In this document: positions 1 to 64,000 of the stretch, one piece after another
Numbering within the stretch: position 1 is the stretch's first letter
Layout: every line of letters begins with the position of its first letter
Position numbers and translations under genes: made by a program
The notes under the pieces: model-generated
Databases searched by the model: none
The model's input: the letters and a program-made list of their open reading frames with translations, nothing else
Told to the model about the DNA's origin: nothing
Origin: Rhodocytophaga rosea
GTDB lineage: Bacteria; Bacteroidota; Bacteroidia; Cytophagales; 172606-1
Reading direction: 5' to 3'
Length of the DNA stretch: 64,000 nt
Assembly: GCF_010119975.1 (NCBI RefSeq)
Contig: NZ_CP048222.1
Coordinates: 3,924,501 to 3,988,500 of the forward strand

Positions 1-2
1 AA

Positions 3-392
3 AAACTCAACGATTATCTGCTTTCAACACTGGTTCCACTCACCAATGCTGTACATCAATATGCACCCCGGCAAGTCATTGGTGCTTCCGGTTCATTCGA
101 AACCTGGTGTGAAATACATTACAAGCGGATTCAGCCCAATTTTAATTTGCATGATCGCTCCTGGCATGAACTGCCTATAACGGCTTTTTATAACATGTAC
201 CAGGAAATTTTACAGAAAAACCACTCTGAAAGGTCGCAGATACCTGGAATGGCAGAAATACGGGTGGATATGATTGTGATGGCTTCCTGCCTGGTTGCTT
301 TTGTTCTGAAAAAATATGGAATTGAGCAAATCAAAGCCTCTACGTATGCTTTGAAAGAAGGCGTACTGTTTCATCAGATTCTTGGGAAATGA
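3..392 (+). CDS. Ppx/GppA-family phosphatase, C-terminal part (cut by window edge)
   Basis: The reading frame is open from the first complete codon at base 3, so the N-terminus lies outside the window. About 129 residues remain. They include VIGASGSFETW, which resembles the C-terminal ATPase-fold half of exopolyphosphatase / pppGpp phosphohydrolase proteins, followed by helical sequence with EIRVDMIVMA, also typical of that family. Family members hydrolyse polyphosphate or the pppGpp 5'-phosphate in the cytoplasm. The substrate cannot be decided from the C-terminus alone. The downstream lipoprotein starts only 28 bases later and could be co-transcribed. Confidence 0.75.
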   Translation, partial: KLNDYLLSTLVPLTNAVHQYAPRQVIGASGSFETWCEIHYKRIQPNFNLHDRSWHELPITAFYNMYQEILQKNHSERSQIPGMAEIRVDMIVMASCLVAFVLKKYGIEQIKASTYALKEGVLFHQILGK

Positions 393-419
393 AATCACTG
401 CCAAAGGCAATAGTGGAAT

Positions 420-1355
420 ATGAGGATTGGAAATAAAATACTAAAGATTATAGTTTTATCCATCCTTATAGGTGCTTGTAGCAAGGGTGAAAAATCAATT
501 GAAAAGGATGGCTTATCAAGTATAACCATTTCCGAAGATGGGAGGAAAATTATTTATTCATGGGTAGAAAACGGCATAGGCTCTATCTATGAAGCTAATC
601 TTGACGGTTCCAATCCAGAAATCCTGCACAAAGCAAATAATATTTCCTTTGCTAACCCAAGAATTTCTGCTGGGGGTAAGAAAATAGTTTTAACCGGGCA
701 TCACAGGACAAGTGTAAATAGTGCCATTTGGATAATGAATCGGGATGGAACTGGATTAAAATCATTAACTGATATGTCAGCTATACGGCCAGAGGCAGTA
801 CTTTCTCTTAAAGAAGATACCGTTTTCTTTCTACAAGCCAATAGTTATGAGCAATACTCTCCAATAGGAAGAAGAGCCGCTCACAACTTTGATATTTATA
901 ATATAGCATTAGATAACCCAGAGATTACCCGGATGACAAATCTGAATGCGTATGGCCTTTATTATCTATCAAATTTATCTGCTGATCAACTCTTATTTAG
1001 TGCAATAGATAATAACCGAGGAATATGCGTATTATCAAGGTCTAGTAATTCACTAAGGCACCTTGATCCAATAAATAGAGGAGATAGAGATTTAATCAGT
1101 TATGGCCTCCCTGTTGTTTTAGATTCTAATCAAATTGCATGTAACTCCTACTATGAGCTACTTCTCATTAACTTACAAGATAATACTGAAAAGTTTATTG
1201 GAAGAAGTCCAGTAGGTCAATTTAGCCGTTTATGCTATAATCAATCCAATCAACGGCTTTATTTCACTGTAACAGGAGAAAAGAACAGCGTTTTCTCTGT
1301 TAAATTAGATGGATCTGATCTTATTGAATCTCCATTTAGCATAAATATCAACTAA
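420..1355 (+). CDS. Lipoprotein with TolB-like/PD40 beta-propeller repeats
   Basis: The N-terminus is a short basic segment plus hydrophobic stretch ending in LIGAC, a lipobox, so the mature protein should be lipid-anchored at Cys20. The rest contains repeated blade motifs such as ISEDGRKIIYSW, ANLDGSNPEIL, ISAGGKKIVLTG and MNRDGTGLKSL, the pattern of TolB/PD40 propellers that bind proteins or ligands in the periplasm. No enzymatic motif is visible. The gene is more AT-rich than its neighbours. It ends 10 bases from the convergent Met8-CysH gene with no obvious terminator between them. The partner is unknown. Confidence 0.7.
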   Translation: MRIGNKILKIIVLSILIGACSKGEKSIEKDGLSSITISEDGRKIIYSWVENGIGSIYEANLDGSNPEILHKANNISFANPRISAGGKKIVLTGHHRTSVNSAIWIMNRDGTGLKSLTDMSAIRPEAVLSLKEDTVFFLQANSYEQYSPIGRRAAHNFDIYNIALDNPEITRMTNLNAYGLYYLSNLSADQLLFSAIDNNRGICVLSRSSNSLRHLDPINRGDRDLISYGLPVVLDSNQIACNSYYELLLINLQDNTEKFIGRSPVGQFSRLCYNQSNQRLYFTVTGEKNSVFSVKLDGSDLIESPFSININ

Positions 1356-1365
1356 TCAGTTAAAA

Positions 1366-2661
1366 CTATATATGCAAACCGCATTCAGTTTTAGCCTGGC
1401 CAAACCAACGGCCTTCCCTCCCAGTGCCTTTTACCGTGCAATGTGTACATCCGATTGATCCATATCCTTCAAAAACCAGTGGATGAAAATGCAAGTCATG
1501 TGTGAGGATGTACATATCTCTTTCTTCAGGCGTAATGTCGAGGATCGGATAGAACTTGAGAATGCCATTTTTCTCTTCAAAAAGGCGTAAGCCTTTGCGG
1601 TGTTCATTCTGGGTATGTATCAGGCCGGAAACCCACACCTGGTAATTTCCTGATATAGCATCTAATGGTTCTGTTTTATTCACTTTGCAGCATAAATCCG
1701 GATCTTTCGTCCACATATTATACTCCGAAGTAAACCTGTGTTTCCAAACCTCTGCTTTCAGATCAATTACATTCAGGTTATACATCTGAGTAAGCTTTTC
1801 CTTATAAGCCAGTGTTTCCGGAAAATGATAACCTGTATCTATAAAATGTACTTTCTGTTTGCTTCCAGTCAGGCGGGCAAATAAATGCAGTAATAAAGCG
1901 GAATTGCCAGCAAAAGAAGAAGTTAGCAATACATCTTCCGGCCCAAAATCTTTGTAGAGTTCCAGAATTCTTTCATCAATAGTCAGCTTTTCATACCGTT
2001 CATTCAACTCTTCTATATCATACGGTTTCCGTTCAGCTTTTTTCTCGGCAGAGGGAGTAATTTTTATAGCTTGTGGAACAAAAGAAGCAGTAAGCTCATT
2101 GAGCTGGTTCACTTTTTCGGCAAAATCGCCTTTGATTCCATTACGAATTGCCTGCATATTATTGAGAACTTCCTGAGTAGATTCCGGTAACGCTTCCTCA
2201 AAATACTGACGCATTCGTTTGGCTAGTGTCGGAGATTTGCCATTGGTAGAGATAGCAATTTTCAGATCGCCTTTCTTCACAATAGAACCGAGGTAAAAAT
2301 CACACAAATCGGGGGTATCAGCAATATTGGCCAATACTTTATGTGCCTTAGCCTGTCTTTTTATAATTTCATGCAATGAACGGTCCGTGGTTGCAGCGAT
2401 CACAATGTCTTTGTCTTCCAGGTCTTCTTCCTGGTAAGGGCGTTCTTCGAGGATAATATTCTCGTATTCGCTCACTAAGGCTCTTATATCATCAGAGATG
2501 GAAATCCCTACTAATGTTATCTGGGTAGACGGGTTGTTTTTGAGAATAGCACTCAGTTTTTCCAAGCCAATCATTCCTCCACCTACAATGAGTACCCGGA
2601 GTTCATTCAGTTTGAGAAATACCGGAAAAAGTAGATTTCCTTCTGTTTCAGTTTGTACCAT
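1366..2661 (-). CDS. Fusion: siroheme synthase (Met8/CysG-N) + APS/PAPS reductase (CysH)
   Basis: Residues 1-200 are a precorrin-2 dehydrogenase/ferrochelatase domain: the NAD-binding GGGMIG is at 27-32, with ADTPDLCDFYLGS and STNGKSPTLAKRMR after it. Residues about 210-431 are a sulfonucleotide reductase. The Cys324-Cys325 pair and Cys405-x-x-Cys408 are the four expected [4Fe-4S] ligands, and Cys427 in ECGLH is the catalytic cysteine. The cluster cysteines mark the APS-reductase type, although many bacterial enzymes of this type are annotated CysH. One polypeptide would therefore join the making of sulfite with the making of the siroheme needed to reduce it. It is the third gene of the sulfite reductase operon, 190 bases after cobA. 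The ATG at 2661 is followed directly by family sequence. The fusion itself is unusual. Confidence 0.9.
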   Translation of the reverse strand: MVQTETEGNLLFPVFLKLNELRVLIVGGGMIGLEKLSAILKNNPSTQITLVGISISDDIRALVSEYENIILEERPYQEEDLEDKDIVIAATTDRSLHEIIKRQAKAHKVLANIADTPDLCDFYLGSIVKKGDLKIAISTNGKSPTLAKRMRQYFEEALPESTQEVLNNMQAIRNGIKGDFAEKVNQLNELTASFVPQAIKITPSAEKKAERKPYDIEELNERYEKLTIDERILELYKDFGPEDVLLTSSFAGNSALLLHLFARLTGSKQKVHFIDTGYHFPETLAYKEKLTQMYNLNVIDLKAEVWKHRFTSEYNMWTKDPDLCCKVNKTEPLDAISGNYQVWVSGLIHTQNEHRKGLRLFEEKNGILKFYPILDITPEERDMYILTHDLHFHPLVFEGYGSIGCTHCTVKGTGREGRWFGQAKTECGLHI

Positions 2662-2720
2662 GGAAATAAGAAATTTAATTTAGATCACCTGTTACCCAAT
2701 CTTTTAAACAAGGCTTTTCC

Positions 2721-2736
2721 AAACATATGTATGTTT
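2721..2736. repeat. Short inverted repeat upstream of the Met8-CysH gene
   Basis: AAACATA-TG-TATGTTT is a 7-2-7 inverted repeat about 60 bases upstream of the Met8-CysH start. Its position suits an operator for a dimeric regulator or an internal promoter site, but no regulator is known. It could be chance in AT-rich DNA. Confidence 0.3.
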
Positions 2737-2810
2737 GTTGTCCTTGGTCAAAGAGGAATTATTTTGGTAGTGTTATAGGAAAGCTTTAAAAATAGAATTG
2801 GGAGAGAAAC

Positions 2811-2840
2811 TGGTTGAACACGTACAGACATGTTCAACCA
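2811..2840. repeat. Perfect 10-bp hairpin between cobA and the Met8-CysH gene
   Basis: TGGTTGAACA and TGTTCAACCA form perfect arms around a 10-base loop, starting 12 bases beyond the cobA stop. In the operon direction no run of T follows, so it is not a standard terminator. It may be an mRNA-stabilising or processing hairpin that sets the ratio of the upstream and downstream genes. Confidence 0.5.
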
Positions 2841-2851
2841 ATTTTAATTAT

Positions 2852-3634
2852 TTAGTTTTGACAGACATTTTGGATATCTGATTCGGTGATGCGTTGCAGT
2901 ACAAATTCCGGGTGTTCTCTTACTACTTCGCCCAATACAATAACTGCCGGAGAAGCGATCTTTTGTTCATTTACAAGGTCTACAATAGTTTCTACAGTTC
3001 CTAGTACAAATCTTTCTTCAGGTAAAGAACCATTTTGAATAACTGCTACCGGTAACTGATTTCTGCCATATTGCGCATAGATAGCAGCTATTTCCCTGAG
3101 TTTGTGAAGGCCCATTAAAATAATAGCCGTTGCCTGAGATTGAGCAGCCAGTTTGATGTCGGTGGAAACTTCTCCCTTTTGGGTGGTTCCGGTAAGTACC
3201 CAGAAGCTTTCACTGATCCCCCGGCTCGTAAGCGGAATGCGTTGCAATTCTGGTACGGCAATGGAACTTGAAATACCTGGAATAACCGAAGTAGGTATAT
3301 TATAAGACTCTATATAGGTGATTTCTTCATGCCCTCTTCCGAAAACAAACGAATCGCCTCCTTTTAAGCGCACTACATGGCCATATGCAAAAGCTGCATC
3401 AACAATCAATTTATTTATATCTTCTTGTGCCATTTCATGCTTAGCAGCCCGTTTACCTACAAAAATAGTTGGTACTTCATCAGCTACGTGTTCCAGTAGT
3501 TCTTTATTTACCAGCGCATCATATAATACTACATCTGCTTCCCACAGTGCTTTTAAACCTTTAACAGTTATTAGACTGGCATCGCCAGGACCTGCGCCCA
3601 CCAATGTTACTTTAGGATATACTAATTTTTGCAT
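2852..3634 (-). CDS. cobA: Uroporphyrinogen-III C-methyltransferase
   Basis: This SUMT enzyme uses two S-adenosylmethionines to convert uroporphyrinogen III to precorrin-2, the entry step to siroheme. Family motifs in order are VGAGPGDASLITVKG near the N-terminus, GGDSFVFGRGHEE near residue 95, PGISSSIAVP, and the C-terminal PAVIVLGEVV. At 260 residues it is the normal single-domain length. Its start lies 23 bases inside the end of the sulfite reductase gene, which suggests translational coupling. The NAD-dependent and ferrochelatase steps that follow are supplied by the Met8 half of the next gene. No cobalamin-ring genes are nearby, so the product is most likely used for siroheme. Confidence 0.93.
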   Translation of the reverse strand: MQKLVYPKVTLVGAGPGDASLITVKGLKALWEADVVLYDALVNKELLEHVADEVPTIFVGKRAAKHEMAQEDINKLIVDAAFAYGHVVRLKGGDSFVFGRGHEEITYIESYNIPTSVIPGISSSIAVPELQRIPLTSRGISESFWVLTGTTQKGEVSTDIKLAAQSQATAIILMGLHKLREIAAIYAQYGRNQLPVAVIQNGSLPEERFVLGTVETIVDLVNEQKIASPAVIVLGEVVREHPEFVLQRITESDIQNVCQN

Positions 3635-5732
3635 TTTCTTGTAATTCTTGTCTAGTGGTAGAAACTAATTGATGAAAAGCGATGGCATCCTGCAGATAGG
3701 CACTTGCAAATGCTTCGCTTGGTTCATTGGAATTGATCTGATGGACTAAGGTTTTAAAATCTGTAGGCAGATTAATCAGCCCGGTTTGCACTACATGCTT
3801 ATCAAAATCATTGATAATGCCATGCTGGGTATTACAGCTGATATCCTGAGATAAAAGAAAGCTTTTTGCTGTACTGATCAAACCAGTATAAGTATGATAA
3901 ATAGAATCTGCATAAGCTTTTTCTGCCAACGCTTCCGATGCCCAGATCAATTTTTCTTCTGCTTCATAGAGCAGGGTAGCGATCAGATCGATGATTACGC
4001 TGGCACATTCTCCTACCCCAATAGCGGTTTCGTATTTTTTATCTTCGCCCCAGTCGATAAAGTCAGATTCAACCAGTCTTTCGGTATTAGCCAATGGTTT
4101 GAGCAACTGATAAAAATAATCTTTGCCTTTTCTCTGGTAATAATTATTGAAATATTCGCCTTCCTGTGCCTTTTCCTGGTAATCGTTCAGAAGGTAGCGC
4201 AATACATCCAGACCTCTTTTGCTGGGAACTTTAATTACTTTGTCAGCTACAATGCCTACGCCATTGCCTTCGGTGCCTCCGCCTAGCATTACTTGTAAGG
4301 CTGGCAATACATTAGGCCCTTTTTTGATAGAGCTGCCATGGAAACCGATATTGGCTATGCTATGCTGCCCACAGCCATTCATACAGCCGCTTATCTTTAT
4401 TTTTATATCTGTATTATAAATCAGGTCAGGATATTCGGCTGCAATCATTTTTTCCAGTTCATGGGCAATTCCGGTACTGCTGGAAATACCCAGGTTACAG
4501 GTATCGGTTCCCGGACAAGCTGTTACATCGAGAGTACTATCAAATCCTGGATCACCCAAACCGATTTCGTTCAGAGCAGCATATACAGCTGGTAAGGCTT
4601 CCAGGCGGATAAACTTGAGCATCAATCCCTGGTTAATCGTTACCCGGATATCATCGGCTGCATAGGCTTTTACAATCGGTGCCAGTTTACGGGCCGTATC
4701 TGAAGCCAGATCGCCAAGCAAAACTTTAATCTGAACCGCATAGAACCCTTTCTGTTTTTGCTCAAACACATTGGTTTTGAGCCAGGATTCGTAACGGGCA
4801 GTATCGGTGATTTCTACTGCAGGAATTTCCTTGTTTTCTGGTAATTCAGCTTCCGGTAAACTATTGCGGTCTATCCAGTATTCTTTGGATTTCAATGCTT
4901 TGCGTTCCTGTTCTACTAGTTCCACAAAACTCTCCAGCCCGATTTCTTCCAGTAAAAATTTCAACCTGGCTTTGTGCCGGCGGTTGCGCTCGCCATAGCG
5001 GTCGAAGATACGGAGCACCCCTTCGGTAAACGGAATTACATATTGTTCTTCCAGGAATTCATGCACCGGTAAAGCTAAATAAGGTTGTGCACCTAATCCG
5101 CCGGCAATTACTACTTTGAATCCTCTTACTTCCTTTCCATCTATAGTTTTTACCTGTGGAATAAAGCCCAAATCATGAATATAACTGAAAGAATCATCGG
5201 CCTGGCTGGAAGAAAAAGCAATTTTGAATTTCCGCCCCATGTCCTGGCAAATGGGATTCCGTAACAAATAACGGAATAACTCATAGGCATATGGAGATAC
5301 ATCGAAAGGTTCCTGAGGATCGATGCCTGCTTTATGGCTGGCAGTAATGTTCCGAACCGTATTCCCACAAGCTTCTCTGGTCGTGATATTATCCTCCGAT
5401 AATTTAGCCCACAGTTCAGGCGTTCTATTCAGGCTTACAAAGTGAATCTGAATATCTTGCCGGGTAGTCAGGTGCAGGTTACGGGTAGCATACTCATCAG
5501 AAATATCAGCAATCCGCAGTAGTTGTTTAACTGTAATCCGGCCAAACGGAACTTTAATCCGGATCATTTGCACACCGGGCTGCCTTTGTCCATAAATACC
5601 TCTTACCAGGCGAAGGCTGCGGAATTTATCAGGATGAATCACGCCTTCCTGAAATAGCCTGATCTGCTTCTCCAAAGCGACAATATCTTTGGCAACTACC
5701 GGATTTTCAAGTTCTGTTCTGAAACTTTGCAT
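3612..5732 (-). CDS. Siroheme [4Fe-4S] sulfite (or nitrite) reductase with C-terminal HEPN-like domain
   Basis: Residues 1 to about 565 form a ferredoxin-type sulfite/nitrite reductase: two ferredoxin-like half-domains (LVRGIYGQRQPGVQMIRI, NLHLTTRQDIQIHFV) and the siroheme/4Fe-4S ligands Cys406, Cys412, Cys450 and Cys454 (CPGTDTC...SGCMNGC). Linkage to cysH and cobA favours sulfite over nitrite as substrate. Residues about 565-695 are an extra helical domain whose YADSIYHTYTGLISTAKSF and IINDFDKHVVQTGLI resemble HEPN domains. I place the start at the ATG at 5732. The in-frame TTG at 5765 lies in the T-tract of the preceding attenuator terminator and would add 11 residues. Transcription should be controlled by the tandem cysteine leaders upstream. 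Confidence 0.9.
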   Translation of the reverse strand: MQSFRTELENPVVAKDIVALEKQIRLFQEGVIHPDKFRSLRLVRGIYGQRQPGVQMIRIKVPFGRITVKQLLRIADISDEYATRNLHLTTRQDIQIHFVSLNRTPELWAKLSEDNITTREACGNTVRNITASHKAGIDPQEPFDVSPYAYELFRYLLRNPICQDMGRKFKIAFSSSQADDSFSYIHDLGFIPQVKTIDGKEVRGFKVVIAGGLGAQPYLALPVHEFLEEQYVIPFTEGVLRIFDRYGERNRRHKARLKFLLEEIGLESFVELVEQERKALKSKEYWIDRNSLPEAELPENKEIPAVEITDTARYESWLKTNVFEQKQKGFYAVQIKVLLGDLASDTARKLAPIVKAYAADDIRVTINQGLMLKFIRLEALPAVYAALNEIGLGDPGFDSTLDVTACPGTDTCNLGISSSTGIAHELEKMIAAEYPDLIYNTDIKIKISGCMNGCGQHSIANIGFHGSSIKKGPNVLPALQVMLGGGTEGNGVGIVADKVIKVPSKRGLDVLRYLLNDYQEKAQEGEYFNNYYQRKGKDYFYQLLKPLANTERLVESDFIDWGEDKKYETAIGVGECASVIIDLIATLLYEAEEKLIWASEALAEKAYADSIYHTYTGLISTAKSFLLSQDISCNTQHGIINDFDKHVVQTGLINLPTDFKTLVHQINSNEPSEAFASAYLQDAIAFHQLVSTTRQELQENAKISIS

Positions 5733-5754
5733 GTGAGTATGTGAATTGAAATTT

Positions 5755-5790
5755 TGTAAAAACAAAAGCCTCTCCTACTAAGGAAAGGCT
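5755..5790 (-). terminator. Terminator hairpin of attenuator 2
   Basis: On the minus strand AGCCTTTCC (5790-5782), a six-base loop, and GGAGAGGCT (5775-5767) form a 9-bp stem with one G-U pair, followed by TTTGTTTTT. It lies directly before the sulfite reductase gene and would stop transcription unless the 5' arm is captured by the upstream antiterminator arm at 5844-5836. Confidence 0.8.
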
Positions 5791-5822
5791 CTTTCTAAGG
5801 TATGTTGGTTGAAGTTTAAACA

Positions 5823-5906
5823 TTAACCCATACAAAGCCTCTCCATTGTTGAGTAGCAACAACAACAGGTAGTATCACAGCAAGTAGTATGGATATGTTT
5901 CATCAT
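5823..5906 (-). CDS. Cys-rich leader peptide 2 (27 aa)
   Basis: An ATG-initiated 27-codon frame contains TTCCDTTCCCC: cysteines at 9, 10, 14, 15, 16 and 17, plus one at 25. Seven Cys codons in 27, six of them clustered, is what a leader that senses Cys-tRNA charging should look like. It sits between attenuator hairpins and upstream of a cysteine-biosynthesis operon. The antiterminator arm A' overlaps codons 21-24 (Met-Glu-Arg-Leu). A second ATG follows the first, so the peptide may be 26 residues. Confidence 0.8.
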   Translation of the reverse strand: MMKHIHTTCCDTTCCCCYSTMERLCMG

Positions 5907-5919
5907 CTGGATTGTTTTA

Positions 5920-5953
5920 TAAAATAAAAAGCCTTTCCTGTGTTGGAGAGGCT
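5920..5953 (-). terminator. Terminator hairpin of attenuator 1
   Basis: On the minus strand AGCCTCTCC (5953-5945), loop AACACA, and GGAAAGGCT (5938-5930) form a 9-bp stem with one C-A mismatch, followed by TTTTTATTTTAT. It lies between leader peptide 1 and leader peptide 2. Confidence 0.75.
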
Positions 5954-6003
5954 TCTATCATCTGCTTATTAATATTTTGAATGATCACAAAAGCCTTTCC
6001 TGC

Positions 6004-6081
6004 TTAACAGCAACAGCAAGCACAGCAGCACTTGGTCATTTGTACGAAGCAGAAAGTAATAGAGTTGGTTTTGTATATCAT
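6004..6081 (-). CDS. Cys-rich leader peptide 1 (11 or 25 aa)
   Basis: The frame ends in MTKCCCACCCC followed by TAA, giving seven cysteines in the last eight residues. It can start at the ATG at 6039 (11 residues) or at the in-frame ATG at 6081 (25 residues, with one more Cys). No protein domain is possible at this size. The cysteine run, the immediately following attenuator arms and the downstream sulfur-assimilation operon together indicate a leader that senses charged Cys-tRNA. Confidence 0.8.
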   Translation of the reverse strand: MIYKTNSITFCFVQMTKCCCACCCC

Positions 6082-6210
6082 GGTTTTTGCTTAACACGAT
6101 TGTGTATATGCAAGTTCACATATCTGTTTAATTTTTGCAAGCATTATCCTGATAAATTACAATTCAAATTCTACAATGTCCGCTAAATGCAGTTTAATCT
6201 GTTATAAATC

Positions 6211-6218
6211 CAAAACTA
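6211..6218 (-). promoter_or_regulatory. Possible -7 element for the sulfur operon
   Basis: TAGTTTTG on the minus strand matches the Bacteroidota TAnnTTTG element exactly and lies about 130 bases upstream of leader peptide 1. No convincing TTG -33 element is present, so this is only a candidate. Confidence 0.3.
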
Positions 6219-6539
6219 TAAGAAAATAACCTCTTCCACTACATCTGCACTTACATCGCGGTTAAGCATTTCCAGAATTTTAGACTTAGACATTGAGAGT
6301 TCATTCTTCAAGGGAGCAGAATTTAGCTGCACATATAACTTCTTGTTTTTGATGAAAATTTTGCTGGTCCGGTTAGAAATCATAGGACCCATCAGGCGGG
6401 TCCAGGCAGCAATTACATGCGTTTCATTGTACTTTCCTTTCAGTTTATAGGCATTGAGTAATTCATGAATGGCATCTTTTAAGGTAGCTGTGTGGGCATT
6501 ACGGGAGAAATATTCTTTTTTATTAGGTTGGCGATACAT
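6216..6539 (-). CDS. DUF721 / DciA-like protein
   Basis: This 107-residue protein has the DUF721 layout: an N-terminal helix (TLKDAIHELLNAYKLKGK), the conserved VIAAWTRLMGPMISNRT segment, then a short beta-rich part with LYVQLNSAPLKNELSM. DciA-type members help load the replicative helicase DnaB, and relatives next to recF are common in this phylum. It follows recF on the same strand after 77 bases, consistent with a replication/repair pair. The exact role in Bacteroidota is inferred from the family. Confidence 0.8.
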   Translation of the reverse strand: MYRQPNKKEYFSRNAHTATLKDAIHELLNAYKLKGKYNETHVIAAWTRLMGPMISNRTSKIFIKNKKLYVQLNSAPLKNELSMSKSKILEMLNRDVSADVVEEVIFL

Positions 6540-6616
6540 ACAATAGTGTAAATTCTAGTTCTGGTGAGCAATATTATACATTCTACAAAAACTACCCTCA
6601 TCATAAGGATACTTCC

Positions 6617-7717
6617 TCAGACCTTCAGGTCTGGACTTCCGGTTTGAAAGATACAGGATTCCGTTGATATCTGCTCAAAAATTTTCCTGGTTCTTTCAGG
6701 TCTGGCATCCGTAATAAATAACTGACCGAAGGTACCACTGGCAATCATCTCCATTAATTTATTGATCCTCAGATCGTCCAGTTTATCGAAAATATCATCC
6801 AGTAATAAAATCGGTTTGATGCCTTTATTTTCCAGGATAACGTCAAACTGGGCTAGTTTTAGTGCGATCACAAAGGATTTTTGCTGCCCCTGCGAGCCAA
6901 ATTTTTTCAGCTCAAAACGGTTGATCTCAAAGATAAAATCATCTTTATGTACGCCTTTGGTGGTACGTTGTGCCTGCAGATCGCGTTTGGTGGCAAAAAA
7001 GAATTCGTATTCAAAATCTTCTTCAAATAATTCGGATTCATATACCAGATCTACTTCTTCCTGGCTTTCGGTAAGATTGCGGTAATGATGCTGAAATCGC
7101 TTTACATAATTCTCCATAAACTCCTGCCTTCGGAAATGAATTTTCCGCCCGGCTTCCAGCAAAGGCATATTATAGGTTTCCAATAATTCTTTATCGTAAT
7201 AATTACGCTCGAAAAATTGTTTTAACAAACCATTGCGCTGTTTTAGAATGAGATTGTATTGGATCAAATCATTCAGGTATTGATTATCAATCTGCGAAAT
7301 CATGCCATCGAAAAACTTACGTCTCAGTTCTCCTCCTTCCCGGACCAGATCAGTATCATCCGGTGCAATGAGCACGACCGGAAAACGGCCAATATGTTCA
7401 CTCAAACGTTCATAGGCTTTTTTATCCGACATTACTATTTTGCGCTGTCCACTTTTCAGGCTACAGGTAATCTGGTAGTGTTTATCGGCTACACAAAAGC
7501 GACCATCGATCATAAAGAAGCTAGCTTCATGGCGTATACTCTGACCATCCAGAATATTAAAAGCACTTTTGGTAAGTGATAAATAATGAATAGCATCCAG
7601 CAGGTTGGTTTTGCCGCTTCCATTATTGCCTACAATACAGTTCACCTGCGGGCAAAATGTAAGGGAGATTTCTTCATAGTTTTTGAAATTCAGCAGATTG
7701 ATTTTTTCAAGATACAT
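6617..7717 (-). CDS. recF: DNA replication and repair protein RecF
   Basis: RecF is an SMC-like ATPase that helps load RecA at gapped DNA. The Walker A motif GNNGSGKT is at residues 29-36, the ABC-type signature region FGSQGQQKSFV is near 273-283, and Walker B PILLLDDIFDKLD is near 300. The 366-residue length is normal. The ATG at 7717 begins the typical MYLEKINLLNFKNYEE N-terminus. It is expressed away from pdhA and is followed by the DUF721 gene. Confidence 0.96.
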   Translation of the reverse strand: MYLEKINLLNFKNYEEISLTFCPQVNCIVGNNGSGKTNLLDAIHYLSLTKSAFNILDGQSIRHEASFFMIDGRFCVADKHYQITCSLKSGQRKIVMSDKKAYERLSEHIGRFPVVLIAPDDTDLVREGGELRRKFFDGMISQIDNQYLNDLIQYNLILKQRNGLLKQFFERNYYDKELLETYNMPLLEAGRKIHFRRQEFMENYVKRFQHHYRNLTESQEEVDLVYESELFEEDFEYEFFFATKRDLQAQRTTKGVHKDDFIFEINRFELKKFGSQGQQKSFVIALKLAQFDVILENKGIKPILLLDDIFDKLDDLRINKLMEMIASGTFGQLFITDARPERTRKIFEQISTESCIFQTGSPDLKV

Positions 7718-7883
7718 TTCATTTCATTGTTGAATCTTTTTTATCTAATTTCGCAATCTGAATCGTACATGCGTTCTGGTAATACTACGCAGTAAAAAGT
7801 AAATTATCACATAATTTTATTCTTTACTTACAACATTACCTTTAAAGAAGAGTTTTAACGGTATTTATAAATAATCATACAAC

Positions 7884-8933
7884 ATGGCGAGCGTTAAAGA
7901 AAAGTCTCCGGCCAAAGCAAAACCGGCATCCAAAAAATCCTCCGAAATGAAATATTCCAAAGAAACGTACATGTACTGGTACGAATCCATGCAGCTAATG
8001 CGGAAATTTGAAGAGAAAGCAGGTCAACTCTATGGCCAACAAAAGATCAGAGGATTCTGCCATTTGTATATCGGACAAGAAGCCTGTGCTTCAGGTGCCA
8101 AAACAGCTCTTACTAAAGATGACAAATGGATAACCGCTTACCGGGATCATGGCATTCCACTGGCATTGGGTACCAGCCCAAATGCAGTAATGGCTGAATT
8201 GTTTGCCAAGCAGACTGGTTCTTCCAAAGGCAAAGGTGGTTCTATGCACATTTTCGATAAGGAAGTAAACTTTATGGGAGGTCATGGTATTGTAGGCGCA
8301 CAAATTCCGCTGGGGGCAGGTATCGGATTTGCAGAGATGTATAATAAAACTAAAAACCTGTCTATTTGCTATATGGGCGATGGTGCTGTACGTCAGGGTG
8401 CTTTTCACGAAACGCTCAATATGGCGATGTTGTGGAAGATTCCGGTAATATTTGTTATTGAAAATAATGGATATGCCATGGGAACTTCTGTAAAGCGAAG
8501 CTCCAATGTAAGTGAATTATATACACTTGGCGAAGCATATGATATGCCTTCTGAACCTGTAGACGCAATGAATGTAGAAGCTGTTCATGAAGCGGTTGCC
8601 AGAGCTGCTGAAAGAGCCAGAGCTGGCGAAGGTCCTACCTTACTGGAATTCAGGACGTACCGCTACAAAGGCCACTCTATGTCTGACCCAATGAAATACC
8701 GGACCAGAGAGGAAGTGGAAGAATACAAACTCAGAGATCCTATTGAACAAGTGCGGAAGACAATTCTGGAAAAAGGAATTGCAACTGAAGACGACCTGGC
8801 AGCCATTGATGCTAGGATCAAACAGCAGGTAGATGAATCGGTAAAATTTGCAGAAGAGTCTCCTTATCCGGCACCGGAAGAAGCATTCAAAGATGTATAC
8901 GTTCAGAAAGACTACCCATTTATAAAAGATTAA
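7884..8933 (+). CDS. pdhA: Pyruvate dehydrogenase E1 component, alpha subunit
   Basis: This is the thiamin-diphosphate-binding subunit of the E1 enzyme that decarboxylates pyruvate and passes the acetyl group to E2. The TPP motif starts at GDGAVRQGAFHE (residues about 160-170) and ends with IENNGYAMGT. The phosphorylation-loop-like segment YRYKGHSMSDPMKYRT is also present. A Lys/Ala/Pro-rich tail of about 25 residues precedes the conserved SKETYMYWYESMQLMRKFEEK. The beta subunit is not in the window, so E1 is encoded by unlinked genes or the beta gene lies elsewhere. A strong terminator follows. Confidence 0.94.
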   Translation: MASVKEKSPAKAKPASKKSSEMKYSKETYMYWYESMQLMRKFEEKAGQLYGQQKIRGFCHLYIGQEACASGAKTALTKDDKWITAYRDHGIPLALGTSPNAVMAELFAKQTGSSKGKGGSMHIFDKEVNFMGGHGIVGAQIPLGAGIGFAEMYNKTKNLSICYMGDGAVRQGAFHETLNMAMLWKIPVIFVIENNGYAMGTSVKRSSNVSELYTLGEAYDMPSEPVDAMNVEAVHEAVARAAERARAGEGPTLLEFRTYRYKGHSMSDPMKYRTREEVEEYKLRDPIEQVRKTILEKGIATEDDLAAIDARIKQQVDESVKFAEESPYPAPEEAFKDVYVQKDYPFIKD

Positions 8934-8941
8934 GTGCAACC

Positions 8942-8980
8942 AAGTCCCTGCCCAAAACAGCAGGGACTTCTTTATTTATA
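8942..8980 (+). terminator. Rho-independent terminator after pdhA
   Basis: Arms AAGTCCCTGC (8942-8951) and GCAGGGACTT (8960-8969) are perfect, with an eight-base loop followed by CTTTATTTATA. It starts 9 bases after the pdhA stop. The 235 bases from here to the next gene show nothing else. Confidence 0.85.
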
Positions 8981-9215
8981 TTTCAGATTTTTGTATATTC
9001 TGTTGTTTTTTTTGGGGCAACATGTAATAAATATTCCAGATTGCCTGCCTTTTGCAAGTATTTGCCACTCAGAAAATACTTTCCATGGGTGTGAACCGTT
9101 CTCAGAGAAATTGCTTGTGAAGTAATATTTTTAACTACTCTCTGTTGCTAAACAACTTATTCTGGTATTTTTTTGAACAGGTGTATTTTCGTATAATTTA
9201 AGCATCCATTAGCTA

Positions 9216-11147
9216 TTGAATCCAGTAAAAAAGACTTCGCATTTAATACAGAACATGGGCTGGAAGGGCTTCTTGTTTAGGGCCACCTATGAGTTCAGGC
9301 GAAAATCCGGCTTACTGAAATCCGGCTATCCAACTAAAGTAAAGGAGGAAAAATTTTCCGATCTGGCTGGCTGGAAAAATAAGAATGGCAAATTCTTTTT
9401 CTCCTCTAAAGAAGATATTAAGAAATTCGATGTACTCTCTGAGGTAGGTAAGGAACAGTTAAAACAGGAGTTTAATCAATTCCAGCAGGGAAAGCTTAAA
9501 TTTTTTAATGGCTTTTACCTGACTGTAGGCACAGAGTATGACTGGGTAACCAATCCGGAAACCGGCTATAAATTTGATATTACCAAACACTGGACAAAAA
9601 TTAAAGATCTGGACCCTGCCCAGGGAGATATTAAATATGTATGGGAAAAATCCCGGTTTTCCTACCTGTACACCATTATCCGGTATGATTTTCATTTTCA
9701 GAGCGACCAGTCGGAACTTGTATTTAAGGAAATTTTAGACTGGATTAAAAAAAATCCACTTAACTACGGCCCTAACTATATTTCTAGTCAGGAGATTGCC
9801 CTTCGGCTACTCAACTGGACATTTGCGCTGTATTATTATAAAAACTCTCCCCATCTCACGGAGGAAGTTTTCCAGAAAATCATTCATTCAATTTACTGGC
9901 AGGCTAAGCATGTTGAGAAAAACATAGATTTTTCCAGGATTGCCGTACGGAATAACCACGCCATAACTGAATGCGCCGGTTTGTATCTGATCGGATGGAT
10001 GTTCCCTTTCTTACCGGAAAGCCAGCAATGGCAGGAAGAAGGTAAAGAATGGCTGGAAGAAGAAGGTTTATACCAGATATATCCGGATGGTTCGTTTTTA
10101 CAGTTCTCGATGAACTATCACCGGATCGTGATACAACTGTTTACCTGGATATTTTATCTGGGGAAAAAGAACGGAGATATTTTCTCTATTGAACTCAATA
10201 AACGCTTAAAAACATCTGTAGAATTCCTGTATCAGCACCAGGATCTGGAAACCGGGCACATGCCTAATTACGGTGCCAATGATGGCTCTTTATTCTTTCC
10301 ATTGAATGCTTGCAGCTATAGAGATTTCCGTCCACAATTAAATGCACTCTATCATTATTTTTACCAGAAACCATTGTACGGCCCCGGAGAATGGAATGAG
10401 GATTTGCACTGGTATGGATATGCGCCTATTTTTACAAATTATGTGCCCGAAGAACAAAAGAGTAAGGCATATAAAACTGGTGGCTTCTTTGTATTAAGAG
10501 ATGCCCATAAATTTGCCTTTATCCGTTGTGGCAGCCACAAAGACCGTCCCTCACAGGCTGATAATCTGCACGTAGACCTCTGGCTGAATGGCAAAAATAT
10601 TATCCGGGATGGAGGTTCATTTAAATATAATGCTTCGCCGGAAGATCTGAAATTCTTTATGGGTACTGCCTCTCACAATACCATTCAACTCGATGATCAC
10701 GACCAGATGCTGCGGGGAGGCAGGTTTATCTGGTATTACTGGAGCCAGGCATTAGAAGTAGATATTTTTGAGCAGGCTGATGCGGTATCTTTTCAGGGAA
10801 AAGCGCAGGTATTTCAGCAGGTAAATCCGGATATCTTGCACCTGAGAAAGGTAAAGCAATACAAGAATAGCCTGAAGTGGAAGATAGAAGATATTATCCA
10901 GATTCCTGCTAATGTTCCCGGTTTGGATAAGCTGCTTAAAAAGCAGATATGGAATATTTCGCCAGAATTCCTGGAGTTAGGTTTTACTATTTCTACTATT
11001 GATCAGTTTGGAAAGAAGATAGAGCCGATTACCAGAGATGTGTTTTTTTCCAATACTTATGGGATGAAAGAATCATCCAAGCAAATTGTATTTGAAAGTA
11101 CAAGCAATTTCCTCCAGACAATTATCGAACTACCGCAGAAGGTATAA
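9216..11147 (+). CDS. Heparinase II/III-family polysaccharide lyase-like protein
   Basis: The 643 residues contain an alpha-barrel N-terminal region (NYISSQEIALRLLNWTFAL, IAVRNNHAITECAGLYL) and the C-terminal heparinase II/III beta-sandwich signature (LHVDLWLNGKNIIRDGGSF, ASHNTIQLDD). Members of this family cleave uronic-acid polysaccharides or are linked to exopolysaccharide synthesis. No signal peptide is seen, which suggests a role in making or turning over the cell's own polysaccharide rather than feeding. The frame opens with TTG at 9216 just after an in-frame stop, and the first ATG is at 9255. The TTG start keeps KTSHLIQNMGWKGFLFRA, which fits the family. Confidence 0.8.
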   Translation: MNPVKKTSHLIQNMGWKGFLFRATYEFRRKSGLLKSGYPTKVKEEKFSDLAGWKNKNGKFFFSSKEDIKKFDVLSEVGKEQLKQEFNQFQQGKLKFFNGFYLTVGTEYDWVTNPETGYKFDITKHWTKIKDLDPAQGDIKYVWEKSRFSYLYTIIRYDFHFQSDQSELVFKEILDWIKKNPLNYGPNYISSQEIALRLLNWTFALYYYKNSPHLTEEVFQKIIHSIYWQAKHVEKNIDFSRIAVRNNHAITECAGLYLIGWMFPFLPESQQWQEEGKEWLEEEGLYQIYPDGSFLQFSMNYHRIVIQLFTWIFYLGKKNGDIFSIELNKRLKTSVEFLYQHQDLETGHMPNYGANDGSLFFPLNACSYRDFRPQLNALYHYFYQKPLYGPGEWNEDLHWYGYAPIFTNYVPEEQKSKAYKTGGFFVLRDAHKFAFIRCGSHKDRPSQADNLHVDLWLNGKNIIRDGGSFKYNASPEDLKFFMGTASHNTIQLDDHDQMLRGGRFIWYYWSQALEVDIFEQADAVSFQGKAQVFQQVNPDILHLRKVKQYKNSLKWKIEDIIQIPANVPGLDKLLKKQIWNISPEFLELGFTISTIDQFGKKIEPITRDVFFSNTYGMKESSKQIVFESTSNFLQTIIELPQKV

Positions 11148-11172
11148 TACGCATACTTACTGATTTTATAGT

Positions 11173-11208
11173 AAACCCCAGTTATGAGTAATAACTGGGG
11201 TTTTGTTT
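11173..11208 (+). terminator. Rho-independent terminator after the heparinase-like gene
   Basis: AAACCCCAGTTAT and ATAACTGGGGTTT form a 13-bp perfect stem with a five-base loop, followed by TGTTTG. The roughly 215 bases between this and the tRNA terminator show no gene. Confidence 0.85.
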
Positions 11209-11423
11209 GATATTTCTAAATTGGAATAAACCATTGTACTTTGTATCAATTATCTAATCAAGTCATTGTATTTATAATTTATAACTATTTATTTCGCTTC
11301 TTTTTGAAGAAATTAAATAAATAATTGTAATATATCTATAAAAATCGTATGTATGCAGAATAAATTAATTCGCTTGATTTGCGATGAAAGATATAATTGC
11401 TTACAGATTGGAATCTGGATTGA

Positions 11424-11457
11424 ATAAATAAAAAAGCCTTTCAATGATGAAAGGCTT
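11424..11457 (-). terminator. Rho-independent terminator after tRNA-Phe
   Basis: On the minus strand AAGCCTTTC and GAAAGGCTT form a 9-bp stem with a six-base loop, followed by TTTTATTTATT. It begins nine bases beyond the tRNA 3' end. Confidence 0.85.
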
Positions 11458-11465
11458 GGTGAAGG

Positions 11466-11538
11466 TGGTGATGAGTGGAATCGAACCACCGACACAAGGA
11501 TTTTCAGTCCTTTGCTCTACCAACTGAGCTACATCACC
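11466..11538 (-). tRNA. tRNA-Phe (anticodon GAA)
   Basis: The 73-base minus-strand sequence folds as a cloverleaf. Acceptor arms are GGTGATG and CATCACC, the D-arm has AGCTCAGTTGGTAGAGC, the anticodon stem is GGACT-GAAAATCC with anticodon GAA, and the T-arm has GGTTCGATTCC. The discriminator base is A. The 3' CCA is not encoded (the next bases are CCT), so it must be added after transcription. The gene stands alone with its own terminator. Confidence 0.95.
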
Positions 11539-11640
11539 TTCAGAATTTGGTGGTGCAAAACTATGGTTTTTTATTTTTTTCACAAATTTTTTATTAAAAT
11601 AATCAGGATATAATTAGCCGGACGTTTTATAAAATTTACT

Positions 11641-13014
11641 ATGGATTATATAAGTCAGGTACTCTTTGTGATGTGTTTACTGGTTGCAGGCTATTTCCTG
11701 ACCAAACGCATCAACCGGATACGCAAAAATATACAGCTGGGTAAGGCAGAAGACCGGAGCGATAACCCGGCAGAACGGTTTAAAATAATGGCGCTGATTG
11801 CACTGGGTCAGAAAAAAATGTTCGACAAACCAATTGTTGGTCTGATGCACCTGGTTATTTATCTGGGTTTTATCATCATTAACCTCGAAATTCTGGAAAT
11901 CATCCTGGATGGTATACTGGGTACCCATCGCTTGTTTGCGCCTTATTTAGGTGGTTTATATATATATCTTATAATTATTTTTGAGTTTCTGGCAGTAGGA
12001 GTAATTGTCACCTGCGTTATTTTTCTCATTCGCAGAAATATATTAAAAATCCGTCGCTTTTGGGCATATGAAATTACTAAGTGGCCTCGTACAGATGCCA
12101 ATATTATTTTGATTACTGAAATTCTGCTGATGCTTGCCTTTCTGAGCTGGAATGCCTCTGATAGCATTCTGCAGCAGAGAGAAGTTGGCCACTACGCAGG
12201 AATCAATGCAGGTCCGTTTGCATTCAGCCAGTGGCTTATGCCGCTGTTTACCGGCTGGAGTGATTCAGCAATAATGGTATATGAACGCTTTGCCTGGTGG
12301 TTTCATATTCTGGGGATTCTCACATTTGCTATTTATGTAACGTATTCCAAGCATTTGCACATTGCACTGGCATTCCCGAATACCTATTTCTCGAAACTGG
12401 CACCAAAGGGTAAACTTCAGAATATGCCGGTAGTAACCAACGAAGTAAAGCAGATGCTGGGTATTCCGGCAGATCCCGCTTTGGAAACAGCTCCTGAAAC
12501 GCCTCAGCCCGAAACACCTGTCGAAATTGGCCGCTTTGGTGCAAAAGATATAAATGACCTAACCTGGAAACACTTGATGGATGCCTATAGCTGCACAGAA
12601 TGTGGCCGCTGTACAGCTGCTTGCCCGGCGAATATCACAGGGAAAAAATTATCTCCCCGAAAGATTATGATGGATACCCGTGACCGTATGGAAGAAGTAG
12701 GCAGAAGTTTAGAAAAAGGAGGTCCAGGTCTGGAAGATGGCAAGTCACTGATAGATAGCTATGTTACTAGAGAGGAGTTGCTGGCTTGTACTACCTGTAA
12801 TGCTTGTGTATCTGCCTGTCCGGTAAATATCAATCCTCTGGATATTATTATAGAACTGCGGCGCTACATGGCCATGGAAGACGCTAAAGTTCCCGGTTCA
12901 TGGAATGCTATGTTTTCGAATATAGAAAACAATATGGCTCCCTGGAAATTTTCGCCTTCTGACCGCTTCAACTGGGCAGACAAACTGAAAGAAACCCCGC
13001 AAAACGGCCAATAA
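11641..13014 (+). CDS. Membrane-anchored 4Fe-4S protein, HdrE/NarI-like fused to ferredoxin domain
   Basis: The N-terminal 260 residues contain about five hydrophobic segments (VLFVMCLLVAGYFL, LVIYLGFIIINLEIL, YLIIIFEFLAVGVIV, and later ones), resembling the heme-b membrane subunits of nitrate and heterodisulfide reductases. Two 4Fe-4S motifs follow: CTECGRCTAACP near residue 318 and CTTCNACVSACP near 382. Such proteins pass electrons between the membrane quinone pool and a CCG-domain partner, which is the next gene 52 bases downstream. Donor and acceptor are unknown. The pair is frequent in Bacteroidota, but I know of no assigned physiological reaction. Confidence 0.85.
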   Translation: MDYISQVLFVMCLLVAGYFLTKRINRIRKNIQLGKAEDRSDNPAERFKIMALIALGQKKMFDKPIVGLMHLVIYLGFIIINLEILEIILDGILGTHRLFAPYLGGLYIYLIIIFEFLAVGVIVTCVIFLIRRNILKIRRFWAYEITKWPRTDANIILITEILLMLAFLSWNASDSILQQREVGHYAGINAGPFAFSQWLMPLFTGWSDSAIMVYERFAWWFHILGILTFAIYVTYSKHLHIALAFPNTYFSKLAPKGKLQNMPVVTNEVKQMLGIPADPALETAPETPQPETPVEIGRFGAKDINDLTWKHLMDAYSCTECGRCTAACPANITGKKLSPRKIMMDTRDRMEEVGRSLEKGGPGLEDGKSLIDSYVTREELLACTTCNACVSACPVNINPLDIIIELRRYMAMEDAKVPGSWNAMFSNIENNMAPWKFSPSDRFNWADKLKETPQNGQ

Positions 13015-13066
13015 TACTAATAGTGGTAATTTACTAACTGGTTCATGCCAGAAGCAGAGACTATAT

Positions 13067-13864
13067 ATGAATCCAACAACTTATAACGTGCCTACCCTGG
13101 CAGAAATGATAGCTGAAGGGAAAGAACCCGAAATACTATTCTGGGTAGGTTGTGCCGGCTCTTTCGATGACCGGTATAAAGCCGTAACCATTGCTTTCGT
13201 AAAAATCCTGAATGCAGTAGGAATAAACTTTGCCGTATTGGGTCCGGAAGAAAACTGCACTGGCGATCCTGCCAGAAGGGCTGGTAACGATTTTCTGTTT
13301 CAGATGCAAGCCATTGCTAATATCCAGGTGTTGAATGGATATAATGTAAAAAAGATCGTAACCGCTTGTCCGCATTGTTTTAATACGATTAAAAATGAAT
13401 ATCCGGAACTAGGCGGTAACTATGAGATAATTCATCATTCTACATTTTTACAACAGCTTATTAACCAAGGACGCATCAAGTTACAGGGTGGTGGAGAGTT
13501 TAAAGGCAAGCGCATTACCTATCATGATTCTTGTTACTTGGGACGAGCCAATAAAATTTATGAAGCGCCCAGAGAAGTGCTGGCTGCACTTGATGCAGAT
13601 TTAGTAGAAATGAAACGTTCCCGTGCCAAAGGTTTATGCTGTGGAGCAGGTGGTTCGCAAATGTTTAAAGAAGCAGAGCCAGGAAGTAAAGAGATAAATA
13701 TTGAAAGAACCGAAGAAGCGCTGGCTACTGGTGCCACTGTGATCGCTTCTGCCTGCCCCTTCTGTATGACCATGCTCACAGATGGCGTAAAAAACAAAGA
13801 AAAAGAGACACAAGTAAAAGTTTATGATATTGCGGAACTCATTGCCAGAGCAGAAAAGTTATAA
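13067..13864 (+). CDS. CCG-domain (HdrD/GlpC-like) Fe-S oxidoreductase subunit
   Basis: Two CCG-type repeats are visible. The first runs from WVGCAGSFDDR through NCTGDPARRAG to TACPHCFNTI. The second runs from HDSCYLGRAN through GLCCGAGG to ASACPFCMTM. In heterodisulfide reductase such repeats bind a noncubane [4Fe-4S] cluster that reduces disulfides; related subunits occur in glycerol-3-phosphate and lactate oxidases. At 265 residues it consists of the two repeats only. It should form a complex with the preceding membrane Fe-S protein. The substrate could be a disulfide or a hydroxyacid and cannot be told from sequence. Confidence 0.85.
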   Translation: MNPTTYNVPTLAEMIAEGKEPEILFWVGCAGSFDDRYKAVTIAFVKILNAVGINFAVLGPEENCTGDPARRAGNDFLFQMQAIANIQVLNGYNVKKIVTACPHCFNTIKNEYPELGGNYEIIHHSTFLQQLINQGRIKLQGGGEFKGKRITYHDSCYLGRANKIYEAPREVLAALDADLVEMKRSRAKGLCCGAGGSQMFKEAEPGSKEINIERTEEALATGATVIASACPFCMTMLTDGVKNKEKETQVKVYDIAELIARAEKL

Positions 13865-13909
13865 AAGTAAATAGCGCTACACTTTCATAGGTTTGTGCAA
13901 AACATAGTT

Positions 13910-13917
13910 TAATTTTG
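13910..13917 (+). promoter_or_regulatory. Candidate -7 element for the 162-aa gene
   Basis: TAATTTTG matches TAnnTTTG exactly, 54 bases upstream of the start codon. A TTTG lies 14 bases before it, closer than the usual spacing of about 19, so the -33 match is weak. Confidence 0.4.
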
Positions 13918-13971
13918 TACATTCATTTTTTAAGTTGTAATGCGGATATTCACTTTTAATCACATCCACCT

Positions 13972-14460
13972 ATGTTTGTAGATTTTGAACAAATGCCTGC
14001 TCATGCAAAAGTATGGGTGTATCAGGCAAATCGTACGCTAGACAAAAAAACACAGAAAGTCATACTGGATAATTTAAAAAACTTCATTGAGGATTGGGAC
14101 GCTCACGGAAAAACACTTAAGGGATCAGCTATTTTGCTGTATAATCTGTTTCTGATCCTGGCTGTAGATGAAGAGCATAATCTGGCAAGCGGTTGCTCTA
14201 TCGATAAATCTGTTCATTACCTGAAAGACCTCGGCACACATTTGGACATAGACTTCTTTGACCGCTCCAAGCAGGCTTTTGTACAAAATGGGGGTATTGT
14301 ACTAGAAAATTTCAGGAATCTGAAAACCCATATCAGCGCCGGGATGATTGAAAAAGAAACGCTTACCTTCAATAATGCCGTAACTACTGTAGGTGAAATG
14401 AAAAGCGACTGGCAGGTTCCGGCCGGAGAATCATGGCTAGCTAAATATTTCCAGAATTAG
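13972..14460 (+). CDS. Conserved Bacteroidota protein of unknown function
   Basis: This 162-residue protein has no Walker A, no transmembrane segment and no signal peptide. It has an alpha/beta look with FEQMPAHAKVWVYQANRTL at the start, a DEEHNLASGCSIDKSVHYLKDL centre, and ends in AGESWLAKYF. The Cys-Ser-Ile-Asp-Lys segment looks conserved-domain-like and might form an active or binding site, but that is inference. Proteins of this kind are sometimes labelled 'ABC transporter ATPase', which the sequence does not support. It stands 108 bases after the Hdr-like pair, with a candidate promoter of its own. Confidence 0.75.
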   Translation: MFVDFEQMPAHAKVWVYQANRTLDKKTQKVILDNLKNFIEDWDAHGKTLKGSAILLYNLFLILAVDEEHNLASGCSIDKSVHYLKDLGTHLDIDFFDRSKQAFVQNGGIVLENFRNLKTHISAGMIEKETLTFNNAVTTVGEMKSDWQVPAGESWLAKYFQN

Positions 14461-14633
14461 TGTAATGTACGCTGGTAAATAATCGAATAGCGGCTTGCCT
14501 GAACAAACATTATGTATCGGATGAATAAAGTCTGTAATTCGCTAGATGTTTCACATACAAAAGCATAAAAATCAGCGTTTAATTGGGTAAATTAGCAGAA
14601 ACAGTATTGCCACCTTCTAAGCAATATAGACAT

Positions 14634-16568
14634 ATGAATAAATTATTAATAGGAGCCTTGTGTATGCTAGTGCTTCTAAGCATGAGTTGTAATTCCGCCT
14701 TGCAGTCTTTTAAAAAGGGTGAGAAAAGATTTAAAGCAGGCGAATACCAGGTTGCCATTGAAAATTATGAAAAAGCCAAAGCAAAGAATTTTGCACCGGC
14801 CCGTGTAAATTCGGCTATCGCTGCATCGTACCGTTTATCTAACCGGATTGAAAAAGCCGCTCCTTATTATCAGCAGGCCATTGCTGCAGGCAGTAAAGAA
14901 GATTCTGTACAATTTTATTATGCCTACGCTTTAAAGTCGCAGGGAAAATACAAAGAAGCAGCAGATCAGTTTGAACAATATAACAAAACCGGCAAAAACC
15001 TGAAAAATAAGGCATTAGCCAGAAAAGAAATAGAAAACCTGCCTAAAGTTCAGCAGATTCTGGATGAGAAAACTTTTTATGAGATAGAAAACCTAAGCTT
15101 ACTCAACACAACAGCTTCGGAATATTCTCCTGCTTTGCAGAACGAGAATCTGATTTTCTCTTCTTCCCGCAAAGAAAAAGTCTATAAAGCCACTGGAACT
15201 GGTTTTGATGGTTTGTATACCTATACCTTGAAAAGCGATTCAGCTGGTTCAAATGAAATAAAGCCCTTCAGCGATAAAATCAACCTCGAAAATGTGAATG
15301 AAGCTTCTCCTACCTTCTCTAAAGATGGGAAAACGATGATTTTCGCCAGAGGAAATACTGGAAAGAAAAAAGGTTCACAGGATGTGGATTTATACATTTC
15401 CCGTTTTAAAGACAATCAGTGGACAGAACCTGAATTACTTTCCGTAAGCGATCCAGAAGCATGGGACGCTTGTCCAGCATTGTCTACCGACGGAAAAACA
15501 CTGTACTTTGCTTCTAATAGGAAAAATAGTCTGGGTGGTATCGATTTGTACAGAGCTACTGCAGATGGCAGCGGAAGATTTGGCAGAGTAACCAATATGG
15601 GCGCAGAAATTAATACAGCAGGCAATGAAATGTTTCCTTATGTATCTGATGATGGGCGTTTGTTCTTTTCTTCTGATGGCCATCCCGGATTAGGCAGGCT
15701 GGATTTATTTGTAGCCAATAGAAAAGAGGGAGTTATTACAGTTAAAAATATGGGCGTTCCCATGAACTCCACTTCTGATGACTTTGGAATCGTGTTTAAA
15801 GATGCCTTAGCGGGATACTTCTCCTCGGATAGGGAAGGTGGAAAAGGCAACGATGATATTTATTCTTTTATGGATAAAACGCCTGATTACAAAATTGTTA
15901 ATTACTTTCTGGCAGGTATAACCGTAACCCGTGATCCGCAGAGTAAAGAAGAAGTGATTTTGGGTAACACAAAAATCAGGTTTATGGAGGGCAATAAAAT
16001 TATTGGCGAAACCACAACGGCTGAAGATGGGGCCTTCAAATTTAAAGTGCAGGAAAGTAAGAACTATACTATCATTGCTGAAAAATCCACCTATTTCACC
16101 AGGAGGGAATTTTTCTCCATGTCAGGCCGGACCATACCACAGGAACTACTTATAAAACCAGTAACTGATACTACTTTTAATATTAAAGTACCTTTGGATA
16201 AAGAAGAAGTCAATAAAGTCTTTGTGGTAGATAATATTTACTATGACCTTGATCAAGATAAAATCCGGGCTGATGCGGCTGAAGAGTTAGATAAGCTGGT
16301 AGATTTCCTGAAAGATAATCCTACTATTAAAATTGAGTTAGGCTCTCATACTGACGTAAGAGCAGCAGATGCCTATAATATGGATCTTTCGCAACGCAGG
16401 GCTAATTCAGCGGTAAAATACCTGATTGATAATGGTATACAAGCCAGTAGAATTACGGCAAAAGGATACGGCGAAACCCGCTTGATCGTGCAGGATGCCC
16501 AGACAGAAGAAGACCATCAGAGGAACCGTAGAACAGAAATTAAGATTCTTGAAATTGGAACAAGGTAA
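14634..16568 (+). CDS. PorE-like OmpA-family lipoprotein (TPR + PD40 propeller + OmpA domain)
   Basis: The ATG at 14634 gives a lipoprotein signal (hydrophobic core ending LLSMSC). An in-frame TTG at 14583 would put 17 residues before it and spoil the signal, so I reject that start. Next come TPR-like helices (RFKAGEYQVAIENYEKAKA), four PD40-type blades (FSKDGKTMIFAR, LSTDGKTLYFAS, VSDDGRLFFSS, FKDALAGYFSSD), a carboxypeptidase-regulatory-like beta-sandwich (NTKIRFMEGNKIIGET), and a C-terminal OmpA peptidoglycan-binding domain (LGSHTDVRAADAYN, SQRRANSAVKYL). This order matches PorE, which ties the type IX secretion system to the cell wall, though many paralogues share the layout. Confidence 0.85.
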   Translation: MNKLLIGALCMLVLLSMSCNSALQSFKKGEKRFKAGEYQVAIENYEKAKAKNFAPARVNSAIAASYRLSNRIEKAAPYYQQAIAAGSKEDSVQFYYAYALKSQGKYKEAADQFEQYNKTGKNLKNKALARKEIENLPKVQQILDEKTFYEIENLSLLNTTASEYSPALQNENLIFSSSRKEKVYKATGTGFDGLYTYTLKSDSAGSNEIKPFSDKINLENVNEASPTFSKDGKTMIFARGNTGKKKGSQDVDLYISRFKDNQWTEPELLSVSDPEAWDACPALSTDGKTLYFASNRKNSLGGIDLYRATADGSGRFGRVTNMGAEINTAGNEMFPYVSDDGRLFFSSDGHPGLGRLDLFVANRKEGVITVKNMGVPMNSTSDDFGIVFKDALAGYFSSDREGGKGNDDIYSFMDKTPDYKIVNYFLAGITVTRDPQSKEEVILGNTKIRFMEGNKIIGETTTAEDGAFKFKVQESKNYTIIAEKSTYFTRREFFSMSGRTIPQELLIKPVTDTTFNIKVPLDKEEVNKVFVVDNIYYDLDQDKIRADAAEELDKLVDFLKDNPTIKIELGSHTDVRAADAYNMDLSQRRANSAVKYLIDNGIQASRITAKGYGETRLIVQDAQTEEDHQRNRRTEIKILEIGTR

Positions 16569-16590
16569 TTTTTATAATTTGTAAATTCTC

Positions 16591-16629
16591 CAAACAGGGT
16601 TAAAGCACTATAAGCTTTAACCCTGTTTG
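16591..16629. terminator. Long hairpin terminator after the PorE-like gene
   Basis: CAAACAGGGTTAAAGC and GCTTTAACCCTGTTTG form a perfect 16-bp stem with a seven-base loop, followed by ATTTTCAT. The AAACA/TGTTT ends would give a U-run in either direction. Confidence 0.8.
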
Positions 16630-16702
16630 ATTTTCATAGAAATCCTCACTAAAAAATATCTAAAATTAACAGCAGATATTACCATTACTTGGGCAATTAT
16701 AT

Positions 16703-17866
16703 ATGGATATTAATATTAATAGAAGAATAGCAATTAGTAGTTTGTTTTTTTTGAGTGGCATCTGCTTCTCTAGTTGGGCTTCCCGGATTCCGGATATTAA
16801 ACTTGCTTTAAACCTAAGTGAAGGAGAATTAGGAGGGCTTTTACTGGGAATGCCTATTGGTTCTTTTGTTGCTTTGCCCTTAGTTAGCTGGCTGGTAGAT
16901 AAAATCGGTAGCCGGAGAGTAGTTATTTTAGCTGGTATCTTATATCCTTGTGTGCTTCCCTTTATTGGTCTGGCGCCCTCTTTCTGGGTGCTGGCAGCTA
17001 TTCTTATTGTTTTTGGAATGTGTGGTAATCTGCTCAATATTTCTATGAATGCGCAGGCTATTGGGGTACAAAAATTATATGGCAAAACTATTTTGGCTTC
17101 GTTCCATGGGTTATGGAGCCTTGCCGGATTTACCGGTGGAGCCATTGGTGCACTTATGATTGGCCAAGAACTTCCTCCTCTGATCCATTTTATTATTGTT
17201 TCAGTAATTTGCTATATAATTGTGGCTTTTGCCTTTCGATACACGCTTAAACAGGAGAGCCGAAAAACTCAGAAAGGTTTGTTTTCTCAGAAACCTGAAC
17301 CTTGGTTGCTCCGGATCGGCTTAATTTCTCTGTGTGGAATGGTATGTGAGGGATGTATGTTCGACTGGAGTGGCGTATATTTTCAAAAAGTAGTACAAGC
17401 TGAAGAAGCTTTAATAACAGCCGGGTATATTGCTTTTATGAGCACAATGGCACTAGGCAGATTTATCTCTGACTTTTTAACAGACCGCCTCGGTGCTGTT
17501 AAGATGCTACAAATCAGTAGTGCTTTAATTTTCATTGGCTTATTAATCGCTGTGATATTTCCATCATTGGTTCCAGCGATTATCGGTTTCTTTTTAGTAG
17601 GTTTTGGAGTTTCTTCTGTTATTCCTTTAGCATATACTATTGCGGGTAGCAGGTCCAGCAATATATCAGCAGGAGTAGCAATTTCAATCGTTTCGAGTGT
17701 AGGTTATTTTGGTTTTTTGTTTGGTCCTCCCATCATTGGATTTATTGCTGAAAGCTTCAATCTCAGGGTTTCTTTTACTTGTGTGGCACTGATGGGTGCA
17801 CTTATTGGATTGCTGGCTATAAAAGTTAAGGCATATAGCCCGCAAAGGGTAGGAGTTGTAGAATGA
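16703..17866 (+). CDS. MFS transporter (YbjJ-like)
   Basis: The 387 residues contain about 12 hydrophobic segments, as expected for a major facilitator permease. The N-terminal half carries the loop signature LVDKIGSRRVVIL between segments 2 and 3, and the second half repeats it as FLTDRLGAVKML. The start FLSGICFSSWASRIPDIKLAL resembles the YbjJ/MosC subgroup. The substrate is unknown. The gene has its own terminator upstream and is followed by 193 bases of AT-rich DNA with no visible gene. Confidence 0.85.
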   Translation: MDININRRIAISSLFFLSGICFSSWASRIPDIKLALNLSEGELGGLLLGMPIGSFVALPLVSWLVDKIGSRRVVILAGILYPCVLPFIGLAPSFWVLAAILIVFGMCGNLLNISMNAQAIGVQKLYGKTILASFHGLWSLAGFTGGAIGALMIGQELPPLIHFIIVSVICYIIVAFAFRYTLKQESRKTQKGLFSQKPEPWLLRIGLISLCGMVCEGCMFDWSGVYFQKVVQAEEALITAGYIAFMSTMALGRFISDFLTDRLGAVKMLQISSALIFIGLLIAVIFPSLVPAIIGFFLVGFGVSSVIPLAYTIAGSRSSNISAGVAISIVSSVGYFGFLFGPPIIGFIAESFNLRVSFTCVALMGALIGLLAIKVKAYSPQRVGVVE

Positions 17867-18059
17867 TACTTATTTTTACTAAAAAAATTTATCCTTTGAG
17901 AAATTTTTCAATACTATCTTCTTAGATGAAAGTAAAATAGGGATTATGTATTATCCGGAAAACTGATTTACACCTATAACACTAATGACTATTAACAAAT
18001 AACCAACAACCAACAACCGTATATTATTACATACACTTACCAGATCAATATATAATTTC

Positions 18060-19718
18060 ATGAAATGTACCGGCTTATTATATCTCCTGATGCTATTCAT
18101 CGTTCCTGCACAAGCACAATTTACCCAGTCCTTTACTCGCTACGACAGCCTGCGAGGAAGCTTAACATCTGCCCGAACTTGTTATGATGTGGTATTCTAC
18201 GACCTGAATCTGAGAGTAGAACCTAAAGAAAGAACTATCAAAGGGTACAATACCATCTATTACAAAACCACCGCTGATTTTAACCGCTTACAGGTAGATT
18301 TATTCCGCAATATGCAAATCAGCCGGATTTTGCACCATAGTGAGGAATTAAAATTTGAGCGGGATAGTAATGCTGTGTTTATAAAATTTCCACAAATCCA
18401 GAAAGAAGGGATTATAGATTCAATTTCCATTTATTACGAAGGCAAACCCATTATAGCGGCTAATCCACCCTGGGATGGAGGCTTTAGCTGGGAAAAAGAC
18501 GAAACTGGTAAGGATTGGATAGCAGTTTCGTGCGAAGGAATTGGTGCCAGCTTATGGTGGCCCAACAAAGATCATCTTTCCGATGAGCCAGACAGCATGC
18601 GTATATCCTGTGAAGTTCCCACGGGATTGATGTGCGTTGGCAATGGAAATCTCCGCAGTACCACGAACCTCAACGATGGCTATTCAAAGTATAGCTGGTT
18701 TGTGAGTTATCCCATCAATAATTATAATGTTTCCCTAAACATTGCCAGTTACACTCATTTCTCAGACACCTATACCGCACAGGATGGCGAAAAACTGGCA
18801 TTGGATTATTATGTGCTGCCCTATAATGAGAATAAAGCCCGTAAACAGTTTGGGCAGGTAAAACCTATGCTGGCTTGTTATGAGAAACTATTTGGCAAAT
18901 ATCCTTTCTGGAAAGACGGTTTTGCTCTGGTTGAAACACCTTATCTGGGAATGGAGCACCAGAGTGCAGTTGCGTATGGAAACAATTACCTGCCAGGATA
19001 TGCAGGGCAGGACTTATCAGGTACTGGCATCGGCTTATCGTTTGATTATCTGATTATTCACGAATCTGGCCATGAATACTGGGGAAATAGTGTAAGTGCA
19101 CAGGACCATGCCGAAATGTGGATTCATGAATCATTTTGTACCTATACAGAAGGCTTGTATCTGGAATGTATGCAAAATAAGGAAGCAGCCGCGAAATATA
19201 TTGTGGGTTTACGAAAAGCCATTGAAAACCGGGAACCTATTATTGCTCCTCTGCAAGTGAATGCATCTGGCTCTAGTGATATGTATTTTAAAGGTGCCAA
19301 TGTGCTGCATACACTCCGAAATGTGATTGATAATGATAAATTGTGGTTTGAGATTATATATGGAATTGCCCAGGAGTTTAAGATCAAAAACACGAATACG
19401 CAGGAAATTGTGGCTTTTATTAATGCCAAAACCGGAAAAGATTATACCTACTTTTTCAACCAGTATCTCCGCCATGCAGAGATCCCGGTATTAGAGTACC
19501 GTCTGAAACCGCAGGGTAAAAAATTAACACTGGAATACAAATGGACAGCGAATGTTGCTGATTTTAAAATGCCTGTAAAAATAGATATGGGAAACGGGAA
19601 ATGGATTACCCTTACACCTACATCCCAATGGCAAACCCTTACTCAAATCGGCAATGCCAATAAATTCGCTGTTGCTATGGATTTATTTTATATTCAGACT
19701 AAGAAGGCAGCAAATTAA
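18060..19718 (+). CDS. M1-family zinc metallopeptidase, exported
   Basis: A signal peptide (MKCTGLLYLLMLFIVPAQA) is followed by the aminopeptidase-N-like beta domain. The zinc site is His334 and His338 in HESGHEYWG with Glu357 in HESFCTYTE, exactly the HExxH-x18-E spacing of family M1. The exopeptidase motif is seen as YLGMEHQSAVAYG, a GxMEN variant in which Asn is replaced by His. At 552 residues it lacks the long C-terminal ERAP-like domain. It probably trims peptides in the periplasm or outside the cell. Confidence 0.9.
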   Translation: MKCTGLLYLLMLFIVPAQAQFTQSFTRYDSLRGSLTSARTCYDVVFYDLNLRVEPKERTIKGYNTIYYKTTADFNRLQVDLFRNMQISRILHHSEELKFERDSNAVFIKFPQIQKEGIIDSISIYYEGKPIIAANPPWDGGFSWEKDETGKDWIAVSCEGIGASLWWPNKDHLSDEPDSMRISCEVPTGLMCVGNGNLRSTTNLNDGYSKYSWFVSYPINNYNVSLNIASYTHFSDTYTAQDGEKLALDYYVLPYNENKARKQFGQVKPMLACYEKLFGKYPFWKDGFALVETPYLGMEHQSAVAYGNNYLPGYAGQDLSGTGIGLSFDYLIIHESGHEYWGNSVSAQDHAEMWIHESFCTYTEGLYLECMQNKEAAAKYIVGLRKAIENREPIIAPLQVNASGSSDMYFKGANVLHTLRNVIDNDKLWFEIIYGIAQEFKIKNTNTQEIVAFINAKTGKDYTYFFNQYLRHAEIPVLEYRLKPQGKKLTLEYKWTANVADFKMPVKIDMGNGKWITLTPTSQWQTLTQIGNANKFAVAMDLFYIQTKKAAN

Positions 19719-19757
19719 AAATCTATGCCTTAACTATTTTATTTTTAATTAATTCCT

Positions 19758-19765
19758 TATATTTG
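19758..19765 (+). promoter_or_regulatory. Promoter -7 element of rpmE2
   Basis: TATATTTG is an exact match to the Bacteroidota TAnnTTTG element, 41 bases upstream of the ribosomal protein start. No clear TTG -33 element is seen; the region upstream is A/T only. Confidence 0.6.
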
Positions 19766-19806
19766 CACTCCTTTTGTAAAAGCATATAATCAATCCATTT
19801 ATAGTC

Positions 19807-20049
19807 ATGAAAAAAGATATCCATCCCAAATACAATGAAGTAGTTTTCTGGGACCAGTCGAGTGATTTCAAGTTTAAAACCCGCTCTACCATGACCTCTT
19901 CCGATACCATTACCTGGGAAGATGGCAAAACTTATCCGGTAGTTAAAATAGAAGTAAGCTCAGAATCTCATCCGTTCTATACCGGCAAAAACATGCTTTT
20001 GGATACTGCTGGCCGTGTGGAGAAATTCAACAGACGTTACAAAAAATAA
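19807..20049 (+). CDS. rpmE2: Type B 50S ribosomal protein L31
   Basis: The 80 residues run from [16 protein letters not shown] through [30 protein letters not shown], the usual type B L31 sequence. It lacks the zinc-binding cysteines of the type A form, so it works without zinc. It is monocistronic, with an exact promoter element upstream and a strong terminator 24 bases after the stop. Confidence 0.97.
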
Positions 20050-20073
20050 GCATTTGCCTTCATTATTTCACAG

Positions 20074-20104
20074 AAAGCCCGCACTATTGTGTGGGCTTTT
20101 TATT
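20074..20104 (+). terminator. Rho-independent terminator after rpmE2
   Basis: AAAGCCCGCAC and GTGTGGGCTTT pair with one G-U, a four-base loop and a TTTATTT tail. The 214 bases to the IS element hold no gene. Confidence 0.85.
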
Positions 20105-20318
20105 TAAAATATTGTTAATAAAAGCTATTTATTTCTAACATTAATAGCCCTGTTTATTTTATAGATATAACATAATCCACCTAAAAGCTTATACAATAGA
20201 TAATTTATTCCCATATATTATCTTAATTGTCTATTGAAATTAGAATTATTGCCAAAAGATGGGGATTACATATCATCTGTTTTTCTAATATTTATGTGAA
20301 AAAAACACATTTGTATAA

Positions 20319-21181
20319 GAGAATGTTTTGAAATATTATTCGGTTTTTCTTTTGAGCAGAGTATCAATAAAGGCTAATTGTAGCATGGCTTCCGAACTTT
20401 CTGTGCTTTTTTCAAAATCACGGCTCAACCTACGCTTAAAATTGAGCCATCCGTAGCTACGTTCCACTACCCAACGGCCCCCTGCCGGGACAAAGCCTTT
20501 CACGCTTTCAGGCTTTTGTACAATTTCTACACTCCATCCATATTGTTTTTTCACTTCTTCCACAAAAGTCTCTGTGTAGCCATTATCTGCTTTCAGGGTA
20601 TGCAGGCGGGCGGACTTGCCCTTCAACTTAGCTGCTAACTCATATCCTGCTGTGGTGTCTGATATATTAGCAGCTGTAATATGCACCGCCCAGGGGATAC
20701 CTAAACAGTCCACAGCCAGATGTCTTTTTCTGCCATTCACTTTTTTATTGCCATCTATGCCTTTATCCTGACTGGTAAATTGTATAATCTTAACACTTTG
20801 GCTATCAATGGCCAACACGCTTGGCAGGGCTTGTCTGCCTGCTTTTTTTCTTTCTCTGCCTGCTAAAAAAGCTAACAACTCTTCAATAATGCCCCGCTTT
20901 TTCCACTGCCTGAAATGATAGTAAATGGTTTGCCAGGGTGGGTACTTACTTTCCATATTGCGCCATTGGCTGCCCGTAGTTAGCAGCCAAAGCAGTGCAT
21001 TGATTATCACCCGTTTTTCATGTTTAATCTTTCTTTGGTTATCAATTATTTCCTTGATAACTTCCCATTCAGGGTCAGTGAGCGCAGAGAATTTTTCTTG
21101 CATAAACTTGATGATTAGACACCTCAAGTTTACTCACTGATTCTTTCTTTTACCCTATTTTTATTCTTCCAAAACGTTCTC
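20319..21181 (-). mobile_element. Intact IS5-family insertion sequence (863 bp)
   Basis: Imperfect terminal inverted repeats begin GAGAATGTTTTGAAA on the left and GAGAACGTTTTGGAA (reverse complement) on the right, 13 of 15 matching. Both ends are flanked by the trinucleotide TAA (20316-20318 and 21182-21184), a probable target duplication of the size made by the IS427-type IS5 group. A single uninterrupted transposase fills the element. It inserted between rpmE2 and the histone-like gene without breaking a gene. Confidence 0.85.
20336..21103 (-). CDS. IS5-family DDE transposase
   Basis: The ATG at 21103 begins MQEKFSALTDPEWEVIKEII, the usual N-terminal start of this group; an in-frame ATG eight codons earlier is also possible. 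The N-terminal DUF4096-like domain includes LLWLLTTGSQWRNM and YYHFRQWKKRG. Catalytic positions are the Asp in LAIDSQSVK, the Asp in LKADNGYTE and the Glu in RWVVERSYGWLNFKRRL. The frame is intact, so the element may still be mobile. It differs from the two IS relics at 52 kb and 60 kb. Confidence 0.92.
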   Translation of the reverse strand: MQEKFSALTDPEWEVIKEIIDNQRKIKHEKRVIINALLWLLTTGSQWRNMESKYPPWQTIYYHFRQWKKRGIIEELLAFLAGRERKKAGRQALPSVLAIDSQSVKIIQFTSQDKGIDGNKKVNGRKRHLAVDCLGIPWAVHITAANISDTTAGYELAAKLKGKSARLHTLKADNGYTETFVEEVKKQYGWSVEIVQKPESVKGFVPAGGRWVVERSYGWLNFKRRLSRDFEKSTESSEAMLQLAFIDTLLKRKTE

Positions 21182-21553
21182 TAAGTGATCTTAAAAAATA
21201 AAATGCTTTCTAGGCAGGTGAAAAATGTAAGATATTACCCTAGTAAGGTGGTTATTTATTACATATTACAAGATATGCTCTTTGTAGTGTTGCTCTCTTT
21301 TACAAACCATATGTGCTATTAAATGTCCACTCTATTCTTCTAGAATTACTCTTCATCCATCATATGGCCACTTCAACTGTATATTGATAAGCTGTTACTC
21401 TTCAACAACTTAATAGTTTTTACAAAGTTAAAATACATGTACTTTTTACATAAATATTACGGCTTATAACCTGTTTACTATTTTCTCCCGACAAAGTATC
21501 AATAGCAACAAAAAGTAAACACTAAATAATAAACAGGATCAAATTAAAAAAAG
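21182..21553. other. AT-rich intergenic region
   Basis: These 372 bases between the IS right end and the histone-like gene hold no frame of note. They presumably contain the promoter of the histone-like gene. TACTTTTT at about 21440 is one mismatch from TAnnTTTG. Confidence 0.5.
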
Positions 21554-21976
21554 ATGGCAACTTCCAACACAAAGTCTAACAAGACAACTTCTTCTGCAAA
21601 GAAAGCTACACCTGCAAAAAAGCAAATTGCTTCTAGCAAGGTCAGCACTCCTAAAGTAAAGGCAGCTCCAGCAAAAAAAGCTACCGCTACACAAGCCGTA
21701 GCTCCAAAAGCTGGCAAAAAAGTAGAAGTATCAGCTAAGAAAAGTGCTCCAGCAAAAAAAGCTACAGTAACTACAAAAGCTGCGTCAGCAAAACCTGCTG
21801 TAGCTGTTAAGAAAGCAACTCCTGCTAAAAAAGCAGCTGCTCCAAAAGTAGTTAAAGCTTCTAAACCCGCTACTGGTACGAAAAAAACAGTAAGCGTGGT
21901 TAAAAAAGCAACTGCAAAAAAAGTAGCTTCTCCTGCTAAAAAAGCAGCCTCACCAAGAGTGAGCGCAGCTAAATAG
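21554..21976 (+). CDS. Histone-H1-like Lys/Ala/Pro-rich protein
   Basis: The 140 residues are almost wholly repeats of the type AKKATPAKK, APAKKAT and SPAKKAA, with Lys, Ala, Pro, Ser and Thr making up most of the protein. There is no acidic residue cluster and no hydrophobic core, so it should be disordered and strongly basic, like the C-terminal tail of histone H1, Chlamydia HC2 or AlgP. The likely role is DNA binding and nucleoid compaction. A clear terminator follows. Low-complexity repeats make its length prone to change between strains. Confidence 0.8.
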   Translation: MATSNTKSNKTTSSAKKATPAKKQIASSKVSTPKVKAAPAKKATATQAVAPKAGKKVEVSAKKSAPAKKATVTTKAASAKPAVAVKKATPAKKAAAPKVVKASKPATGTKKTVSVVKKATAKKVASPAKKAASPRVSAAK

Positions 21977-22014
21977 ATATACAGGCAATTAGCACTCGTT
22001 TTAAGTTTAATTCC

Positions 22015-22049
22015 AAGCCAACCATAATTTAGGTTGGCTTTATTTTTTA
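22015..22049 (+). terminator. Terminator after the histone-like gene
   Basis: AAGCCAACC and GGTTGGCTT form a 9-bp perfect stem with an eight-base loop and a TATTTTTTAT tail. Confidence 0.85.
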
Positions 22050-22571
22050 TAATACTCTAATAGATTTAACAGGATTCTTAAGACATTAAATTAGAGAAGC
22101 ATATTATCTGAAAGGCATAACACTACTCTAGTCCACATCAAAAAATGACTCTGGATACGATAGTTTTATTTACTAAAAACCTTGTCTTATTTGCATCTAA
22201 ATTTCACCTGAAAAGGCCATAATCTTATACAAAAAGCCATTTTTAATTTATTTATAAAAAATATAATAAAACATGGTTTACCTCCAGAGTATTTTTACAT
22301 CAACTTACAAATCAGTTAAAAATATAGCAAGTATAATCAGCAATATTTAACTGATACAGAAGTAGCTACCCTTGTAAATGCCATACCCGGCAAATTCTAA
22401 ATAAAAGTTTTGCTTTTCGTTGCTTGGTACATAATTGAGCCGGTTTTCGGATAAAAAAGGACATCCACTATCCTGTATTTATCTTGTAACAGCATCCGGT
22501 ACTCCTGATTCATACTTATAAAGAAGTTTCACCTTTACCTGTCTGATGTTAGACATTTACTATCTACACCC
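22050..22571. other. Intergenic region before the transglycosylase gene
   Basis: About 520 AT-rich bases contain no frame, repeat or RNA that I can support. A promoter for the downstream gene is expected but not recognised. Confidence 0.4.
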
Positions 22572-24041
22572 ATGTTTAAATTTAAACCGGCCAAGTACTC
22601 TTTTCATTTTATTGTTTTATGTGTGTTGCAAGTTTTCTCTTTAGGCTTTTCGCCTCAGGCAATGCATTCAGTACGTAAATCCAGGAAAAGCAAAACTTCT
22701 CCTATCGTGAGATTGCACATGCCGGTAACCAAAGTAAAAAAGCGCTCACCTCTGAAGGATAAAAAAATTAAAGTTTTATTAGATGCCAGTTTGTATAGCC
22801 ATTCTATTTATAAAGGTGTGTTGATGGGTCTTGACTATGAACTTATCAATCTTTTTGCACAAGAAAATGGCCTGGAAGTAGAAGCAAAAATAATGAAAGA
22901 GGCAGCTAACATGATAGATAGTTTGCAAGATGGGGAAGGTGATATTATTGCTTTTGGATATAATGTAACTCCTGACAGGTTAGAAAAAGTAGACTTCAGC
23001 ATTCCTGTAATTGATGGTAAACATTGCCTTGTACAACGTCGCAATAAGGCCACTTCTATAGATAGTCCGGCTCACTTGAATGGAAAAATAGTAATGATCC
23101 GCAAAAATTCCTGCTTTAAATCTACACTTGAATCCTACGCTCAAAGCCATAATATAACATTACAAATTCAGGAGGCTACTGAAACAGTTACAGATGAAGA
23201 CCTGATACAAATGGTGGCTAAAGGCAAAATTGATTATACAGTTACATACGATTATATTGCCAGGAATGTGGGAGTATTTCACGACAATATTAATTATTCG
23301 GTAGCGCTCACAAAAAAATTACCTGTCAGCTGGGTAGTGAATAAAGGATCTGAAGATTTGCTGGAAACATTAAATCAATGGATAAAAAAGCGCAGACATA
23401 GCTTGGAATATAACCTGATTGTTCAGAAGTATAATGATGTATCTGAAACCAGAAAAGCAACTTTACGTCAGAATTTGCCACTTGCTAAAGCTGGTAGTGT
23501 ATCAGAATATGATGGTATTATTAAGAAATATGCCCAGCAGATTCAATGGGATTGGAAACTGATCGCTGCCCTGGTATTTCAAGAATCAAGATTTAATCCG
23601 ACAGCCAAATCATGGGTAGGCGCAACAGGACTTATGCAGCTTATGCCTGTAACTGCCAAAGAACTAGGTTTACAAGTTAATCAGCTCACTTCTCCGGAAC
23701 GCAATCTGCAGGCTGGCATCAAATACCTGCAATGGCTCGAAAAAAGCTTACAGCCGCACATACATGATAAAAAAGAGCTTGTAAAATTTGTATTAGCTTC
23801 ATACAATGTGGGATTAGGGCATGTTCTGGATGCCCGGCGGCTGGCCGAAAAGTATCATTTAAATGCTCAGAAGTGGGAAGGAAATGTAGAGCAGATGTTA
23901 TTGAAAATTTCTAAACCTGAGTATTACAAGGATAAAGTAGTAAAATGTGGGTATTGCCGTGGTAAAGAGCCAGTTTCATATGTTAAAAATATACTTGGTT
24001 ATTACAATTCCTATCAGAATGTAGCGCATCAGCACGATTAA
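22572..24041 (+). CDS. MltF-like lytic transglycosylase with solute-binding domain
   Basis: A hydrophobic N-terminus (HFIVLCVLQVFSLGF) directs export. Residues about 60-285 are a family-3 solute-binding-type domain (IKVLLDASLYSHSIYKGVLMG, GDIIAFGYNVTPDR). From residue 320 there is a lysozyme-like SLT domain. The catalytic Glu338 lies in VFQESRF, followed by GATGLMQLMP and LASYNVGLGHV. E. coli MltF has the same two-domain layout, where the N-domain senses muropeptides and controls cleavage of the glycan strand. It is monocistronic. Confidence 0.9.
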   Translation: MFKFKPAKYSFHFIVLCVLQVFSLGFSPQAMHSVRKSRKSKTSPIVRLHMPVTKVKKRSPLKDKKIKVLLDASLYSHSIYKGVLMGLDYELINLFAQENGLEVEAKIMKEAANMIDSLQDGEGDIIAFGYNVTPDRLEKVDFSIPVIDGKHCLVQRRNKATSIDSPAHLNGKIVMIRKNSCFKSTLESYAQSHNITLQIQEATETVTDEDLIQMVAKGKIDYTVTYDYIARNVGVFHDNINYSVALTKKLPVSWVVNKGSEDLLETLNQWIKKRRHSLEYNLIVQKYNDVSETRKATLRQNLPLAKAGSVSEYDGIIKKYAQQIQWDWKLIAALVFQESRFNPTAKSWVGATGLMQLMPVTAKELGLQVNQLTSPERNLQAGIKYLQWLEKSLQPHIHDKKELVKFVLASYNVGLGHVLDARRLAEKYHLNAQKWEGNVEQMLLKISKPEYYKDKVVKCGYCRGKEPVSYVKNILGYYNSYQNVAHQHD

Positions 24042-24103
24042 TGCAGGATTACACAACCCTATTTTTTAATTATACTCCCATCCTTAAACCCTTCACTTTT
24101 TTG

Positions 24104-24136
24104 AAAGTACTGCTACTCTAGTAGTACTTTTATTCA
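24104..24136. terminator. Hairpin between convergent mltF-like gene and hflX
   Basis: AAAGTACTGCTA and TAGTAGTACTTT pair over 12 positions with one mismatch around a three-base loop. T-rich sequence lies to the right, and A-rich to the left, so it can serve both converging genes. Confidence 0.7.
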
Positions 24137-24148
24137 TATAATACGTGA

Positions 24149-25402
24149 TTACTGGCCATTTTCTCCAGAGAATACCTGGTCTTTTAAATAATTTGGAAAG
24201 ATGGTATAATGTATCTGCGATACTTTCTCAAGGAGCAACTCCCGTAAAGCATCCATATTCAACCCTTTTTCAGCAGAAATAAATACTGTATCAGTCGCAT
24301 GATGATTCATTACAGAATCTTTTAATCCCTCCAATGACATATGTCCTTCCTGGTGTTCTACATTATATGTATCCTGCTCATCTTCCTCTAAATGCCCATT
24401 AGTGCCACTGGAGGCAGCTAATAAATCTATTTTATTGAATACCAGAATAGTAGGCTTGTCAGCAGCAGCAATTTCAGCCAGAGTAGTGTTTACAATATCG
24501 ATCTGTTCTTCATAAGATGAATGTGAAGCGTCTACCACATGGAGAAGCAAATCTGCTTCCCGTATTTCATCTAGCGTAGATTTAAAACTTTCAACCAGCG
24601 TAGTAGGCAACTTGCGGATAAATCCTACTGTATCTGTGAGCAGAAAAGGAATCTGGTTAAAAACTACTTTACGGACCGTAGAATCTACGGTCGCAAATAG
24701 CTTGTTCTCAGCAAATACATCGGTTTTTGAAACAAGCCGCATTAAAGTAGATTTCCCCACATTGGTGTAGCCTACTAACGCCACTCTCACCATTTTATCT
24801 CTGGATTTTCGCTGAGTAAAACCTTGTTTTTCAATTTTATCCAGCTTATCCCGTAGGAGAGAGATTTTGTCGCGTACAATCCGGCGGTCAGTTTCCAGTT
24901 CTTTCTCGCCAGGACCTCTCATACCAATACCCCCTTTCTGCTTGGAAAGGTGCGACCACATTCTGGTAAGCCGTGGAAGCAGATACTGGTACTGCGCCAG
25001 TTCCACCTGTGTTTTAGCCTGCGATGTTTGCGCCCGTATAGAAAAGATGTTTAGAATCAGCAGGCTGCGGTCAAGAATTTTGCATTGCAATTCTGTTTCC
25101 AGATTACGTACTTGTGAAGGCGAGAGGTCATCGTCGAAGATAACCATGTCCACGGCTTTATCTTTTACAAAAGCCGTAATTTCCTCCAGTTTCCCTTTTC
25201 CTACAAAAGTCCTTGAATCTGGTTTATCTAGTTTCTGAGTAAAGCGATGCAGTGTTTTCACTCCTGAAGTTTCCGCCAGAAATGCAAGTTCATCTAAATA
25301 TTCTTTTGTCTTCTCTATCGATTGTTTGGAAGTAGCGAGTGCTACCAGCACCGCCGTCTCCTGTTTTTTGTCTGTAGTATGTAACTTTTGAGTGTAGTTC
25401 AT
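24149..25402 (-). CDS. hflX: GTPase HflX
   Basis: This ribosome-associated GTPase rescues or splits stalled 70S ribosomes. The N-terminal domain includes SGVKTLHRFTQKLDKPDSRTFVGKGK. The glycine-rich GGIGMRGPGEKELETDRR and a coiled coil (ISLLRDKLDKIEKQ) follow. The G domain has GYTNVGKST, DTVGF and NKID. Between NKID and the final SAEKG lies an extra acidic, His-rich stretch of about 40 residues (HLEEDEQDTYNVEHQEGH) not usual in HflX. The first in-frame ATG at 25402 suits the family. Confidence 0.93.
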   Translation of the reverse strand: MNYTQKLHTTDKKQETAVLVALATSKQSIEKTKEYLDELAFLAETSGVKTLHRFTQKLDKPDSRTFVGKGKLEEITAFVKDKAVDMVIFDDDLSPSQVRNLETELQCKILDRSLLILNIFSIRAQTSQAKTQVELAQYQYLLPRLTRMWSHLSKQKGGIGMRGPGEKELETDRRIVRDKISLLRDKLDKIEKQGFTQRKSRDKMVRVALVGYTNVGKSTLMRLVSKTDVFAENKLFATVDSTVRKVVFNQIPFLLTDTVGFIRKLPTTLVESFKSTLDEIREADLLLHVVDASHSSYEEQIDIVNTTLAEIAAADKPTILVFNKIDLLAASSGTNGHLEEDEQDTYNVEHQEGHMSLEGLKDSVMNHHATDTVFISAEKGLNMDALRELLLEKVSQIHYTIFPNYLKDQVFSGENGQ

Positions 25403-25757
25403 TTTACTAAAATTAAAACTTTCACAAGTTTCTTTACAAGAAGAGTTGCCATGTATTTTTGGTTCCCGGTTACCTTATTTTGTCAAATACTTCTAAAAAA
25501 CGCATGGAAGCGAAGGTAACAACAAAAAGAAATGATTAAAAGTATAAGATATATTACATGATAGAAATAAATCTGTGTAATACATTATTTATAATAAAAT
25601 TTGCATTGAATAGTTCATTTAACCGATACTTGTAATAGAAAGATAACAGGTAACATAAATTTAATATTTGTACGTTAAGACAGAGCTTGTAGAGGTATGA
25701 ACTGTTTACATACTTCTACTGCTGGGCTAACTGAATAATTCAACCGCCTACTCTGCT
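25403..25757. other. Intergenic region between hflX and the exopolysaccharide genes
   Basis: This divergent, AT-rich spacer holds promoters for both sides. Apart from the -7 element at 25758 I see no gene, repeat or RNA. Confidence 0.4.
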
Positions 25758-25765
25758 TATATTTG
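25758..25765 (+). promoter_or_regulatory. Promoter -7 element of the exopolysaccharide cluster
   Basis: TATATTTG is an exact TAnnTTTG match 17 bases before the ATG of the glycosyltransferase, implying a very short leader. The -33 element is not clear. Confidence 0.5.
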
Positions 25766-25782
25766 TTGAAAACTACCTTTAC

Positions 25783-26892
25783 ATGCGGATAGCTATCGTT
25801 TTAAATGCTTCCTGGAACATTTACAATTTCAGAATGGGGCTTATCCAGACTTTTCTGGAAACAGGACATGAAGTATACGCTATTGCTCCACCTGATGAAT
25901 ATTCAGAACGCTTAGTGGAAGTAGGCTGCCGATATATACCAGTTGATCTGGATAATAAAGGTTCACATCCGGTAAAAGACTTGGCGTATACAGCCAGTTT
26001 ATACAAGATATACAAAGCCATTAAACCTGACGCTATCCTCCACTATACCATTAAGCCAAATATTTATGGTACCATAGCAGCTTCCCTGCTTGGCTTAAAA
26101 GTAATCAATAATGTATCAGGTTTAGGTACTGTTTTCTTGAGAAATAACCTTACCAGTAAATTAGCTCAATTTTTGTACCGGCTTACCTTTACATTGCCTG
26201 ACAAAGTATTCTTTCAGAATCCGGACGACCGGAATCTGTTTATCAAACGGGGTCTGGTAAAAGAATCTATCACCGATGTATTACCCGGCTCAGGCATAGA
26301 TTTACAGAAATTCAGACCTTTGCCCTTCCGGCGGAACCATACTTTTACTTTCCTGCTGATTGCCAGATTACTGTATGATAAAGGAATAGTGGAATATATA
26401 GAAGCCATTCAGACATTGAAAAAAAGTGGCATACACGCAAAATTTCAACTGCTGGGCTTTAAAGACAATAGCTCTTCGGGTATTCCTGAAAGATTGCTGA
26501 ATCAGTGGATAGAAGCTGGCCTGGTAGATTACCTGGGGACTACTGACAATGTAACCCATTTTATTAACCATGCCGACTGTATAGTATTGCCCTCTTACCG
26601 AGAAGGCACCCCCCGTACTTTACTCGAAGCAGCGGCATTAGCTAAGCCACTGATTGCTACCAGAGTGCCTGGATGTATAGAAATTGTGGAACATGAGTAC
26701 AATGGATTTTTATGTGAGATGAAAAATAGCGTTGATCTTGCCCGGCAGATGCAGAAAATGACTAAGCTGGATAATTCATCTTTACATGAAATGGGTGAAG
26801 CGAGCCGGAGAAAAGTAGAGGAAAAGTTTGACGAGACGCTAGTAATTGATAAATATATGGAAGCAATTGGCTTGCATCAGGTTCCTGCCTGA
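25783..26892 (+). CDS. Glycosyltransferase family 4
   Basis: Two Rossmann halves are visible. The acceptor half starts IAIVLNASWNIYNFRMGLIQ, and the donor half has LPGSGIDLQKFRP, FLLIARLLYDKGIVEYI and the nucleotide-sugar motif PSYREGTPRTLLEAAALAKP. No membrane segment is present. The protein should transfer a sugar from a nucleotide donor to a lipid-linked oligosaccharide in the cytoplasm. It opens a run of same-strand exopolysaccharide genes to about 32.6 kb. The sugar is unknown, although rmlC just downstream hints at a deoxyhexose in the product. Confidence 0.88.
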   Translation: MRIAIVLNASWNIYNFRMGLIQTFLETGHEVYAIAPPDEYSERLVEVGCRYIPVDLDNKGSHPVKDLAYTASLYKIYKAIKPDAILHYTIKPNIYGTIAASLLGLKVINNVSGLGTVFLRNNLTSKLAQFLYRLTFTLPDKVFFQNPDDRNLFIKRGLVKESITDVLPGSGIDLQKFRPLPFRRNHTFTFLLIARLLYDKGIVEYIEAIQTLKKSGIHAKFQLLGFKDNSSSGIPERLLNQWIEAGLVDYLGTTDNVTHFINHADCIVLPSYREGTPRTLLEAAALAKPLIATRVPGCIEIVEHEYNGFLCEMKNSVDLARQMQKMTKLDNSSLHEMGEASRRKVEEKFDETLVIDKYMEAIGLHQVPA

Positions 26893-26982
26893 AAACAAAT
26901 CTGCGTAAATCATCTGCCAGAAGTGCTTTATTAGGAAATATTCTTATTTTTACAGATAAACGCAGTTGTACAAGCGATAAAC

Positions 26983-27519
26983 ATGATTTTTAAGACGACT
27001 AATATAAAAGGACTTGTAGAAATTTTTCCCCGTATTCTGGAAGATGAACGGGGAATATTTTTTGAAACATTTCAGCAAAAGTTATTTCTGGAAAATGGGG
27101 TTCCTTCTGAATTTGTTCAGGATAACCAGTCTTTTTCCCGTAAGGGAGTACTTAGAGGCTTGCATTTTCAAAAGAAGCCCTATGAACAAGGTAAATTAGT
27201 ACGGGTAATTACAGGTAAAGTGCTTGATATAGCGGTGGATATAAGGGAAGATTCTTCTACTTTTGGAAGGTATGTAGGGGTAATTCTTGATAGCCGGCTG
27301 AACAATATGTTGTATGTACCCGAGGGGTTTGCACATGGATTTGTTGCTTTGGAGGATTCTATCTTCAGTTATAAATGCACTAATTTCTACAACAAAGCAG
27401 CTGAATCCGGAATTATCTGGAACGACAAGCAATTGAATATAGACTGGGGAATAAGTAATCCGGTAGTATCCGAGAAAGACCAGGCTTTACCCTTATTACG
27501 GGAAGTAGTAATAGCTTAA
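26983..27519 (+). CDS. rfbC: dTDP-4-dehydrorhamnose 3,5-epimerase
   Basis: At 178 residues it is full length for RmlC. Conserved segments are EDERGIFFETF, FVQDNQSFSRKGVLRGLHFQ (with the active-site His), GKVLDIAVDIREDSSTFG and YVPEGFAHGFVAL. It epimerises C3 and C5 of dTDP-4-keto-6-deoxyglucose on the way to dTDP-L-rhamnose. The partners RmlA, RmlB and RmlD are not in the window, so they must be encoded elsewhere or the product is a different deoxysugar. Confidence 0.93.
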   Translation: MIFKTTNIKGLVEIFPRILEDERGIFFETFQQKLFLENGVPSEFVQDNQSFSRKGVLRGLHFQKKPYEQGKLVRVITGKVLDIAVDIREDSSTFGRYVGVILDSRLNNMLYVPEGFAHGFVALEDSIFSYKCTNFYNKAAESGIIWNDKQLNIDWGISNPVVSEKDQALPLLREVVIA

Positions 27520-27628
27520 TTGGCAGCAAAGCTGATTAAAATCCGGTGATACTATTAATAATCCGGATAGTAATGAATAAGAATTTAATTGCCTGCATTT
27601 TATACCCGGCGCAAAGAACCCTGCTCAG

Positions 27629-28396
27629 ATGGCCCAACATTTCTTTTTATATATAGTTATTCTGTTACTTTCTTCCTGCAATATGCGGCAGCATGTGATG
27701 TTTAAAACTGAAACTTCCAGAATTCCGGCAGGCTTAGCTGTATCAGTAAATCAGGCCGAAAAAAATTATGTGATTCAAAAAAATGATTACCTGGAAGTAA
27801 GCCTGTATTCAAATAAGGGCGAAAGAATGATTAACCTCAATATTGAAAATGCTGGTACAGGTACCAATCAGAATAATCTTCAGCAGGCACAGCCAGCCCG
27901 TTTTCTGGTGCAGAATAATGGTTTTGTGAAATTGCCGATGGTCGGCTTAGTACAATTAGAAGGATTTACCTTATACAAGGCCGATAGTTTATTAGAGCAG
28001 GCGTTTACTGCTTTTTATGAAGAACCTTTTGTAAGTACCCGTTTTGCCAATAAAAGAGTAGTAGTGCTGGCTCCCAATAGAGGTTTAGTAATACCCTTAA
28101 CGAATGAAAGTATGAGCTTGATTGAAATAATAGCATTAAGCGGGGGCATAGGTGACAATGCACGTGTTGGCGATATCCGCTTAATCCGGGGAGATTTGAA
28201 TAATCCTGAAGTACATGTGATAGACTTATCTACCATTGAAGGTATGCGCAAGGCTGACCTTACGTTGCAACCTAATGATATTGTGTATATAGAACCATCC
28301 CGCCGTTTATTCCGCGAAACACTGGCAGAAGTTACACCTATATTAAGCTTGCTTACGTCTATTGTTACATTAATTGTTCTTGCACAACGTTTATGA
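27629..28396 (+). CDS. Polysaccharide export outer-membrane lipoprotein (Wza/OPX-like)
   Basis: The signal ends in LLLSSC, a lipobox, placing the lipid at about Cys17. A poly_export/SLBB arrangement follows: YVIQKNDYLEVSLYSNKGE, FVKLPMVGLVQLEGFTLYKADSLLEQAF, then a second domain with ISLSGGIGDNAR-like sequence (LIEIIALSGGIGDNARVGDIRLIRG). The C-terminus is a hydrophobic helix (PILSLLTSIVTLIVLAQ), as in OPX proteins that cross the outer membrane. It works with the co-polymerase/kinase encoded next. Confidence 0.9.
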   Translation: MAQHFFLYIVILLLSSCNMRQHVMFKTETSRIPAGLAVSVNQAEKNYVIQKNDYLEVSLYSNKGERMINLNIENAGTGTNQNNLQQAQPARFLVQNNGFVKLPMVGLVQLEGFTLYKADSLLEQAFTAFYEEPFVSTRFANKRVVVLAPNRGLVIPLTNESMSLIEIIALSGGIGDNARVGDIRLIRGDLNNPEVHVIDLSTIEGMRKADLTLQPNDIVYIEPSRRLFRETLAEVTPILSLLTSIVTLIVLAQRL

Positions 28397-28415
28397 AATA
28401 AATAGTAGAAACAAT

Positions 28416-30857
28416 ATGTCAATAAATAATGGTAAAGGTCCGGATGTAGAAGAACCCCAGATGATTTCCTTTAACCGGCAGGCAGAGCAGGAAGAAGAGG
28501 ATACCTTACTGGGTGGGCTGGATTTGATACGGCTGTACCACATCTTAAAAAGAAATATATTCTGGCTGATTCTAATCCCAATGATCTCCTTGCTGGGCGG
28601 ATACCTATATCTGCGGTATACAAAGCCCTTATATGAATCTTCCTCTAGTATTAAACTGGAAGTAAAGCGGGAGGCTAGTGTACTGGGATTAAACGGAGTA
28701 AATGCGGTGGAAGACATGTCTGCTAACTTGTCGGGTGAAATAGAGCTTATCCGTTCCAAACTTATTTATGATGAAGTGATCAAGCGAATGGATATGTCTG
28801 TCAGTTATTATGCATACGGACAAATTCTGGAAGAAGAAAGATACAAAAATTCACCTTTTATAGTGAACTTTGATGCCACCAGCAATGTACCCTATGACCG
28901 GCCATTTGATGTACAATTGTTAAATAACTCGCAGTATGAGTTGACTTATAAGCAGGGGAGTAATGATGTGAGTAATACCTATACATTTGGCCAGGCTGTA
29001 AATCTGGATAATTTCCGTTTTACAATAGATACTACTGCACAGTATTCATCAGAGCTAGACAACAACAAGTATTATTTCCGAATCAACAGTGCCGGAGCGC
29101 TAATCAACTACTTAGCTTCCAATATCCGCGTAGATGTACTCAACCAGATGGCCAATAGCCTCGGTATTTCTTTTAAAGATCATAGTATTGCCAAAGCCCG
29201 TGATATAGTAAATACCATTGACAGTGTCTATTTAACTAAGACGCTGGAGATTAAAAATACCTCTAATAAGAAGAAAATTGAGTTTCTGGAAGGTCAGCTT
29301 CTGGCTACAGAAAAAAATCTGGAAAAATACGAACTCGAGCAGGAAGATTTTATTGTAAAAAACCGGACCACCGATGTAAAATCAGATGTTAGCAAGTTTG
29401 TCACTAATATTGAGGAGCTTAATAAGCAGCGGACAGAATTAAACAGCCAGCTTTCTCTGCTTAGAAATTTGCAAAATATTATTGAGACAGAAGGCGATCT
29501 GGCTTCTTTCATTCCTTCTATACCATTGCTTACTGATCAACAATTAGGTGAGCTTACTCAAAATATTAATAAGTTACAGCAGGAAAAAGCACTTGCGTTG
29601 GCCTCAAGTAAGTCAACTACATTTGCGATTCAATCGAAGAATCAGGCAATTGAAATAGCAAAAAACAGTATTTCAGAACTTATTGACCAGGACAGGAAAA
29701 TATTGCTGGAAAAAATCCGGATGACTAATGATAAAATCAATGAATTAGAGAACAAACTAACTGATCTTCCATCTAAAGGTACACAATATACCAAAATACA
29801 GCGTTTTTATGACCTATATGAGAAGTACTATCTGCTGATTATGGATAGAAAAGCGGAATTAGGTATTGCTGAGGCAGGCACAGTTCCAGAGTTTGTTATT
29901 CTCTCCCCTGCCAGCACCCCAACCAATCCTATATATCCCAACCGGGTGATGGTATATGCCGGGGCAGGTGCATTTGGCTTACTTATCAGTATGGTAGCGC
30001 TTACTTTAAAATACATTCTGCACGATACCATTTCTAACCAGCGGGAACTGGAGCGAACCACTACGGCACCTATCCTGGGAGCTATTCCGATTTATTCCAA
30101 AGAGAAAATGGACACATCCAGGTTGATTGTAAACCGCAACCCCAGAGCATCTATCAGCGAAGCTTTCCGAACCATCCGGACAAATATGGAATTTGTGTTG
30201 CCAGCTGGTAAGAAGAAAAGAATTATCGCTGTAACCTCAACAGTAAGTGGTGAAGGAAAAACGTTTGTTGCCCTTAACCTTGGTGGAGTAATTGCGTTAT
30301 CTGATACAAAAGTGGTAATTATTGACCTTGATATGCGCAAGCCTAAAATCCATCTGGCCTTTGAGGAAGAAAATTACAATGGTATTAGTACAATTCTGAT
30401 TGGTAAGCATAAGCTGGCAGAATGTGTTCGGAAAACTCCGATTGATTCCCTGGATTTTATTGGTGCCGGACCAACGCCTCCTAATCCTTCTGAATTACTC
30501 CTCCGGCCCGAATTTGATATTTTATTACAGGAACTGCACCAATTATACGATGTTATTGTTATTGATACACCGCCGGTTGGACTGGTTACTGATGGGATAC
30601 TGGTGATGAAGCGGGCTGATCTACCAGTATATGTGATTCGGGCGGATTATTCAAAAAGATATTTTGCCAAAAACGTGAATAAATTGATTAAAAATAATAA
30701 TTTCAGTAAACTTTCTATTATCCTGAATGCTTTCCGTCACCTGAGCCAGTATGGATATGGATACGATTACAGCTATTATCAGGGATATGCAGATGATGAC
30801 AATGCAGAGGCATCGAATGCAAAGAAATTTAAAGGCTTGCTAGCCAAAAGCAAATGA
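28416..30857 (+). CDS. Wzc-like polysaccharide co-polymerase and tyrosine autokinase
   Basis: The ATG at 28416 starts MSINNGKGPDVEEP. An in-frame upstream start at 28374 overlaps the previous gene and is less likely. The layout is an N-terminal membrane segment (IFWLILIPMISLLGGYLYL), a periplasmic Wzz domain with long coiled coils, a second membrane segment (VMVYAGAGAFGLLISMVAL), then a BY-kinase domain with Walker A TVSGEGKT, Walker A' VVIIDLDMRKP and Walker B VIVIDTPPVG. A tyrosine cluster YGYGYDYSYYQGY near the end is the autophosphorylation site. It controls chain length and export. Confidence 0.93.
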   Translation: MSINNGKGPDVEEPQMISFNRQAEQEEEDTLLGGLDLIRLYHILKRNIFWLILIPMISLLGGYLYLRYTKPLYESSSSIKLEVKREASVLGLNGVNAVEDMSANLSGEIELIRSKLIYDEVIKRMDMSVSYYAYGQILEEERYKNSPFIVNFDATSNVPYDRPFDVQLLNNSQYELTYKQGSNDVSNTYTFGQAVNLDNFRFTIDTTAQYSSELDNNKYYFRINSAGALINYLASNIRVDVLNQMANSLGISFKDHSIAKARDIVNTIDSVYLTKTLEIKNTSNKKKIEFLEGQLLATEKNLEKYELEQEDFIVKNRTTDVKSDVSKFVTNIEELNKQRTELNSQLSLLRNLQNIIETEGDLASFIPSIPLLTDQQLGELTQNINKLQQEKALALASSKSTTFAIQSKNQAIEIAKNSISELIDQDRKILLEKIRMTNDKINELENKLTDLPSKGTQYTKIQRFYDLYEKYYLLIMDRKAELGIAEAGTVPEFVILSPASTPTNPIYPNRVMVYAGAGAFGLLISMVALTLKYILHDTISNQRELERTTTAPILGAIPIYSKEKMDTSRLIVNRNPRASISEAFRTIRTNMEFVLPAGKKKRIIAVTSTVSGEGKTFVALNLGGVIALSDTKVVIIDLDMRKPKIHLAFEEENYNGISTILIGKHKLAECVRKTPIDSLDFIGAGPTPPNPSELLLRPEFDILLQELHQLYDVIVIDTPPVGLVTDGILVMKRADLPVYVIRADYSKRYFAKNVNKLIKNNNFSKLSIILNAFRHLSQYGYGYDYSYYQGYADDDNAEASNAKKFKGLLAKSK

Positions 30858-31594
30858 TCTCGTTCTTTAAACGAAGCGCCAGTAAATTAAATGGTAAAAA
30901 TGCTGTTGCGATCACAACAGATATGCACGCTCATTTTTTGCCTGGTATTGATGATGGGGCTTCGGATATGGTGGAATCGTTGTTGTTGATCCAGAAATTA
31001 ATGGAATCTGGCTATAAAAAGCTAATCGCTACCCCTCATGTGATGAGCGATTTTTTCAAGAATACTCCGGAAATTATTCTTGGAAAATTAGCAGAAGTGA
31101 AGGAGGCTGTAGCTCTGCAGGGATGGCCGATTGAAATAGAAGCGGCAGCTGAATATTACCTGGATGAATTTTTCATTGAAAAACTCAAAAAGGAAGAACC
31201 TTTATTAACTTTTGGCGACCGGTATCTGCTCTTTGAAACTTCATTTATCAATCAGCCGGTAAATTTGCATGAAGCTATCTTTCTGATGCAGTCTTTACAT
31301 TATAAACCAGTATTGGCGCATCCGGAAAGATATATGTACTTGCAGGATAATTTTGCCAAATGTACTGAGTTATTCCAGAACGGAGTTTTGCTTCAGATAA
31401 ATATAAATTCATTATCAGGCTATTATTCAGTTCCTGCACAATTACTGGCCGAACGGTTAATTGACCTGAAAATGGTGCATTTTGCCGGCACCGACTGTCA
31501 TGCCATTAAGCACATCAAAGGGCTACAGATGGCTAAATCAAAAAAATATTATTCTAAATTACTGGAGGCTGGCCTGCTAAATCATAAGATCTAA
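30854..31594 (+). CDS. CpsB/YwqE-type PHP tyrosine-protein phosphatase
   Basis: The PHP metal-binding motifs are DMHAHFLPGIDDGASD, ATPHVMSDFF, LAHPERYMYL and AGTDCHAIKH. This manganese-dependent phosphatase family removes phosphate from the tyrosine tail of BY-kinases. Its start overlaps the kinase stop by four bases (ATGA), which couples translation of the kinase and its phosphatase. A 246-residue length is normal. No low-molecular-weight Wzb-type phosphatase is present. Confidence 0.9.
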   Translation: MISFFKRSASKLNGKNAVAITTDMHAHFLPGIDDGASDMVESLLLIQKLMESGYKKLIATPHVMSDFFKNTPEIILGKLAEVKEAVALQGWPIEIEAAAEYYLDEFFIEKLKKEEPLLTFGDRYLLFETSFINQPVNLHEAIFLMQSLHYKPVLAHPERYMYLQDNFAKCTELFQNGVLLQININSLSGYYSVPAQLLAERLIDLKMVHFAGTDCHAIKHIKGLQMAKSKKYYSKLLEAGLLNHKI

Positions 31595-31644
31595 ATAAAC
31601 CGGCAGTAAGTTCAGTTCCTGTTTTCATCCTTAACTTTTTCCGT

Positions 31645-32613
31645 ATGATAGTAATTACTGGCTGTAATGGCCTGGTTGGCAGTTTCATAGCCAGAAAGTT
31701 CCTACAGGAAGGATTTAAGATACGTGCCTTAAAAAGAACCGACAGTGACCTGAGTTTGGTGGCTGACATTGCCTCAGCTATTGAATGGATAGAAGGCGAT
31801 GTACTCGATCTGGCGCAACTTACCGCTGCCATGCAAGGAGCTGATGCTGTTATTCATGCAGCAGCTATTGTATCTTTTACTCCTGCCGATCAGGAAAGTA
31901 TGCTGAAAATAAACGTAGAGGGTACTTCTAATGTGGTGAACACTTGCCTGGCAACAGGAATAAAAAAATTGTGTTTTGTAAGTTCGATAGCAGCAATCGG
32001 TCGGAAAAAAAATATTTGGGAGGTCAGTGAAGAATCTCAATGGGAAGAATCTCCTTATAATTCTTACTACGCCAAAAGCAAGTACCTGGCTGAGTTAGAG
32101 GTATGGCGGGGGATTGCTGAAGGACTGTCTGCAGTAATTGTAAATCCTTCGGTAATATTGGGGCCAGGAAACTGGCACAAAAGCAGCACAAAATTGTTTA
32201 AGTATATATGGGACGAAAAGCCTTTTTATACAGCAGGTAGTATGAACTATGTAGATGTTAGAGACGTTGCTGATATTATTTTTAGGCTAATAAATTCTGA
32301 AATTACATCGGAAAGGTTTATATTGAATGCAGGAAGCATAAAAATAAAAGACTTGTTTGGAAAAATAGCAGCTGCGTTTGGTAAGAAAAAACCTGCTATA
32401 CAGGTTTCACCGCTTATGGCTCAAATTGCCTGGCGGCTGGAATTTCTGAGAAGTTTAATCAGCGGAAGTTCGCCGCTGGTTACCCGGGAGACTGCCTTAC
32501 TTGCTCAAAAAGATTATTTTTATACTAACCAGAAAGTACAACAAAAGCTGCAGTATACGTTCAGAACACTAGAGGATACTATCGGCTGGACATGCATGAA
32601 GCTTAGTAAATAA
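31645..32613 (+). CDS. NAD(P)-dependent epimerase/dehydratase (extended SDR)
   Basis: The N-terminal Rossmann motif is ITGCNGLVGSFIA, followed by VIHAAAIVSF and the catalytic SSIAAIG...YYAKSKYLAEL (Tyr-x-x-x-Lys). NPSVILGPGNW is typical of dihydroflavonol-4-reductase-like members. The substrate is not determinable; position next to the capsule genes suggests a sugar or lipid-linked intermediate. It starts 50 bases after the phosphatase gene. Confidence 0.85.
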   Translation: MIVITGCNGLVGSFIARKFLQEGFKIRALKRTDSDLSLVADIASAIEWIEGDVLDLAQLTAAMQGADAVIHAAAIVSFTPADQESMLKINVEGTSNVVNTCLATGIKKLCFVSSIAAIGRKKNIWEVSEESQWEESPYNSYYAKSKYLAELEVWRGIAEGLSAVIVNPSVILGPGNWHKSSTKLFKYIWDEKPFYTAGSMNYVDVRDVADIIFRLINSEITSERFILNAGSIKIKDLFGKIAAAFGKKKPAIQVSPLMAQIAWRLEFLRSLISGSSPLVTRETALLAQKDYFYTNQKVQQKLQYTFRTLEDTIGWTCMKLSK

Positions 32614-32682
32614 AACAGGTAGCGATATATTGGGAAGCACTACTTGTTTGGTACATATTTTAACGAATTAACAAATCAGATA

Positions 32683-34092
32683 ATGGGAAACGAATTTAAA
32701 GACAAAGAAGAGGGACAGGATGCCGTTCGCAGATTTGAAGAAATGCTGAAAGAAGGCGGGCCTGTTTTTCTTGACCTGGAAATATATGAATCTGCAATCG
32801 GCCAGTATATGGATGAAGGAAATTATCAGAAAGCACTCACTGCCTGCAACTATGCCCTCGAACAGTATCCATATTCTGTGGAAATTATGCTGGACAAATC
32901 TCAGTTACTGGTTAATACCCAGAATTTCGAAGATGCTCTGGAATTATTGGACAAAGCCTCCTTATTTAATCCTAATGATACAGAAGTGATGTTTCTGAGA
33001 GGCACTGTACTTTCGTTGATTGGCGATTATGAAAAATCGGTAGAAGTACTGGAGAATGTACTGTTATGGTCGGAGGAGAAAGATGATGTATATTACAATA
33101 TAGGTCTGGCTTACCAGAGCTGGGGGAAATACGACCTGGCCATCGAGAATTACAAAAATGCGATTAACTGCAATATCAATAATGAGAATGCTTTGTATGA
33201 ACTGGCATTCTGCTTAGATATTACTGGCGAACTGGAGGAAAGTTTATCCTACTATCAGCAATTCATTGACAATGACCCTTATTCGCATAATGCCTGGTAC
33301 AATATTGGTATTGCTTATAGTAAATTGGAGCGTTTTACCGATGCAGTGAAAGCCTATGAATATGCGGTATTGATTAAAGAAGATTTTGCTTCTGCCTATT
33401 ATAATATGGGCAATGCGTATATGAATCTGGAAGAGTATCAGCAGGCCAAAGAATCCTATAAGAAAACCCTTGAACTGGAAAAGGATGAGCCTAACCCGGA
33501 AACTTTTTGTTGCCTGGCAGCTACTTACGAACGTACCGGCCAGTTTGACATAGCAATTACCTACTATAAAAAAGCCGTTAAAATTGATAGTCTGTGGGAT
33601 GAAGGCTGGTATGGCATCGGCATGTGTCTGGATGCACAGGAAAAATGGTTTGAAGCCATTCATTTCTTCCGGAAAGCTATTCAGCTGAACCCTGAAAATT
33701 ATGAATATTGGCTGGCTGTTGCTGAAGCCGAAGCCCAGGTAGGTAATATTGTATCCAGTCTGGAAGCTTATGAACATGCCAGTCAGCTAGAGCCTGCTAA
33801 TCCGGATGTATGGCTTAACTGGTCGCTGTTGCTGTATGAACAAGGAGATTACAGCAAAGCCATTGGTTTGATAGAAGAAGCCATAGAAGAAATGCCGGAA
33901 GAAGCTGAGTTGTATTACCGGGCTACTGCTTACTTAATTCATGATGGTAAATACAAGGAAGCTTTTCAGTTTCTGGAAAATGCACTTATACTTGATTTTG
34001 ACAAACATACCTATCTGTTTGAGTTCTTTCCGGAACTGGAAACACAGAAAGCACTGTACAAAATTATTGACCAATACAGAAATGATAAGTAA
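32683..34092 (+). CDS. TPR-repeat protein
   Basis: From the ATG at 32683 the protein is 470 residues and almost all TPR units of 34 residues, about a dozen, for example AIGQYMDEGNYQKALTACNY, YYNIGLAYQSWGKYDLAIE and AWYNIGIAYSKLERFTDAVK. There is no signal peptide or lipobox, so it is likely a cytoplasmic scaffold. The longer frame from a TTG at 32644 is less plausible. It may be the last gene of the exopolysaccharide run, and a terminator follows. Confidence 0.85.
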   Translation: MGNEFKDKEEGQDAVRRFEEMLKEGGPVFLDLEIYESAIGQYMDEGNYQKALTACNYALEQYPYSVEIMLDKSQLLVNTQNFEDALELLDKASLFNPNDTEVMFLRGTVLSLIGDYEKSVEVLENVLLWSEEKDDVYYNIGLAYQSWGKYDLAIENYKNAINCNINNENALYELAFCLDITGELEESLSYYQQFIDNDPYSHNAWYNIGIAYSKLERFTDAVKAYEYAVLIKEDFASAYYNMGNAYMNLEEYQQAKESYKKTLELEKDEPNPETFCCLAATYERTGQFDIAITYYKKAVKIDSLWDEGWYGIGMCLDAQEKWFEAIHFFRKAIQLNPENYEYWLAVAEAEAQVGNIVSSLEAYEHASQLEPANPDVWLNWSLLLYEQGDYSKAIGLIEEAIEEMPEEAELYYRATAYLIHDGKYKEAFQFLENALILDFDKHTYLFEFFPELETQKALYKIIDQYRNDK

Positions 34093-34128
34093 GTTTTATC
34101 AAATAGTCGTTAGTATTTAGTTACTTTG

Positions 34129-34158
34129 TGAGGTTTTTTATAAAACCTCATTTTTTTT
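34129..34158 (+). terminator. Terminator after the TPR gene
   Basis: TGAGGTTTT and AAAACCTCA form a 9-bp perfect stem with a short loop and an eight-T tail. Confidence 0.88.
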
Positions 34159-34299
34159 GTATTCACATTTAGAATGTGTAAAACAGACTAAGTCAAATAA
34201 AGGAGAGTTTTACTATTTGTACTTTAATTAAGTTCATAAAGATAGTGGGATGTCCTTTTGCGGTAAAACGCATGTAAACTTGAAATTAATTGTATATCC

Positions 34300-35070
34300 A
34301 TGAATTACGAATTAAAAAACATTCCTGAACGCACACTTAAACCACGCCAGACAGGTTTTACCATGGTAATGGATAAAGGCTTAAGCCCAAGAGAAGTAGA
34401 GGATTTTTTAGCGGTGGGTAGTGAATATGTAGATGTGGTGAAACTAGGCTGGGCAACTTCGTACGTTACACCCAATCTGAAAGATAAATTAAATATATAC
34501 AAACAAGCAGGCATTCCTACCTATTTTGGTGGTACTCTCTTCGAGGCTTTTATTATCCGGGGGCAGTTTGAGGATTATCGCCGGGTACTGGATAAGTTTG
34601 ATATGAGTTATGCTGAAGTTTCTGATGGTTCGCTGGAAATGAATCATGAAGAAAAATGCCAGTATATTCGTACGCTTTCCAAGCAGGTAACAGTTTTATC
34701 GGAGGTAGGTTCGAAAGATGACCAGAAAATTATTCCACCCTATAAATGGATTACTTTGATGCAGGCTGAACTAGATGCCGGCGCCTGGAAAGTGATAGGA
34801 GAAGCAAGAGAAGGAGGTAATGTAGGCTTGTTCCGCTCTACGGGCGAAGTCCGTTCAGGATTAGTGGAAGAAATTCTTACAAAGATTCCATTTGAAAAAA
34901 TCATCTGGGAGGCACCTCAGAAAGCTCAACAAGTCTGGTTTATTAAATTATTGGGTTCTAATGTAAATTTAGGCAACATTGCTCCCAATGAAGTAATACC
35001 TCTGGAAACTATCCGATTAGGCCTGAGAGGTGATACTTTCAGTGACTTTTTATCGATGAATGGAAAGTAG
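34300..35070 (+). CDS. Phosphosulfolactate synthase (ComA-like)
   Basis: ComA joins sulfite to phosphoenolpyruvate to give phosphosulfolactate. The 256-residue protein shows the TIM-barrel pattern of the family: DKGLSPREVEDFL, YVDVVKLGWATSYV, GIPTYFGGTLFEAF, YAEVSDGSLEM, KVIGEAREGGNVG, IIWEAPQKAQQVWFI and LGLRGDTFSDF. In archaea it leads to coenzyme M. In Bacteroidota, which lack methanogenesis, a sulfolactate or cysteate route to sulfonolipids is a reasonable guess. No other coenzyme M or capnine gene is nearby. It stands alone between two spacers of about 200 bases. Confidence 0.85.
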   Translation: MNYELKNIPERTLKPRQTGFTMVMDKGLSPREVEDFLAVGSEYVDVVKLGWATSYVTPNLKDKLNIYKQAGIPTYFGGTLFEAFIIRGQFEDYRRVLDKFDMSYAEVSDGSLEMNHEEKCQYIRTLSKQVTVLSEVGSKDDQKIIPPYKWITLMQAELDAGAWKVIGEAREGGNVGLFRSTGEVRSGLVEEILTKIPFEKIIWEAPQKAQQVWFIKLLGSNVNLGNIAPNEVIPLETIRLGLRGDTFSDFLSMNGK

Positions 35071-35230
35071 AAGTAGTGAACTGATATACCGAAAAGCTAT
35101 GTTCCGGCTTTTAAAATTTACACTTAAGAGCTACCATAAGCGTTATAATGATTAAGGTTACATTTGGAACATGTAAGATAAAAGTAAAGATTTGGAAACA
35201 CAGAAAAACCGGATTATACTAATAAATTCC

Positions 35231-35238
35231 TACTTTTG
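35231..35238 (+). promoter_or_regulatory. Candidate promoter -7 element of the DedA gene
   Basis: TACTTTTG matches TAnnTTTG exactly, 43 bases upstream of the ATG. No good -33 TTG is seen. Confidence 0.45.
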
Positions 35239-35281
35239 TAGTTCTAAATCTTTCATGCTCTGTTCATTCTAATTTATTTTC

Positions 35282-35938
35282 ATGGAATTTCTCTCACAAG
35301 TAATTGATGTTTTCCTTCATCTCGACAAATACCTCACTCAGATTATTTCAGAATACGGCACCTGGACATACCTCATCTTGTTTCTGGTTATTTTTGTAGA
35401 AACCGGGCTGGTTGTTATGCCTTTTTTACCTGGCGACTCTTTACTTTTTGCTGCTGGTGCCTTAGCTGCCAATCCCGCCAATGATTTAAATGTAGTATTG
35501 CTGATGGGATTGCTTTTTGTTGCTGCTTTCCTGGGAGATACACTTAACTATACCATAGGAGATTATTTTGGGCCTAAAGTGTTTAAACGGGATTACCGGT
35601 TTCTGAAACGCGAATATCTGTTACAAACGCAGGCATTTTATGAGAAGCATGGAGGCAAAACTATCATATTTGCCCGTTTTATCCCTATCATCCGTACATT
35701 TGCTCCCTTTGTTGCAGGTGTTGGAACCATGAAATACAGCCGGTTTATTTCTTATAATATTATCGGTGGATTTTTGTGGGTAGTTGCCTTTACAATAATT
35801 GGTTATTTCTTCGGCAATCTGCCCTTTGTAAAAAAGAATTTCACAATAGTTATATTCGCTATTATTTTCATTTCTATTTTACCACCCATTATTGAGTTTA
35901 TCAAACAGAAATTTTCTAAAAAAACTGTAACTAAATAA
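35282..35938 (+). CDS. DedA-family membrane protein
   Basis: The VTT/SNARE-associated domain is visible: ETGLVVMPFLPGDSLLFAAGALA, FLGDTLNYTIGDYFG, the charged FARFIPIIRTFAPFVAGVGTM and FLWVVAFTIIGYFFG. There are about five membrane segments in 218 residues. DedA proteins are polyprenyl-phosphate or phospholipid transporters that support envelope balance; the particular substrate here is unknown. Confidence 0.9.
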   Translation: MEFLSQVIDVFLHLDKYLTQIISEYGTWTYLILFLVIFVETGLVVMPFLPGDSLLFAAGALAANPANDLNVVLLMGLLFVAAFLGDTLNYTIGDYFGPKVFKRDYRFLKREYLLQTQAFYEKHGGKTIIFARFIPIIRTFAPFVAGVGTMKYSRFISYNIIGGFLWVVAFTIIGYFFGNLPFVKKNFTIVIFAIIFISILPPIIEFIKQKFSKKTVTK

Positions 35939-35951
35939 TTCTTACAAAACG

Positions 35952-36000
35952 ATCCTCAAGACAAAGGCCCGGATTTAATCCGGGCCTTTGTCTTGAGGAT
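35952..36000. terminator. 24-bp perfect inverted repeat between convergent genes
   Basis: Two perfect 24-base arms surround a single central base. It lies 13 bases after the dedA stop and 42 bases beyond the NlpC/P60 stop. There is no T-run on either side, so it may stop transcription by stem strength or block antisense read-through. Confidence 0.65.
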
Positions 36001-36042
36001 ACCATTGGATTTTATCTAAGACAATTGATTTTAGATAATTTA

Positions 36043-36594
36043 TTAGTCAATAATCCTCTTTACCATAATAAACCGGCGGTTATAATTAGGTTTTGAAAGA
36101 GAATCATACTTCACATAGGGAGAAGCTTGAGCGGAAGAAGAATGAATAAACTTGATAGGTTCACCCTGTGCAGACACTACAATGCCTATGTGACCCACTT
36201 CTGTACTGTTTGGATCAGTGCCTCGGAAAAATACCAGATCTCCCGGATGAGCCTCTTCTATTGATATTTTATTTCCTAACCGGGCAATGTGCCTGGAAGA
36301 AGAAGGAACCTCTACACCATACTTTTTAAAAACATACGATACAAATCCAGAGCAATCGAAACCGAGGCTGTCTTTTCCGGCAATTTTGTAGGGTGTATTA
36401 AGTAAGGTAGTAGCATACCTAATTACTTGCTCGCCTAATGTTACAGGGATTGGTATACTATCATTCTGGTCAGCATCCGATGATTCTGAAAATATAATTT
36501 CCTCTTGTGAAGACTGATTACAAGACCATAAAAACAAGTTCAGGCTAATCAGTGCAGGCAAAACAATTACAGATCTATAAAAATACCGAATCAT
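36043..36594 (-). CDS. NlpC/P60-family lipoprotein peptidase
   Basis: The signal ends in FLWSC with the lipobox Cys at 25. The C-terminal NlpC/P60 domain has Cys81 (LGFDCSGFV), His135 (VGHIGIV) and His151 (FIHSSS), the usual Cys-His-His triad for cutting D-gamma-glutamyl-diaminopimelate links in wall peptides. The linker between is acidic. It stands 154 bases from the next gene upstream, the L,D-transpeptidase on the same strand, so the two wall genes may be co-regulated. Confidence 0.92.
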   Translation of the reverse strand: MIRYFYRSVIVLPALISLNLFLWSCNQSSQEEIIFSESSDADQNDSIPIPVTLGEQVIRYATTLLNTPYKIAGKDSLGFDCSGFVSYVFKKYGVEVPSSSRHIARLGNKISIEEAHPGDLVFFRGTDPNSTEVGHIGIVVSAQGEPIKFIHSSSAQASPYVKYDSLSKPNYNRRFIMVKRIID

Positions 36595-36748
36595 TTCTGG
36601 TTGAATTTTGATAGTTAATTATTCATTAGTTTGAAAGATGGCAATTAAATCATGCTTCCTCAAGCAATTTTAGTAGGCTCCAGCTTTCAACCTGGTAATA
36701 TTTGCTATTCTCAAAACAGATTTTTAAGATATTTGCATCAAGCCTGAA

Positions 36749-38428
36749 TCATAGCTTACTTAGCTGATCCTCTTTCTTAGTAATGGCATTAAGCTGTTTC
36801 TTATCATGCCCATAAATATCATCTCTGAAATTAAGTATGCCTTTTTCATCTACCCAGGCGGTACGATAGACAATCTGAACCGGCCATTTTTTAGGTAGCT
36901 TTTGTTTAATAGGTTCAGGCTGATTTATTTTTTCAGTCACTTGTTCTTCGTTCCAGTTCAATAGGTACATGGCAAGGTCAACAGGTTTTTCCAGCCGGAC
37001 ACATCCATGACTTAAATTCCGCTCTTCCCGTTTAAACAGTGTATGATTCGGGGTATCATGCAGATACACAGATAAGTCGTTGGGTAGCATAAATTTTACT
37101 TGCCCCAATGGATTTTCCGGACCCGGTTTCTGTACAATCCGGTAAGTAAATGTTTCCGGAGTAAACTGCGACCAGTCAGTTGACAGAGGGTCAAGAGCCA
37201 GTGTATCAGATTCCTTCCAGGTTTCATATACCGCCATATTATTGCTCATCAGATAATCCGGATTGTGCTGAAGAATAGGAAGTATTTCATTTTTGGCAAT
37301 AGTAGAAGGCACTGTCCAATCGGGGCTGAACACAATATATTCCAGTGTATCGCTGAAAACCGGCGTAGAAGCATAATCTTTTCCTACGATTACACGCATT
37401 TCTTCTTCTTTTTTCCCCTTGGAAAATACTTTCAAAGTGTATTCTGGTACATTCACCCATATATAAGTGTTTTCTATACTATCTGGTGCCCAGCGGATGC
37501 GTTCCATATTTAGCTCTATAAGTTCTATGGTACGTTCTACAGGTTCGTTTAGCCTGGCAAGTGTTTCAGCATTCAGCTTTCCATCAGGGTTTATACCATA
37601 GCGTTGCTGGAATTTCTTCAAAGCTTCTTTCATGGCATTGTCAAATACAGGCATACTTGCTGCGGTCGTATCCAGGTCGCCACTCATACCTAACCGGTTC
37701 CATAAGGCATGGACTGGTTCATTAGCAGTGCCCATATTTACTGTTGTAACAGTTTTCATAGCAGGCCACCCACCAGATTTGGCAATGCGCCTGTAAAGGG
37801 CAAGTTGTTTTTTCAATTGTTTGTATTGATCTACTACCGGAGATAATTCCTGGAGGGAGCCATAAATGCGATTCTTCTTGATGGCTTCATCCAGATGAAC
37901 AGCCAGATCTTTTTTCCGTGGATATGTAATCCATAAGGTATCTAACTTGGCCGGATCAATTCTGCCAGACAACAGGTGTGAAGCATAGGTCAGGTACGAA
38001 GCTGTCATTTTAAAATCCAGCTGCACCAGCTTTCGTAGACTTAATGTATCCTGTTTGGACTTTTCTGCAGAAAACAGCTCCCGTTGTAATGCTTGAATCT
38101 CCTGCAGTTCATAGTTGCTGGTTTCTAATCCATCTGTTGGCGCCTGCATAATAGCCTGTATCAGAGAATCGGACTGAGGTAAGATTTTATCACTTGTCAT
38201 CCAAGCTAGTTTGTATTTTCTATTTTTATAGAAAGTTTCTAGTTCTTCTTTTAGATAAGAACGGATGGCTTTATCTTTAAAGTAAACAGCACTTTTCAGG
38301 CTTGAAATTTGTGCCTGCATTTCCGCCTGTACTTCCTTTTTTCTTTTATCTTTTGTGTCGCCCGGCTTACAGGAATATATAAGTAAGATGCTCAGAAACA
38401 TCCAGATATATTTATGGGTTATACGCAT
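36749..38428 (-). CDS. YcbB-like L,D-transpeptidase lipoprotein
   Basis: The ATG at 38428 gives MRITHKYIWMFLSILLIYSC, a lipoprotein signal; the upstream ATG at 38461 adds 11 residues before it. The order is an N-terminal scaffold domain, a peptidoglycan-binding repeat (FDNAMKEALKKFQQRYGINPDGKLN) and a YkuD domain with HDTPNHTLFKREERNLSHGCVRL, the catalytic Cys in SHGCVRL. It would form 3-3 crosslinks or attach proteins to the wall. Confidence 0.92.
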   Translation of the reverse strand: MRITHKYIWMFLSILLIYSCKPGDTKDKRKKEVQAEMQAQISSLKSAVYFKDKAIRSYLKEELETFYKNRKYKLAWMTSDKILPQSDSLIQAIMQAPTDGLETSNYELQEIQALQRELFSAEKSKQDTLSLRKLVQLDFKMTASYLTYASHLLSGRIDPAKLDTLWITYPRKKDLAVHLDEAIKKNRIYGSLQELSPVVDQYKQLKKQLALYRRIAKSGGWPAMKTVTTVNMGTANEPVHALWNRLGMSGDLDTTAASMPVFDNAMKEALKKFQQRYGINPDGKLNAETLARLNEPVERTIELIELNMERIRWAPDSIENTYIWVNVPEYTLKVFSKGKKEEEMRVIVGKDYASTPVFSDTLEYIVFSPDWTVPSTIAKNEILPILQHNPDYLMSNNMAVYETWKESDTLALDPLSTDWSQFTPETFTYRIVQKPGPENPLGQVKFMLPNDLSVYLHDTPNHTLFKREERNLSHGCVRLEKPVDLAMYLLNWNEEQVTEKINQPEPIKQKLPKKWPVQIVYRTAWVDEKGILNFRDDIYGHDKKQLNAITKKEDQLSKL

Positions 38429-38461
38429 ATAAGGTATTGATATATATTTTAGATAGTTCAT

Positions 38462-38833
38462 ATCCTTGTTATACGCAATTATTGGCAGAAAGTAGTAGAC
38501 CTTATCAGAAGTGGTCAGAATACAGCGTAAGTCTTATTATGAATACAATTATTAGAATGGTATGTGGATGAGATTTTTATTGCCAGAGAAAATCAGAATT
38601 GATTTTTTCGAATTAGGTATCTGCTTGTAAATGAATTGAAAAAGACTTATGCGCTTTTTCTTACCTATGAAATAAAAATATGTACAAGCAAGGACTTTTC
38701 AAGAGCCGATCTTTTAAATTAAAATAATTTGTTTCTCAACTTATCATCGAAGAAAAAAAACAGTTAATCGAAATGTGATTTTTCTAATGAAAAATATACT
38801 TAAATTAAATTACCTATTAAACCTTTAACACCT
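38462..38833. other. Intergenic region with possible structured RNA
   Basis: There is no gene apart from the L,D-transpeptidase promoter side. Three nested or crossing inverted repeats are visible on the plus strand: TAGGTA (38614-38619) with TACCTA (38662-38667), TGCTTGTA (38622-38629) with TACAAGCA (38683-38690), and GAAAAAG (38638-38644) with CTTTTTC (38654-38660). The first two cross, as in a pseudoknot. Confidence 0.35.
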
Positions 38834-38947
38834 ATGAACTCAAAACATACCCCTGTAATTAATTTTTCCTCTCTGCTTGCCGGTATTGCTGTTGGATTTA
38901 TAAGCGGTTGCTTAGCTACAATTTTAATATTTAATATTTTTTACTGA
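38834..38947 (+). CDS. Small single-pass membrane protein (37 aa)
   Basis: An ATG frame encodes 37 residues: a polar N-terminus (MNSKHTPVINFSS) followed by a hydrophobic segment (LLAGIAVGFISGCLATILIF) and a stop. It ends one base before the ATG of the next frame, so the two look like a translationally linked pair. There is no known family. It is too short for reliable coding statistics, but the near-overlap and clean membrane segment support it. Confidence 0.5.
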   Translation: MNSKHTPVINFSSLLAGIAVGFISGCLATILIFNIFY

Positions 38948-38948
38948 C

Positions 38949-39329
38949 ATGAAAAATGGTTTCTATACCTATGAAAGCAGGTTACTGGCAGATTGCGAAA
39001 TCTGGTTCAGAAATAATTACTTCAGATTAAATCTTCCGGCTCAGGCAAAAAAACAACACCTGGAAGATGCGCTAGGCCTGCAACCTGCAACTGTATCTAA
39101 TGCTTTATATTCCATGCAGTTACCAGTTGCTGCTGGTCCGTGGAAGAGCTTGTACATCTGGTTTAAGAAACCTGGAGACGATCTCTGTACTGACGATAAA
39201 ATAAAAATGTCCTATTTGCGGGATGATGGACACAGAGTAATAATTGTCCGCTATTTTGAAGATTTTAAAACCCTTGTTCATTTATATATGGCTCATAAGT
39301 CATCTGTACAAAAACAAAGAATCAGGTAA
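38949..39329 (+). CDS. Hypothetical protein, 126 aa
   Basis: I do not recognise the family. The 126 residues have no membrane segment. The central QHLEDALGLQPATVSNALYSM has a helix-turn-helix look, followed by a beta-rich tail (HRVIIVRYFEDFKTLVHLYM). It starts one base after the stop of the small membrane protein. Its last codons form the 5' arm of the following terminator hairpin. Confidence 0.6.
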   Translation: MKNGFYTYESRLLADCEIWFRNNYFRLNLPAQAKKQHLEDALGLQPATVSNALYSMQLPVAAGPWKSLYIWFKKPGDDLCTDDKIKMSYLRDDGHRVIIVRYFEDFKTLVHLYMAHKSSVQKQRIR

Positions 39330-39362
39330 GAACAATCTGCTCTTACCTGATTCTTTGTTTTT
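39316..39362 (+). terminator. Terminator overlapping the end of the 126-aa gene
   Basis: AAAGAATCAGGTAAGA and TCTTACCTGATTCTTT form a perfect 16-bp stem with a nine-base loop and GTTTTT tail. The stop codon lies in the 5' arm. Since A-rich sequence precedes the stem, it may also serve the convergent minus-strand gene. Confidence 0.85.
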
Positions 39363-39377
39363 ACTACCTATATTTCT

Positions 39378-40517
39378 TTATCCTATCGCTTGTTTTAAAT
39401 CCTCAATCAAGTCCTCAGCATCTTCAATTCCTACACTCAGACGAACCAGTGTATCTTTCAAACCTGCTTTTTCCCGTTCAGCTTTTGGAATGCTGGCATG
39501 AGTCATAGTAGCCGGATGCGTGCATAAGGATTCTACGCCGCCTAGGGATTCAGCCAATGAAAATACTTTTACCTTCTCCATCATCTGTATGGCATCCTGC
39601 AGGCTATCGCCCTTTAGCGTAAATGAAACCATTCCGCCAAAATCCCGCATTTGTGCTTTGGCAATAGCATGATTAGGATGGCTTTCAAAACCTGGCCACC
39701 ATACCTGGCTCACTTTCGGATGAGAAGCCAGATATTGAGCAATTGCTCTGCCATTTTCGCAATGCCGCTGCATCCGCACATGAAGCGTTTTTATACCCCG
39801 CAATACCAAAAAACTATCCTGAGGACCAGTAACCGCACCACTGGCATTCTGAATAAAAGCTAATCGCTGGGCAAGTTCGTCATCATTTACTACCAGGGCG
39901 CCCATTACCACATCGGAGTGTCCGGCTAAATATTTGGTCACGGAATGCATCACAATATCAGCCCCCAGGTCAAGCGGATTTTGCAAATATGGGGAAGCGA
40001 ATGTATTATCCACAGCCAGCCATAGCTTATGTTTTTTGGTAATGGCGGCCACTCCGGCAATATCAATAATATTTAGCAGAGGATTAGTAGGCGTTTCTAT
40101 CCAGACCAGTTTGGTTTGGGGCGTAATATGATTTTCAATCGTGTTCACTTCATCCATGCCAATGAAATGAAACTTAATGCCAAAGTTCTGAAATATCTTT
40201 GTAAAAATCCGGTACGTCCCTCCATACAAGTCATTGCCGGTAATTACCTCATCGCCAGGTTTTAAGAGTTTGAGTACAGCATCCGTGGCGCCAAGACCAG
40301 AAGCGAAACACAAGCCATGTTTACCATTTTCGAGGGCTGCAATATTGTCTTGCAAGGCATTTCTGGTTGGATTTTGTGTACGGGAATATTCATAGCCTTT
40401 GTGCTTTCCTGGCGATGCCTGTACATAAGTAGAAGTCTGGTAAATCGGTGTCATAATAGCACCGGTAGTGGGGTCAGGATGAACGCCTGCATGTATAGCT
40501 TTGGTTCCAAATTTCAT
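39378..40517 (-). CDS. Cys/Met-metabolism PLP enzyme (cystathionine gamma-synthase/lyase type)
   Basis: At 379 residues it has the family hallmarks: YEYSRTQNPTRNALQ, CFASGLGATDAV, the PLP-phosphate region, AVDNTFASPYLQNPLDLGADIVMHSVTKYLAGHSD with the Schiff-base Lys, and ESLGGVESLCTHPATMTHA. It is either a cystathionine gamma-synthase (MetB) or a gamma-lyase, which are hard to separate by sequence. It links sulfur assimilation to methionine or cysteine exchange. Its neighbours on the same strand are an omega-amidase and a methionine-type aminotransferase. Confidence 0.88.
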   Translation of the reverse strand: MKFGTKAIHAGVHPDPTTGAIMTPIYQTSTYVQASPGKHKGYEYSRTQNPTRNALQDNIAALENGKHGLCFASGLGATDAVLKLLKPGDEVITGNDLYGGTYRIFTKIFQNFGIKFHFIGMDEVNTIENHITPQTKLVWIETPTNPLLNIIDIAGVAAITKKHKLWLAVDNTFASPYLQNPLDLGADIVMHSVTKYLAGHSDVVMGALVVNDDELAQRLAFIQNASGAVTGPQDSFLVLRGIKTLHVRMQRHCENGRAIAQYLASHPKVSQVWWPGFESHPNHAIAKAQMRDFGGMVSFTLKGDSLQDAIQMMEKVKVFSLAESLGGVESLCTHPATMTHASIPKAEREKAGLKDTLVRLSVGIEDAEDLIEDLKQAIG

Positions 40518-40639
40518 AATACTGAGGGTTTGTTATTAACTGGGTTGCAAGTTAGCGAAATTAGCGTAAGGCCAGAAAGATGAATCATTAGATGAAAATT
40601 ATTCTGAAAATGAGGCTAAGAATACTAAAGGCTGAATGG

Positions 40640-41428
40640 TCAACCAATTTCAAAGCTATCTGCATCCAGGTAAGCCGGAAACTTCTGCCGGAAAGCGGCT
40701 AACTCAGCTGCATCAAGAATTACCGTCTGAATACATTCCTTGTCAGCTTCATGAAATACGACGTCGCCTTTCGGATTAATTACGGCTGAATTTCCACTAT
40801 AGGGAATATTTTTTCCATCTGTACCCACCCGGTTTACTCCCACAGCATAACTTAAATTCTCCATTGCCCTGGCTTGCAATAAGGTACTCCAAGGATGGCT
40901 GCGAACTTGTGGCCAGTTAGCGACGTATATCAGGCAATCATAGGCCAAAGCCTGTCCATTAGCTGTATTGCGGCTCCAGACCGGAAAACGCAGATCATAA
41001 CAAATGAGCGGACATATACGCCATCCTTTTAGTACCGGAATTATTTTTTTGCTGCCTCCGGTATACATTTTATGTTCTTCGGCCATCCGGAAGAGGTGAC
41101 GTTTGTCATATACTTCAAAGCTACCATCCGGACGCATCCAAAGCAGCCGGTTAAAGTATTGTTCTTTTTCCTTCACAATATAACTCCCGGTAATTACAGC
41201 GCCAGTCTGTGCGGCTTGCTGCTTCATCCATTTAAAAGTAGTCAGGTTCATCGGCTCTGCTAAGGCAATTGCATTCATTGTAAAGCCAGTAGTGAACATT
41301 TCAGGTAATACAATCAGATCCGTTTGTTCCTTAATCTGCCAGATTTTCTCTTCGAACATAGCCAGATTGGCTACCGGGTTTTCCCAATGCAGACTGGATT
41401 GTATAAGAGTAAGGCGTAGGTTTTCCAT
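40640..41428 (-). CDS. Nitrilase-family omega-amidase (YafV/Nit2-like)
   Basis: The catalytic triad is Glu in IVLPEMFTTGF, Lys in VYDKRHLFRM and Cys in ICYDLRFPVWSR. MENLRLTLIQSSLHWENP at the ATG at 41428 is the usual family start; the longer frame to 41461 adds 11 residues of poor fit. The enzyme hydrolyses alpha-ketoglutaramate or ketosuccinamate, the product of glutamine-dependent transamination of methionine precursors. It is 46 bases downstream of the aminotransferase, which makes that function likely. Confidence 0.85.
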   Translation of the reverse strand: MENLRLTLIQSSLHWENPVANLAMFEEKIWQIKEQTDLIVLPEMFTTGFTMNAIALAEPMNLTTFKWMKQQAAQTGAVITGSYIVKEKEQYFNRLLWMRPDGSFEVYDKRHLFRMAEEHKMYTGGSKKIIPVLKGWRICPLICYDLRFPVWSRNTANGQALAYDCLIYVANWPQVRSHPWSTLLQARAMENLSYAVGVNRVGTDGKNIPYSGNSAVINPKGDVVFHEADKECIQTVILDAAELAAFRQKFPAYLDADSFEIG

Positions 41429-41474
41429 GAAAAGATTTGATAATTGTTTACAAAACAGCAAGCATATTATTTCT

Positions 41475-42653
41475 CTATACTTTTGCCAGCCTTTCTACGG
41501 CTTTTTCTAAGGTTTCATCCTTTTTAGCAAAGCAAAAACGCAGGATTTTATTGTCTGTTCCTTCTTTATAAAAGGCTGACACCGGAATGGTAGCTACGCC
41601 ATATTCTTTGGTTAACCTGGTGGCATAATCAGCATCTCCTTCATCTGTCATGTGGGCATAGGAGGCTAACTGAAAATAACTTCCTTCACTGGGCAATAAG
41701 CGGAACCTGGTTTGAGACATCATCTGCCGGAACATGTCCCGTTTTTTCTGGAAAAAGGCTGGCAAGTCTTCATAAGTTTCAGGCTTTTTTAAATAATCGG
41801 CTAAGGCATACTGAGTGGGTGTGTGGGTAGAAAAGACTAAAAACTGATGTACCCGCCGGAGTTCTCTGGTTAAAAAAGCAGGCGCAATACAATAGCCCAT
41901 TTTCCAGCCGGTGGCATGATAGGTTTTTCCAAACGATGACATCACAAAGCTTCTTTCCCGCAATTCAGGTTCACGTAATACACTATAGTGAGGTTCACCA
42001 TCAAAAATAATATGTTCATATACCTCATCGCTAATTAGTAAAATTTGTGTGTCTTTCAGCAATGCAGCTAATTGTTGTATATCTTCTTTCCGGAGAATCG
42101 TGCCTGTCGGATTATGTGGCGTATTGATGATCAATAATCTGGTACGGCTATTAATAGCATTGGCCAGCTGTTGCCAGGGAATCCGGTACGTTTCTGATTC
42201 CAGAGAAATGCGGATAGCTTTGCCTCCGCAAAGCTCAATAGCCGGGATATAACTATCGTAACAAGGTTCAAGTACAATTACCTCATCGCCCGGATGAATT
42301 ACAGCTGTAATAGCTGCAAACAAGCCTTCTGTTGCTCCGGTTACTACCGTTACTTCGGATAATGGATCTGGCGCATAGCCATAACAACGTTCTGTTTTTA
42401 AGGCAATTTGTTCCCGCAAGGCCATCAATCCTTCCATCGGCGCATACTGATTAAAACCAGCTTTCATGTAATGCGTAATTAAATCTATCAACTCATTGGA
42501 GCAGGGAAAATCAGGTGCGCCCTGTGACAAACTAATGGCTCCATATTCAGCCGCCATTCGGGTCATAACTGTGAAGATAGTAGTGCCTACTGTAGGGAGT
42601 TTAGAAGTAATTTCTATAGCAGGGGAGGGAGCAACTGTATTTATTTTTTGCAT
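41475..42653 (-). CDS. Class I aminotransferase (methionine/YbdL-like)
   Basis: The ATG at 42653 begins MQKINTVAPSPAIEITSKLP; an upstream ATG at 42710 would add 19 residues that lack family sequence. PLP-fold signatures are SLSQGAPDFPCSNEL, VTGATEGLFAAI, NTPHNPTG, ISDEVYEHI and SSFGKTYHATGWK with the Schiff-base Lys. YbdL-like members transaminate methionine and aromatic amino acids with a keto acid. The downstream omega-amidase would remove the ketoglutaramate by-product. Confidence 0.87.
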   Translation of the reverse strand: MQKINTVAPSPAIEITSKLPTVGTTIFTVMTRMAAEYGAISLSQGAPDFPCSNELIDLITHYMKAGFNQYAPMEGLMALREQIALKTERCYGYAPDPLSEVTVVTGATEGLFAAITAVIHPGDEVIVLEPCYDSYIPAIELCGGKAIRISLESETYRIPWQQLANAINSRTRLLIINTPHNPTGTILRKEDIQQLAALLKDTQILLISDEVYEHIIFDGEPHYSVLREPELRERSFVMSSFGKTYHATGWKMGYCIAPAFLTRELRRVHQFLVFSTHTPTQYALADYLKKPETYEDLPAFFQKKRDMFRQMMSQTRFRLLPSEGSYFQLASYAHMTDEGDADYATRLTKEYGVATIPVSAFYKEGTDNKILRFCFAKKDETLEKAVERLAKV

Positions 42654-42761
42654 GAATAAAGATATTACATGAGTGTGGGCTGGCAAATACCTATTTAAAA
42701 AGCGCAACAAGTTAGGTGTTTATGCCTGTTTGTGCAATCCAAAATGGGTAAAATTACAAAA

Positions 42762-42792
42762 TTGGATATGCCCTTTTGTTCTGCTAAATTTG
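42762..42792 (+). promoter_or_regulatory. Promoter of the class A PBP gene
   Basis: A TTG at 42762-42764 and an exact TAAATTTG at 42785-42792 are separated by 20 bases, matching the Bacteroidota -33/-7 pair. The expected start is near 42799, giving a leader of about 110 bases. Confidence 0.6.
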
Positions 42793-42910
42793 CCATTGAA
42801 CACATACTCATAAACTTAGTACTAATTTTCCAATCCTGTAACACCAATTACCCGTTTTAGCCGTTATAAGAATCGGCTAATCGCTTCACCTACTCCTATA
42901 TATAAACTTT

Positions 42911-45292
42911 GTGCAGAATACAACTATACATACTACCTTAGAAAAAGTCTCCAGCTTTATTCGAACCCAATGGCAGGCTTACCGTCAGTGGAAACAGGCT
43001 CGTGGACCGCAAACAACAGTTGAGCTTCTGTGGAAAGTTTTCGCTGTATGTTTGTTTTTGGGCTGGTTCTACTTTTTTAGTGTAGAACATAATTTCTTAG
43101 GCCTGTTCGGCGAATCTCCAGGTCTGGATAAGCTTCAGAATCCTCGTATAGAAATGGCTTCTGAATTGTATACAGCTGATGGAAAACTTTTAGCTAAATA
43201 CTATCGCGAAAACCGTTCACCGGTTCCTTACGAAAAAATTTCACCTGTACTGATCAATGCCCTGGTGGCTACAGAAGACATCCGGTTTTATGACCATTCT
43301 GGCATAGATGCAAAAAGTATTGCGGCTGCTTTTGCAGATGCCGTAAGTGGTGATGGGAGAGGAGCAAGTACCATTACCCAGCAGTTAGCCAAGAATTTAT
43401 ACAAAACCCGTGAAAAAGAATCAGAAGGACCTTTATATAAAGTGCCTGGCCTGGGTACACTGGTAATTAAAACAAAAGAATGGATTACGGCTATCAAACT
43501 GGAGCGCACGTATTCCAAAGAGGAAATCCTGACCTTATACCTGAATACGGTTGATTTTGGTAGTGGTGCCTTTGGGATTAAAACAGCGGCAAAAACTTTT
43601 TTCAATACAAGCCCGGATAGCCTGAATATGCAGCAAGCGGCAACCCTGGTAGGTCTGTTAAAAGCTACTACCTATTATAGTCCTATTCTAAATCCGGAAA
43701 ATTCCATCAAACGCCGCAATATTGTATTGGCTCAGATGACTAAATACAATTTTATTAAGCCGGAAGTATATGATTCTGTGAGTAAACGGCCTATTGAAGT
43801 AAAATATACGGTAGAAAGGTATCAGGATGGGATTGCTAACTATTATGGAAATGCCATTACCAATTACATGGACGAATGGTGTAAAAATAACGGACTGGAT
43901 TTGTATACTAGTGGGTTAAAAGTATATACAACCATTGATTCCCGTTTTCAAAAGCTTGCTGAAGAAGCTGTATCTGAGCAAATGCAGGAGATGCAGAACC
44001 GGTTCGATAGTCACTGGAAAGGAAAAAGTCCTTGGGTAGATGAAAATGACAAGGAGATTCCGGGTTTTATTGAAATGGTAGCCAAACGGACATCTTATTA
44101 TAAATACCTGGAAGAAAGATATAAGAAAAACCCTGATTCCATTCAGATTTTGATGAATACACCCAGAAAAATGAATGTATTTACCTGGGATGGCGAGAAA
44201 GAAGTAACCATGAGTCCCCTGGATTCTATTCGTCATTACAAACGTTTTCTGCACACTGGCATGATGACCATGGACCCTTTTACTGGCCATATTAAAGCCT
44301 GGGTAGGTGGTATCAATTTCAAGCATTTTCAGTATGACCATGTAAGACAGGGAAAACGCCAGCCGGGTTCTACTTTCAAACCGTTTGTATATACCGCTGC
44401 TATTGACAAAGGATTCTCTCCCTGCGACCGCATTACCGATTACCGGGTAACCATTAACTATGTGGAGAATGGCGAGAAAAAATCGTGGACACCCCGCAAT
44501 GCCGACTGGCGTTACAGCGGCCGGAATATGACCCTGCGTCATGCCTTAGGCCGCTCTATTAATACAGTTACCGCACAACTCACAGAGAAAGTAGGGAAAG
44601 AAACTGTAGTAGAATATGCCCACCGCTTAGGAATAACCAGTCCGATACAGGCAGTGCCTTCTGTTGGCCTGGGTTCCAGTGATGTTTCGGTGTATGAGAT
44701 GGTAGGAGCCTATGGCACATTTATTAATGGGGGCATCTGGAAAGAACCAATATTTGTTGCCAGAGTCGAAGACCGTTATGGCAACGTAGTTCACCAGTTT
44801 AATCCAAGGCAGAACCGGGCAATAAGTCAGGAAACGGCATGGCTGATGTTATATATGTTGAAAGGCGGGATTGAAGAGCCAGGTGGCACTTCGCAGAATT
44901 TATGGTCGTATGATGTTTTCGGCAATGGAAATGAATTTGCAGCTAAAACCGGTACTACTTCCAATCATTCTGACGGATGGTTTATGGGCCTTACCAAAGA
45001 CTTAGTAACTGGAGTATGGGTAGGCGGAGACGATCGCAGTATTCATTTTCGTACCTCTGCTTTGGGAGAAGGTTCTAAAACGGCCTTGCCCATTTATGGC
45101 AAGTATATGGAAAAATTATATGCGGATAAGGATTTAAAAGTGACAAAAGGCCGTTTCCCAAAACCTAAGATTGATATTACCAAAAAATATTATTGTCCTA
45201 CTATTATTCAGCCTAAAGTAGATAGTTTAGCAGTTGATTCTCTGGGTACTGCCAATTTTATTCAGGTATCAGATAGCACAGGAACCAGGTAA
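42911..45292 (+). CDS. Class A penicillin-binding protein (transglycosylase/transpeptidase)
   Basis: A GTG start precedes a cytoplasmic tail and one membrane anchor (VFAVCLFLGWFYFF). The GT51 domain contains ATEDIRFYDHSGID, with the catalytic Glu, and STITQQLAKNLY. The transpeptidase domain has Ser487-Thr-Phe-Lys490 (GSTFKPF), SIN near RSINTVTAQL and Lys679-Thr-Gly (KTGTTSNHSDGWF). It polymerises and crosslinks peptidoglycan. It lacks the PBP1C-type C-terminal domain and is PBP1A-like. It faces the alpha-2-macroglobulin gene with one small gene between. Confidence 0.92.
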   Translation: MQNTTIHTTLEKVSSFIRTQWQAYRQWKQARGPQTTVELLWKVFAVCLFLGWFYFFSVEHNFLGLFGESPGLDKLQNPRIEMASELYTADGKLLAKYYRENRSPVPYEKISPVLINALVATEDIRFYDHSGIDAKSIAAAFADAVSGDGRGASTITQQLAKNLYKTREKESEGPLYKVPGLGTLVIKTKEWITAIKLERTYSKEEILTLYLNTVDFGSGAFGIKTAAKTFFNTSPDSLNMQQAATLVGLLKATTYYSPILNPENSIKRRNIVLAQMTKYNFIKPEVYDSVSKRPIEVKYTVERYQDGIANYYGNAITNYMDEWCKNNGLDLYTSGLKVYTTIDSRFQKLAEEAVSEQMQEMQNRFDSHWKGKSPWVDENDKEIPGFIEMVAKRTSYYKYLEERYKKNPDSIQILMNTPRKMNVFTWDGEKEVTMSPLDSIRHYKRFLHTGMMTMDPFTGHIKAWVGGINFKHFQYDHVRQGKRQPGSTFKPFVYTAAIDKGFSPCDRITDYRVTINYVENGEKKSWTPRNADWRYSGRNMTLRHALGRSINTVTAQLTEKVGKETVVEYAHRLGITSPIQAVPSVGLGSSDVSVYEMVGAYGTFINGGIWKEPIFVARVEDRYGNVVHQFNPRQNRAISQETAWLMLYMLKGGIEEPGGTSQNLWSYDVFGNGNEFAAKTGTTSNHSDGWFMGLTKDLVTGVWVGGDDRSIHFRTSALGEGSKTALPIYGKYMEKLYADKDLKVTKGRFPKPKIDITKKYYCPTIIQPKVDSLAVDSLGTANFIQVSDSTGTR

Positions 45293-45383
45293 CAATTCGG
45301 CTGATCATAAGCTATATTCAAAAAGTTGGTATATCGAAATCGGCCTGATATATCTTTCTTATGTTCGTTTCGTAAAAATCCGC

Positions 45384-45944
45384 ATGAACAAAACCTCTGT
45401 TTTTGAACAAGCCCGGAGAAAATATCTGCCTGATAAAGTAAAATTGCTTTTTATTACCGAAGTGCCTCCCACGCCTGACCGTCAGCGTTATTTCTTTTTT
45501 GAGCAGGTAAAGCAAGGCGACAGCCTCTTTTTAGAAATGATTAAGGTACTTTTTCCCGAAGAAGTAGCTGCTTTTGATACAGTGAAAGCCTTGCGAGCTG
45601 AAAAAGTGCATTTCCTCGAACGTTTTCAATCGGTAGGTTTCCATTTAATTCATGCTACTGATTCGCCTTTGCCAGATACAACTGCTACTCAACGGAGAAA
45701 TATCTACAAAGGCAATCTACTTGGCTTAATGAAGCAAATAGATGAACTGGGCGGTAAAACTATTCCTGTTATTTTAGTTTCTGCGGTCGTACATGAAGCC
45801 TGTTATGAAGGATTAAGGGAGGCAGGCTATCAGGTGCTCAACAAAACCATGATTGAATTCCCAAATTCTGGTCAGCAAATTAATTTCCGTAGAAAATTAA
45901 CCGCATTACTTGGCAATCATAATCTAATCCCAGAGCCGTTGTAA
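45384..45944 (+). CDS. Conserved protein of unknown function (UDG-like motif)
   Basis: From the ATG at 45384 the protein is 186 residues. The frame extends upstream into the PBP gene, but that part has no matching character. LLFITEVPPTPDRQRYFFFE looks like the GExPPxxxxxYFY region of uracil-DNA-glycosylase-fold proteins, and VILVSAVVHEACYEGLREAGY could be the second half. The function is unassigned. It is 91 bases after the PBP stop and shares a bidirectional terminator with the macroglobulin gene. Confidence 0.6.
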   Translation: MNKTSVFEQARRKYLPDKVKLLFITEVPPTPDRQRYFFFEQVKQGDSLFLEMIKVLFPEEVAAFDTVKALRAEKVHFLERFQSVGFHLIHATDSPLPDTTATQRRNIYKGNLLGLMKQIDELGGKTIPVILVSAVVHEACYEGLREAGYQVLNKTMIEFPNSGQQINFRRKLTALLGNHNLIPEPL

Positions 45945-45971
45945 GAAATTTCAATATAAATTTCAAATTAT

Positions 45972-46004
45972 AAAAGCCTTTCCAATTGATTGGAAAGGCT
46001 TTTT
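45972..46004. terminator. Bidirectional terminator
   Basis: AAAAGCCTTTCCAAT and ATTGGAAAGGCTTTT form a perfect 15-bp stem with a two-base centre. Poly-A on the left and poly-T on the right suit both converging genes. Confidence 0.88.
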
Positions 46005-46039
46005 ACGAATAACTAACAACGAGTAACCAACAAAATATT

Positions 46040-49000
46040 CTACATTCCGTCTCCGTCTCTTTCAGCTACTTGTATTTCACCAGCACCATGCAAGGAATGA
46101 TATTCGCCATTGTACATGGCATCGGCACTCACAGGCCCCATTTTGAAAGTGCCTTTGGAAACAGCCCGAACTACATAGTAGAAGGTCTGAGGTTGAGCCG
46201 TAGCAGTTGCAAACAGGTTAATACGGTCGTCACGTATGTCGAAGTGATCGGCAACCGCTGCATTAGATGCCCAGCTCATTTCGGGTAGATCAGAAATTCT
46301 GGGGTTTTCTATTTCAAATCCGGCTGGCAGCATATCAGTAATCACCACATTTTCTACCGAAGAACCATCCGTGGAAGCTAGGGTAATTTTTACTACCACC
46401 AGGTCATTTTGCCGGAAAGAATTACCTGAAATTGTTTGCCCAAAACGGTTGTAGAAGGTTTTGCGAACCTGTAAATAACTATCTTCTTCTTTGGCTTGCC
46501 CGGTGGCACTTAACCCTTCTGCCTGCCAGAAATAATACAGCGAGCCATTTCCGGAAGGCTGAATATTCACCGATTTATTTACCACACTCTTGGTCAACAC
46601 CACATCTTCACCCGTGAAAGTAGCCAGCGTTGTATTGCCAGATTTTACCTCTGCTTTAACATCAGTAGCATTTACTTTCTTGGCCAGTTTACCCAAAGCC
46701 AGCAGTGCAAACGCCCGTTCCTGGGTATTCAGGTATTTTTGTCCTTTCAACTGCTCAGACAAATGTTTCGCCATAATCGGAATCTGCGTATTCTTAGGAT
46801 CGGTTTCTATCAACGCATTCAGAGAAAGCGCCTCATCCCGGATGTAGGAATAGAAACTTCCACCAAATGCATTTACCGAACGTTCGCCCGAAAAAGACGA
46901 AGGAATCAGAGATCTGTAACTGGCGTTATCTCCGAGCAACTGATAGGTTGTTCCAAGTAAATACTTAGAATCAATCGCCAGCAGGTTCTTATTCGATTTG
47001 TAGTAATTCATCGTAGCAATGTCTGCATTGCCACCTAAAGCCAATATATACAAGGAATACGCTACCTCTTTGGGTGCGATCTTCTTAGACAAACGGGCAT
47101 TTGAACCGTCATAATAGAAATATTCTTCCGCCTTTTTCAATTTCACTTGTTGCTCCAGATAGGCAAATATGCGGTCAAGCACCTGATCGTTTACCTGAAA
47201 ACCGGCTTTCTTTGCTTCAATCATAAAGTGAGCCGCATATACGGTGCCCCACCAGCTTTCAGAACCACCTTCCGGCCAGTAGCTTAGCGCTCCGTTATAT
47301 AATTGCATGGATTGTAACCTGCGGATGGCTTCTTGCACATTGGTATTGGCAATACTGCGTACACTCTTGCTGGTAAATGCCGCTGCTGCCTGGTTTTTAG
47401 AAATCGCTGTACTTAAATCGGCCAGAACAAGCTGAGGGAAAGCACCCGAAGTCGTTTGCTCTACACAGCCATACGGATATACCAGCAAATATTCCAGATG
47501 ATCGCTGAACTGGGCCACTGGCGATTTACTAATTACCAGTTTAGCCTGGGTGGTAGCTAGAATAAAATCAGTTGCCATATTTATGGTAGTAGTTGTACCT
47601 GCTGCAGCAATGCCAGAACCGCTTGTTTTCAGCAAAGACGTAACCGGACGAATGGTAATATCTGTCTGGTCGGTATAGGTTTTGCCCAGAGCTGTAACTT
47701 CCACAATCACCTGGCCTGTACCAATAGCCGGAGCAGCATTTAAGGTAAACTGAACCTGATTTTCGCTGTTGGCAGGTAAATCTACGGATTGCTGGGTTTC
47801 GCTGCTTACTTCCAATCCTCCGGTAGTTTTAATGCTTACCTGCGCAGAAGTAGCTTTATTTGTTGTATTGGAAAGCGTAACTGGCACTTGCAATTTATCA
47901 TCCGGACTTAAGAATCTCGGCATAGAGGTACTGATCACAACCGGGTCAGCTACTTTCATATTCTTACTGGCAGAACCAAAAGACTTATCCTTATAGGCGA
48001 CGGCCATAATACGTAAATCACCAGAAAACTGCGGAATATCTACTGTATATTGTACTTCACCACTTCCATTCGTGGTGAGCGTTCCACTCCAGAAGGATAC
48101 CAGGACGACACGTTTGTTGGTTAATGGATTTACCCGTCTGGCCAGATCGTAGCCATCACCACCTACACTGCTGCGGCCAGACAGTTCCGGGAATAATCTG
48201 GGATACAGGTCGAAAGAATTAACTTCTAAAGCCCGTTTCTGGAAGAAATAGTTATAAGGATCTGGAGACTGGTAATTTTTAAGTTGCAGAATTCCTTCAT
48301 CCACTACCGCAATGGTTACTTCTGTATTCGGTTTGGATTTTACGGTAATGGTCTGTTTGGTTTTTGAACCGGATTGAGCAGCCGCTACAACTTCCACCGG
48401 CAAATGATTATCGGCTGATTCTACAGCCAGCGGGGCAAATCCATGAGCTACCGTAAGCGGAATGGTTCCATCATCCATTGGTTTGATCAGCGTAGCCGTA
48501 ACATATACATTTGGCAGGTATTCTTCTTTAATCTCTAGTTCATACGAAGCCGATTTTTTATCAGTATCGAGATAGATGTAGTCAAATACTTTGTTACGTT
48601 CTACCGAAAGCAGAATTTTTCCGGCAAATGGAGTTTTCATCAGGATTTTAGCCTTATCGCCCACAGCATATTTGGCTTTGTCAAGTTCGATGGTGATCTG
48701 TCCTTCCTTGTCAACTTCAAAAGAAGAATTTTGTGTGAGGCCATATCCATAGGCATAGAATTCCTGGCTTACATACGAATCGGTACCTGGTTTCATTACC
48801 CTAATCTCATACTCACCAGAAAGACGGGGTACAAAAGAATACAGCGTATTGTTACCAGAAATGGTAATCGTTTTATCTTCTAAAAATTGTTCTTTCCGCT
48901 GAGAAACATAATTATATGAACCAGAGCTATTTCTCACCAAAGCTGTTTGCCAGTTAAGTTTCACAACCTGGACTTTTGCTTTTATACCAGAAAGTGGCTT

Positions 49001-51550
49001 TTCATCCTTGTTCAAGGCAATTAATGGAACCTGCACTGCCTGGCCAGTATTTACATAGGAATCCACATATTTAATTCCATAGAAAACATCCTGCGTGAGC
49101 ACATCCATGCGGTTCATGCGGTTCACTGGCCTGCCAGATTCATCGAAAACGGTGGTGAATACGCTGCCAGTTAACATGCCAAGGTCCTTGTACTGAGCTG
49201 GAATGGTAAATGTCTCTTTAATGATACCTTCTTCGTTCGTTTTGCCTTCCCGTAATTCCTGTTTAAAGGTAATTTCCCGGTTATTTCTGGTTCCTCTTCT
49301 TTGCATTTCTTCTTCCTCTTCCGATTCAAATGTACGGTTGGTAGTAACGGCAAAAGAATAATCCTGGAAGCCTTTCGGAGCAAATGCTTTGCGTTTCAAA
49401 TCAAAGGTCATCTGGTAATTGCGGTTCACAGCCGGAGGGCCAAACAGATTTAGCGCAGTAGCCGTAACTTCCAGTTCTTCCTCTATTTTAAGAACAGGTT
49501 TATTTAGCGTTACATTTACCTTAATGCGGTCTGGAATGAACTCTTCCACACTAATAGATTTGGCACTAAGCAGAATATCGTTGGAGGTATATACTTCTGC
49601 CATGTAAGTGCCTGTAACCGTACTGGCTGGCAGATCAAACGAAGTGGAAAAGGCGCTTTGTTCATTTAGGTTTCCTTTCAAAGTGGTAAACTCTTTTCCA
49701 TTGGGCATCAATACTTTTAGTTTGATAGGCATATCACCCACCGTTTCCCATTTCGGATTCCGGATCAGCGTATTCAGATTCACTGTTTCGCCAGGACGGT
49801 AAATATCCCTATCGCCATAAATGAAAGCCTGGTAACCAGATGGATTCTCCCGCATACCACCTACTTCATATCTGGAAGTTTCTACCTTGTTCTGATTAAA
49901 GAGCAAGAAGGTAAAATCCTGATCATGGCGGGCAGTAAGCATCTGGATGTTGAAATTCGGCGCTTTCTTTTTGATGTCTGTAAATGTTGCTACGCCTTTT
50001 GCATCAGTGGTAAGCGAATATACTGACTGGTTATTAGAACTGATCAGGTTAATGGATACACCCTCCAGCGGATTGGCCGTAAGAATGGAATTGGCAAAAA
50101 CTGTGATTTCGTTATCCGTTTCTTTTACCATAAAGCCGATATCCGAAATAGAAACCAGCTTGGTCGCATACAGCCACTGGTCTTCGATAGAACTCACTTT
50201 TACTGCATAAATCCCTTTAAAATCGTTTACCTGATCTAAATCCAGATTCAGCAGATGCGCATTTCCAGACTTACTCAGATTCTTGGTTTCAATTTCTTTA
50301 TCTAATACAATATCTCCATATTGATTGTCGCGTTCATCGCCGATGTAAATGTTAGACTCATAATAGTCGTCTCCTTCATAATACCAGTTGCCATACAGGC
50401 CATTGCTGCGCATAAAGGGGAAAATATTGTTCTCATAAATTTTATACACCTGCACCCGTACTTTTGGCATATTGATAATTTTTACACCTATATTTTTGCT
50501 TCCTTTGCTGGTCAGGTACAAGCCTTTCTGAGAGGTAAATGCGATATAAGGCTGCATGGCACCAAACACCACTACCTGGCTGAAATCATCTGGTAAGGCA
50601 CCGCCAAAAATGCCTCGGAGCTGTTTGGAAATGGTTAAGGCATAGCTTCCTTCCTTAAAATCCCCTTTAATGATAAAGCCATAATCACGGGGTTCTACTT
50701 TCACTTCAATGGCCGGGTCGAGCGTGATATACCGGGCAAGGCGTTCGCTTTCTACGGTCTGGTTGGTGTATACCTGGATAAAGCCGTTTTCGCCTTCATA
50801 TTCCGTGGTTACCTGAACAATATTAAATTCATCTTTTCCAGGAATCGTTTTCTTCAATTCCATCGGTTTTTTACTCACATAATCGCTCTGCGCACACTTT
50901 AAACCTTCGCGGATGATAATAGTAGCCGTTTGATTGTCGAAGGAAGTACCGGCTGGCTGGGTGGCGCTTACCTGTATCTGCTCTGATATAACTGAACTAT
51001 TGGATTTGAAAGGAACATCTTTTCCAGCAATCTGAATGCGCATCAGGTTAGCTACTTCCATAGGATTTACGGTATAATTGAAACTCAGATTAAACCGCAC
51101 TTCAATGGAGCCATTGGGATTTTTTGCCCAATAAATATCGCTGTCTACCAGATTCAGGTAAGGCGTATGAAATTTATAGGTTGTATTTTCGCCCAGGTCG
51201 AGGCGGCTTTCATTTACAGCAGCGGCTTGTGCCAGAACGGCTTTGGTGAGAGTAGCCTGGTAATCAGTACTAGGACGGAAACCTGGATCAGGAGAAAAAA
51301 GGAGTTCATTGTTTTCGGTCCATTTAAACTTGCCACGGACTTTTGGTGAAAATTCAAGGTAAGCTGTGCTGTCCCACTTGTTGAGCAGAGAATCGGCGAC
51401 CAAATCATTGTTGAAGGTAAATACCAGGTTCTGCTGGAGATCTACCTGTTCTTCAAAATTGCGGTTACTGACTTCCACCTTATTGCTTTTACAAGCATAA
51501 AAAAGCAGCAGGCAAATCAGCCATACATGTTTAAGAGGCAACGTTTTCAT
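46040..51550 (-). CDS. Alpha-2-macroglobulin-family lipoprotein
   Basis: The ATG at 51550 gives MKTLPLKHVWLICLLLFYAC, a lipoprotein signal; the frame from 51592 adds 14 residues before it. About 1,836 residues carry MG-type beta domains, an MG2-like region (DRDIYRPGETVNLNTLIR), a bait region, and the thioester motif GCVEQ near residue 1,370 with an alpha/alpha toroid. Such bacterial macroglobulins trap attacking proteases at the outer membrane by a covalent thioester. Relatives in enterobacteria pair with PBP1C; here a class A PBP lies just beyond the terminator. Confidence 0.93.
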   Translation of the reverse strand: MKTLPLKHVWLICLLLFYACKSNKVEVSNRNFEEQVDLQQNLVFTFNNDLVADSLLNKWDSTAYLEFSPKVRGKFKWTENNELLFSPDPGFRPSTDYQATLTKAVLAQAAAVNESRLDLGENTTYKFHTPYLNLVDSDIYWAKNPNGSIEVRFNLSFNYTVNPMEVANLMRIQIAGKDVPFKSNSSVISEQIQVSATQPAGTSFDNQTATIIIREGLKCAQSDYVSKKPMELKKTIPGKDEFNIVQVTTEYEGENGFIQVYTNQTVESERLARYITLDPAIEVKVEPRDYGFIIKGDFKEGSYALTISKQLRGIFGGALPDDFSQVVVFGAMQPYIAFTSQKGLYLTSKGSKNIGVKIINMPKVRVQVYKIYENNIFPFMRSNGLYGNWYYEGDDYYESNIYIGDERDNQYGDIVLDKEIETKNLSKSGNAHLLNLDLDQVNDFKGIYAVKVSSIEDQWLYATKLVSISDIGFMVKETDNEITVFANSILTANPLEGVSINLISSNNQSVYSLTTDAKGVATFTDIKKKAPNFNIQMLTARHDQDFTFLLFNQNKVETSRYEVGGMRENPSGYQAFIYGDRDIYRPGETVNLNTLIRNPKWETVGDMPIKLKVLMPNGKEFTTLKGNLNEQSAFSTSFDLPASTVTGTYMAEVYTSNDILLSAKSISVEEFIPDRIKVNVTLNKPVLKIEEELEVTATALNLFGPPAVNRNYQMTFDLKRKAFAPKGFQDYSFAVTTNRTFESEEEEEMQRRGTRNNREITFKQELREGKTNEEGIIKETFTIPAQYKDLGMLTGSVFTTVFDESGRPVNRMNRMDVLTQDVFYGIKYVDSYVNTGQAVQVPLIALNKDEKPLSGIKAKVQVVKLNWQTALVRNSSGSYNYVSQRKEQFLEDKTITISGNNTLYSFVPRLSGEYEIRVMKPGTDSYVSQEFYAYGYGLTQNSSFEVDKEGQITIELDKAKYAVGDKAKILMKTPFAGKILLSVERNKVFDYIYLDTDKKSASYELEIKEEYLPNVYVTATLIKPMDDGTIPLTVAHGFAPLAVESADNHLPVEVVAAAQSGSKTKQTITVKSKPNTEVTIAVVDEGILQLKNYQSPDPYNYFFQKRALEVNSFDLYPRLFPELSGRSSVGGDGYDLARRVNPLTNKRVVLVSFWSGTLTTNGSGEVQYTVDIPQFSGDLRIMAVAYKDKSFGSASKNMKVADPVVISTSMPRFLSPDDKLQVPVTLSNTTNKATSAQVSIKTTGGLEVSSETQQSVDLPANSENQVQFTLNAAPAIGTGQVIVEVTALGKTYTDQTDITIRPVTSLLKTSGSGIAAAGTTTTINMATDFILATTQAKLVISKSPVAQFSDHLEYLLVYPYGCVEQTTSGAFPQLVLADLSTAISKNQAAAAFTSKSVRSIANTNVQEAIRRLQSMQLYNGALSYWPEGGSESWWGTVYAAHFMIEAKKAGFQVNDQVLDRIFAYLEQQVKLKKAEEYFYYDGSNARLSKKIAPKEVAYSLYILALGGNADIATMNYYKSNKNLLAIDSKYLLGTTYQLLGDNASYRSLIPSSFSGERSVNAFGGSFYSYIRDEALSLNALIETDPKNTQIPIMAKHLSEQLKGQKYLNTQERAFALLALGKLAKKVNATDVKAEVKSGNTTLATFTGEDVVLTKSVVNKSVNIQPSGNGSLYYFWQAEGLSATGQAKEEDSYLQVRKTFYNRFGQTISGNSFRQNDLVVVKITLASTDGSSVENVVITDMLPAGFEIENPRISDLPEMSWASNAAVADHFDIRDDRINLFATATAQPQTFYYVVRAVSKGTFKMGPVSADAMYNGEYHSLHGAGEIQVAERDGDGM

Positions 51551-51592
51551 AAAGTAGTGTTGTGAGAGAGAAAATGCTGGGTGTTGTGACAA

Positions 51593-52173
51593 TGTTTGAA
51601 TAAAAGTTACTGCAAAAAGCAGACAATCTGTGACCGAAATCTAAATAATTTTTGCATCAAGTTTAGGAAATAAATCAAGTTCAAATTACATAGAATATAA
51701 TTAAGGATTTTAATGCATTAAGTTATGTTAGAGGTGAATAGTAGGTTAATAAGAGCGAAAAATACCTATTTTTTATTTTTTGTTGTATTAAATCTACTTG
51801 AATTTTAAAACAACTACATTCCTCTTTATTAAGTTATTAACCAAAATCTTTTATCAAATTCAAAACAGATTCTCATTAATTAAAGAAAAATCAAACTCAA
51901 TGCATTATTCTATGAGCCAGAAAATACAGAGTGAAATTAACTAGTGGTATCGATGTTATTAAATAATCGCATAATAAGGAGTTAGATATTCTTTTGCTTA
52001 TGATGGTAAAAGTTATAATGTTTTTTATGCAACAGATCAACAATAGGAGTTTTATACAGACAATGTAGCTAAGGCAATGGGAGTTAGATACCATCTAATT
52101 ATCAGTAAGTGAAATGTATATTAAGGTTGAATATTTCGGAATTACTCGGGGTGGTACAGGTAACATAAAACTA
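51593..52173. other. Degenerate AT-rich region
   Basis: There is no intact gene. Around 51996-52112 (plus strand) one frame reads AYDGKSYNVFYATDQQ, stop, EFYTDNVAKAMGVRYHLII, which looks like a short coding relic interrupted by a stop. The rest is AT-rich and featureless, and includes the promoter region of the macroglobulin gene. Confidence 0.45.
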
Positions 52174-52460
52174 ATCATGTTCACCAATATGAAGTATTCC
52201 AACAAAAGTACAGGCAAGCCGATCAAGCCTTAGGCAGAATGGGTACAGCAGTAAAATCCATGTCCGAGTAGATACCTTATGAAATACTTGCCTAGTGATG
52301 CTATCAGGCATATAATATAAGTAGATGATCTGCGGCTTACTCGGAAATGAATTTACAGGAGATCTGGCAGCAGATAAAGCTTGTTATAGTGATGTATTCA
52401 TTGCTTTCATTAAGCAGGCAGTGATTCGGCCAAAAGCTAATTTATAAACGATGTCAACAC
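52174..52460 (+). mobile_element. Decayed IS5-family fragment (relic A)
   Basis: Plus-strand sequence aligns by eye with the relic at 60.1-60.9 kb. ADKACYSDVFIAFIKQAV and IRPKANL are the ADKxYDSD and PPKxNR motifs of the same IS group. The right end carries TGTCAACAC (52452-52460), the same terminal repeat as relic B. The 5' half and about 150 bases before the end are missing. Many stops are present, so it is dead. The 356 bases after it, to the Anbu gene, hold nothing I can name. Confidence 0.75.
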
Positions 52461-52816
52461 AACCTAGATAAACTTGGTTGTTTATAGTATATATTGTCAG
52501 AAATTATTAACCATTAGCTTTAATATATTCTTTCCTATTTTCTTGCTAATTTTCAAAAGACATCTCTCCGCATAAAACCTGGTATCCCCCTCTTACGTTA
52601 TGGTCATCTGAGAAGAAATAGGGCATGCGCTGTTACGCTGAAAATCAATAAAATATTCAACACTATCAATAGATTTATTTTCAGATAACAGTCAAATAAT
52701 AGTATATTGCTTTCTAACTTTTTTCCTCACATTCGGATTTAAGTAACTATTAAAAGTCCAAATTCATATCCTTACTTTCCAAAAAGGAAAAATTTTGCAT
52801 ACATTCATTTTAAGCT

Positions 52817-53542
52817 ATGACATATTGCTTAGGCGTAAAAGTTAAAGACGGGCTGGTAGCGATAGCAGATACTCGCATTACATCTGGTATGGACACTACA
52901 GTGAAGAAGAAAATCTTTGTAGAGCAAAAAGATAATCATTCACTTTTTATTATGACCAGTGGATTACGTTCTATCCGTGATAAAGCGATTACCTATTTTC
53001 ACGATCTGGTGGAGGAAGGAGAGACCTATAATAAATTATATAAAGCTGTAAATGCATTAGGCGAACAAGTAAGAAGGGTAAGTAAGGAAGATAAACCTAG
53101 CCTTGAAAAGTCAGGCTTTAAATTTAATCTGAATACCATTGTAGGAGGGCAATTAAAAGATGATGAGGAGCATAAATTGTATCTACTGTATCCGGAAGGC
53201 AATTGGGTGGAATTAGGCCATGGTTCGCCTTTTGTAATTATCGGCAATTCAGGTTTCGGCAAGCCTATTCTCAACCGCACCATTACCAATGATTCTTCTC
53301 TGGCTCATGTGCTAAAAGCAGGTTTTCTTTCTTTCGATTCTACCAGAGTGAGTGCCAATGATGTAGAATTTCCTATTGATGTAGTGCTTTACAAAAAGGA
53401 CACCTTCCATATGATTGAACACCGCTATGAAAAGAAGGATATGTTAGAGATTTCTGAGTTATGGGCAAAAGAACTAAAAGCGGCTCTTACACAAATACCC
53501 GAACACTGGATGGAGGCTGCGTTGAATAAATTACCCCAATAA
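52817..53542 (+). CDS. Anbu/BPH-type proteasome-related peptidase
   Basis: The start MTYCLGVKVKDGLVAIADTRITSG is typical of the Anbu family, Ntn hydrolases related to HslV and proteasome beta subunits. Thr2 is the expected nucleophile after Met removal. Other marks are FIMTSGLRSIRDKAI, LNTIVGGQL and IIGNSGFGKPILNRT. Anbu forms open helical or ring assemblies. In other bacteria it sits with a transglutaminase, a circularly permuted ATP-grasp and an alpha-E protein. Here only the transglutaminase follows, 91 bases downstream. Confidence 0.9.
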   Translation: MTYCLGVKVKDGLVAIADTRITSGMDTTVKKKIFVEQKDNHSLFIMTSGLRSIRDKAITYFHDLVEEGETYNKLYKAVNALGEQVRRVSKEDKPSLEKSGFKFNLNTIVGGQLKDDEEHKLYLLYPEGNWVELGHGSPFVIIGNSGFGKPILNRTITNDSSLAHVLKAGFLSFDSTRVSANDVEFPIDVVLYKKDTFHMIEHRYEKKDMLEISELWAKELKAALTQIPEHWMEAALNKLPQ

Positions 53543-53633
53543 TGTAAAGAGAAGTACTATAACGATCTCACTAAACTAATTTTACTCAAATTATTTACGC
53601 TGAACATAAACTTATAATAACTTAATCACTTTT

Positions 53634-54485
53634 ATGAAATTTGAAATAGCCAGTGAATTAGCCTATGAAATACATTCACCTACTACCTTATTAATAAATA
53701 TACATGCATTACGCTCACCGGGGCAAACGATCATAGAAGAGACATTTAATATCGAACCCTATATCCGGATAGAGGAACTAACTTCCATCCACTACGAAAA
53801 CAGGTTTATCCGACTGGAAGTTGAGGAAGGCACCAATCTCAACATTTCTTATAAAGCTATTGTAGATGCGTCGCATAAAATTATTGATCAGCGAGAATTA
53901 GAGGCCGTTCCGGTAGTAGCCTTAGACGGTAATGTAATTCCTTTTCTATTCCCTAGCCGCTATTGCCAGTCAGATAAATTAAGTACCTTGGCCTACAAAG
54001 AATTTGGCCATATATCAAATGTGTATGAGAAAGTGCTGGCTATTGTAGACTGGATTTATGAAAATGTTGACTATGTAAGTGGCAGTACCAATTCGCAAAC
54101 TTCTGCCTATGATACCATAACAGAGCGTACAGGTGTTTGCCGGGATTTTGCTCACTTAGGAATAGCTTTATGCCGGGCACTTACGATTCCTGCCCGTTAT
54201 TTTACAGGCTATAGTTATAAGTTAAATCCGCCTGATTTTCATGCCTGTTTTGAAGCCTATATAGGCGGGCAATGGCTGATATTTGATGCCACCAGGTTAG
54301 CTCCTTTGAATGGTCTGGTAAAAATAGCCAATGGGAGGGACGCAGCTGATGCTTCTATTGCCAGTATTTTTGGCAGATATACTTCAAATGGCATTACTGT
54401 TTCTTGTAGAGCTTTAGATGATAACTTTGTTCCTTTCACGCATGAGAATGCCTATCACAAAGCCATTGCTGTAAATGCAATCTAG
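53634..54485 (+). CDS. Transglutaminase-like cysteine peptidase (Anbu partner)
   Basis: The catalytic triad is Cys169 (RTGVCRDFAHL), His203 (DFHACFEAYIG) and Asp218 (IFDATRLAP). The N-terminal beta domain (FEIASELAYEIHSPTTLLINI) is the bacterial transglutaminase N region. There is no signal peptide, so it should act in the cytoplasm. In Anbu gene clusters such proteins are thought to act in making or removing peptide-like tags, a view based on gene context. The ATP-grasp and alpha-E partners are missing here. Confidence 0.88.
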   Translation: MKFEIASELAYEIHSPTTLLINIHALRSPGQTIIEETFNIEPYIRIEELTSIHYENRFIRLEVEEGTNLNISYKAIVDASHKIIDQRELEAVPVVALDGNVIPFLFPSRYCQSDKLSTLAYKEFGHISNVYEKVLAIVDWIYENVDYVSGSTNSQTSAYDTITERTGVCRDFAHLGIALCRALTIPARYFTGYSYKLNPPDFHACFEAYIGGQWLIFDATRLAPLNGLVKIANGRDAADASIASIFGRYTSNGITVSCRALDDNFVPFTHENAYHKAIAVNAI

Positions 54486-54919
54486 AAATTAATAAATACC
54501 GATTACCATAATTTCGATGTCTGCTGCAAGCGAAATACTAAGTTGTGTGGAAAAGTTAAGAAACGCTTGCAATTTGCTATATTCAACTATATTTTCCTCT
54601 TTAAACGTGTAAATCATGCTGGTATATCTAGGAACCCCATCATTTGGAGATTTTCTTTTGTCAATTTTGATGACAAGCTTATTTTTCTATGGAATTTTTT
54701 ATGTTTTAAGAGGATTTTTAAAGGATATTGTAAAAGATAGGAAAATAAATTGATTTATTCTGATCCATTACTCTAAATCCTCGGACGTAAAAATTCAGCT
54801 TGATTTTCAAATTCCTATACAGACTTGATTAGTTAAATCTAAAAGATATCCCTATCGTTGGTATACAACCTGTTTTTGATTGCATACAGTAGCATAATAA
54901 TAGTAATTGGCAATTAATT
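54486..54919. other. Spacer between the transglutaminase and RhaM genes
   Basis: The region is AT-rich and contains one possible 45-residue membrane peptide (54616-54753) but no other supportable gene, repeat or terminator. Confidence 0.4.
54616..54753 (+). CDS. Possible small membrane peptide (45 aa)
   Basis: The ATG frame reads MLVYLGTPSFGDFLL, a hydrophobic segment (ILMTSLFFYGIFYVLRGF), then a basic tail (KDIVKDRKIN). This single-pass pattern is more protein-like than the overlapping 65-residue frame from 54543. There is no family, no clear ribosome site and no partner, so it may be a relic. Confidence 0.3.
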   Translation: MLVYLGTPSFGDFLLSILMTSLFFYGIFYVLRGFLKDIVKDRKIN

Positions 54920-55261
54920 TTAGCTTCCCGATTGAAATATCTTTTTCATTAACACCCATTTCTCCCCTTCTTTTGCCCAGGGCAGTGGCAATTGATAGTT
55001 CCACATCAGCTTTTCCCATTCCTGTATTTTGGGATTTGACTCATCCATGCGTGATTTCTTTTCAAACGTAAAAGCATCATCAGCTTCCAGAATCATAAAG
55101 AGCCGATTGCCAGTTCGGTAAATTTCAATACTGATAATGCCTGCATCAATATCATGCTGAGTTACTTCCGGCCAGGCGCTTCCGCTGGCATGCCACTTTT
55201 CATATTCCTGTATCAGTTGTGGATCATCTTTTAAATCGAGAGCTAAGCAAAATCTTTGCAT
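54920..55261 (-). CDS. L-rhamnose mutarotase (RhaM-like)
   Basis: The 113-residue protein aligns with the RhaM/DUF718 family: EYEKWHASGSAWPEV has the catalytic His24 with Tyr20 before it, followed by IEIYRTGNRLFMILE, a dimeric alpha/beta-barrel pattern. It interconverts anomers of L-rhamnose or a related 6-deoxyhexose. It is the last gene of a four-gene minus-strand run with a TIM-barrel protein and two dehydrogenases, so the substrate may be L-fucose, L-rhamnose or L-galactose. Confidence 0.88.
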   Translation of the reverse strand: MQRFCLALDLKDDPQLIQEYEKWHASGSAWPEVTQHDIDAGIISIEIYRTGNRLFMILEADDAFTFEKKSRMDESNPKIQEWEKLMWNYQLPLPWAKEGEKWVLMKKIFQSGS

Positions 55262-55310
55262 GAGAAGAAATATATAGGATTAATTTACTTGTTATAGAAC
55301 AAATTGTAAA

Positions 55311-56147
55311 TCAGCTTGTATGGCTGCTGGCAGTTGTGAAGAATTGTTTATATGCCCGTATTGTTTGTCGAGCAGCCTCATCAGGATTAGGCCAGGGAAA
55401 TGCTTCAGCAGATACATAGCCAGTATAGTTGATTTGATAAAGTGCTTCAGCAATTTCGGGAATAGAGGTATGGCCCATTCCAACTGGCCGACGATTACTA
55501 TCTGCAAAATGAACATGCCCAATGAGTGGTCCTACTTTACGGATTGTTTCTGGAATAGATTCTTCCTCAATATTCATATGAAACAAATCGGCCAGGAGTT
55601 TTATATTGCGTGTATCCAGCCTTTGAATAAAACCGGCACCATCTGTAAGCGTATTAATTAAATTCGTTTCATAGCGGTTGAGCGGCTCATAGATCAGGGG
55701 TACACCTTTCGCCTCAGCATGGGTTGCCAGAGCGGAGAGTCCTTCGGCCAGCCATTCAAAAGTTCTTTCTCTTTCTACACCTGCTGCTACATTGCCTTGC
55801 ATAGAACCAATAATGGCAGGTGCGTTAAATCTTGCCCCAAAATTAATCATATCTGTAATAAAAGTTATAGCCAGCTTACGCACATCCGGATTGGGATCTG
55901 TAAGGGTGAGCCCTTTTATTACCTTTCCGGCGCCGGTTCCTACAGCCGCCAGAGAAATACTATACTTTTCGAGCAGGGTTTTCAATATAGATGGCTCTAT
56001 AGAATCTGCCGCAGGTGTAAAAAGCTCCACTCCATCAAATCCTAATTGAGCCGCTTTAGAAATACCTGCTTCCAGGTTCTCCCAGAAAATCCATGGGCCA
56101 GTTTTCAGTTGAGGAACCAAAGCAATGGTTACAGCAGATTGTATCAT
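55311..56147 (-). CDS. TIM-barrel sugar isomerase/epimerase
   Basis: AP-endonuclease-2-type barrel motifs are GFDGVELFTP, APAIIGSMQG, GVPLIYEPLNRYETNLIN, IKLLADLFHMNIEEE and IGHVHFADSNR, with the metal-binding Glu and His spread over the strands. Related proteins include hydroxypyruvate isomerase and D-tagatose 3-epimerase. The substrate is not known. The stop lies 49 bases before RhaM, and the start is six bases after the dehydrogenase stop, so it is in one operon with both. Confidence 0.85.
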   Translation of the reverse strand: MIQSAVTIALVPQLKTGPWIFWENLEAGISKAAQLGFDGVELFTPAADSIEPSILKTLLEKYSISLAAVGTGAGKVIKGLTLTDPNPDVRKLAITFITDMINFGARFNAPAIIGSMQGNVAAGVERERTFEWLAEGLSALATHAEAKGVPLIYEPLNRYETNLINTLTDGAGFIQRLDTRNIKLLADLFHMNIEEESIPETIRKVGPLIGHVHFADSNRRPVGMGHTSIPEIAEALYQINYTGYVSAEAFPWPNPDEAARQTIRAYKQFFTTASSHTS

Positions 56148-56153
56148 ACAAAC

Positions 56154-57173
56154 TTATTTAGTAAGGTCAACCATGATTTTAGTGATGGGGCCGGGATTCG
56201 CCGACCATTCTGCCAGTGCCATACCGGCATCATCCAGAGAAACCACTTTACTGACGACATCATCTACGGGGAATTTGCCTGATTCCAGATAGCTGATTAC
56301 ATCAGAAAATTCTCCCAGGCAATTACGGGAACCCAGAATTTCAATTTCTTTCCGGACAAAAACGCCAGTATTAAATTCTACCGGTTTTTTTGCATAGCCA
56401 ATACAAACGACTCTTCCGGTGTAAGCTACCTCTTCTACTGCCGCCCTATACGTAACCGGACTTCCCACCGCCTCAATAATCACATCCGGACCATCGCCAT
56501 CTGTAATGTCAAGCAGAGACTGATGCAAATCTACTTTGGAAGTATTAATGGTATGAGCCGCTCCTACTTTTCTGGCAATTTTCATTTTTGAATCATCAAT
56601 ATCAATGGCAATCACCTCGGCTCCCCGGTTAACAGATCCTGCCAGCGCTCCTATCCCTACGATGCCACATCCAATTACGGCCACCCGGTCTTTATCTGTA
56701 ACGCGCCCCCTGGAAACAGCATGAAAGCCAACAGTAAGTGGTTCTACTAAAGCCAGTTCACGAAGTGATAATTTTTCAGAAGAGAACAAATTTTGCCAGG
56801 GAACTGTCACATAGTTTGTCATGGCACCAGGACGTCGTACGCCCATGGTTTTGTTATCCTGGCAGGCATTGGGCCTTCCTTTCCGGCAGGATATACATTT
56901 GCCGCAATTCAAATAGGGATATAGCGTAACCAGCATACCAGGCTTGAATTGTGGGGGTACGTTTTCGCCTACTTTCTCAATAGTCGCTCCCACTTCATGA
57001 CCAAGTATATTGGGATATTCCTGTAGTTCAAATAAACCCCTGAATCCATTTAAATCACCACCGCAGAACCCTACCATTCCCACCCGCAGCAATACCTGAT
57101 CTGGAGCAGGAGGGACAGGGTCTACATGCCGGATTTCAGTTTTTCCGGGTTCAACTAAAAACAATGCTTTCAT
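56154..57173 (-). CDS. Zinc-dependent medium-chain dehydrogenase
   Basis: At 339 residues it shows the catalytic zinc site (GFCGGDLNG, LGHEVG), the structural-zinc lobe NCGKCISCRKGRPNAC, and the NAD-binding VIGCGIVGIGALAG. It resembles sugar-alcohol and L-threonine-type dehydrogenases and is probably NAD-linked. In this operon it would oxidise a sugar or aldonate intermediate. The gaps to neighbours are 6 and 12 bases. Confidence 0.87.
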   Translation of the reverse strand: MKALFLVEPGKTEIRHVDPVPPAPDQVLLRVGMVGFCGGDLNGFRGLFELQEYPNILGHEVGATIEKVGENVPPQFKPGMLVTLYPYLNCGKCISCRKGRPNACQDNKTMGVRRPGAMTNYVTVPWQNLFSSEKLSLRELALVEPLTVGFHAVSRGRVTDKDRVAVIGCGIVGIGALAGSVNRGAEVIAIDIDDSKMKIARKVGAAHTINTSKVDLHQSLLDITDGDGPDVIIEAVGSPVTYRAAVEEVAYTGRVVCIGYAKKPVEFNTGVFVRKEIEILGSRNCLGEFSDVISYLESGKFPVDDVVSKVVSLDDAGMALAEWSANPGPITKIMVDLTK

Positions 57174-57185
57174 AAGAATATTATT

Positions 57186-58127
57186 TTACTTTTTAGGAAT
57201 ATTATTCTCAGGTCTTCCTTCATACCACATTTTATTCCGGACAGGTGCTACTACTTTTTCAATTTCCTCCATCAAACCAGCAGGTATCTGCACATCTACT
57301 GCCCTGAGATTACTGGTTACATGATTCATATTGGCAATGCCTACGATGGTGGTATGAATATCCGGATGATTCAGGGCATACCTGATCGCAACGTCGCTTA
57401 ATTCCATTCCATATTTTTTGCATAAGCTTAGCAATACAGGCTGAGTATCTTTTACTTCTTTGGGGGAACGGTGCCAGGCCGGTAAAGCGGCATCTGATAG
57501 TATACGTTGAAGCAATGGCCCTGCATTCATCAGTCCGAATCCTTTTTCTTTAGATAAGGGCACAAGTTCATCATTGATCTCATTTTCCAGCAGATTATAG
57601 TGCGCCCAGGAAAGAACAGTATCCAGTTGAGTTTCCCTGGCAATACCGGCCAGGTACCTTACCGGCAATCCGGTAATTCCTACATATCTAGCTTTTCCGC
57701 TTTCCTTCACTTTCTGTATGGCAGGAATTGCTTCATTCATAATCTGTTCTTTAGTAACGAATTCTATGTCGTGTAACTGATATAAATCCACATAATCTGT
57801 CTGGAGTCTTTGCAGAGATTCATCTATACTTTCCAGCACTCTTTTGTAGGAAAAATCAAAATCCTGTAATCCATACCGGCCGCATTTAGTGGCCAGAAAA
57901 ATGTCTTTACGCTTATTTTTGAGTGCTTTTCCCAGGCGTTCTTCTGCAAGAGTAGCCCCATAAAAAGGAGATACATCAAAAAAATTAATTCCGTGGTCAA
58001 TAGCATAATCAACGGCTTTAATACCTTCTCCTTCTTCTTCTATATCAAACACATTTCCCATAGGCGAAGCGCCAAAACTAAGAATGGAAACTTCCATATC
58101 TGTTTTGCCTAATCTGCGGTATTCCAT
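57186..58127 (-). CDS. Aldo/keto reductase, L-galactose/L-fucose dehydrogenase-like
   Basis: The sequence MEYRRLGKTDMEVSILSFGASPMGN with FFDVSPFYGATLAEERLG and ATKCGRYG shows the AKR tetrad (Asp, Tyr, Lys, then His in YQLHDIE). It is closest in pattern to plant L-galactose dehydrogenase and bacterial L-fucose/D-arabinose dehydrogenases. It would oxidise an aldose at C1 to a lactone. As the first gene of the operon it faces a divergent TIM-barrel gene across a 425-base spacer. Confidence 0.87.
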   Translation of the reverse strand: MEYRRLGKTDMEVSILSFGASPMGNVFDIEEEGEGIKAVDYAIDHGINFFDVSPFYGATLAEERLGKALKNKRKDIFLATKCGRYGLQDFDFSYKRVLESIDESLQRLQTDYVDLYQLHDIEFVTKEQIMNEAIPAIQKVKESGKARYVGITGLPVRYLAGIARETQLDTVLSWAHYNLLENEINDELVPLSKEKGFGLMNAGPLLQRILSDAALPAWHRSPKEVKDTQPVLLSLCKKYGMELSDVAIRYALNHPDIHTTIVGIANMNHVTSNLRAVDVQIPAGLMEEIEKVVAPVRNKMWYEGRPENNIPKK

Positions 58128-58552
58128 AGATGAATTCCTAATTTTTTAGCTGACAATATAAAATACTGTTTGTATTAACAAAGTACAAATGAGATAAAAT
58201 GACTTTAAATGAATTCACTCCAACTTATATAGAATGAAAGCAAAACTTTATACCCATTTTATTTGTCCCAACTAAGTACCAAAAAGCAATTGCTTGCCTT
58301 TATAGAAAATACCAGTATTTAAATGCAATTAATGCAAAAAGAAATTTAAAAAAGTATATTTCAAAAAAATCTATCTTTTTAGTTTGGATGTAGCATAATC
58401 AATATATTAGCGTTTTGAGCTTAAAAACGCCTTTTTAATGAAAACATTTATAAGAGCGTAAGAGAAATCAAAGCGACTGGCCGTAAGCCTGATACGTAAT
58501 TTTACCAGATTGTTATAAACAACACACCCCACTAAAACAAAACAGAAATCTC
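58128..58552. other. Divergent spacer between the sugar-oxidation genes
   Basis: It should hold promoters for both directions. The only strong feature is the hairpin at 58410-58435. No gene is supported. Confidence 0.4.
58410..58435 (+). terminator. Terminator-like hairpin in the leader of the divergent TIM-barrel gene
   Basis: GCGTTTT and AAAACGC pair around a seven-base loop and are followed by CTTTTT on the plus strand, about 115 bases before the start codon at 58553. Since no plus-strand gene lies upstream, it could be a leader attenuator. No leader peptide is evident. Confidence 0.45.
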
Positions 58553-59404
58553 ATGAACAAAATAGGATTTAATGTATTAGCATGGTCTGCCGGAATATCA
58601 GACAAATTATTGCCTGTTACAGAAAGGTTGAAAAAAATCGGATATGATGGGGTTGAGTTTGCAATAGATACACAAAGCCCTACGGTTTACAAACGTTTTG
58701 GCGAACAGCTTCAAAATCAGGGTCTGGAAAGTACCTGTGTATTTGTAGTAGGCCCAGAAGAAAACCCAGTAAGTGAATCTGCGACGGTCAGAGCCAAAGC
58801 AACCGACCGTCTCCGTCAAGCCATTGACTGTGCTCATGCACTAAATGCTACATTAATTTGTGGGCCATTCCATTCTGCCTTCGCTACATTTACCCGGCGC
58901 GCCCCTGAAGAACATGAATACAGGCGGAGTGCTGAAGTTTTGCACAAAGCAGGAGAACATGCTGCAAAAGCCAATATAATGTTACTTCCGGAAGCCCTGA
59001 ACCGCTTTGAATGCTATTTGTGTAATACTATGGAACAGCTTGTAGCTCTGGTAAAACAGGTGGATCACCCGAATGTAAAAGCCATGTTTGATACGCATCA
59101 TGCCAATATGGAAGAGAAAAAATTTAAAACAGCTATTCAAACTGTATCTCCAGTGCTCAAACATGTTCATATCAGTGAAAATGACCGGGGTACACCAGGC
59201 GATGGACACATTTTATTTGATGAGGTATTTGCTACCCTTGCTGCGGTTCAATACAAAGGCTGGCTCACCATCGAAGCGTTTACCAGAAGTGATCCTGATT
59301 TTGCCAATGCCATTAATGTGTGGCGTGAATATTCGAAGCCCTGGGATATGGCAGAAAATGGCCTCAGATTTATCAAGCAAATGGGCGAAAAACATGGATT
59401 GTAA
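58553..59404 (+). CDS. TIM-barrel sugar isomerase/epimerase (tagatose 3-epimerase-like)
   Basis: The barrel motifs are GYDGVEFAID, LICGPFHSAFA, MLLPEALNRFECYLCNT, VKAMFDTHHANMEEK, LKHVHISENDRGTPGDGHI and WLTIEAFTRS. The Glu, Asp, His and Glu metal ligands typical of D-tagatose 3-epimerase and L-ribulose 3-epimerase are recognisable. It is transcribed away from the operon above and likely acts in the same pathway. The 283-residue length is normal. Confidence 0.86.
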   Translation: MNKIGFNVLAWSAGISDKLLPVTERLKKIGYDGVEFAIDTQSPTVYKRFGEQLQNQGLESTCVFVVGPEENPVSESATVRAKATDRLRQAIDCAHALNATLICGPFHSAFATFTRRAPEEHEYRRSAEVLHKAGEHAAKANIMLLPEALNRFECYLCNTMEQLVALVKQVDHPNVKAMFDTHHANMEEKKFKTAIQTVSPVLKHVHISENDRGTPGDGHILFDEVFATLAAVQYKGWLTIEAFTRSDPDFANAINVWREYSKPWDMAENGLRFIKQMGEKHGL

Positions 59405-59617
59405 GTCTGATTAAGCTATTGCCAATGATTTAGAAGGTGTTTGAATTCAGTTTAGGCAATTTTTAATAAAATGAATATTGATAAAAGCTAATTCAATGAA
59501 ACAAATAGCAGAAGCAGTAGTTGTTTCATAATCTTTGGCTAACATTCGATAATGATTCAGCTAGGCATGGAGCCGATGCACACTTGTAGCAGATTCAGGC
59601 AGGCAATGGAAAAGTGG

Positions 59618-60126
59618 TTTTGCGAGTGCAGAAGTAGCAGGCACAGATCCATATGGAAATGTTTATATAGTAGGTAATAGGATCAGCAAGAGACTCCACA
59701 CAAGTGGAATCAAGAAAAGGTGAAAATTTACTAATACCTAAAAAAGGGTTATTTGTTATAAAATGTAATGACAAAGAGGAGATACTATGGAAAATAGATA
59801 TAGGTAGTTATCCATCTTATCCTAGTAACTCTCCACGGGTTGTTAAGATTGCTGTCAATGATAGAGGAAACTTTTAGCTAACTGGTAATGTGTTTGGGAA
59901 TGATGTGCTATTCAAAGGTAAAACAAGACAAATACAGTTAAGTAGCAAAGATTCATACGAGGTTGGTTTCCTAGCAAAATACGATCGTGATGGAGAATTA
60001 TTATAGGCAAGGAGCACAAACTATCGGCATACCTATGGAACTGATATTATTCCTGATTAAGCTGGAAACATTCATATTACGGGATATTTTGATCAATCTG
60101 GCGTTCAATTAAAAATACTTTTTTAA
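59618..60126 (+). pseudogene. SBBP-type beta-propeller repeat protein, decayed
   Basis: Translating across a frameshift gives blade repeats such as AGTDPYGNVYIVGN, GFLAKYDRDGELL, AGNIHITGYFDQS and VNDRGNF. These are the DxxGNxYxxG and KYDxxGxxLW motifs of SBBP repeat proteins, usually exported and often T9SS-secreted. There are at least three stops, one where a Trp is expected (GELL-stop-ARS). A frameshift near 59720 separates the two halves. The N-terminus is not found. It ends about 20 bases before the IS relic. Confidence 0.65.
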
Positions 60127-60147
60127 GGTGGGATAGAGTATTAGGTA

Positions 60148-60959
60148 GTGTTGACAAATAAATGAGAAATTGAGAACTTAGCTGTGAAACCGATGCGAAG
60201 ATATCAGTTACGAGAAGATCAATGGCTGAAGATGGCGTCATTGTTACCCGGAAAAGGAACCTGTCTGAGAGGTAGTGTGCAGGATAACCGCCAATTTATG
60301 CAGGCTGTGCTGTGGAAAGCTCGTAATGTCGCTCACTGGCGAGACTTGCCGATACAGTTTGGTATCGTGTCGGCAGCTAATCTGCACGTCAACGATTGGG
60401 AATAGCGTTTTTCAGCGCTTTAACCAGTGGAGCAACAAAGGTATCTGGCAACAAGTGTTTGAAGCCTTACAAAACCTTATTTAGATTGGTTACTAGTGAA
60501 TAGTACCATTGTGCGGACTCATCAACATGCAACAGGCAAACCGATGAAGCTTTAGGTAGTAGCCGGGTGGATATAGTAGTAAATTCCTTATAACCGTAGA
60601 TGCCTTGGGTAATACTCGCCGAGTGATGCTTTCAAGTGGACAAGTACATAATCTGCGAATGGCTGCCGGCTTAATTGAAGATGAACAAACCGCCAATAAA
60701 GCCTATAATAGTGATCAATTTATTGCTTTCATTGAGTAGTCAGGCGCTCAAGCAGTTATTCCACCAAAAGCTAACCGGCTAGCGCAACGGACTTATGATG
60801 AGAATTTGTATGCGGACACAAATAAAGTAGCGCGTTTCTTTAATCGAGTGAAACATTATCGCAGGTTGGCTGCCCGCTATGAAAAAACAGCCCGCAACTT
60901 TCTTGCCTTTTGGCAACTTGCCTGCTCTGTGATACTAACCCTATAATGAATGTCAACAC
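60148..60959 (+). mobile_element. Decayed IS5-family element (relic B, about 812 bp)
   Basis: GTGTTGACA at 60148-60156 and TGTCAACAC at 60951-60959 are inverted terminal repeats. The element holds a transposase with several stops and frameshifts. Relic A at 52 kb has the same right end. It differs from the intact IS at 20 kb in ends and sequence, so two IS5 types have been active here. Confidence 0.8.
60184..60945 (+). pseudogene. IS5-family transposase, broken
   Basis: An N-terminal domain (MRRYQLREDQWLKMASLLPG, VAHWRDLPIQFG) is followed, after a frameshift, by FQRFNQWSNKGIWQQVF. STIVRTHQHATGKPMK then appears with Asn in place of the first catalytic Asp, followed by VDALGNTRRVMLSSGQ, YNSDQFIAFIE, a stop, and VIPPKANRLAQRTYDENLY. 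It ends with FFNRVKHYRRLAARYEKTARNFLAF. Several stops and shifts show it is dead. Confidence 0.82.
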
Positions 60960-61209
60960 AATCTAAGAAATGATTCTCTGGGATACTTAAGTTCATAGTG
61001 TTTGCCATGCATGGTGGCTGTGTGAATAATCGCTTGTGCAGAAGCCGACACGGTAATACCTGTTCCTTATTCCGGATGTCTATCAGGTAGGTAGTGGTTG
61101 GAGCCGATACTACATCGATGCCAACTACCTGATAATTTTTCTGCCAGAGTTGTTTCACAATTTCCTGTCTCAGTTGCCCAGAGGAACCAGTAACCAGAAT
61201 GGTTTTCAT
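60960..61209 (-). pseudogene. NAD-dependent epimerase gene, cut at the IS end
   Basis: The start MKTILVTGSSGQLRQEIVKQ has the Rossmann motif of extended SDR enzymes and continues GIDVVSAPTTTYLIDIRNKEQV. A frameshift follows. The next frame gives AQAIIHTA and HGKHYELKYPRESF, as expected for the same enzyme, and the match stops exactly at the IS terminal repeat (GTGTTGACA). The rest of the gene is not on the other side of the IS, so sequence was also lost. Confidence 0.75.
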
Positions 61210-61283
61210 AGGAATAGTTTCAGTTTTAAAGATAATTGACCTATCCTGAAATCCAATTAACTTAAATCAGACTCATAATGAGG

Positions 61284-63722
61284 CTAGAACTCCACAATCA
61301 AACCAATAGTAGGCAAAGCGGCACCATCATCACTGCCCAGAATAACCGGAATGGCATCGGTAGGATTGGATGCGTCATAGGCTTGTCCGCTGATGGTAGC
61401 AATGGAATTATCCGGATTGCGCTGCAGGGTAAATCCTGGCTGACCTTCGTTGGTACTGCTGTAAACATTCTGGATATCCAGGTATACATCTAATGCCCAT
61501 TTTTTAAAATTCCATTTTTTGTCTACCCGCAAATCCATCGCATTAAAGGCAGGCAAACGTTCGGTATTAAAGCGGCCATAATCCAGGGTTCCTCCACCGG
61601 TAACCGGGTAATTATATAAGGAACGTTGAATATCGTAAGGTGTATAGGGAGCACTACCCAGATACCGAAACCGGGCACCCAATTCCCAGTTGCGGCCAAA
61701 TTTATATCCGCCGGTAAAGGTAATCAGGTGGCGGTTATCCCAGGCAGAGGGAATATACTGGTTTCTGTTGAAGCCGGTAAACTTGCTGAAATAATAGGTA
61801 TAAGCCAGTACGCCATAGAAATTCTTAGTCAGCTTTTGCTGGAAGAAAAACTCAATGCCATAGGTTTTTCCCAGGCCTGCACTGGCCGTTTGTTCATTGC
61901 CCAATACACCAAAATTTCCGCCTAAATTTGCCAGCGAAATACTGTCCTGCATGGATACCGGATAATTATCATAGCGTTTGTAAAAGCCTTCAATGGTGAT
62001 ACGGGTGGAGGAAGTAGGCAGAAATTCCAGCCCGGCTACCAGATGATCACTGCGAATATATTTGTTATCCTTATTAAGCAATGTTCTGGAAATATCCGAT
62101 GCCCGGTAGCCCAGAATAGTATAAGGCGGTATTTTATAATACCTGCCAACAGATGCATTAATATTTATAGAAGGAGTTAGGGCATAGGAAGCAGAAAGCC
62201 TGGGTGAAAGTGTTTTCAGTGGGTTCAGGCCATTATCCACAAAGGTGTTTATATCGGAACGGATGCCCAGAGAAAGATTCAGCTGGTCGTTGAACAGGCG
62301 GCGGGAAACTTGTGTAAAGGCGCCGAACTTGTAAAAACTGATCTGGGAATTATAATCGATTGTAATACCAGGTTGTAGGATGTTTCCATTCTCATCGAGG
62401 ACTTCATTGCGGAGTTTATTAAATGTGGAATTGGTGTACCGGCTGTAAATGGCCGAACCTCCATATGAAAACGACCAGCCTCCTTTAAATTTGTTCATTT
62501 CCAGGCGCAGCTTATTTTCATCTTCTACCGACCGGTAGCGGAAACGCCGTTTGGATTCATTGCCTTCATCGTTGTCATCGAATTTGTCAGCTTCATTATT
62601 GAGATAATTCCCACTCAGCGCCATCTGAAAATAGCCGTTTTTTACCAGCCGTTTCCAGGTAACACCAATCGTACTGCTCCACTGGCTATTTACCGGAATA
62701 CCATCCAGTATCGCCAGTTGTTCCAGAGAAGCTTCTTTAGGTGGATTGAGTTTGAACTTGTCGATGGAGCCGAGGCCAATCAGGCTAATTTCATTTTTGT
62801 TATCGAACTTATGAGTGACTTTGTACTGGTAATCCCAGTAGGAGGGAAGAAAAGGCAGATCAATGAGTTTGAACAGGAATTGCAGGTAGGAGCGCCGCAG
62901 GGAGATAATGTAAGTAGTGTTCCGCTTTCCTTTTAATAAAGGCCCTTCCAGTGTTCCGGCTACTTCACTGGCTCCCAATCGGAAATTGCCCTGGGTACGT
63001 TCTTCATTTCCAGTGCGCTGCTTGAATTGCAATACGCCAGACAATGGATTATCGTAACGGGCCGGAAAAGAGCTGGTTGTGAGCGTTACATTGTCAATAA
63101 ATGATACGTTGAGCATCCCCACCGGTCCGCCGGCACTGCCTTGTGTGGCAAAGTGATTGATATTGGGAATTTCTACACCATCCAGGTAGTATACATTCTC
63201 ATTGGGTGCCCCTCCCCGGATGATTACATCATTACGGAAACCAACAGAACCGGATACGCCAGGTAAAGACTGAACTACTTTGGCAATGTCATTATTTCCG
63301 CCAGGATACGATTTGATTTCCTGTTGCCCCAGACTTTGAATGGAGTTGGGCGTTTCTTCCAGTTTCACAAACGGACTGGCTTTTACTTCTACTTCTGAGA
63401 GCTGGCTGGTGGTTTCTTCCAGGTCAAAGTTGAGGTTTACTGTATTTCCTGAAGTAATCACCACATCGAATTTCTGCAAGGTTTTGTATCCCACTAGGGA
63501 AGCTACAATCGTATAGGTTTTGGTAGGGATAGCCGAAACAGTATAATAGCCACTCACATCGGTGCTGCTGCCAAGAGTAGTACCCCAATGGCAACAGTGG
63601 CACCAACCAGTGCTTCCTGTGTTCGGGCATCCCTTACATAGCCTGAAATCTTTCCGGTAACCTGAGCCTGGGTGGAATAAAAAGTAAATAAAAAAAGAAT
63701 GGTAGTTAAAAAATACTTCATG
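61284..63722 (-). pseudogene. TonB-dependent receptor with N-terminal frameshift
   Basis: A signal peptide (MKYFLTTILFLFTFYSTQAQ) at 63722 and a carboxypeptidase-regulatory-like domain (ISGYVRDARTQEALVGATVAI) run in one frame. The frame changes at a run of four G (63586-63583, minus strand) where five are expected. The rest reads GTTLGSSTDVSGYYTV, then a plug (LPGVSGSVGFRNDVIIRGG) and a 22-strand barrel ending in LPTIGLIVEF, whose final residue is the outer-membrane Phe. One added G restores a protein of about 812 residues. It may be real damage, a sequencing slip, or phase variation. Substrate unknown. Confidence 0.8.
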
Positions 63723-63898
63723 GGTTTATATAAAGAAGTAACCTGTTTGTCTTGTAACCTGTAAATGGAAAAGATGTTTTGAAAAGCTGTAAAGTTCGGA
63801 AAAAATTAAGAATGGTTGTTTTTGTATTGGCTACGATATGAAGATAGAAATAAGATCTGTGTACTTTGTTCTGTTTCGGGTTATTACTATATTGAATG

Positions 63899-63933
63899 TA
63901 TACCCGAAATAAATCTGAGCAGTTTCGGGTATA
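63899..63933. repeat. Inverted repeat at the right edge
   Basis: TATACCCGAAA and TTTCGGGTATA form an 11-bp perfect inverted repeat with a 13-base spacer. A third partial copy, TTTCGGGTTAT, lies at 63874-63884. It may be a terminator of the next gene or an operator for the receptor. Confidence 0.4.
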
Positions 63934-64000
63934 TATATGTTGGCAGTAATAAAGAAAATGAATAGACTCTTAATAGTACTTTTTACCCATTTATTTTTAT

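Follow-up and report, generated by a model that had tools for sequence, protein, structure and literature searches.

Tandem cysteine leader-peptide attenuators predicted before the sulfite reductase operon of Rhodocytophaga rosea, and related leaders in Bacteroidota

In attenuation of the trp/his/ilv type (Yanofsky), many codons of the leader ORF specify the amino acid that the pathway makes, and antiterminator and terminator structures are mutually exclusive. The Rhodocytophaga rosea locus described here has the same elements, namely a product-codon leader ORF, an exclusive antiterminator/terminator pair and an intrinsic terminator before the structural genes; it departs from that type in its Cys codons, in the three arms described, in its two complete units in series and in its Bacteroidota host. 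The leader ORFs of Salmonella mgtCBR answer other signals. They belong to tandem attenuators in which two short ORFs in the leader control operon transcription (extract of PMC3641672); the Rhodocytophaga leader likewise holds two short ORFs that would control operon transcription, and is unlike mgtCBR in that both units carry runs of one codon and repeat one three-arm plan.

Cysteine leaders are known from other phyla. In Rhodobacterales, uORFC-8-2 precedes cysS and carries tandem Cys codons followed by an intrinsic terminator, and ribosome-mediated attenuation was proposed for it (extract of PMC8632094). The Rhodocytophaga leaders share tandem Cys codons and a following intrinsic terminator with this alpha-proteobacterial case, whereas two conserved Cys codons lie inside the first stem of uORFC-8-2 and the gene controlled here would be a sulfite reductase in Cytophagales; the extract mentions no second unit, in contrast to the tandem units in Rhodocytophaga. 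Actinobacterial and mycobacterial Cys leaders are described as having no conserved terminators, and translational or Rho-based attenuation was proposed for them (Seliverstov 2005, extract of PMC1262725); polycysteine leaderless sORFs are reported in mycobacteria (Canestrari 2020, as cited in an extract of PMC13236596). Rhodocytophaga resembles the mycobacterial cys-operon leaders in having Cys-codon runs before cysteine-pathway genes, with leaderless initiation likely in several of its relatives, and differs from them in having terminators with antiterminator arms. Within Bacteroidota, leader-peptide attenuation has been reported at amino-acid operons of Flavobacterium psychrophilum (extract of PMC9723704), and sORFs reminiscent of leader peptides in Bacteroides thetaiotaomicron (extract of PMC7366714). 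The initial annotation of this DNA knew of no described example in the phylum. For cysteine this agrees with the top results of full-text literature searches, among which no Bacteroidota attenuator was listed (the 2010 comparative survey of Lopatovskaya et al., cited in PMC4833913, might contain related cases); the F. psychrophilum report on amino-acid operons qualifies it.

Two leader units before the sulfite reductase operon

We analyzed a 64,000-nt stretch, hereafter the window, of the single-contig, 8.98-Mb genome of Rhodocytophaga, a genus of the Cytophagales family Rhodocytophagaceae. The window's minus strand carries, in order, a putative recF-like gene (named from an SMC_N match), dciA, a leader region (6081-5757) and the sulfite reductase operon. 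Two predicted leader-peptide attenuators lie in series in the leader region, unit 1 at 6081-5921 and unit 2 at 5906-5757. The features are as follows.

6004..6081, minus strand: leader ORF 1; long form MIYKTNSITFCFVQMTKCCCACCCC from ATG 6081, short form MTKCCCACCCC from 6039
5987..6001, minus strand: arm A1, the antiterminator 5' arm; AGGAAAGGCTTTTGT, beginning 2 nt past the stop codon
5945..5955, minus strand: arm B1, common to antiterminator 1 and terminator 1; GAAGCCTCTCC
5921..5938, minus strand: arm C1 and T-run, forming intrinsic terminator 1; GGAAAGGCTTT, hairpin 5955-5928
5823..5906, minus strand: leader ORF 2; MMKHIHTTCCDTTCCCCYSTMERLCMG
5833..5845, minus strand: arm A2, within leader ORF 2 and 3' of the CCCC run; TGGAGAGGCTTTG
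5757..5793, minus strand: intrinsic terminator 2, made of arms B2 and C2 and a T-run; hairpin 5793-5764
3612..5732, minus strand: operon gene 1, siroheme/4Fe-4S sulfite (nitrite) reductase, 706 aa counted from ATG
2852..3634, minus strand: operon gene 2, uroporphyrinogen-III C-methyltransferase (CobA), TIGR01469 above cut-off
1366..2661, minus strand: operon gene 3, fusion of a CysG-N/Met8-like siroheme-synthase N-terminal domain with PAPS reductase (CysH); PF13241, PF14824 and PF01507, with NF002537 above cut-off

Leader 1 in its short form (6039-6004) reads ATG ACC AAG TGC TGC TGT GCT TGC TGT TGC TGT TAA, with Cys in seven of the eight final codons directly 5' of TAA; a start at ATG 6081 or at ATG 6039 would fit the frame, and the sequence does not decide between them. 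The stop is followed by three bases (GCA), then GGAAAGGCTTTT (6000-5989), AGCCTCTCC (5953-5945), GGAAAGGC (5938-5931) and the T-run TTTTTATTTT (5930-5921). The initial annotation had described this arrangement of MTKCCCACCCC-stop, an arm within three bases, two further arms and a T-run, and all of it is present letter for letter. It had also proposed that the middle arm pairs with either flank, which folding bears out: the A1/B1 duplex reaches -14.7 kcal/mol (as good in 0 of 100 shuffled spacers), and terminator 1 folds at -13.6 kcal/mol (z -4.1, 0 of 200 shuffles as good), while the best fold of the 90-nt stretch of unit 1 joins the first arm with the second (z = -2.5, 5 of 200 shuffles as good). 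Imitating the ribosome in a script by a mask at the first Cys codons left free RNA that folded as the antiterminator (-23.9 kcal/mol for the stretch), and a mask at the stop codon gave the terminator (-15.3); these predicted folds agree with the claimed switch by ribosome position in unit 1. Unit 1 is complete, and the annotated stretch, 5920-6081, covers only the first of two units.

Leader 2 carries a Cys run of the form ...CCDTTCCCC..., followed by TMERLCMG. The A2/B2 duplex reaches -18.1 kcal/mol, with 0 of 100 shuffled spacers as good when the spacer begins where the densest Cys stretch ends. This definition replaced a first one that took the ORF's last Cys as its origin, began behind arm A2 and so missed it (p 0.54). 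Terminator 2 lies ~30 nt 5' of the sulfite reductase ATG and folds at -19.3 kcal/mol (z -4.6), a value that none of 200 shuffles matched. A ribosome mask at the unit 2 stop codon yielded the terminator, at -19.3; with the ribosome stalled and arm C2 already made, the minimum-energy fold was the terminator and a longer segment folded as the antiterminator. Since the stalled fold varies with the segment given, the outcome would have to rest on the A:B helix being in place by the time arm C is transcribed. Cross-pairing of A1 with B2 and of A2 with B1 is also conceivable.

The ORF lister places the start of the sulfite reductase at TTG 5765; we used the ATG. Its product matches Pfam NIR_SIR (9e-44) and NIR_SIR_ferr, and every listed NCBIfam model scores under its cut-off, so the assignment as a sulfite rather than a nitrite reductase is made from context. 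With that assignment, the operon comprises siroheme and sulfur-assimilation genes, in keeping with the cysteine-pathway operon claimed initially. Inspection by eye of the 190 nt that separate cobA from the CysG-N/CysH fusion showed no third attenuator unit; this gap holds, 3' of cobA, the inverted repeat TGGTTGAACA/TGTTCAACCA (window 2811-2840). A second sulfite-reductase-like gene occurs in the same genome (7378524-7379954, plus strand, L005/L007; open frame 568 aa) and is 28-30% identical to the window's over matched parts. An Rfam scan of the 64-kb window gave one match above its gathering score, a tRNA elsewhere in the window, and no SAM, T-box or other cis-regulatory family at the locus; the SAM-I riboswitch (RF00162) had no match in the window.

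Taking leader ORFs, arms and terminators together, we consider it very probable that two ribosome-mediated transcription attenuators in series gate the sulfite-assimilation operon according to how much charged cysteinyl-tRNA is available. With Cys-tRNA plentiful, the ribosome would reach the leader stop codon and its footprint would mask arm A, leaving arm B to pair with arm C and RNA polymerase to terminate; with Cys-tRNA short, the ribosome would stall in the Cys run, arm A would be free, A:B would pair and transcription would proceed. Because the polymerase would face one test twice, the leak-through of the two units should multiply, giving a wider dynamic range. Leader translation, stalling, transcription starting at a promoter 5' of unit 1 and the physiological response are inferred from the sequence.

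Occurrence of such units was also assessed in this genome. A simple terminator scan found 2 candidates in the region against 1.9 expected, namely terminator 2 and one inside dciA, and missed terminator 1; a simple promoter scan showed no excess (9 against 8.1 expected). The 9.0-Mb genome has 65 TGYx4 matches, and we checked the 60 loci that cover all of them for sORFs of at most 50 aa with CCCC. Judged by inspection, the window's two leaders alone combined such an sORF with a convincing terminator. Of three other loci that the automatic hairpin filter let through, L298 and L310 fall within longer ORFs of a different frame, and L272 was set aside on its weak T-run alone. No unit was found within 1500 nt upstream of L279 and L280, the cysteine-gene candidates with the genome's other strong PF01507 matches, and an NCBIfam search with eight leader peptides gave no match up to E 10. 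Two polyCys sORFs ending CCCCCC or CRCCCC, with no intrinsic terminator called, were noted elsewhere in the genome (L315 at 544311, minus strand; L314 at 8674277, plus strand), before a SusC-like TonB receptor and a 212-aa peroxiredoxin-like protein, both putative names read from sequence.

Recurrence, arm pairing and tandem layout in Bacteroidota

Sequences upstream of sulfite reductase genes were drawn from 81 of 143 order-level genomes with a match, 79 of 85 class-level genomes outside the order and the best 80 of 581 relatives; dropping two public-relative loci with <300 nt upstream reduced 239 to 237. We searched 620 nt of each for sORFs with an ATG start and >=3 Cys in 8 residues. The start of the aligned protein lay a few codons 5' of the true ATG at no fewer than 10 loci. 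Leaders with only two Cys codons, as in Chitinophaga, fall under this threshold and outside the counts. Some species were sampled twice and leaders of related species are not independent, so the p-values given below for Met, arms and boxes are overstated.

A Cys sORF occurred in 70 of the 237 upstreams, together with an intrinsic terminator in 59, and as two units in 15. The opposite strand of the same sequences gave 15, 4 and 0, respectively, and five dinucleotide shuffles 7-12, 0-5 and 0. Upstreams of 225 other genes in the public-relative loci, under a somewhat stricter filter that removed sORFs overlapping long ORFs, gave 11 Cys sORFs, 3 of them with a terminator (one before a cobA-like gene). 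Six loci (L043, L038, L052, L231, L233 and L157) were judged false for a misplaced hairpin, the want of a clean T-run or a chance-looking sORF; their removal leaves 53 loci, 14 of them tandem, and L118 and L148 look like one species, which makes 13 distinct tandem loci. The six remain inside the counts of 59/237, 15 tandem, 41/69 arm pairings and -7 boxes, and were left out of the Met and own-partner arm analyses. Leader ORFs, arms and terminators are present in the sequence, and both the units and their tandem form recur above chance.

With the six false loci removed, at least one unit was found in 17 of the 33 family groups sampled, and conservation of the layout is patchy. No unit was found in 178 of the 237 upstreams, among them every one of the 39 sampled in the two largest family groups (f10, 0/21; f19, 0/18), and no accepted unit in f15 (0/11), f74 (0/9) or f33 (0/8). 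The window's own family has a unit in 4 of 8 upstreams and none in L012-L015, where L012 holds 10 N and the matches of L013 and L014 begin 60-70 residues into the protein, so that less upstream was covered. A lack of conservation of the Cys run or of the arms, which the initial annotation had named as a refutation, is not what these genomes showed; half of the own-family upstreams gave no unit. Two further cases were noted in other settings. In L045 (1695-1968) a putative cysH-like gene upstream of sulfite reductase is preceded by two Cys leaders in tandem, both of which have a terminator. L041 (703-795) has a Cys leader ending GCCCCKY, with no terminator called; the genes after it are, in order, a putative homoserine-dehydrogenase-like one, a putative 2-oxoacid:ferredoxin-oxidoreductase-like pair and sulfite reductase.

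Arm sequences vary between lineages and pair within elements. Pairing of arms A and B was significant against shuffled spacers (p<=0.05) in 41 of 69 distinct units, with ~3.5 expected, and no better than shuffles (p 0.05) in the other 28. The nearest relative, R. aerolata (L040), gave p=1.00; as we read it, what was called as the terminator there is the A:B helix itself. Offered the arm B sequences of all elements, arm A favored that of its own unit, which ranked in the best tenth in 30 of 63 cases (KS p about 7e-12, overstated as above); three near-duplicates were also left out of this comparison. Covariation, the other check suggested at the outset for the three-arm element, was found for the terminator and not for the antiterminator: in an alignment of 23 sequences (22 from Pedobacter or Mucilaginibacter, one from an unclassified MAG), 5 of the 7 base pairs predicted for the terminator have compensatory changes on both sides, and the terminator was the only helix in the consensus fold, from which the antiterminator, mutually exclusive with it, is absent.

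Among the 13 distinct tandem loci, nine (the window, L118, L131, L146, L153, L160, L163, L173 and L187) place arm A of unit 1 0-5 nt past the stop codon and arm A of unit 2 20-43 nt before the ORF end; L017, L127, L129 and L133 depart from this placement. Arm pairing was not significant in two of the nine (L118 unit 2, p 0.06; L131 unit 1, p 0.23).

Promoters, SAM-I riboswitches and methionine codons

Of the 59 first or only units, 42 have a sigma-A -7 box (TAnnTTTG or TAnnTTGY) at most 60 nt upstream, against 11.6% in shuffles; none of the 15 second units has one. A single promoter therefore most likely serves both units. In the window, the 134 nt that separate dciA from leader 1 contain no such box; read-through from the same-strand upstream recF-like and dciA genes is possible. 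In 10 of the 59 (0.2% in shuffles) the box begins at exactly -12 relative to the leader ATG, namely in L059, L060, L078, L084, L087, L089, L093, L135, L140 and L178, six of the ten being Pedobacter or Mucilaginibacter. The -7 box of F. psychrophilum stands at -12 to -5 relative to the start site (extract of PMC9723704); with this spacing the transcript start would be the leader ATG itself, which makes leaderless leader transcripts likely in several relatives, as judged from box position.

Scanning of 15 sources placed a SAM-I riboswitch (RF00162, 60.6-68.3 bits) directly 5' of a polyCys leader in six (L018, L020, L022, L042, L043 and L046), with gaps of 6 nt in L046 and 8 nt in L042 and L043. 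This series of riboswitch and Cys leader is an architecture separate from the window's. A terminator was called for the polyCys leader in L042 alone among the six, and arm pairing there was at chance level (p 0.92). Sulfite reductase lies downstream of these leaders; the site in L046 spans 4525-4630, and the leader of L018 has 10 consecutive Cys.

Methionine is enriched in the leaders. Of the 599 non-Cys residues around the Cys cluster in 63 units, 138 are Met, compared with 1.4% in Cys-rich ORFs of shuffled DNA. After the first Cys of the cluster, start codon excluded, it accounts for 67 of 264 residues vs 47 of 2105 (Fisher p about 1.5e-37, overstated since leaders are related) and occurs in 38 of 63 leaders. 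The window's own Cys runs are free of Met, so dual Cys/Met reading would concern the wider set. A core R-C-[AE]-C-W-[FHY]-W-C-C is common to L026/L028, L027, L033, L077 and L243, with a shorter form in L052 (R-A-C-W-F-W-C-C); these leaders are more alike than Cys counting would need, and a nascent-chain effect is possible.

Alternative readings and implications

The Cys runs might instead serve translational or Rho-dependent cysteine attenuation as in mycobacteria, stalling ribosomes to control downstream translation or Rho access, with the hairpins incidental. Such control would suit the actinobacterial Cys leaders without conserved terminators (extract of PMC1262725) and the six SAM-I/polyCys loci, where the one terminator called, in L042, comes with a pairing p of 0.92; yet both window hairpins are strong, each is followed by a T-run and each has an arm in common with an upstream complement, and a Cys sORF with terminator was counted 59 times in the 237 real upstreams and 0-5 times in shuffled ones. 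We regard this explanation as unlikely. Chance TGY runs beside ordinary terminators are a highly implausible account. The 65 TGYx4 matches in the genome and the simple terminator scan without excess speak for it, but among the 60 TGYx4 loci the window alone joins a run to convincing terminators, two complete units stand in one leader, and the excess over controls in the phylum, the arm-pairing test and the other-gene control already contradict it.

It is likewise very unlikely that the leaders are working Cys/Met-rich micropeptides, for instance metal- or persulfide-binding, with the terminators as ordinary gene ends. Met and Cys together (MCMCMCMCCC in L190) could bind soft metals, and the RC[AE]CW[FHY]WCC core is conserved in several loci; against this, arm A often lies inside the ORF, tying codons to the hairpin, and 11 related leader pairs (one from loci judged false) change at all codon positions, with 56, 47 and 39 nucleotide changes at positions 3, 1 and 2 over the whole leader. 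Their Cys codons were the same in 40 cases and changed synonymously in 5 and nonsynonymously in 5. Change at all positions with Cys codons mostly kept would be expected of a leader more than of a working peptide; because the Cys codons are mostly identical in these pairs, codon-level conservation is weak proof of coding.

The window's system is most likely a variant of ribosome-mediated attenuation; the initial observation is right, and the mechanism proposed for it is most likely right. In the literature found, we have not seen described the tandem design, the wide use before Bacteroidota sulfite reductases, or the Met, leaderless and SAM-riboswitch variants. A broader proposal, which we advance tentatively and hold at slightly short of an even chance, is that Bacteroidota widely control sulfite reduction by a sulfur-amino-acid attenuator whose leaders would read Cys and Met codons together. 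It would often be duplicated with a division of labor (arm A after the stop in unit 1 and inside the ORF in unit 2), would be leaderless in Pedobacter and Mucilaginibacter, and would lie behind a SAM-I riboswitch in Pontibacter-like relatives, so that SAM and Cys (elsewhere Met) would be read on one leader.

A recurring cis-element of this kind would predict which Bacteroidota operons answer to cysteine, and it could be studied in the easily grown genera Pedobacter, Mucilaginibacter and Chitinophaga. Repeated duplication of the complete attenuator lets one ask what two serial termination tests buy, and the Met enrichment poses the question of whether one leader may report two amino acids. Flavobacteria are described as having no Shine-Dalgarno sequences (extract of PMC9723704), and leaderless leaders would bear on ribosome-polymerase coupling in bacteria without them.
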